This document shows, piece after piece, positions 1 through 19,623 of a stretch of 19,623 nucleotides of DNA; the stretch's first letter is position 1; every line of letters begins with the position of its first letter. Under the pieces are notes generated by a model. It ran no database searches, was not told where the DNA came from, and saw nothing but the letters and a program-made list of their open reading frames with translations. This DNA comes from a bacterium (GTDB taxonomy: Bacteria; UBA9089; CG2-30-40-21; SBAY01): NCBI GenBank assembly GCA_040757115.1, contig JBFLYA010000033.1, positions 1 through 19,623 of the forward strand, read 5' to 3'. The position numbers and the translations under genes were made by a program.

Positions 1-54
1 GACATTATTGAGCAAAATATTCAACTCCCTTTAACAAAATTGATAAAGCAATAG
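1..54 (+). CDS. Possible 3' end of an upstream gene (partial)
   Basis: Frame 1 is open from the first base of the window to a TAA-less TAG stop at 52-54, giving a 17-residue tail that begins DIIEQNIQLP. It would be the C-terminus of a gene that starts outside the window. Seventeen open codons are not significant on their own in AT-rich DNA, so this is only a possibility and no family can be assigned. Confidence 0.25.
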   Translation, partial: DIIEQNIQLPLTKLIKQ

Positions 55-55
55 G

Positions 56-115
56 TTTTGGAATTTGGTGCTTGGAATTTATTTGGAATTTGGAATTTGT
101 GATTTGGAATTTATA
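56..115. repeat. Short direct repeats of a TTTGGAATTT-like unit
   Basis: The word TTGGAATTT recurs about five times in 60 bases, with variable spacers (for example GGTGC, ATT, GTGA). It lies in the gap ahead of the amylase-like gene. It looks like simple-sequence expansion; no open frame or clear promoter was seen in it. Confidence 0.6.
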
Positions 116-189
116 TTGCAAGGTTATAGTTAAACCATGATGAATAAATTCACGAAACTCCAGATTCTGAGAAAGTGTAAGGAATAAAA

Positions 190-3100
190 ATGTCGTGTGT
201 TGAATTTCATATCTCTAAAAAATCAAGACTTCGCTATCAGTTTGACGAAAATATCTATTGTTTGTCTGGAAATGCCGTTCTAACAGATTTTTATGCGGTT
301 CGGCTATTTGCTCAAAAAATAAACCAACGCCGTGATTGGACAACTGGTTTTATGGAGCCTGTCCGTGCCAGCCACATCAATGCTATGGGATTAATTGATG
401 AAATCATTCATTATGTTTGCGGTCGGTATCGCCAGGATAAAAATCCCGGCGCCTTGAAGAATGCCGTCAAGTGGCTAAATGACAAATTTGGTGCGGAAAT
501 AATTAATTGCACCCTGCTTAAATTTATCGATGAATTCCCACCACTTCTCGTCTATCAAGAAAGGCAATCTAAAGAGGCGTATCTTAAAGCAGAAACCAAC
601 GGTATACCCCATTCTGAAATCCTGACAGAAGAGATGATTTGTCTATATTTAGCCAATAATAATCCTGCTTTCTTATCGTTTGCTGAATTGTTTGAGGATT
701 TTGAATTAAAGAAAACAACACCCTATCCACAAATTGTAAGTTCACTTATTGATTATTTTAACACTCAGCCGCGATTTGGTGCAAAAGAAGAGTGTCTGAT
801 TGATTTTTTAAGGGCACCAGTAAAGGCATCACCGCATTCGTTAACAGGTCAACTGGCTTATATTAGAGAAAATTGGGCTCATTTGCTCTCAAAAGACCTT
901 CTTTACCGCATTTTACTGGCACTTGATTTAATCAAAGAAGAAGACAAATTTCGGGCAATTGGCGCCGGACCAACATTAGTCCCGGATTTCAAACTCATTG
1001 ATACTGGTTTGGGCCCTGAATATGAGCGTTTTAGCCCGGATGCAGATTGGATGCCAAATGTAGTTTTAATAGCCAAAAATGTCTATGTCTGGCTGGAGCA
1101 ATTATCTAAAAAATATCACCGAGCCATAACTAAGCTGGATGAGATACCTGATGAGGAATTAGATATTTTAGCCAGATGGGGATTTACGGCTTTGTGGCTG
1201 ATTGGTTTATGGGAAAGAAGTCCAGCCTCCCAAAAAATAAAGCAGATTTGTGGAAATCCAGAGGCAATCTCATCAGCCTACTCACTTTATGACTACACCA
1301 TTGCTGAGGATTTAGGAGGGGAGTCTGCACTTATGAATTTGCGACATCGGGCATTTAGTCACGGTATTCGATTATCCAGCGATATGGTGCCAAATCATAT
1401 GGGCATATACTCAAAATGGATGATTGAACATTCTGACTGGTTTATTCACTTAAGACACAGCCCTTTTCCCTCATATCGGTTTACCGGGGTTAATCTATCC
1501 TGGGATGAGCGAGTTGGGATTTATATCGAGGATGGTTATTGGAATAGGCAGGATGCGGCAGTTGTCTTTAAACGAGTTGACCATTGGACTGGCGACGAAA
1601 GATACATTTATCACGGCAATGATGGCACGCATATGCCCTGGAATGATACGGCTCAGTTGAATTTTCTGATGCCAGAGGTGCGTGAAGCAGTTATCCAGAC
1701 AATCCTTCATGTCGCCAGGCAATTTCCCATCATCCGTTTTGATGCGGCAATGACGCTGGTTAAAAAACACTATCAACGACTCTGGTTTCCCCAACCTGGT
1801 AGTGGTGGTGATATTCCATCAAGGGCTGAATATGGCATAACTAAAAAAGAATTTGACCAACTCTTTCCTGCAGAATTCTGGAGAGAGGTGGTTGACCGAG
1901 TTGCGGCTGAGGTGCCTGAGACACTACTTCTGGCAGAGGCTTTCTGGCTGATGGAAGGTTATTTTGTTCGCACACTTGGTATGCACCGCGTCTATAATAG
2001 TGCCTTTATGAACATGCTTAAAATGGAAGAAAATGCAAAATATCGCTCGGTAATAAAAAATGTATTAGAATTTAACCCCCAAATATTGAAGCGGTTTGTT
2101 AATTTTATGAATAACCCGGATGAAGAAACCGCTGTAGCTCAATTTGGCAAAGATGATAAATATTTTGGTGTGCTTTTGATGATGGTCACAATGCCTGGCT
2201 TACCTATGTTTGGTCATGGACAAATCGAAGGGTTTGGAGAAAAATATGGGATGGAGTATCGAAGGGCATACTGGGATGAACAGGTGGACTGGAATCTCGT
2301 CTGGCGACACGAAAGCGAAATATTCCCTTTAATGAAAAAACGATACCTGTTCAGTGGTGTTGAAAATTTTCTGCTTTATGATTTTTATAATCAACACGGC
2401 TATGTAAATGAAAATGTCTTTGCCTATTCTAATATGTGTGGAGATGAGAGAGCGATTATCCTTTATCACAATAAATTTGAGCAGGCCGCTGGCTGGATTA
2501 AAACATCTGCCGCTTTTTCGCTTGATGGCAAACACCTCATCCAGAAAACATTAGCCGATGGACTAAAATTAAAAACCGATGACCCATATTATTATATCTT
2601 TAAAGATTACAAAACTGGACTTGAATACATCCGTCAGGGGCGAGAAATTGCCCAAAATGGACTGTATGTCCAGTTAGATGCATTCAAATACCATATCTTT
2701 ATGGATTTCCGTGAAATATATGACACCCCTGAAGGACACTATCGGAATCTAACAAATTTCCTCAACGGTCGCGGTGTGCCAAATATTGAAGAGGCAGTCA
2801 CCGAGCTCTATCTTAAACCAATCCACACACCTTTTACGGCAATTATAAATCCAGACACCCTTCATAAATTGGCTGGTGGTGAGATAAACGAATTTGAGGA
2901 TAAAATCAGGGCATTGCTGTGGGCAGTTAAACACTTTAGCGAAGGACTGGGTGATGTCGAAACGGTTATTAGTCATTTAAAAAGAGTTTTTTTGGCGGCA
3001 CTCCAACTGGAAAAATTGGATGTCCCTGAGGCTATTGACTTTTTCCACACCTATCCTAACAATAAAAGAATTTTGTTAATCTGGCTGGTGGTTTATTCCT

Positions 3101-3510
3101 TAGGACGGATAAAAACACAGACAACTGATTATGAGGAACAAAGCCTGACCTGGGTTGATGAATGGTTGCTGGGCAAGATTATTCGACAAACTATTCAGGC
3201 AATGGGAACAGAGGACTGGGTGGCTTATCGTCAGGAATTTTTGATAAAGATTTTGATTAAGCATCACCAGTGGGTTAAAAATCCTTTAATTAATATCTTA
3301 AAAGACACGGAGGTTCAAAATTACATTCATTTAAATAGATATGAAGGGGTATTGTATTTTCACAAGGAGAGTTTTGAGGAGTTGATGAATTGGCTCTTTA
3401 TAGTTTCAATCGTAGATGAACCCACTGGTATCATTGAGCGATATGAAGTTGTCCGTAAATTCATCCAATCCGCCGAAAAGGCAAAATATCAATTTAATAA
3501 AATGAGGTAA
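190..3510 (+). CDS. GH13 alpha-amylase family glycoside hydrolase, large form
   Basis: This 1106-residue protein probably acts on alpha-glucans (hydrolysis or transglycosylation). The GH13 conserved regions are visible. Region I is DMVPNH at residues 398-403. Region II is IRFDAAM with the presumed nucleophile Asp518. Region III is LLLAEAF with the presumed acid/base Glu583. Region IV is NNPDEE with the presumed transition-state stabiliser Asp644; the usual NHD is replaced by NPD. A MPGLPMFGHGQ segment follows, as in related enzymes. The first ~320 residues precede the barrel and match no domain I can name. The last ~300 residues are mostly helical and also unassigned. No signal peptide is visible, so a cytoplasmic location is inferred. 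The ATG is preceded by an AAGGA Shine-Dalgarno about 7 bases upstream. Assignment to GH13 is firm; the exact substrate is not. Storage-glycan metabolism is the simplest guess. Confidence 0.9.
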   Translation: MSCVEFHISKKSRLRYQFDENIYCLSGNAVLTDFYAVRLFAQKINQRRDWTTGFMEPVRASHINAMGLIDEIIHYVCGRYRQDKNPGALKNAVKWLNDKFGAEIINCTLLKFIDEFPPLLVYQERQSKEAYLKAETNGIPHSEILTEEMICLYLANNNPAFLSFAELFEDFELKKTTPYPQIVSSLIDYFNTQPRFGAKEECLIDFLRAPVKASPHSLTGQLAYIRENWAHLLSKDLLYRILLALDLIKEEDKFRAIGAGPTLVPDFKLIDTGLGPEYERFSPDADWMPNVVLIAKNVYVWLEQLSKKYHRAITKLDEIPDEELDILARWGFTALWLIGLWERSPASQKIKQICGNPEAISSAYSLYDYTIAEDLGGESALMNLRHRAFSHGIRLSSDMVPNHMGIYSKWMIEHSDWFIHLRHSPFPSYRFTGVNLSWDERVGIYIEDGYWNRQDAAVVFKRVDHWTGDERYIYHGNDGTHMPWNDTAQLNFLMPEVREAVIQTILHVARQFPIIRFDAAMTLVKKHYQRLWFPQPGSGGDIPSRAEYGITKKEFDQLFPAEFWREVVDRVAAEVPETLLLAEAFWLMEGYFVRTLGMHRVYNSAFMNMLKMEENAKYRSVIKNVLEFNPQILKRFVNFMNNPDEETAVAQFGKDDKYFGVLLMMVTMPGLPMFGHGQIEGFGEKYGMEYRRAYWDEQVDWNLVWRHESEIFPLMKKRYLFSGVENFLLYDFYNQHGYVNENVFAYSNMCGDERAIILYHNKFEQAAGWIKTSAAFSLDGKHLIQKTLADGLKLKTDDPYYYIFKDYKTGLEYIRQGREIAQNGLYVQLDAFKYHIFMDFREIYDTPEGHYRNLTNFLNGRGVPNIEEAVTELYLKPIHTPFTAIINPDTLHKLAGGEINEFEDKIRALLWAVKHFSEGLGDVETVISHLKRVFLAALQLEKLDVPEAIDFFHTYPNNKRILLIWLVVYSLGRIKTQTTDYEEQSLTWVDEWLLGKIIRQTIQAMGTEDWVAYRQEFLIKILIKHHQWVKNPLINILKDTEVQNYIHLNRYEGVLYFHKESFEELMNWLFIVSIVDEPTGIIERYEVVRKFIQSAEKAKYQFNKMR

Positions 3511-3765
3511 CCGTTCACCGCAAGATGCCACAGAGACGCAGAGAAAAAAATAAAAAACTATTTACCATACACTTCATTCCATCCCTGATTTTCATCAGAG
3601 CAATCTTTTGAGGACCGACATCTCATGATTGATTAACAATTTGGTTTTGATGTCCTATGTATTGCATCAATAATCTTTTCTGTTATCTGATTTATTTCCC
3701 TGTCTTCTCCGTTCCTCTGCGTCTCTGCGGTAAATTACCACCTGAACGGTTACCTGAATAGTTAC
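3507..3765. mobile_element. Inverted-repeat element A (GTAAC-ended, GxxExxY remnant inside)
   Basis: Two arms flank about 170 bases. Outer words GTAACCGTTC (3507-3516) and GAACGGTTAC (3744-3753) are exact reverse complements. Inner words CAGAGACGCAGAG (3531-3543) and CTCTGCGTCTCTG (3715-3727) are also exact complements. A second, variant end word CTGAATAGTTAC follows at 3754-3765. The left arm overlaps the stop codon of the amylase-like gene. The interior holds a decayed minus-strand coding sequence (see separate entry). It may also act as a transcription barrier after the amylase gene. Mobility is inferred from structure and from the similar elements elsewhere in the window; no target duplication is evident. 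Confidence 0.6.
3595..3707 (-). pseudogene. Internally deleted GxxExxY-type gene remnant
   Basis: On the minus strand, from about 3707, one frame reads EDREINQITEKIIDA followed by IHRT. This resembles the start of GxxExxY proteins (PDDEXK_3, a PD-(D/E)XK nuclease-like family), whose N-terminus typically reads xINxITEKIIGAAIEVHR. The frame then hits a stop. In another frame ending at 3595, the sequence reads KLLINHEMSVLKRLL and then stops, resembling the family's C-terminal LLINFNVxxLKxGIKR. The middle of the gene, including the GxxExxY motif itself, is missing. I infer a large internal deletion that left both ends. Similarity was judged by eye, so the family call is moderate. The remnant is enclosed by the arms of element A. 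Confidence 0.5.
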
Positions 3766-3776
3766 TCAAATTTTAC

Positions 3777-3804
3777 TTGCGAAAAATTAATTCTATGATA
3801 AAAT
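3777..3804 (+). promoter_or_regulatory. Possible promoter for the zinc-ribbon gene
   Basis: TTGCGA (3777-3782) and TAAAAT (3799-3804) are separated by 16 bases. The predicted transcription start, near 3811, lies only a few bases before the ATG at 3815, so the mRNA would be nearly leaderless. No Shine-Dalgarno is visible ahead of this ATG. Confidence 0.35.
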
Positions 3805-3814
3805 ATATATTATT

Positions 3815-4129
3815 ATGTTAGTATGTCCTAAATGTGGTTATGAAAATTCAGATGATGCTTTATGTTGCAATTTATGCAACAAAATCTTTCGTAAGGAAAA
3901 GAAAGAGAGCCTTCAAGAAAAGAAAATAAATTCTATAAATGACCTACCCGAAAATATTAAAAATTTACTTGTTCAGCAAAAAATGGAAATTATGGATAAG
4001 GGGAAAGAGGAATTTTTATGGACAACGGCGAATGTAAAAAAGGGATGTTTTTTATTTGCTATCATTGTGATAGGTTTTTTTGCCATAATTTTATTACGCT
4101 TTATTTTCCCGCTATTTATGAAACCATAG
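3815..4129 (+). CDS. Zinc-ribbon protein with a C-terminal membrane segment
   Basis: This 104-residue protein starts MLVCPKCGYENSDDALCCNLC. It has a CxxC pair at residues 4 and 7 and a second CxxC at 18 and 21 (Cys17 adjacent), the usual small zinc ribbon. A charged Lys/Glu-rich linker follows. A hydrophobic segment at about residues 78-101 should cross the membrane, leaving the ribbon in the cytoplasm. This architecture is common in many bacteria and its function is generally unknown. It stands alone between element A and a terminator-like hairpin, with its own weak promoter. No Shine-Dalgarno precedes the ATG, which may indicate leaderless translation. The gene looks real because of the cysteine pattern and membrane segment, but no specific role can be given. 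Confidence 0.75.
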   Translation: MLVCPKCGYENSDDALCCNLCNKIFRKEKKESLQEKKINSINDLPENIKNLLVQQKMEIMDKGKEEFLWTTANVKKGCFLFAIIVIGFFAIILLRFIFPLFMKP

Positions 4130-4139
4130 CGAAAACACC

Positions 4140-4177
4140 ATTCGGGTCAGATTTTTTTCAAAAGAGCCGAATTTTTT
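4140..4177 (+). terminator. Candidate terminator after the zinc-ribbon gene
   Basis: ATTCGG (4140-4145) pairs with CCGAAT (4167-4172) and a run of six T follows directly. The stem is short and the loop is A/T-rich, so this is a weak intrinsic terminator at best. It sits between the zinc-ribbon gene and the next promoter. Confidence 0.35.
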
Positions 4178-4178
4178 G

Positions 4179-4207
4179 TTGACAAAGGATAAAATTTGTG
4201 GTAAAAT
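4179..4207 (+). promoter_or_regulatory. Consensus sigma70-type promoter of the glycan block
   Basis: TTGACA at 4179-4184 and TAAAAT at 4202-4207 are separated by exactly 17 bases. Transcription would start near 4214, about 75 bases before the cupin ATG. This is the only strong promoter I see ahead of the cupin-GT2-reductase genes, so it probably drives all three. Confidence 0.7.
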
Positions 4208-4290
4208 CTTCCCACCAGAAGAACCAAAAATGGATATAACAGTCAAGACACTCCAAAAGCAAATTCCTATCAGTAAAGGAAAAATATAAG

Positions 4291-4668
4291 ATGAAACGAC
4301 TAAAACCTTATGTCATTTTTGAAGATAACCGTGGGGTATTTTTAGGAATAACCCATGACCATATTTGGAAAGAGATTAATATCATTGAGACATGTGCTAA
4401 TGTTATGAGAGGAAATCATTATCACAAATTTACCACAGAACTATTTTATATTATCGAAGGGGATATTGATGTAGAGATATATAGTCTTAAAGACGACTTA
4501 CAAAAAATGGAATTTAAGGCTAAAAAAGGGGATATATTTATTGTTGAACCTTTTGAAGTGCATAGATTTAAGGCTAATATAGATTCAAAATGGATAAATA
4601 TGCTTTCCGAGATATTAGATAAAGAGGCGCCTGATATTTATCGCTATCAACCAGAAGGAGAAATATAG
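4291..4668 (+). CDS. Cupin protein, WxcM/RmlC-like sugar-biosynthesis type
   Basis: The product is a 125-residue single-domain cupin. The first cupin motif is seen as GNHYHKFTTE, with His43, His45 and Glu50. The second is VEPFEVHRF, with His91. All four usual metal ligands are therefore present. Small cupins of this kind, related to FdtA/WxcM and to RmlC, often sit in nucleotide-sugar and surface-polysaccharide clusters, where they isomerise or epimerise dTDP-keto sugars or act as unassigned accessory proteins. The ATG follows an AAAGGA about 10 bases upstream and is the first gene after a consensus promoter. The next gene starts two bases after this stop, so the two are probably cotranscribed. 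The exact reaction cannot be deduced; a role in glycan precursor synthesis is inferred from neighbours. Confidence 0.7.
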   Translation: MKRLKPYVIFEDNRGVFLGITHDHIWKEINIIETCANVMRGNHYHKFTTELFYIIEGDIDVEIYSLKDDLQKMEFKAKKGDIFIVEPFEVHRFKANIDSKWINMLSEILDKEAPDIYRYQPEGEI

Positions 4669-4670
4669 AT

Positions 4671-5387
4671 TTGGAATTATCTGTTGTTATCCCAACATAT
4701 AATGAGAAGGGAAATATCGAAATTTTAGTTCCTGCTATTCAAGAGGTATTTAAAGATAATAAAATAGATGGGGAGATAGTTATCATTGATGATAATTCAA
4801 CAGATGGAACGATAGAGACAGTAAAACAATTTGCCCTTCAAAATAAAAATGTGAGATTAAAGGTAAGGGAGGGAGAAAAAAGTTTAGCTAAAGCATGGAT
4901 AGAAGGATTTGAGCTGGCAAAAAAAGAAATAATAGTTTGTATTGATGCAGATTTATGTCATAACCCTAAATATTTTCCTTTAATGTTAAGCAAGATGGAG
5001 GATTATGACATTGTTATCGGTTCTAGATACTTAATCCATAAAAAAGGACAGATAATGGCAGGTAAATCTTTATTAGCCTGTTATGTTAGCGAAATAGGAC
5101 AGACAATTACCCGGATGTGTACAGGATTATCTCAAACTGATACCTCACATAGCTTTAGGATGTTTAAGAAAAAGGTTTTTGATGATATAAAACCTTACCT
5201 GAAATATCAAGGGAATGTCTTCCTGATTGAATTTTTATACATGGCAGTTAAAAAAGGTTATAAGGTTACAGAGATAGAAATAGATTATGGAAAAAGAGAG
5301 TATGGGAAGACAAAACTTATTGTTCTAAAAGAAGGACTTAGATATCTTTATTATGTTTGGCAGTTAAGATGGCGGAAAATCAAATGA
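4671..5387 (+). CDS. GT2 glycosyltransferase, DPM1-like
   Basis: This 238-residue GT-A fold enzyme has the family-2 hallmarks: VVIPTYNE near the N-terminus, IDDNSTDG at residues 39-46 (nucleotide binding), the metal-binding DAD at 92-94 and GSRY at 117-120. The length and motif spacing match dolichol/polyprenol-phosphate mannosyltransferase-like enzymes without a C-terminal membrane domain. It likely moves a sugar from a nucleotide donor to a polyprenyl phosphate at the cytoplasmic membrane face. The start is a TTG, chosen because it lies just after the cupin stop and an AAGGAG about 11 bases upstream; no ATG lies close by in frame. Its stop overlaps the next ATG. Donor sugar and acceptor are not determined by the sequence. 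Confidence 0.8.
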   Translation: MELSVVIPTYNEKGNIEILVPAIQEVFKDNKIDGEIVIIDDNSTDGTIETVKQFALQNKNVRLKVREGEKSLAKAWIEGFELAKKEIIVCIDADLCHNPKYFPLMLSKMEDYDIVIGSRYLIHKKGQIMAGKSLLACYVSEIGQTITRMCTGLSQTDTSHSFRMFKKKVFDDIKPYLKYQGNVFLIEFLYMAVKKGYKVTEIEIDYGKREYGKTKLIVLKEGLRYLYYVWQLRWRKIK

Positions 5388-6292
5388 AAAAAGGATTAAT
5401 TACAGGCGCTAATGGTAAATTAGGCAATTATTTTCTTAAAAGATTTTTTTCTTCAGGATATGAAATAAGCGGTATAGATAAAATATGGGAGAATATTCCA
5501 CCAGAACTTAAGGTAAAAACGGTAGATATATTAGATAACTCACTCCTATGGAAGATAGTTCTGGAAATAAAACCCGATTTTATTATCCACTGTGCGGCGA
5601 TTAAAGATGTCTTTTATTGCGAAGAACACCCAGAGGATACATGGTTAGTTAATGTAGTAGGAACTCAAAATATCGTAGAAATATGTGAGGAATTAGGGAT
5701 AAAATTAATATTTATATCCAGTGATTATGTCTTTGATGGAGAGAAAGGTTGGTATGCAGAAGAAGATATCCCTAACCCCCAAACTTGTTATGGCCAGAGT
5801 AAATTAAAGGGTGAAGAAATAATTAAAGAGAAACTCTCTGATTATGTTATTTGCCGCACGGGAGGTATCTTTGGATATAACGATGATTTCATTGATTGGG
5901 TAAAGGAAAAGTTAGTGCAAAGAAAAGAGGTTAATGCATATTCTAATATATTCAATACTCCTACATATCTGCCTAGTTTAACAGAGATGATTGAGGAAAT
6001 AATGCAGAGAAACATAGAAGGAACTTTTCATCTGGCAGGTAGAGAACGAATCAATCGGTTTGGATTTGCTTTGAAGATAGCTAAAGAATTTAACTTAGAT
6101 TTAAACTTGGTTAAGGAAGAAAGATACGAAGATAAAATAGATAAAGGATTAAGACCGCGAGATTTATCACTTTGTTCTTTAAAAGCACAAAAGGTATTAA
6201 AGACTAAATTCCTCAGTATTGACGAAACATTAAGGCATATAAGAAGATTTAACAATGTAAAAAATAGAATGAAAGACGAATGGGATTCATAA
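5384..6292 (+). CDS. RmlD-like NAD(P)-dependent sugar reductase/epimerase
   Basis: The product is an extended short-chain dehydrogenase of 302 residues. The Rossmann nucleotide site is TGANGKLG at residues 7-14. SSDYVFDG (112-119) and the catalytic pair YGQSK (Tyr136, Lys140) follow, an arrangement typical of dTDP-4-dehydrorhamnose reductase and relatives. It probably reduces a nucleotide-linked 4-keto sugar. The frame is open further upstream, but I prefer the ATG at 5384. It overlaps the GT2 stop as ATGA, a coupling arrangement, and places the Rossmann motif right at the N-terminus; GGCGGA lies about 8 bases before it. With the cupin and GT2 it forms a three-gene unit. I do not assign rmlD because rmlA and rmlB partners are not in the window. 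Confidence 0.8.
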   Translation: MKKGLITGANGKLGNYFLKRFFSSGYEISGIDKIWENIPPELKVKTVDILDNSLLWKIVLEIKPDFIIHCAAIKDVFYCEEHPEDTWLVNVVGTQNIVEICEELGIKLIFISSDYVFDGEKGWYAEEDIPNPQTCYGQSKLKGEEIIKEKLSDYVICRTGGIFGYNDDFIDWVKEKLVQRKEVNAYSNIFNTPTYLPSLTEMIEEIMQRNIEGTFHLAGRERINRFGFALKIAKEFNLDLNLVKEERYEDKIDKGLRPRDLSLCSLKAQKVLKTKFLSIDETLRHIRRFNNVKNRMKDEWDS

Positions 6293-6309
6293 AGAATTTT
6301 TGTAACTAT

Positions 6310-6451
6310 TGCCTTGTCGCCATTCAAGTGATTGATTGGCCGTTGTTCCCCGCTGGCGGGGGTAGGGGGTGGATCCTTCTATTTCAGATTTCATATTCCA
6401 CCCCCTTAATCCCCCGCCAGCGGGGGACATCAATTGAGTAGCGACAGAGCA
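6310..6451. mobile_element. MITE-like element, copy 1
   Basis: This 142-bp element differs from the copy at 8456-8597 by only about four substitutions. The right end is GCGACAGAGCA; the left end TGCCTTGTCGC is a slightly mutated version of TGCTCTGTCGC. Inside, CCCCCGCTGGCGGGGG and CCCCCGCCAGCGGGGG are reverse complements, so nearly the whole element can fold into one hairpin. It has no coding capacity. The flanks are CTAT on the left and CTAG on the right, consistent with a 4-bp target duplication that has since mutated. It lies in the gap after the reductase gene. Confidence 0.8.
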
Positions 6452-6471
6452 CTAGCATAAAGGTTGAAATA

Positions 6472-6583
6472 GTGTAAGAAAAGGAGATATGGGGATTATG
6501 GAGATAAATTCATTCTAAAATTTTGCAAATTACAATGAATAATCTCCATATCTCCCTTTATCTCCTTATCCCCTTTTTTACAC
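6472..6583. repeat. Imperfect inverted repeat just after MITE copy 1
   Basis: The left arm (6472-6514) begins GTGTAAG and contains GGAGATATGGGG. The right arm (6534-6583) contains CTCCATATCTCC and ends TTTTTTACAC. The arms match with several small gaps around a short AT-rich centre. There is no coding potential. Together with the MITE it fills the 364-base gap before the methyltransferase gene. It is distinct in sequence from the GTAAC-ended elements. Confidence 0.6.
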
Positions 6584-6656
6584 CAAATCTGAATAGATTT
6601 CACTATTAGCGTTATTTTCAGACACCACCAAAAATTGGGGGGAAGATAAAAAACGG

Positions 6657-7562
6657 TTGGTTTTAAACTTCAGTCAAATCCGAGCTCTGGAGAGGTTGAG
6701 AGAGCTCTATTTAAGAAGGAGGGAATTTATTAATGGGATGAAAGAATTAGTAGTTGATAAAAGAGAAAAAATTGAGTGTAAAAAAAAACTACAAGAATAT
6801 TTATTACATGCTCCAGTGTGCCATGTACTTCAAAGAATTATTGAATATCGAAAAATAAAGGAACATAAAGAAAAACTTATTGATCCTATATTAGATATTG
6901 GATGTGGAGATGGAATTTTTGCTTCTATGTTATTTGATGATTCCATATTTATGGGTATTGATTTGTCTATGAGCGAAATTGCTCTGGCACGAAGAAAAAA
7001 GATTTATAAAAATCTACTGGTGGGAAGTGTGGAGAAATTACCATTTTCTTCAGAATCCTTTAAAACAGTTTCAAGTAATTGTGTAATAGAGCATATACCA
7101 AATTTAGAAAATGCACTTAAGGAAATATATCGAGTTTTGAAAAAAGATGGCTATTTTATTTTTACGGTCCCAAGTAAATTAAGGGAAGTTTATAGCCCTT
7201 TCCCATGGATGCGACAAGTAGGAATAAATTTTTTCCCAAATCTAATGAACAAATTATTAAGGTTACTTTGGCAGGAATATCATTTTTATTCTCCTGGTGT
7301 GTGGAAGGAAAAATTGGAACAAACAGGATTTGAAGTTGTAATATGTGAGTATTTTTTCCCAAAAGAAGCTTATGCCACTTATGGTCGATTCCTTTTTTTC
7401 TCTGCCATTTCCTTGATTACCAAGAAAATTTTTAATAGATGGATACTATTTTCCAGTTGGCGAAATCTTTTTATCCCATTTATAGCTAAGTACTTAGAGA
7501 AATATTACCTGTTAGAAGGGAAAGATGGTACTGAATTGTTATTGATATCTTATAAAAAATAG
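6657..7562 (+). CDS. Class I SAM-dependent methyltransferase
   Basis: This 301-residue protein carries motif I, LDIGCGDG, at about residues 79-86. An acidic residue follows at strand 2 (GIDLS), then LPFSSESFKTV and IEHIPNLENALKEIYRVLKKDG, the Methyltransf_11 pattern. The enzyme transfers a methyl group from SAM; in this neighbourhood the substrate could be a sugar or lipid-linked glycan intermediate. The start is uncertain. The TTG at 6657 has GGGGGG 14 bases upstream; an ATG at 6738 (Met28) has AAGGAGGG about 14 bases upstream. The N-terminal 70 residues are charged and helical. The next gene follows after a 15-base gap and is likely cotranscribed. Methyltransferase identity is firm; the substrate is unknown. 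Confidence 0.8.
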   Translation: MVLNFSQIRALERLRELYLRRREFINGMKELVVDKREKIECKKKLQEYLLHAPVCHVLQRIIEYRKIKEHKEKLIDPILDIGCGDGIFASMLFDDSIFMGIDLSMSEIALARRKKIYKNLLVGSVEKLPFSSESFKTVSSNCVIEHIPNLENALKEIYRVLKKDGYFIFTVPSKLREVYSPFPWMRQVGINFFPNLMNKLLRLLWQEYHFYSPGVWKEKLEQTGFEVVICEYFFPKEAYATYGRFLFFSAISLITKKIFNRWILFSSWRNLFIPFIAKYLEKYYLLEGKDGTELLLISYKK

Positions 7563-7577
7563 AAAAGGAGACTTTCA

Positions 7578-8285
7578 ATGTCTACTCTACGATCACTCAT
7601 TATTATTCCTACTTACAATGAAGCTGAGAATATTGAACCTCTTCTTAACCAAATTTTTTCAATGAAAGAAAATTTTCATATCTTAGTCATTGATGATAAT
7701 TCTTGTGATGGTACAGGAAAAATTGTAGATAAATTATCTATAGAAAATACTCGCCTTCATGTGATTCATCGACCATCAAAACAAGGATTAGGATCAGCAT
7801 ATGTGTGTGGATTCAAATATGCATTAGAAAGAGATTTTGATTTAATCTTTCAAATGGATGCTGATTTTTCTCACGATCCTCAATACTTACCCCAATTCTT
7901 GAAGGCTATTGAAGATAATGATGTAGTCATAGGTTCAAGATATAGTGAAGGAATTAGTGTAGTAAAGTGGTCTTTGAATCGTCTACTTCTTAGCATTGCA
8001 GGATGTTTCTATGCCCGATTTATTACAAGATTGAAAATTAGAGATATTACCGGGGGATTTAAATGTTTTAGAAGAAAGGTATTAGAAACTATTGATCTGA
8101 ATAAGATACACTCAGATGGATATGCATTCCAGATTGAAATGAATTACAAATGTGTAAAAAAAGGATTTAGAGTTAAAGAAATAAGTATAATTTTTGTTGA
8201 CCGGCGAGTTGGTATTTCCAAGATGTCTGGCTACATTATCAAAGAAGCAATTATTACTCCTTGGAAATTAATTTTGGGATTCTAA
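7578..8285 (+). CDS. GT2 glycosyltransferase, polyprenol-phosphate mannosyltransferase-like
   Basis: This 235-residue family-2 transferase is the second of its kind in the block. It has LIIIPTYNE, VIDDNSCDG (about 37-45), MDADFSHDP with the metal-binding DAD at 94-96, GSRY (119-122) and a DITGGFKCFRRKVL segment. The latter is characteristic of DPM1/Ppm1-like polyprenol monophosphomannose synthases and agrees with them better than the GT2 at 4671 does. It probably charges a polyprenyl phosphate with a hexose for use by a membrane GT-C enzyme, such as the one encoded at 9178-10707. There is no C-terminal membrane domain. AAAAGGAG lies about 8 bases before the ATG. Confidence 0.85.
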   Translation: MSTLRSLIIIPTYNEAENIEPLLNQIFSMKENFHILVIDDNSCDGTGKIVDKLSIENTRLHVIHRPSKQGLGSAYVCGFKYALERDFDLIFQMDADFSHDPQYLPQFLKAIEDNDVVIGSRYSEGISVVKWSLNRLLLSIAGCFYARFITRLKIRDITGGFKCFRRKVLETIDLNKIHSDGYAFQIEMNYKCVKKGFRVKEISIIFVDRRVGISKMSGYIIKEAIITPWKLILGF

Positions 8286-8306
8286 AAATATAGTAAGTGG
8301 TGAAAA

Positions 8307-9067
8307 ATGTTAAGCCAAGACTACTTCAAAAATTCATTAGGAATATATAAATTCCCGTGGAGTATTTACCATTCTCCTATCAAGGATGAGATTATAAAAG
8401 AGTTAAAACTTTTGCCGCAGGATTATAAAGTGCTAAATGTAGGATGTGGTTCTAGTGCTCTGTCGCCATTCAAGTGATTGATTGGCCGTTGTCCCCCGCT
8501 GGCGGGGGTAGGGGGTGGATTCTTCTATTTCAGATTTCATATTCCACCCCCTTAATCCCCCGCCAGCGGGGGACATCAATTGAGTAGCGACAGAGCACTA
8601 GTCTGTTAGATAATTTACTCCATCAGCAAGTATATGGAGTTGATATAGACAAAAAGGCAATTGAATTTTGCTGGAAACATTATCACAAAGGTAAAGAACG
8701 ATATAAACTAGTTGCTGTGGATCAGAAATATCCATTTGAAGATGAGTTTTTTGATATAGTCTTATGTACAGAAGTTATCGAACATGTAATGAATATTCCG
8801 TTTTTTTTAGGAGAAATAAAAAGGGTATTGAAATCAGAAGGAATAATTTTACTCAGTACACCTAATTATAATTCTTTGTTACTCAAAATGTTAGAATCTA
8901 CTATTCTTGAATTGATTGCCCGAAAAAGGGGATTTACAAGGAAAATCTTACATCCAAATAAATATACTGAAAAACGATTAAAAGTTTGTCTTGAGAAATA
9001 CTTTAGTGCTTTAGAAATAAGAAACATTAGCCTGGGCATGGTTCTATTTGTAAAAGCTAAAAAATGA
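8307..9067 (+). pseudogene. SAM-dependent methyltransferase gene split by a MITE
   Basis: The 5' part (from ATG 8307) reads into KVLNVGCGSS, a methyltransferase motif I. It then enters the 142-bp MITE and stops at 8475-8477. The 3' part carries YGVDID, DEFFDIVLCTEVIEH and VLKSEGIILLSTPNY, the rest of a Methyltransf_11 fold, and stops at 9065-9067. Deleting 8456-8601 (element plus one CTAG copy) joins GCGSS directly to LLDNLL and gives an unbroken 204-residue methyltransferase. The reconstruction fits the family order exactly. Besides the insertion I see no other lesion, so the disruption looks recent. The 3' fragment could be translated from an ATG at 8717, but it would lack the SAM-binding motif and should be inactive. 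Confidence 0.85.
8456..8597. mobile_element. MITE-like element, copy 2, with CTAG target duplication
   Basis: The termini TGCTCTGTCGC and GCGACAGAGCA are perfect inverted repeats. The element is 142 bp and flanked by CTAG at 8452-8455 and 8598-8601. Most of its length is self-complementary, including CCCCCGCTGGCGGGGG and its complement. It encodes no protein and must have been moved by a transposase supplied elsewhere. A 4-bp duplication of the form YTAR is known for some IS5- and IS701-related elements; linking this MITE to either is inference. It is in the same orientation as copy 1. Confidence 0.9.
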
Positions 9068-9177
9068 AGTGAAAATATATGCAATATAAAAGTTTATGTA
9101 TAGCAATTTTGAACCAAAGGGTTGATTAAAACAATAACACAGAATTAATATTGTAAATATCGTAGAGAAGTTTAGAC

Positions 9178-10707
9178 ATGGATAATAAAAACATAAAAAA
9201 AATTAATAATATCCATTTTTTATTTTGGGTCTTATTATATGGAATCTTTATGCGGCTAATATTTGCATATATCTATGTAAACTTTCCAGAAACTCCTCAT
9301 GATTTTTATGCATATATAGGTGGTGCAAAATTATTACTAAATAATCAACCCCTTTATAGAATACCTTTAGAAAATAAAATACCCTTTTCGTATGGTCCAC
9401 TTACTGCAATTGTATTTGCAAGTTGGATAAAGGTATTTGGTGAAAATTATATCCTATTGAAATTCCCAAGTATAATATTTGATTGTTTGACGATGATAAT
9501 TCTCTTTTCTCTTATAAAAGAATTAGTTAATGAGGCAACAGCAAAATTTGGTTCATTCCTTTATACTTTCTCATATCTTCCTTTACTTAGTTCTGGGGCA
9601 TTAGGTAATAATGATAACATGTACATATGTTTCATGTTACTTTCTATATATCTTTTAATTAAAAATAGATTTACTTTAGCAATGGTCAGTTATGGAATAA
9701 CATTAGGATTTGCAATTCATATGGTTCCTGTTTTCCCTGCTATAATATATTATTTATACAAAAAAGTCGGATTTATAAATCTATTAAAATACATTAGTTT
9801 TATGTGTATTACATTTTTTTTAATCCTTTTTCCCTTTTATTTCAACTCTGGGCCACAGGTATTACACCCTTATATTGGCATGGCAACAACTATTTTTAAC
9901 TTATGCTTATTGTCTCCTTTAAACTTCCTACGTTTATTAGCAGGATTTTATGTTAATGTTATTCATTACATTACTACACATACTGTAATATCTAAAGACT
10001 TAAATCCTATTCCTCCTCATTCAAATCATCCTATTAATTTATTCTTTAATCAAATAGCTACTCCATTTCTTATCATTGGAGTTATTTTTATCTTCTGGTA
10101 TATGATCAAATTTAGATTAGAGGATAAAAAAATAGAACTATTACGAAATTCCTTTTTATGGATATTTGGGATATTACTATTCTCAAAAATTTCTACGGAT
10201 TTACACTATACATGGCTTATCTGTCCACTTTTAGTCTTAATGTTGTTTAGAGAACAAGGAATATTTAATGAATTTAGGCTAAAAAATCAAGAGATTTTTG
10301 GTGCTATTTTAACTTTTATAGGTTTATTAATACTTACTCTTATATGTTGTAGAGGAGAGAGGGTTGAAACATGGAGATGGACATTATTTTTCATCCCAAT
10401 CATTATACCTATAGGAACATACCTTATGTTTTATAGAAGTAAAATAAGAAGGAGTTGGGCAATATTAATGTGTGGAAGTGCATGTTTTGAGATAACGCCA
10501 GATAATCCATTATTAATATTAAAACCCTTCTTAGTAAAATTTATCCCTGAAACTCCAATATCCTTTGGCACATACCTTTCTTATGCCACTTATTATCCTT
10601 TTTCTCTTATGATGCTTTTAATAACAGTAATAGGAATAATATTACTTGCTAAAGATATGCATTGTCTTATGAAAGATTCCGGGGACACGAAAGGAGAATT
10701 AAGGTAA
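9178..10707 (+). CDS. Multipass GT-C-type glycosyltransferase (GT87/DUF2029-like)
   Basis: This 509-residue protein is strongly hydrophobic, with perhaps 10-12 membrane segments. After the first segment comes a loop with HDFYAYIGGAKLLLNNQPLY and FSYGPLTA. This pattern (an acidic residue just after TM1, then PLY and YGP motifs) is seen in GT-C enzymes that use polyprenyl-phosphate sugars, such as GT87 mannosyltransferases. It probably adds a sugar from a lipid donor on the outer face of the membrane, with the DPM1-like GT2 at 7578 as a plausible donor supplier. The ATG is preceded only by a weak GAGAAG. It follows the broken methyltransferase after 110 bases and is the last gene of the block. 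GT-C membership is likely; the acceptor is unknown. Confidence 0.65.
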   Translation: MDNKNIKKINNIHFLFWVLLYGIFMRLIFAYIYVNFPETPHDFYAYIGGAKLLLNNQPLYRIPLENKIPFSYGPLTAIVFASWIKVFGENYILLKFPSIIFDCLTMIILFSLIKELVNEATAKFGSFLYTFSYLPLLSSGALGNNDNMYICFMLLSIYLLIKNRFTLAMVSYGITLGFAIHMVPVFPAIIYYLYKKVGFINLLKYISFMCITFFLILFPFYFNSGPQVLHPYIGMATTIFNLCLLSPLNFLRLLAGFYVNVIHYITTHTVISKDLNPIPPHSNHPINLFFNQIATPFLIIGVIFIFWYMIKFRLEDKKIELLRNSFLWIFGILLFSKISTDLHYTWLICPLLVLMLFREQGIFNEFRLKNQEIFGAILTFIGLLILTLICCRGERVETWRWTLFFIPIIIPIGTYLMFYRSKIRRSWAILMCGSACFEITPDNPLLILKPFLVKFIPETPISFGTYLSYATYYPFSLMMLLITVIGIILLAKDMHCLMKDSGDTKGELR

Positions 10708-10711
10708 CACT

Positions 10712-11024
10712 GTAACTGTTCAGCCACTGATTAACACAGATTGACACGGATAAAATAGAATGAGTTTAAAATATGAAAAAAGAACCGAGAATGTGCATTT
10801 GAAGTCTACAATATTTTGGTTATGCCTTTTGGGAAAGAGTTTATCAAAAAACATAATAGATTGAATTATTAGCCTGGAAATATTCACCAGAATTGGAATA
10901 CCCCATTAAAGTAAAATACACAGCAGTTATGGTTGGCGAATAGTAATCTGATTGAGGTGGATTAGCACGGATAAAAAAATAAAATCCGTGTTTTATCCGT
11001 GTCCATCTGTGGCTGAATAGTTAC
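10712..11024. mobile_element. Inverted-repeat element B (GTAAC-ended, GxxExxY remnant inside)
   Basis: The left arm GTAACTGTTCAGCCAC (10712-10727) matches the reverse complement of GTGGCTGAATAGTTAC (11009-11024) with one mismatch. The next stretch, AGATTGACACGGATAAAA (10738-10755), matches the complement of 10991-11008, again with one mismatch. The left arm carries ten extra bases. A local hairpin (CACGGAT 10966-10972, ATCCGTG 10984-10990) adds to the right side. The element fills the gap between two convergent genes, where it could act as a bidirectional transcription barrier. It encloses a frameshifted GxxExxY-type gene. Confidence 0.65.
10760..10943 (+). pseudogene. Frameshifted GxxExxY-type gene remnant
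   Basis: Three overlapping frames together read like an N-terminal GxxExxY protein (PDDEXK_3). From ATG 10760 the frame gives MSLKYEKRTENV. From 10792 another frame gives CAFEVYNIL. From 10818 the third gives GYAFWERVYQKT, matching the family's GFLExVYxKA motif with Gly replaced by Ala. Two stops follow at 10854-10859. The same frame resumes at 10860 with IELLAWKYSPELEYPIKV and ends VMVGE plus TAG at 10941-10943. Family proteins continue with VGEYxADLLVED, which is absent, so the 3' part is deleted. Recognition is by eye, but the consecutive matches in order are unlikely by chance. Confidence 0.65.
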
Positions 11025-11048
11025 CTTTTTTGAAAGTATGAAGTTGGG

Positions 11049-12251
11049 TTAAAATGGCAATTCACTCATTCCAAAAATAGGTAATAAAATAGCGGCAAAA
11101 ATAAAGGCAACGATTAATCCCATAAATAATATTATGCCCGGCTCTAATAAGGCAATTAAACCTCGTAATGAATTTCTAATTTTTGTCTCATAGGTACTGG
11201 CAATCTTATTCAACATATCCTCTAAATTACCCGTTTCTTCACCACAGGCAACCATTTCAACCAAAAGGTCAGGAAATACACCTGTTGCTCTAAGAGGTGT
11301 AGCTATCTTTTCGCCTTCTTTTATGCTTCCATGAACATCAGATATCCCTTTTGCTATCACTGCATTACCCACAGCAGATTTAACTATAAGCAATGACGGT
11401 AATAATGCCACGCCGCCTTTTAATAAAGTTCCCAGACTTTTACTAAATCTATTCACAGCTATCATTTCTACTATCGGACCTAACACAGGCATTTTTAATT
11501 TGAATTGGTCAAATGAATATCGTCCTTTTGTCGTTCCAAGATACCCTTTAAATCCAAAGATAGAAATTAAGACTATTCCTGAAATCACCCACCACCAATT
11601 GAGTATAAATTTAGTCACGGAGATCAGCAGTAAGGTAATTAAAGGTAGACTTTCACCCATCTCATTAAAGATAGTAATAAATCTTGGCACAACAAATGTA
11701 AAGAGAATAGTAATCGCCACGATAACAAATAAGATTAAAATACACGGATATGCCATTATCGACCTGAGATATTCTTTTAAATCTTCATCTTTTTCCATAA
11801 AATCTGTTAATCTATTTAAGATAAGTTCTATTGAGCCACTTGCCTCTCCTACCTTGACCATATTTATATAAAGTGGGGAGAAAAATTCTGAATGGTTGGC
11901 TAATGCATCGGATAAAGGATTTCCTTTTTCAATCTCTCTTTTTATCTCATAGATAACCGTTTTTAACCTTTGATTTTTGGTTAATTCCTCTAAAACACCA
12001 AGACTTTTATCCAATGGCATACCGGCATCAAGCAGACTTGATAAAGATTGAGTAAATGCAAGAATATCTTTAGATTTTATCTGCTTAAAAAAGCCTCCAA
12101 TACCTTTTTTTTGAACTTCCTCTTTAATTTCTATTGGAAAGAGACTTTGTTTTCTTAATTTGTCAATTATTACTTCTGGTTTATTGCCTTCTATTATTCC
12201 CTGTAAAATTTTACCTTCTTGATTAGAGGCTTTATAAGTAAATCGTGGCAT
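11049..12251 (-). CDS. Type IV pilus/type II secretion platform protein (PilC/GspF family)
   Basis: This 400-residue inner-membrane protein begins MPRFTYKASNQEGKILQGII, the typical PilC/GspF start. It has two cytoplasmic T2SSF domains, at about residues 67-190 and 270-390. There are three membrane segments, near 165-190, 205-235 and 370-395. The second repeat contains the familiar PLLVEMVACGEETGNLEDML. It organises pilin or pseudopilin assembly with a cytoplasmic ATPase, which is not encoded here. It is the last gene of the five-gene minus-strand operon and starts 11 bases after the preceding stop, with AAGGAAAGG-like bases as Shine-Dalgarno. Length and domain order are normal for the family. 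PilC and GspF cannot be told apart by sequence alone. Confidence 0.93.
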   Translation of the reverse strand: MPRFTYKASNQEGKILQGIIEGNKPEVIIDKLRKQSLFPIEIKEEVQKKGIGGFFKQIKSKDILAFTQSLSSLLDAGMPLDKSLGVLEELTKNQRLKTVIYEIKREIEKGNPLSDALANHSEFFSPLYINMVKVGEASGSIELILNRLTDFMEKDEDLKEYLRSIMAYPCILILFVIVAITILFTFVVPRFITIFNEMGESLPLITLLLISVTKFILNWWWVISGIVLISIFGFKGYLGTTKGRYSFDQFKLKMPVLGPIVEMIAVNRFSKSLGTLLKGGVALLPSLLIVKSAVGNAVIAKGISDVHGSIKEGEKIATPLRATGVFPDLLVEMVACGEETGNLEDMLNKIASTYETKIRNSLRGLIALLEPGIILFMGLIVAFIFAAILLPIFGMSELPF

Positions 12252-12262
12252 TATACCTTTCC

Positions 12263-13348
12263 TTATTTTCTTCGATATGCTGGATTTATAGCTCGAGGTT
12301 GAATTCTTGTTTGAAATGTGGCGCTCACCGTCCCTTTGCCAACACCACCTTTTGGATAAGTTTTAACCTCACCTTTAATCTCAATCATTCCAATTGAATT
12401 TACCTCTTCAAGAGTTACTGTCCCATAGGGAATTGTCGTTACTCCATCTGTGCCATAATAAGTAATGGTAAAAGTAGCAATATCTTCTGCGACAAGATAC
12501 GGTCCTAAATGCCGTTTAGAATCTGGTTTATCTTCATTTATCTTGCGGATGATAGTATTTGTTCCTGGAAGATATTCATAACTGATAACCGCAGAACTGA
12601 TGAAATTATTTGAATTTCGCACATCAGTGGCATCTTCATTATCTCCATCTCCATTATAATCACCAGGAATTGAATCCAATATTCCATTATTGCCTGGCGT
12701 AACTAATATTTTACCAATACCTGTAGAATTTCCTGCTGGAACGACCTGGACATCATCTCCCCGGTTTTTTGTGTAACATATAGTATTTACGGTATTATTT
12801 CCCATCAAAATCACGGCATCCTTTCCACAACTCATAAGCCAACCACGGGCATAATCATCGGAACTATCTCTTTCCGCCAAAGTTGCTGTTCCATCGCCAT
12901 TTATATCTCCTGGGATTGAGTATAAACTCCCACTTGTGCCTACAGTGATTAAGATTGCATCTTGCCTATTTGCCATGGGAATACTTCCAGTGCCGATTGA
13001 TTGAATATCACCTTTATAAGCCAATGTTGAACAGATGCTATCTGTCCCATTCACAATGGCTACCGGTCCAATAAATCTGATTTTATTGTTTCTTAAATAA
13101 AATTCTGTTTTATCAGGGTCAGCATTTAAAATAGCTTGTAATTCACGCAACTCAGATTCCATCCCGCGCCAATTACCGCTTCCACTTACAATTTCCCTTG
13201 CCGTATTTTGAACATTGATGAATGGTTGTTCGCCTATCCAACTTCTTAATCCCGCCCTCATAAAATCAATAATAATAATCAATATAATAGCTAAAGCTAT
13301 CATACTAAATATTGCCTCTATAATTGTAAATCCCTGTCTGTTTTTCAT
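12263..13348 (-). CDS. Type IV pilin-like protein with two calcium-loop motifs
   Basis: The 361-residue product starts MKNRQGFTIIEAIF: a class III prepilin signal with cleavage after Gly6, Phe at +1 and Glu at +5. A hydrophobic helix of about 25 residues follows. It is long for a minor pilin and in position resembles GspJ-type subunits. The globular part has two D-x-N-x-D-G loops, GDINGDG at 147-153 and GDYNGDG at 229-235. Each is preceded by a similar sequence (ILITVGTSGSLYSIP and ILVTPGNNGILDSIP), so a module of about 21 residues appears duplicated. Such loops bind calcium in EF-hand and dockerin domains; binding here is inferred. It would be exported and processed by a prepilin peptidase and built into a pilus or pseudopilus. 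Its ATG overlaps the preceding stop by four bases. Confidence 0.85.
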   Translation of the reverse strand: MKNRQGFTIIEAIFSMIALAIILIIIIDFMRAGLRSWIGEQPFINVQNTAREIVSGSGNWRGMESELRELQAILNADPDKTEFYLRNNKIRFIGPVAIVNGTDSICSTLAYKGDIQSIGTGSIPMANRQDAILITVGTSGSLYSIPGDINGDGTATLAERDSSDDYARGWLMSCGKDAVILMGNNTVNTICYTKNRGDDVQVVPAGNSTGIGKILVTPGNNGILDSIPGDYNGDGDNEDATDVRNSNNFISSAVISYEYLPGTNTIIRKINEDKPDSKRHLGPYLVAEDIATFTITYYGTDGVTTIPYGTVTLEEVNSIGMIEIKGEVKTYPKGGVGKGTVSATFQTRIQPRAINPAYRRK

Positions 13349-13770
13349 GATATATTTCCTATGTAAGTAAATAGTCTTCTTTTATGAACTATATTTTCCT
13401 GCCAGCCAACTTCAACCGTGACCCTTAAATAATTACCACTTGCTGGTGAGGTTACCTCTCCAGTTGAATCATTAATTCCTTCAATCGTGATTGTCCAGCT
13501 GCCTTTGCAAGAACCTATGGTTGCTGTTCCACTGGTTGGAAATGGTAATGGTTGGGTAATTAATGAGGTATAATCTAATTGCCGCATTTTAACCTCTTCC
13601 AACTTTGTTCGACATAGATTCATTGCCTCATTAGCATTTGAAGTTGTTACCACATTCATTGTCCCTTTCATAAACATATTAACAATACTCATTACGCCAA
13701 CAATTAGAATTAATGCGGCAATCATTAATTCTACGAGACTAACACCAAACTCACTCTTCCTTTTTTCCAT
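13345..13770 (-). CDS. Minor pilin, PilV/GspI-like
   Basis: This 141-residue protein starts MEKRKSEFGVSLVELMIAA. The prepilin cleavage site is after Gly9, with Val at +1 (instead of the usual Phe or Met) and Glu14 at +5. The hydrophobic helix LILIVGVMSIVNMF follows. The segment NEAMNLCRTKLEEVKMRQ is typical of PilV/GspI-type minor subunits, where A..LA...lE.i reads shortly after the helix. It would join an initiation complex with the neighbouring pilin-like proteins. Its start overlaps the end of the upstream gene by 20 bases and its stop overlaps the next ATG, so translation is probably coupled through the operon. Family placement is good; the PilV versus GspI distinction is uncertain. Confidence 0.85.
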   Translation of the reverse strand: MEKRKSEFGVSLVELMIAALILIVGVMSIVNMFMKGTMNVVTTSNANEAMNLCRTKLEEVKMRQLDYTSLITQPLPFPTSGTATIGSCKGSWTITIEGINDSTGEVTSPASGNYLRVTVEVGWQENIVHKRRLFTYIGNIS

Positions 13771-14278
13771 CTTTAGGTTTTCCTTTATACATACTTCTAA
13801 ATAGAAGAACTATTGTGGTTATCATCACTATAATTACCAGGATAATGGAAATGTTTCTTTTATTTTTAAATTCTTGAGCTATTTTTTCCTGTTTTTCTAT
13901 TTTCTTGATTTCTTCAGCCTTTTTTTCAGTGGGGACCACTCCAGGAACAATTCCTTTTGCCTCCTGTTGTGCAGGTGTAAGAATGGCTTTTTCTTCTTTT
14001 GATTCCTCGCCTTGTTTTATCTTTTTAGGTGGTTTTTCCTCTTTGGGAACAGATGGGGGTGGAAGTTGAATAAGTTTTTGTATTTGTTGTTGTTCTTCTT
14101 TTTTTTGTTTTTCCTCTAAGAGGTCTCTTGCCATTTGTTCTTTTTGTCTTTTCATCTCCTCATATCTTGCCTTTGCCTCATCCGGGGTAATTTCCTTCTC
14201 AAGTGGGATACCTGCTATTGCTTTAGTGCTACTAAAAATGATGAAACAAATTATAAGAAATTTACAAAAATCTTTCAT
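13751..14278 (-). CDS. Charged envelope protein of unknown function in the pilin operon
   Basis: I do not recognise this 175-residue protein. It begins MKDFCKFLIICFIIF, followed by SSTKAIAG, which looks like a signal peptide cleaved near residue 23. Residues ~33-70 are Lys/Glu/Gln-rich and should form a coiled coil (RYEEMKRQKEQMARDLLEEK). A Pro/Lys/Glu-rich stretch follows, then a second hydrophobic segment (NISIILVIIVMITTIVLLF) near 143-161 and a basic tail. The predicted form is a periplasmic coiled coil tethered by its C-terminus. The frame is open to a TTG six codons upstream, but AAGGAGGT (14285-14292) lies inside that extension, six bases before the ATG at 14278. The ATG overlaps the preceding stop. 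Its position between pilin-like genes suggests a structural or assembly role; this is inference. Confidence 0.75.
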   Translation of the reverse strand: MKDFCKFLIICFIIFSSTKAIAGIPLEKEITPDEAKARYEEMKRQKEQMARDLLEEKQKKEEQQQIQKLIQLPPPSVPKEEKPPKKIKQGEESKEEKAILTPAQQEAKGIVPGVVPTEKKAEEIKKIEKQEKIAQEFKNKRNISIILVIIVMITTIVLLFRSMYKGKPKDGKKEE

Positions 14279-16164
14279 GGATTTACCTCCTTCCAACTAA
14301 TAATATTTATCCCGGCATTTACTTGTTGTCCTTGTGTAGGTGGGAGTCTCAAATTAATTGGCCAATTTGGGTCAGCGCGATAATCAGAATGAATTCGATA
14401 ATCATAATTCCAGATGAACTTAGTAGAATATACCATCACTTCATCTTTTGAGATTAATCCTCCATTAGAAACCGGATTATTAAGTCTACCCGCCATAAAA
14501 TGTTGTGTATAGCAAACCGCATCTATCTGAGAAACATAATAAGGGGAAAAGGCACCATAGGTATTAATGCTACCACGATTACCAAATTCTTTACCAGAGT
14601 AATCCAGGGCATCAGAATATTTACTATTTAGACCTGTCACCGTTACATTTGACCAATCATAATTTTGTCCTTGAGAATAGCCATGAACGGTGTCAAAGAT
14701 ATTATCTTCATCGAGGTCTTCATAATTTTTCTCCCAGCCCCAACCCTGGTCGCCGAATTCTCCATCACCTTCCCCTTCATCGAATGTACCAGGTATCCCA
14801 TCTTTTCCAACATCTTCACTGCCCATATCAAACAATCCATAGTAATCAGAATACCAGTAAGAGTGAGTATAATCGCCGAGGATAATACTTTCTCTGGCGG
14901 CCATAGCTAATATATCCTTATTTGCATTTGCCAGATACCAGGCTTCCTTTTCACAGTCAGATGGATATTTATTAGGATTAGTGGTTTGTGGGAAATAACC
15001 AGCAAGAGTCGGGTCATCTAACTCACTTGGTGGATTGTTATAGAAAATGCTATCGGCAATGTAAATGTTTCTGCCGGCATAAATTGTTCCCTGTCCGGTA
15101 ACATATCCTTTAATAATTACATCTTCCTCAACATACACTGCGCCATTTAATTCTATAGGTTTAGTTGGTTTTCCTTCTAACACAATACTTCTAACCGGCA
15201 CGCCTTTATAGGTTTCTCCATCACCGTAAATTCCATTAATTGTAACTTCATCAGGGAAATAAGCGCGGAGTGTTCCGGTGGCTAAGTCTCGGTAATATTG
15301 TTGGTTTTGTAAATTAGGCATATCTCCTTTTCCGGCATTAGGATGTTGATAAGGAAGATTTTTAGGTTCAGGATGTGGCGGATAAACAATTTCACCTTCT
15401 CCTGGGAGTTCAAAATTAGACCAATGGTCGTCACAGGTGCCTGCTGCACCTCGAAGATGAGAATGGTAAGGCAGTATGTCAAAATGTTCATCAATTTCAA
15501 GTTTTGCATAGACATGTCCATCCACCCGGGGTGCTTGATTATAACCCCAAACAGGCCAGAAATCAAATCTTCCGTTAGACCGCATATCCCCACGGACCCA
15601 TTCTCGAGGCACCTGTCCAACATTACCACCTCCCCAAGCCCACCAGCCCCAGTTATTAAGGAAATAGGCATAATCGAACACATCTGAGGTAATTACTGCC
15701 GCACCAGCACCAATTAATTCCATAATTACTTCTACGCCTCGCACTGCACTACCTAATGTCACTTGTTCTTCCTTTCCTTTTCTACCAATAGAGGTAATTT
15801 TTAACTTGCAGGTGAGTGTCCCCAGTGAGTAATTCATACTTCTGCCCAGATTTTCAACTGTTACATAATAAGAACCAACTTCTACAACTCCATCTTTTAT
15901 CTTTTCTGGAGTGTCTTCATTTCCAAGTCCTGCGGTCCAGACTTGTCCCTGATTTAGCCACATATCTTTTGCTTTCCAGACAGCGCGTTCTGCCCCTGCC
16001 TCAGCAATCGATAGAGCACTGACATAACTTTCATCTAAAGATGTTTTCTGTATGCCTGTCTGAGTTATCACAAGATAAACCACAGCGAAAGATAACAAAA
16101 CTAAAACAACTAATAAAGCTAAAAGTAGGGCGATGCCCTCATTGTTTAAAATTAATCTTTTCAT
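14275..16164 (-). CDS. PilX-like pilus assembly protein, large
   Basis: This 629-residue protein is the first of the operon. Its N-terminus NNEGIALLLALLVVLVLL has the prepilin-like Gly10 followed by a hydrophobic helix without a Glu at +5, as in PilX N-terminal and GspK-type proteins. Next comes QTGIQKTSLDESYVSALSIAEAGAERAVWKA, the typical PilX_N segment where the processed helix meets the globular head. The remainder is much longer than ordinary PilX and rich in Trp, Tyr, Asp and Gly. A stretch near 345-380 (GAVYVEEDVIIKGYVTGQGT) suggests beta-helical turns. An acidic segment (DEGEGDGEFGDQ, then DLDEDNIFD) could bind calcium. Its stop overlaps the next ATG. The ATG at 16164 follows GAGGAAAAA. 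PilX-type N-terminus is solid; the role of the large head is unknown. Confidence 0.8.
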   Translation of the reverse strand: MKRLILNNEGIALLLALLVVLVLLSFAVVYLVITQTGIQKTSLDESYVSALSIAEAGAERAVWKAKDMWLNQGQVWTAGLGNEDTPEKIKDGVVEVGSYYVTVENLGRSMNYSLGTLTCKLKITSIGRKGKEEQVTLGSAVRGVEVIMELIGAGAAVITSDVFDYAYFLNNWGWWAWGGGNVGQVPREWVRGDMRSNGRFDFWPVWGYNQAPRVDGHVYAKLEIDEHFDILPYHSHLRGAAGTCDDHWSNFELPGEGEIVYPPHPEPKNLPYQHPNAGKGDMPNLQNQQYYRDLATGTLRAYFPDEVTINGIYGDGETYKGVPVRSIVLEGKPTKPIELNGAVYVEEDVIIKGYVTGQGTIYAGRNIYIADSIFYNNPPSELDDPTLAGYFPQTTNPNKYPSDCEKEAWYLANANKDILAMAARESIILGDYTHSYWYSDYYGLFDMGSEDVGKDGIPGTFDEGEGDGEFGDQGWGWEKNYEDLDEDNIFDTVHGYSQGQNYDWSNVTVTGLNSKYSDALDYSGKEFGNRGSINTYGAFSPYYVSQIDAVCYTQHFMAGRLNNPVSNGGLISKDEVMVYSTKFIWNYDYRIHSDYRADPNWPINLRLPPTQGQQVNAGINIISWKEVNP

Positions 16165-16183
16165 TTTTTCCTCACCCCTTTTT

Positions 16184-16211
16184 TAAGGTTAAGGTTTAGG
16201 TTTAGGTTGAG
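16184..16211. repeat. Short AGGTTT-type tandem repeat in the operon leader
   Basis: The plus strand reads AAGGTTAAGGTTTAGGTTTAGG, about four imperfect 6-7 base units. It lies in the 5' untranslated region of the minus-strand pilin operon, between its promoter and ribosome site. No function is evident. Confidence 0.5.
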
Positions 16212-16244
16212 ATAAATCTTTAACCGTTACCTTGCCCTAATTTA

Positions 16245-16273
16245 AATATAGCATAAAAAGATAAAAATGTCAA
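16245..16273 (-). promoter_or_regulatory. Promoter of the pilin/secretion operon
   Basis: On the minus strand TTGACA (16273-16268) and TATATT (16250-16245) are separated by 17 bases. Transcription would begin near 16238, giving a leader of about 75 bases before the ATG at 16164. It is the best promoter match ahead of the operon. Confidence 0.7.
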
Positions 16274-16294
16274 GATATTAAATTTATTTGCTTA

Positions 16295-16366
16295 CAGAAA
16301 TTCCACAAAAAGGCTGAAGGCTAAAGCCAGTTTCCTTCAGCCTTTTATGTTCGTGGGAAATTTCTG
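16295..16366. repeat. Nested hairpin between divergent promoters
   Basis: AAAAGGCTGAAGG (16308-16320) and CCTTCAGCCTTTT (16334-16346) form a perfect 13-bp stem with a 13-base loop. Outside it, CAGAAATTCCAC (16295-16306) pairs imperfectly with GTGGGAAATTTCTG (16353-16366). It lies upstream of both flanking promoters, so a terminator role for either is unlikely unless transcription reads through. It could be a REP-like palindrome or a structured insulator. Confidence 0.6.
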
Positions 16367-16384
16367 AAAAAATTAATAAAAGAT

Positions 16385-16413
16385 TTGACAAATATAGATT
16401 TATTTATTATAAT
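16385..16413 (+). promoter_or_regulatory. Perfect consensus promoter ahead of tRNA-Leu
   Basis: TTGACA (16385-16390) and TATAAT (16408-16413) match the sigma70 consensus in all twelve bases, with 17-base spacing. Transcription would start near 16420. The first strong plus-strand product is tRNA-Leu, 185 bases downstream; the S23-type gene and perhaps gyrA may be read through. Confidence 0.8.
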
Positions 16414-16575
16414 ATTAGTAACCGTTCAGGTAGTCTGGTATCTGGGTGTCTAAGTGTCTGGGTTACATAGACTACCAGACACATAGACACCCTTTACTCA
16501 AAATTGTAGGATTTGTTACTATCCTGATTTCCTGGCTGTTAACTGATTGCTGATGGCTGAACGCTTACTAATATT
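16411..16575. repeat. Inverted-repeat element C (GTAAC-ended), inside the tRNA leader
   Basis: AATATTAGTAACCGTTCAG (16411-16429) and CTGAACGCTTACTAATATT (16557-16575) are reverse complements with one mismatch. An inner pair, GGGTGTCTAAGTGTCTGG (16444-16461) and CCAGACACATAGACACCC (16475-16492), also differs at one base. The first bases overlap the -10 box. There is no coding content. The end word GTAACCGTTCAG links it to elements A and B. Confidence 0.7.
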
Positions 16576-16604
16576 AAAGAAAAGAGGTATTGATTTTCAA
16601 GGAT

Positions 16605-16693
16605 GCCGAAGTGGTGAAATTGGCAGACGCACTGGACTCAAAATCCAGCGGGTGCTTGCACCCATGTGGGTTCGACTCCCACCTTCGGCACCA
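16605..16693 (+). tRNA. tRNA-Leu (anticodon CAA)
   Basis: The acceptor stem is GCCGAAG (16605-16611) with CTTCGGC (16683-16689), then discriminator A and an encoded CCA at 16691-16693. The anticodon arm CTGGA-CTCAAAA-TCCAG places CAA at positions 34-36, reading UUG. A long variable arm (GCGGGTGCTTGCACCCAT region) and the T-arm GTGGGTTCGACTCCCAC confirm a class II leucine tRNA. It is transcribed from the consensus promoter upstream, through element C. Confidence 0.97.
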
Positions 16694-16698
16694 GTTTA

Positions 16699-17159
16699 AG
16701 CGAATTAGAGATTAGAGATTGGAGAATAAAAAATGGCAAAGTCCTTTTATGCTCTAAAGATATGGCAGAAAGGATATGAGATTCTTATGAAGATCTATGA
16801 GATTACTTCTACATATCCTGTAGAGGAACGATATGCCCTGGTAATTGATACTCGTAGATCAGCCAACTCTATAATTGCCAACATTGCTGAGAGTCATGGT
16901 AGATATTATTTTGCTGATAAAATACGAGTGTTGTATACCGCAAGGGGTGAACTAGAGGAGACAAGGAGTCACTTAAAGGTTGCTTGTGGAAGAAAATACA
17001 TTTCAGAGGAAAAGTTTAAAGAAATAGATGAAGAATATGAAGGGTTATCTAAGGGAATTAGCGGTTATATTCAAAATATTGAGTCCCAAAAGTCTAATGA
17101 GTAATAACCTTATTCCACTAATCTACTAATTCACTAATTCGCTAATTCACTAATTCGCT
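16699..17159. mobile_element. IR-bounded cassette carrying the S23-type gene
   Basis: AGCGAATTAG (16699-16708) is the exact reverse complement of CTAATTCGCT, which occurs twice on the far side (17134-17143 and 17150-17159). Similarity extends inward: the left side goes on AGATTAGAGATTGGAGAATAA, and the complement of the right side reads GAATTAGTAGATTAGTGGAATAA. The arms enclose only the four-helix-bundle gene. Intervening sequences in bacterial 23S rRNA have the same plan, an S23 gene within a stem. Here the cassette begins six bases after the tRNA CCA rather than inside rRNA. Mobility is inferred. Confidence 0.5.
16733..17104 (+). CDS. Four-helix-bundle protein, S23 family (23S rRNA intervening-sequence protein type)
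   Basis: This 123-residue protein starts MAKSFYALKIWQKGYEILMKIYEIT and contains YPVEERYALVIDTRRSANSIIANIAESHGR. That is the signature of the S23/four-helix-bundle family (usual form: FPxxExxgLxxQlRRAavSIpsNIAEGxgR). The rest (LYTARGELEETRSHLKVA) also fits: an SxxElext helix. The length is typical. Family members form homopentamers in known structures and were first found as reading frames in 23S rRNA intervening sequences; their biochemical role is unknown. GGAG lies eight bases before the ATG. The gene lies just after tRNA-Leu, between inverted repeats, and before gyrA. The Gln of QLRR is Asp here (IDTRRS), a minor departure. Confidence 0.9.
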   Translation: MAKSFYALKIWQKGYEILMKIYEITSTYPVEERYALVIDTRRSANSIIANIAESHGRYYFADKIRVLYTARGELEETRSHLKVACGRKYISEEKFKEIDEEYEGLSKGISGYIQNIESQKSNE

Positions 17160-17165
17160 AATTAT
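17117..17165. repeat. Tandem CTAATTCG/CTAATTCA repeat
   Basis: Six or so units of CTAATTCx or CTAATCx occur back to back between the S23-type gene and gyrA. They provide the right arm of the inverted repeat bounding that gene. The last unit abuts the gyrA ribosome-binding site (GGAGGG, 17166-17171), so gyrA may have received its upstream region from the cassette. Confidence 0.75.
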
Positions 17166-17174
17166 GGAGGGAAA

Positions 17175-19616
17175 ATGAAAAAAGAAACGATTATTCCGAT
17201 TTATATTGAAGATGAGATGAAAAATTCTTATCTTGATTATGCGATGAGTGTCATTATCGGTCGGGCATTACCTGATGTCCGGGACGGGCTAAAACCCGTG
17301 CATCGCCGAGTCCTTTATGCTATGAATGAATTAGGTATGGATTCAGATAAACCTTATAAAAAATCTGCCAGAATCGTTGGTGAGGTTTTAGGTAAATATC
17401 ATCCCCATGGGGATATGGCAGTTTATGATTCTATCGTCCGTATGGTTCAGGATTTTTCACATCGCTATCCTTTAATTAATGGTCAGGGTAACTTTGGTTC
17501 GATTGATGCTGATGCCCCGGCGGCGATGCGATATACTGAGGTTCGACTGCATAAATTCGCCGAAGAATTACTTAAAGATATAGACAAACAAACCGTAGAT
17601 TTTGTCCCAAATTTTGATGAAACACTAAAAGAACCCACCGTCCTGCCTGCCAACTTGCCTAATTTACTCCTGAATGGCTCTTCGGGAATTGCTGTTGGTA
17701 TGGCAACCAATATCCCACCTCATAATTTAGGGGAATTAGTGGATGGAATTATTGCCTTAATTGACAACCCAGCAATAGATATTTCAGAGTTAATCCAGAT
17801 TATCTCAGGGCCAGACTTTCCTACTGGCGGGTCAATTTTTGGTATTGATGGCATAAAGGAAAGTTACAACACCGGTCGAGGCAAAATCATCTTACGGGCT
17901 AATGCGACAACAGAATCATTGAAAAGTGGTAAAGAAGCGATTATCATTACTGAAATACCATATCAGGTCAATAAAAAAAGTCTTATTGAAAAGATTGCAG
18001 AATTGGTTAAGACGAAAAAGATAGAGGGAATATCCGCACTTCGGGATGAATCTGACCGTGATGGCATTCGGATATTCATCGAATTAAAACGGGATGAAAA
18101 TCCGCAGGTCATCTTAAATCAACTTTATAAACATACCCAGATGCAAGTTACCTTTGGTGTGATTATGTTGGCTTTAGTGGATAATCAACCTAAGGTATTG
18201 AACCTCAAAGAGATAATGGAACTATACCTCAAACATCGCCAGGAGGTCATTATCCGAAGAACTAAATACGACCTGAAATTAGCCGAAGAGCGCGCTCATA
18301 TCCTTGAAGGATTAAAAATTGCCCTGGCAAATCTTGACCAGGTAATTAAGACTATTAAAAAATCTAAGAGTCCACAAGAGGCAAGGATAGCATTAATTGC
18401 CCAGTTCGAATTAACGGAAAAACAGGCACAGGCTATCTTAGAAATGCAATTGCAAAGATTAACGGCATTGGAACAGGATAAACTGAATGCTGAGTATTTA
18501 GCCTTGATAAAGACTATTGCCGAACTAAAATCTATCCTTGATTCTAAACAAAAAGTTATGAATTTAATTAAAAATGATTTACTTAAGATAAAAAAGGACT
18601 ACGCTGACCCAAGACGAACTCAAATAATTAAGGAGGCAGTGGAATTTAATATGGAAGACCTGATTGCCGATGAAAATATGGTCATCACTATCAGTCATAC
18701 CGGCTATATTAAGCGATTACCACTGACTACTTATAAAATGCAGCATCGTGGTGGAGTCGGTGTGACCGGTATGATTCCTAAAGAAGAAGATTTTGTTGAC
18801 CAACTATATATTGCCTCAACACATAATTATATCCTCTTTTTTACCACTAAAGGTCGGGTTTATTGGTTAAAAGTCTATGATTTGCCAGAGGGAGGTCGAA
18901 CAAGCAGAGGGAAAGCGATTGTTAATCTACTTAAATTAAGCGAAGATGAAAAGATTGCTACATCTATACCGATTGCAGAATTTAATGACCAAGATTATTT
19001 GATTATGGCGACGCGCAAAGGATTGGTTAAGAAAACACGCCTGATTGAATACAGTCGGCCAAGGAGTGGTGGAATTATTGCCTTATCATTAATCGGAGAT
19101 GATGAATTAATAAAGGTGGAACGAACAAATGGAAATGATGATATTATTTTATCCACGATGTCTGGCAAGGCAATTAAGTTTAGCGAAAGCCAGGTTCGTC
19201 ATACAGGCCGAACGGCTTCAGGTGTTCGAGGAATAAGATTAAGAAAAGGGGATTATGTTGTTGGTATGGAGGTCGCTCGTCAAGGATGGACACTCTTGAC
19301 TATTACCGCTAACGGCTATGGGAAAAGAACAGAATTTGATGCGTATCGTCGTCAGTCAAGGGGAGGAATGGGGGTCATTGACATTAAAACCGAGCCACGA
19401 AATGGACCAGTCGTAAGTATTTATGAGGTAAATGATGATACTGAAGTAATAATGATTACTGCCTCCGGGATGATCATTCGTTGCCCGGCACGAGGCATCT
19501 CCACCATCGGCAGAAATACACAAGGAGTTAGATTAATCAGACTTAAAGAAGGAGATAAAGTAGTTGATGCCGCACCAGTAGTTAGTGAAGAAAAGGAAAT
19601 AACTGCCTTGAACTAA
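17175..19616 (+). CDS. gyrA: DNA gyrase subunit A
   Basis: This 813-residue type IIA topoisomerase subunit begins with [37 protein letters not shown] as in GyrA. The catalytic tyrosine is Tyr120 in [10 protein letters not shown]. The quinolone-determining loop reads [10 protein letters not shown]: Met81 stands where E. coli has Ser83, while the acidic residue (Asp85, E. coli Asp87) is kept. The C-terminal half forms the beta-pinwheel, with repeats such as [23 protein letters not shown] and RNTQGVRL. The GyrA-box position holds QHRGGVG (523-529) rather than QRRGGKG; QSRGGMG occurs later at 727-733. With GyrB (not in the window) it would negatively supercoil DNA. GGAGGG precedes the ATG by three bases. 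ParC is an alternative, but length, domain order and closeness to typical GyrA favour gyrase. Confidence 0.93.
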
Positions 19617-19623
19617 AATAAAA

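Follow-up and report, generated by a model that had tools for sequence, protein, structure and literature searches.

Two inverted-repeat elements in the window (the whole 19,623-nucleotide stretch of bacterial DNA analyzed here) are probably decayed, nonautonomous copies of a composite mobile unit whose core is a GxxExxY gene set between inverted arrays, with some cores lying inside IS66-type ends (elements A and B, Table 1). In the model that we favor, the core consists of a GxxExxY nuclease gene flanked by two inverted short-tandem-repeat arrays with a period of 8–10 nt. In this genus some cores would be enclosed by IS66-type ends (GTAACnnTTCA, with 8-bp target duplication) and could therefore be moved in trans by an IS66-family transposase, while internal deletion would generate miniature inverted-repeat transposable elements (MITEs), among them the A family with its 34 copies. 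More speculatively, GxxExxY may recognize and cut its own arrays or the hairpin that they form, helping the core to move or persist.

Table 1. Elements, arms and gene remnants located in the window
Feature	Position	Strand	Comment
Element A: IS66-type MITE carrying a deleted GxxExxY remnant	3507..3753	-	remnant on minus strand, ~3546-3710
A left outer end GTAACCGTTCA	3507..3517	+	
A left tandem-repeat arm CCGCAAGATGCCACAGAGACGCAGAG	3518..3543	+	
A right tandem-repeat arm CCTCTGCGTCTCTGCGG	3714..3730	-	
A right outer end TGAACGGTTAC	3743..3753	-	
Adjacent second end TGAATAGTTAC	3755..3765	-	remnant: nested or older element
Gene-less hairpin with GTGTAAGAAAAGGAGATATGGGG arms	6471..6583		arms as in a different GxxExxY subfamily (L021, L029)
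Element B: IS66-type element with truncated and frameshifted GxxExxY remnant	10712..11024	+	
B left arm, GATTAACACAGATTGACACGGATAAAA type	10723..10756	+	
B GxxExxY remnant	10760..10952	+	best match 10815-10952; without D-ExK half
B right arm, ACACGGATAAAA type	10963..11013	-	
Element C: gene-less, outer ends as in A and B	16418..16568		perfect 8-bp duplication TAATATTA at 16410-16417 and 16569-16576
23S_rRNA_IVP gene (four-helix bundle)	16733..17104	+	imperfect inverted arms 16699-16729 and ~17110-17143; inverted-repeat score 29

Both elements, which lie between protein-coding genes and outside rRNA genes, carry a dead GxxExxY gene bounded by repeats, as the original prediction had held. In element B (inverted repeat of 30 nt, 83%), the interior matches GxxExxY proteins in a tblastn search (E = 1.5e-6) and was recovered by our own GxxExxY HMM at E = 0.0016 against 380 background pieces, the next best being at 5. 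The predicted frameshift is present close to the gene start, and the remnant also stops before the catalytic D-ExK half, so the gene is truncated in addition to being frameshifted. For element A the same protein search is weak on its own (E = 0.014 over 20 aa at 65% identity), and the gene, whose start lies on the minus strand (INQITEKIIDAIHRTSKPN), is instead identified through DNA copies. The genome holds 33 other copies, each covering at least 70% of A, and these align at both ends with gene-bearing elements of 472 bp, the gap corresponding to the middle of the gene. Together, the copies and this end-to-end alignment secure A as the remnant of a GxxExxY gene that lacks its middle. A sister genome carries element A at the identical site with the identical deletion.

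Joint movement of the repeats and the gene as one small cassette, as originally proposed, is likewise supported, with the qualification that there are two layers. Three arm motifs had been treated as a single set; the repeats do flank the genes, but the motifs belong to different layers, GTAACNNTTCAG being the IS66-type end and CGCAGAGACGCAG and ACACGGATAAAA examples of the variable tandem-repeat arm. The outer layer corresponds to an IS66-type MITE or an element with a passenger gene and, within our sample, is confined to this genus: GTAACNNTTCAG ends surround 9/19 GxxExxY genes here and 0/31 outside the genus. Ends of A, B, and C take the form GTAACnnTTCA / TGAAnnGTTAC or CTTAC and begin with GTAA. 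In genome-wide searches, the end motif GGTAACnnTTCA (GTAACnnTTCA) occurs at 321 sites compared with 12 for the reversed pattern, and PF13366 has 65 matches in the 4.3-Mb genome (~19 near full length, many others deletion fragments), which places the pairing of repeats and gene far beyond chance. Perfect 8-bp target duplications flank 17 of 47 elements with paired ends; element C shows one, as do gene-bearing elements with GxxExxY (L011, L015, and L017) or with a 23S_rRNA_IVP (hereafter IVP) gene (L073). Neither A nor B has such a duplication around it, and both are therefore probably old. Ends of the same kind are found on both sides of IS66-family transposase loci (L061, L269, L270, and L268), although no 8-bp duplication was seen at IS66 loci with matching ends. 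The L269 transposase is intact and belongs to another genus of the order, and the best IS66 transposase in the genome itself has two stops.

The inner layer is far more widespread. GxxExxY genes lie between inverted short-tandem-repeat arrays at 49/72 loci from several phyla (31/46 and 18/26 in two samples), compared with 1/383 displaced controls (1/244 and 0/139) and 0/19 PIN genes, so that intact homologues are indeed flanked by repeats more often than random genes; dinucleotide shuffles peak at 21–35. The period is 8–10 nt in 47 of 51 cases. About one third of intact GxxExxY genes show no arms. Presence of the gene is patchy (72/337 genomes), and cassettes are found inserted within operons, for example fabD-fabG. 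Viral and plasmid collections yielded few copies (2 viral loci and 8 plasmid records), so GxxExxY seems not to be a phage gene. Among the sister-genome sites of A and of the GxxExxY cassettes L004, L007, and L012, we found no clean empty site for the GxxExxY core: at L012 the sister site has been rearranged and contains several arm copies, and those of L004 and L007 are broken. Local divergence between PCC 7003 and 7002 is too high to define exact junctions.

GxxExxY is modeled as a nuclease of the Cas4/RecB fold with an invariant D-ExK. An intact relative (L007) scores 138.5 bits against the GxxExxY profile (TIGR04256/PF13366; cut-off 35), and across 25 diverse GxxExxY proteins the D, E, K, and Y residues do not vary, with Q almost invariant. 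The AlphaFold model (pLDDT 93) is closest in structure to 4ic1/SSO0001 (Z 9.9); a sequence-profile search against the PDB returned no convincing solved relative. Below 65% protein identity, arm similarity follows protein identity (r = 0.53, 0/2000 permutations). This covariation favors recognition of the arms by GxxExxY, and we infer that the protein may act on its own arms; joint descent under some constraint, rather than binding, could also produce it. The outer ends, in contrast, show 8-bp duplications of the DDE-transposase type.

A second gene family shows the same layout. IVP genes, which are unrelated to GxxExxY, are also found between inverted arrays (36/47), here of 7-nt repeats, and one IVP cassette, including its arms, is present in one and absent from the other of two nearly identical plasmids, which gives a clean empty site for this cassette. 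Covariation between IVP arms and protein is not significant (r = 0.16, 120/2000). We found no published account of a gene-in-inverted-array layout. One possibility, which we advance tentatively and hold somewhat less probable than its negation, is that bacteria harbor a general class of mobile cassettes without transposase, each made of inverted short-tandem-repeat arrays around one small gene. Under this proposal the period would depend on the gene family (7 nt for the IVP four-helix bundle, 8–10 nt for GxxExxY), the encoded protein would recognize its own arrays, and the class would include, as members or as remnants, rRNA intervening sequences (IVS) and the orphan heptamers of cyanobacteria and Xanthomonas.

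The most serious competitor to the composite unit, though an unlikely one, is that these are ordinary IS66-derived passenger elements or MITEs that carry the gene as inert cargo and whose arms are no more than long terminal repeats. The IS66-type ends and 8-bp duplications fit this view, as do the occurrence of both GxxExxY and IVP genes inside IS66-type-ended elements and the many elements among the sampled loci that hold no intact gene. However, most of the GxxExxY genes outside the genus are array-flanked even though none has these ends, and the view is further weakened by an arm period that differs between gene families and by the covariation of GxxExxY arms with their protein.

We consider it improbable that the arms act in RNA, forming a long stem that encloses the open reading frame, like the RNase III-cut intervening sequences of 23S rRNA. 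S23p/IVP genes are known within rRNA IVS stem-loops, and heptamer repeats are reported for the Coxiella IVS, where GACAGAT units precede the gene (PMC4990558). Selection on a sense RNA stem predicts more G-U than A-C mismatches between arms, but related cassettes do not support this (83 vs. 70 for GxxExxY, P = 0.17; 43 vs. 44 for IVP), and the location of A and B also speaks against it. Still less probable is a nonmobile regulatory or defense module of arms plus gene maintained by host selection: intact genes are common, and IVP genes, which also occur within cas operons in our data, have been noted as CRISPR-associated (PMC3936711), but decayed copies are very numerous, the patchy distribution and insertions within operons fit poorly, and a PADLOC scan for a defense-system role gave weak Cas4 resemblance only. 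Chance low-complexity sequence beside small genes, suggested by the simple purine-rich character of the arms, is refuted by the almost uniformly negative displaced and PIN controls, with the dinucleotide shuffles also against it.

If the composite unit is correct, the route by which MITEs are born becomes clear, from gene-bearing element to internal deletion. A cassette design shared between families, with family-specific periods, would provide a testable DNA substrate for both S23p/IVP and GxxExxY proteins, account for IVP genes in cas operons, and offer a possible source of unexplained heptamer repeats. Known systems share parts of this design. IS66-family MITEs and mobile insertion cassettes have the same GTAA ends and 8-bp duplications and are likewise small and without transposase, some with a passenger gene; here, however, the interior is a tandem-repeat-armed gene cassette that elsewhere occurs without IS66-type ends. 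The 23S rRNA IVS with S23p/IVP genes, whose function and origin have been called unclear (PMC4990558), are also small one-gene elements within inverted repeats, whereas A and B are located between protein-coding genes and have a nuclease gene and 8–10-nt repeats, and related cassettes show no G-U excess that would point to RNA-stem selection. The heptamer repeats of Xanthomonas, Nostoc, and Beggiatoaceae are 7-nt tandem repeats as well, in Xanthomonas often as inverted pairs (PMC4692102, PMC4679880); we found no mention of IVP genes in these two papers, whereas the 7-nt arrays described here bracket IVP genes. Finally, GxxExxY resembles Cas4/RecB-family PD-(D/E)XK nucleases in its fold, D-ExK, and QxxxY-like motif, but differs in being a single-domain protein of 120–130 aa whose gene lies inside its own repeat arrays.

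Elements A and B, the two window elements with remnants of a GxxExxY gene (PF13366), lie where the original prediction placed them. GxxExxY similarity inside B is confirmed by tblastn of GxxExxY proteins (E = 1.5e-6), and a profile search finds the B interior at E = 0.0016 versus E of about 5 for the top of 380 background pieces. For A, similarity holds at the DNA level, by alignment with gene-bearing copies; the protein match is restricted to the first 20 residues (E = 0.014). As a DNA query, A retrieves 33 further copies in its genome (a 4.3 Mb draft in 462 contigs), each covering at least 70% of A. These copies align with two 472-bp elements (L003 and L005) whose GxxExxY gene is near full length but contains one or two stops; A is missing the middle of this gene. 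The sister genome shares both the site and the deletion (96% identity), which marks A as old and inherited. Upstream of A, a gene (190-3510) takes its stop codon (3508-3510) from the element end GGTAAC; upstream of B, the gene terminates in a similar GGTAAC adjoining B (10702-10707). At a sister-genome locus (L131, G005:C98), another element's end with TTTGCGTTCTTTGCGG arms takes the place of B's left half, one cassette type nested in another.

Repeat elements and associated features of the window
Feature	Position	Description
Similar to arms of IVP loci L085/L086 (AAATTCCAAATTCCAAG)	57-114	TTTGGAATTTGGTGCTTGGAATTTATTTGGAATTTG repeat
Element A	3507-3753	ends GTAACCGTTCA/TGAACGGTTAC
Second end beside element A	3755-3765	
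Second, unrelated MITE-like family	6306-6455 and 8452-8601	150-nt repeat, 97% identity, own terminal inverted repeats CTAGTGCTCTGTCGC/GCGACAGAGCACTAG
Element B	10712-11024	arms 30 nt, complementarity 83%
Element C	16418-16568	without gene; perfect TAATATTA duplication
23S_rRNA_IVP (four helix bundle) gene	16733-17104	arm score 29, just below cut-off

The elements of the window belong to a known kind, the IS66-type MITE. The genome contains 321 occurrences of the end motif GGTAACnnTTCA, versus 12 of its reversed control, and perfect 8-bp duplications lie outside the ends of 17/47 elements with paired ends and 7/28 A-family copies. Perfect duplications also occur on elements bearing GxxExxY genes (L011, with an open frame, L015, and L017) or an IVP gene (23S_rRNA_IVP family; L073). 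IS66-family transposase genes (L061, L268, L269, and L270) sit inside such ends; L269, an intact gene from another genus of the same order, has GTAACCGTTCAC on both sides. GTAA ends and 8-bp duplications are features of the IS66 family. The ends, the duplications, and these transposase loci thus identify the outer layer as an IS66-type MITE or mobile insertion cassette. Within the genome, outer ends surround 9/19 near-full GxxExxY genes, 2/18 IVP genes, 0/19 PIN genes (a control family), and 4/194 displaced positions; outside the genus, they surround 0/31 GxxExxY genes.

Inverted arrays of short tandem repeats flank GxxExxY genes both with and without outer ends (typical arms are ACCGCAGAGACGCAGAGGACGCAGAGG, ACCACAGAGTACACAGAGTTCACAGAG, ACCGCAGATGGACGCAGATGAACGCAGAT, CACGAATTACACGAATTATACGAATT, and GGGGATAAGGGGATGG). 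To score arms, we took the 200 bp on either side of the gene, reverse-complemented the downstream stretch, and aligned it locally with the upstream one; the best alignment had to score at least 30. This cut-off is reached by 31/46 GxxExxY loci from the genome, its phylum, and named genomes (Nitrospinae, Botrimarina, Scalindua, Brocadia, and Spirochaetales) versus 1/244 displaced controls, and by 18/26 versus 0/139 in a sample spread over the bacterial domain. None of the genome's 19 PIN-domain genes reaches it. The best self-match lag of GxxExxY arms is 8, 9, or 10 in 47/51 cases. Arm similarity climbs with protein identity even in pairs less than 65% identical (r = 0.53, loci not thinned by phylogeny; 0/2000 permutations reach this value, maximum 0.19). 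Since neutral DNA at such distances would be randomised, the arms are under constraint jointly with the protein. One contig carries six GxxExxY genes in about 41 kb (G159:C1:786477-827837), including two adjacent ones at 799691 and 800163. At an orthologous site (L288 in G005:C323, L012 in G000:C29), one genome has an intact GxxExxY gene and the other several extra arm copies and only a gene fragment.

IVP genes share this layout with another period. Arms are found at 16/18 IVP genes of the genome and, domain-wide, at 20/29 versus 2/165 displaced positions; they repeat every 7 nt, with a mean self-match of 0.65 at lag 7, 0.61-0.66 at lag 14, and 0.2-0.37 at the remaining lags. On a Trichormus variabilis plasmid, an IVP cassette running from the first to the last CAGAATTCAGAAGTCAG arm lies behind a stop codon, with GTAAT repeated at both junctions. 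Plasmid comparison yields a precise presence/absence pair: the cassette is absent from Nostoc linckia NIES-25, among others, where the flanks are about 98% identical. A GxxExxY gene lies between fabD and fabG in Sphingomonas parapaucimobilis, and S. paeninsulae and Rhizobium indigoferae have none there. An IVP gene separates cas10 and cmr3 on a Picosynechococcus PCC 7003 plasmid (L223) and is lacking in PCC 7002; a Pseudanabaena galeata plasmid (L218) likewise has an IVP gene within or beside a cas operon.

Across 25 diverse GxxExxY proteins, the residues G, E, Y, D, E, K, and Y never vary (D-x9-ExK), and a Q is nearly invariant. An AlphaFold2 model built from 12 relatives (pLDDT 93) has the Cas4 protein SSO0001 as its top solved match (Foldseek E 1e-4; 99 residues aligned at rmsd 3.2, Z 9.9); the next matches, from about Z 8 downwards, are other restriction-like nucleases. 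Judged by predicted fold and invariant residues, GxxExxY is very likely an active nuclease of Cas4/RecB type. Sense-strand arm mismatches show no G-U-type excess over A-C-type (83 versus 70 and 43 versus 44), so nothing indicates RNA-stem selection, and the core most likely acts at the DNA level. Beyond the observed anatomy, duplications, copy families, association, period, covariation, and one clean insertion (IVP), our preferred reading is that GxxExxY would bind and cut its own inverted arrays, perhaps as an extruded hairpin, which may help the core to move or to be retained. IS66-type ends would have captured cores in this genus and spread them, with an IS66 transposase presumably acting in trans and internal deletions giving rise to MITEs.

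The original observation holds, and the proposal that the repeats and dead GxxExxY genes of A and B travel together as a small mobile cassette is supported and also extended. We found no description of arms around GxxExxY in the open-access literature searched. Heptamer repeats were described upstream of S23p in the Coxiella IVS (PMC4990558) and, with no link made to IVP genes, in Xanthomonas/Nostoc and Beggiatoaceae (PMC4692102, PMC4679880); IVP genes in cas loci were viewed as having a possible CRISPR-linked function (PMC3936711). The interest lies in the tandem-repeat-armed core, which is common to two unrelated families with different periods and appears to be undescribed.

Follow-up and report, generated by a model that had tools for sequence, protein, structure and literature searches.

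An S23 gene cassette with heptad arms between tRNA-Leu and gyrA, and its proposed kinship to the intervening sequences of 23S rRNA

In the stretch of bacterial DNA analysed here (19,623 nucleotides, hereafter the window), an intact gene encoding an S23 four-helix-bundle protein is located between tRNA-Leu and gyrA, enclosed by complementary arrays of short tandem repeats. We consider it reasonably probable that this is one copy of a widespread S23 cassette, selfish or mobile in character and kin to the S23 intervening sequences (IVSs) of rRNA, whose heptad arms would be recognised by the S23 pentamer. The features computed directly were the arms, their period and motif, the link between repeat and protein, the gene-less arrays of similar units and the turnover of cassettes between sister species. 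The analysis suggests that S23 cassettes are one widespread, fast-moving kind of genetic element.

S23 is a small gene known from extra pieces, or intervening sequences, in 23S rRNA, for example those of Coxiella and Leptospira, and the site that defines an rRNA IVS lies within the 23S rRNA gene, for example at helix 45. To our knowledge, S23 proteins and the rRNA insertions have gone for decades without a function. The link proposed here would join this puzzle to that of the heptanucleotide repeats of cyanobacteria and Xanthomonas, likewise without a function; under it, each S23 protein should recognise its own heptad, and, if true, it would account for many of the so-called four helix bundle proteins as well as for unstable short genomic repeats.

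The cassette of the window

The original prediction described an intact S23 gene bounded by a sequence and its complement, starting shortly after the CCA of tRNA-Leu and separating this tRNA from gyrA. The features listed in Table 1 bear this out, with tRNA-Leu, the S23 ORF and gyrA all on the same (+) strand and five bases between the CCA (16691-16693) and the 5' arm, but the arms are longer than quoted: both are repeat arrays exceeding 10 bases and not a fixed 10-mer, and AGCGAATTAG (16699-16708) is the opening of the 5' arm. The units measure 7 nt in the 5' arm, where a direct tandem array of lag 7 spans 16704-16725, and 8 nt in the 3' arm, which comprises five CTAATTCR-like octads (TAGYGAAT when reversed) with a period of 8. 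The complementarity between the two arms reached a local score of 14.5, whereas the 99th percentile for control window pairs was 13.0. The S23 ORF matched PF05635 (9.9e-30, 103.3 bits, cut-off 33.8) and TIGR02436 (96.7 bits, cut-off 24 bits), and XCC0516 (2gsc) is a related protein of solved structure. The tRNA was the sole Rfam match in the window, and the cassette lies outside 23S rRNA. Neither fixed terminal inverted repeats (TIRs) nor a target duplication were found at the ends of 16699-17163, and no close relative with a truly empty junction was found. The contig of the window contains no reverse transcriptase, the matches of this genome being on other contigs, and PADLOC defence-system annotation gave no match.

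Table 1. Features of the window in and around the S23 cassette
Feature	Position	Strand	Basis or remarks
MITE-like element, 151 bp, gene-less, upstream of tRNA-Leu	16418..16568		Read from sequence
tRNA-Leu (caa), CCA encoded, 5' neighbour	16605..16693	+	ARAGORN; Rfam RF00005
5' arm: AGCGAAT, then heptads TAGAGAT TAGAGAT TGGAGAA	16699..16726	+	Fits motif TRGNGAN
S23 / four-helix-bundle protein gene, intact, 123 aa	16733..17104	+	PF05635, TIGR02436; PDB relative 2gsc
3' arm: CTAATTCA/CTAATTCG octad array	17117..17163	-	Reverse complement of 5' arm (TAGYGAAT)
gyrA, 3' neighbour	17175..19616	+	Orthologues found

S23 genes and their arms in this genome and elsewhere

The genome to which the window belongs (G000; 4.3 Mb in 462 contigs) contains 27 S23 matches, and a second genome of the same genus (G001) contains 33. 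Reading of the flanks revealed complementary arms around nearly every S23 gene of this genome. When the upstream flank of each locus was locally aligned to the reverse complement of the downstream flank of the same locus, 25 of 26 loci scored 11.5-44, as against a median of about 8.5 with other loci; in L003, L010 and L016 the best score was low, or was due to outer terminal repeats instead of arms. The arm units are diverse, among them CGGGACT, GTAGGAA, ATAGTTT, GCAGAGG, AAAAGTC, GTCTGGT, ATTCACA, GTAGTCA, AGTAGAG and AAATTCC. The survey of other S23 genes of this genome that had been proposed along with the original prediction thus reveals inverted arms, but with other units in place of GCGAATTAG. 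As a general arm sequence GCGAATTAG was rejected, being confined to the window cassette and to a gene-less MITE-like repeat. A 17-mer, GCGAATTAGCGAATTAG, has 30 further occurrences in the genome and none when read backwards, and the eight copies that were read are all within the gene-less MITE-like repeat with nested arms.

Other arrangements were also noted. The S23 cassette of L001 (contig C42 of this genome, 5322-8645) sits amid copies of a 25-nt CRISPR-like repeat (GACCTGATGAATAAGGGATTGCGAC), and a 955-aa frame of this contig contains a reverse transcriptase domain (C42:881-1486) that may belong to a protein of the RT-Cas1 type. In L025 and L026, divergent S23-like domains are found in frames of 195-209 aa, with the downstream arm apparently within the reading frame.

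The S23 genes of relatives, compared by means of fragmented assemblies, also lie in matched inverted arms, and over all pooled loci such arms were present in 114 of 131. In named genomes, which span many phyla and archaea, 64 of 78 S23 loci reached a score of at least 13, compared to 5 of 346 control window pairs drawn from the named loci themselves; this threshold was chosen after a first look at the data and applied identically to the controls, and the named set (80 loci) was collected with a single S23 query and is consequently biased to that subfamily. Arms were also present in all eight plasmid S23 loci examined (named isolates, mostly cyanobacteria). In plasmids of Pseudanabaena galeata (L278) and Anabaena sp. 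90 (L280) the S23 cassettes are inserted between cas6 and cas4; their S23 proteins are 41% identical, and their arms are different and unusually long. The original prediction of an IVS equivalent attached to a tRNA transcript stands with respect to the IVS-like plan, but such cassettes are not tied to tRNA transcripts, since other copies reside in operons, such as that of cas6 and cas4, or in transposon-like repeats. No S23 match was obtained among 50,697 phage records, and a search for an rRNA location of weak-arm S23 loci gave no Rfam match in 20 loci. S23 cassettes apparently do not depend on a reverse-transcriptase partner; such a requirement was not supported, since RVT_1 had no match in 16 of 25 S23-bearing genomes. 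One further genome (G026) displays 16-19 divergent S23-like matches on contigs C2, C3, C7, C12 and C13, arranged as close opposite-strand pairs about 20-200 nt apart.

Period 7 was the best in 88 of 104 arms, and arm identity at lag 7 was 0.67, as opposed to 0.24-0.33 at lags other than multiples of 7. The median arm length over the pooled S23 loci was 32 nt, and the 5' arm was purine-rich in 104 of 114. Individual units differ between cassettes, but a degenerate motif, TRGNGAN, is common to the arms (information 2.19, compared to a maximum of 1.47 among 100 column-shuffled nulls), and the TAGAGAT of the 5' arm in the window conforms to it. Heptad similarity follows S23 protein identity (Mantel r 0.54, p about 0.001, no permutation above 0.25; partial r 0.37 after removal of arm base composition; 0.38 within named genomes alone), although among named pairs below 50% S23 identity the correlation was only 0.10, and linkage within the cassette could partly account for the overall link. 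Because heptad similarity tracks protein similarity, we infer that the S23 protein may recognise its own heptad arms. The protein is apparently under selection, as the pooled dN/dS of close S23 pairs, based on few changes, is about 0.3.

Cassette turnover and gene-less arrays

Comparison of the tRNA-Leu/gyrA junction in relatives, which had been proposed along with the original prediction, revealed that the window cassette is missing there, a result that goes against the refutation envisaged at the time. In G001, whose gyrA product is 99% identical to that of the window, the junction harbors another S23 gene, 36% identical in protein, whose arms are made of other units (GGGAGTTTA). Two more distant relatives have no gene at this junction: in G003, of the same family, the spacer is short and has no cassette, and in G002 it consists of a gene-less hairpin of TTATGAA units. 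When nine S23 sites of this genome were compared with G001, two were conserved, one was disrupted by another insertion, two contained a different S23 and four had no S23 gene. The two conserved cassettes have arm repeats with three differences of 7 or 14 nt and a further one of 41 nt, and at the second replaced site the S23 of G001 is 22% identical, with different arms. Of the four sites without S23, two are cleanly empty where this genome has a transposon-like repeat (TTAA and 8-bp duplications), one retains a heptad array without the gene and one has another array. These differences indicate turnover of entire cassettes within a genus. Nevertheless, no target-site duplication was definable for arm-only cassettes such as that of the window, and no insertion or excision event was observed, which we count against a mobile cassette; homologous recombination spreading old alleles could also explain why one site holds different cassettes.

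Tandem heptad arrays are also abundant without the gene. A 400-kb sample of this genome contains 57 of them, with a median of 5.3 units, nearly all gene-less and a few, L210 6604-6633 among them, being S23 gene arms. At period 7 the sample had about 14 arrays per 100 kb, compared to 0-1.75 at periods 5, 6 and 8-12, and no heptad array was found in about 509 kb from five genomes without S23. The array units resemble the S23 arms of the same genus (median similarity 0.80) more than other sets of equal size (0.61), the own-genus arms being the better match for 52 of 57 arrays (p 4e-10). Eight inverted heptad pairs were found in the sample, all at most 145 nt apart. Among 155 genomes, motif arrays were present in 27 of 61 that are S23-positive and in 11 of 94 without a TIGR02436 match, taken as S23-negative (p 7e-6), and outside the phylum of this genome in 15 of 45 as opposed to 8 of 91 (p 6e-4). 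The association, though strong, is not absolute, and since a reversed control pattern also matches S23-rich genomes it measures heptad arrays generally, in addition to the motif.

The MITE-like element upstream of tRNA-Leu in the window is bounded by the TIRs GTAACCGTTCAG / CTGAACGCTTAC and by an 8-bp target duplication, TAATATTA (16410-16417 and 16569-16576). It contains GTCTGGTGTC-type arms that resemble the S23 cassette arms of L010, and L005 has a TIR related to that of this element, with an 8-bp duplication. In L028-L035 a gene-less MITE-like repeat with the TIR TATAGCASTTATTARTC displays nested arm pairs, with AAATTCC as the outer pair and GCGAATTAG as the inner, as though a cassette had inserted into a second one and the genes of both had been lost. 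A further short heptad array (ATTTGGAATTTGGAATTTGTGATTTG) is located at 81-106 of the window, 5' of its first ORF.

Proposed role of the arms and comparison with known systems

The gene upstream of the cassette is co-directional in 100 of 109 cases, compared to 79% of control pairs, with neighbour orientation taken from naive ORF calls that are noisy in GC-rich genomes. Since cassettes are mostly co-directional with the upstream gene, like rRNA IVSs, the S23 protein is probably translated from the host transcript. We hypothesize that the cassette is a selfish or mobile element, of a kind shared with the S23-encoding IVSs of 23S rRNA, which would settle in sense orientation in transcribed intergenic spots and have its S23 protein supplied by the host transcript. 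The S23 homopentamer would then recognise the heptad arrays at both ends of the cassette, perhaps with one unit per subunit, an attractive idea in view of the median of 4.6-5.3 units per array and of the homopentameric protein; the octameric 3' arm of the window counts against this heptad model. Such recognition would serve the maintenance and mobility of the cassette and, in trans, those of gene-less arrays.

The arms might instead work at the RNA level, pairing in the transcript and being kept for that purpose, so that RNase III or other nucleases would cut the stem, release the S23 message and spare the host tRNA or rRNA. We regard this as rather unlikely, even though the plan is shared with the rRNA IVSs, themselves substrates of RNase III (PMC4990558), the co-directional arrangement is what would be expected, and the transcript folds much as the original prediction anticipated, the arms pairing and the tRNA cloverleaf being kept in the predicted structure of 16605-17190 (z -3.69). 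Against it, this score includes the tRNA, partnerless single arrays are abundant, and arm mismatches compatible with G.U pairing are no more common than those that break pairs (132:131 over 114 loci). As this ratio carries no signal of selection for RNA pairing, pairing is not an evident selected function and a DNA-level role is preferred; the arms may act as DNA, for example as terminal binding sites. A site of translational or transcriptional autoregulation, at which the S23 pentamer would bind purine-rich heptads 5' of its own start and stop its own synthesis, with mobility provided only by capturing transposons, would agree with the position of the purine-rich 5' arm close upstream of the start codon and with the presence of several cassettes inside transposon-like repeats of the ordinary kind, bounded by TIRs and target duplications. 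It leaves unexplained the inverted downstream arm, the gene-less arrays and the exchange of arm-only cassettes at the same site, and appears to us quite improbable.

The heptads could, finally, be ordinary polymerase-slippage minisatellites of intergenic DNA, among which S23 genes are merely tolerated or accumulate. In fact, the arm arrays of sister species differ mostly by whole units, and some bacteria have an excess of heptameric repeats (PMC4692102). However, minisatellites would account neither for the specific motif, the inverted gene-specific pairing, the co-variation with the protein and the enrichment in S23-bearing genomes, nor for the finding that no other gene in the 400-kb sample is enclosed by an inverted heptad pair at a distance of 250-900 nt, and this already disfavoured explanation has very little probability left. 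Returning to recognition of the arms by the S23 pentamer, a bolder form of it, which we put forward as possible but tentative, holds that S23 proteins are sequence-specific heptad-binding pentamers and that the mobile cassettes they define form a large bacterial and archaeal class that had escaped recognition. Every lineage of the protein would have its own repeat code, and the rRNA IVSs and the orphan heptads of cyanobacteria and Xanthomonas would be the rRNA-resident and gene-less forms.

Like the S23 rRNA IVS, the window cassette has an S23 ORF, stem-forming terminal inverted repeats and a sense orientation in the host transcript. For the Coxiella IVS, a terminal stem of 28 bp is described along with S23p and with tandem heptamers (GACAGAT), variable in number, just 5' of the start codon (PMC4990558), and the likeness in plan noticed in the original prediction thus extends to heptamers 5' of the ORF in variable number. 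The same study presents S23p as a homopentamer, citing the Xanthomonas structure. It considers the Coxiella protein to be in decay and unlikely to be expressed, which counts against our reading of the cassette, and mentions a hypothesis in which the IVS had been mobile and its ORF had a part in that mobility (PMC4990558). Unlike the S23 rRNA IVS, the cassettes described here lie outside rRNA, in many different copies per genome, with purifying selection on the protein and an arm unit that varies by cassette. As the window cassette has all the testable features of an IVS but the 23S rRNA location, we do not call it an rRNA IVS; given that the Coxiella IVS carries both S23 and heptamers, the IVSs of rRNA appear to be a branch of some broader class.

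The window S23 also resembles Avd, the DGR accessory protein, in belonging to the four-helix-bundle superfamily (NF033474, 2.7e-08; PF22296, 1e-07), but both matches are below cut-off (34 compared to 80 bits and 32.9 compared to 40, respectively), and the window has no reverse transcriptase. Likewise, some S23 cassettes are the cargo of MITEs or non-autonomous IS-like repeats that have TIRs and duplications of 8 bp or of TTAA, whereas the ends of the window cassette are repeat arrays. A literature search, with most subscription papers beyond its reach, found no paper tying S23 genes to heptad arms outside rRNA and none joining the Coxiella IVS heptamers with the Xanthomonas and Nostoc heptads. 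The latter repeats (GGGAATC in Xanthomonas, with about 70 inverted pairs per genome, and GGGGAYT in Nostoc) display a four-unit preference, have no known function and were discussed as G-quadruplexes, with S23 not mentioned (PMC4692102). Together with the cyanobacterial STRRs, they are similar to the cassette arms in being tandem intergenic heptads with about four units preferred, and cyanobacterial plasmid S23 genes carry heptad arms like those of Xanthomonas and Nostoc.
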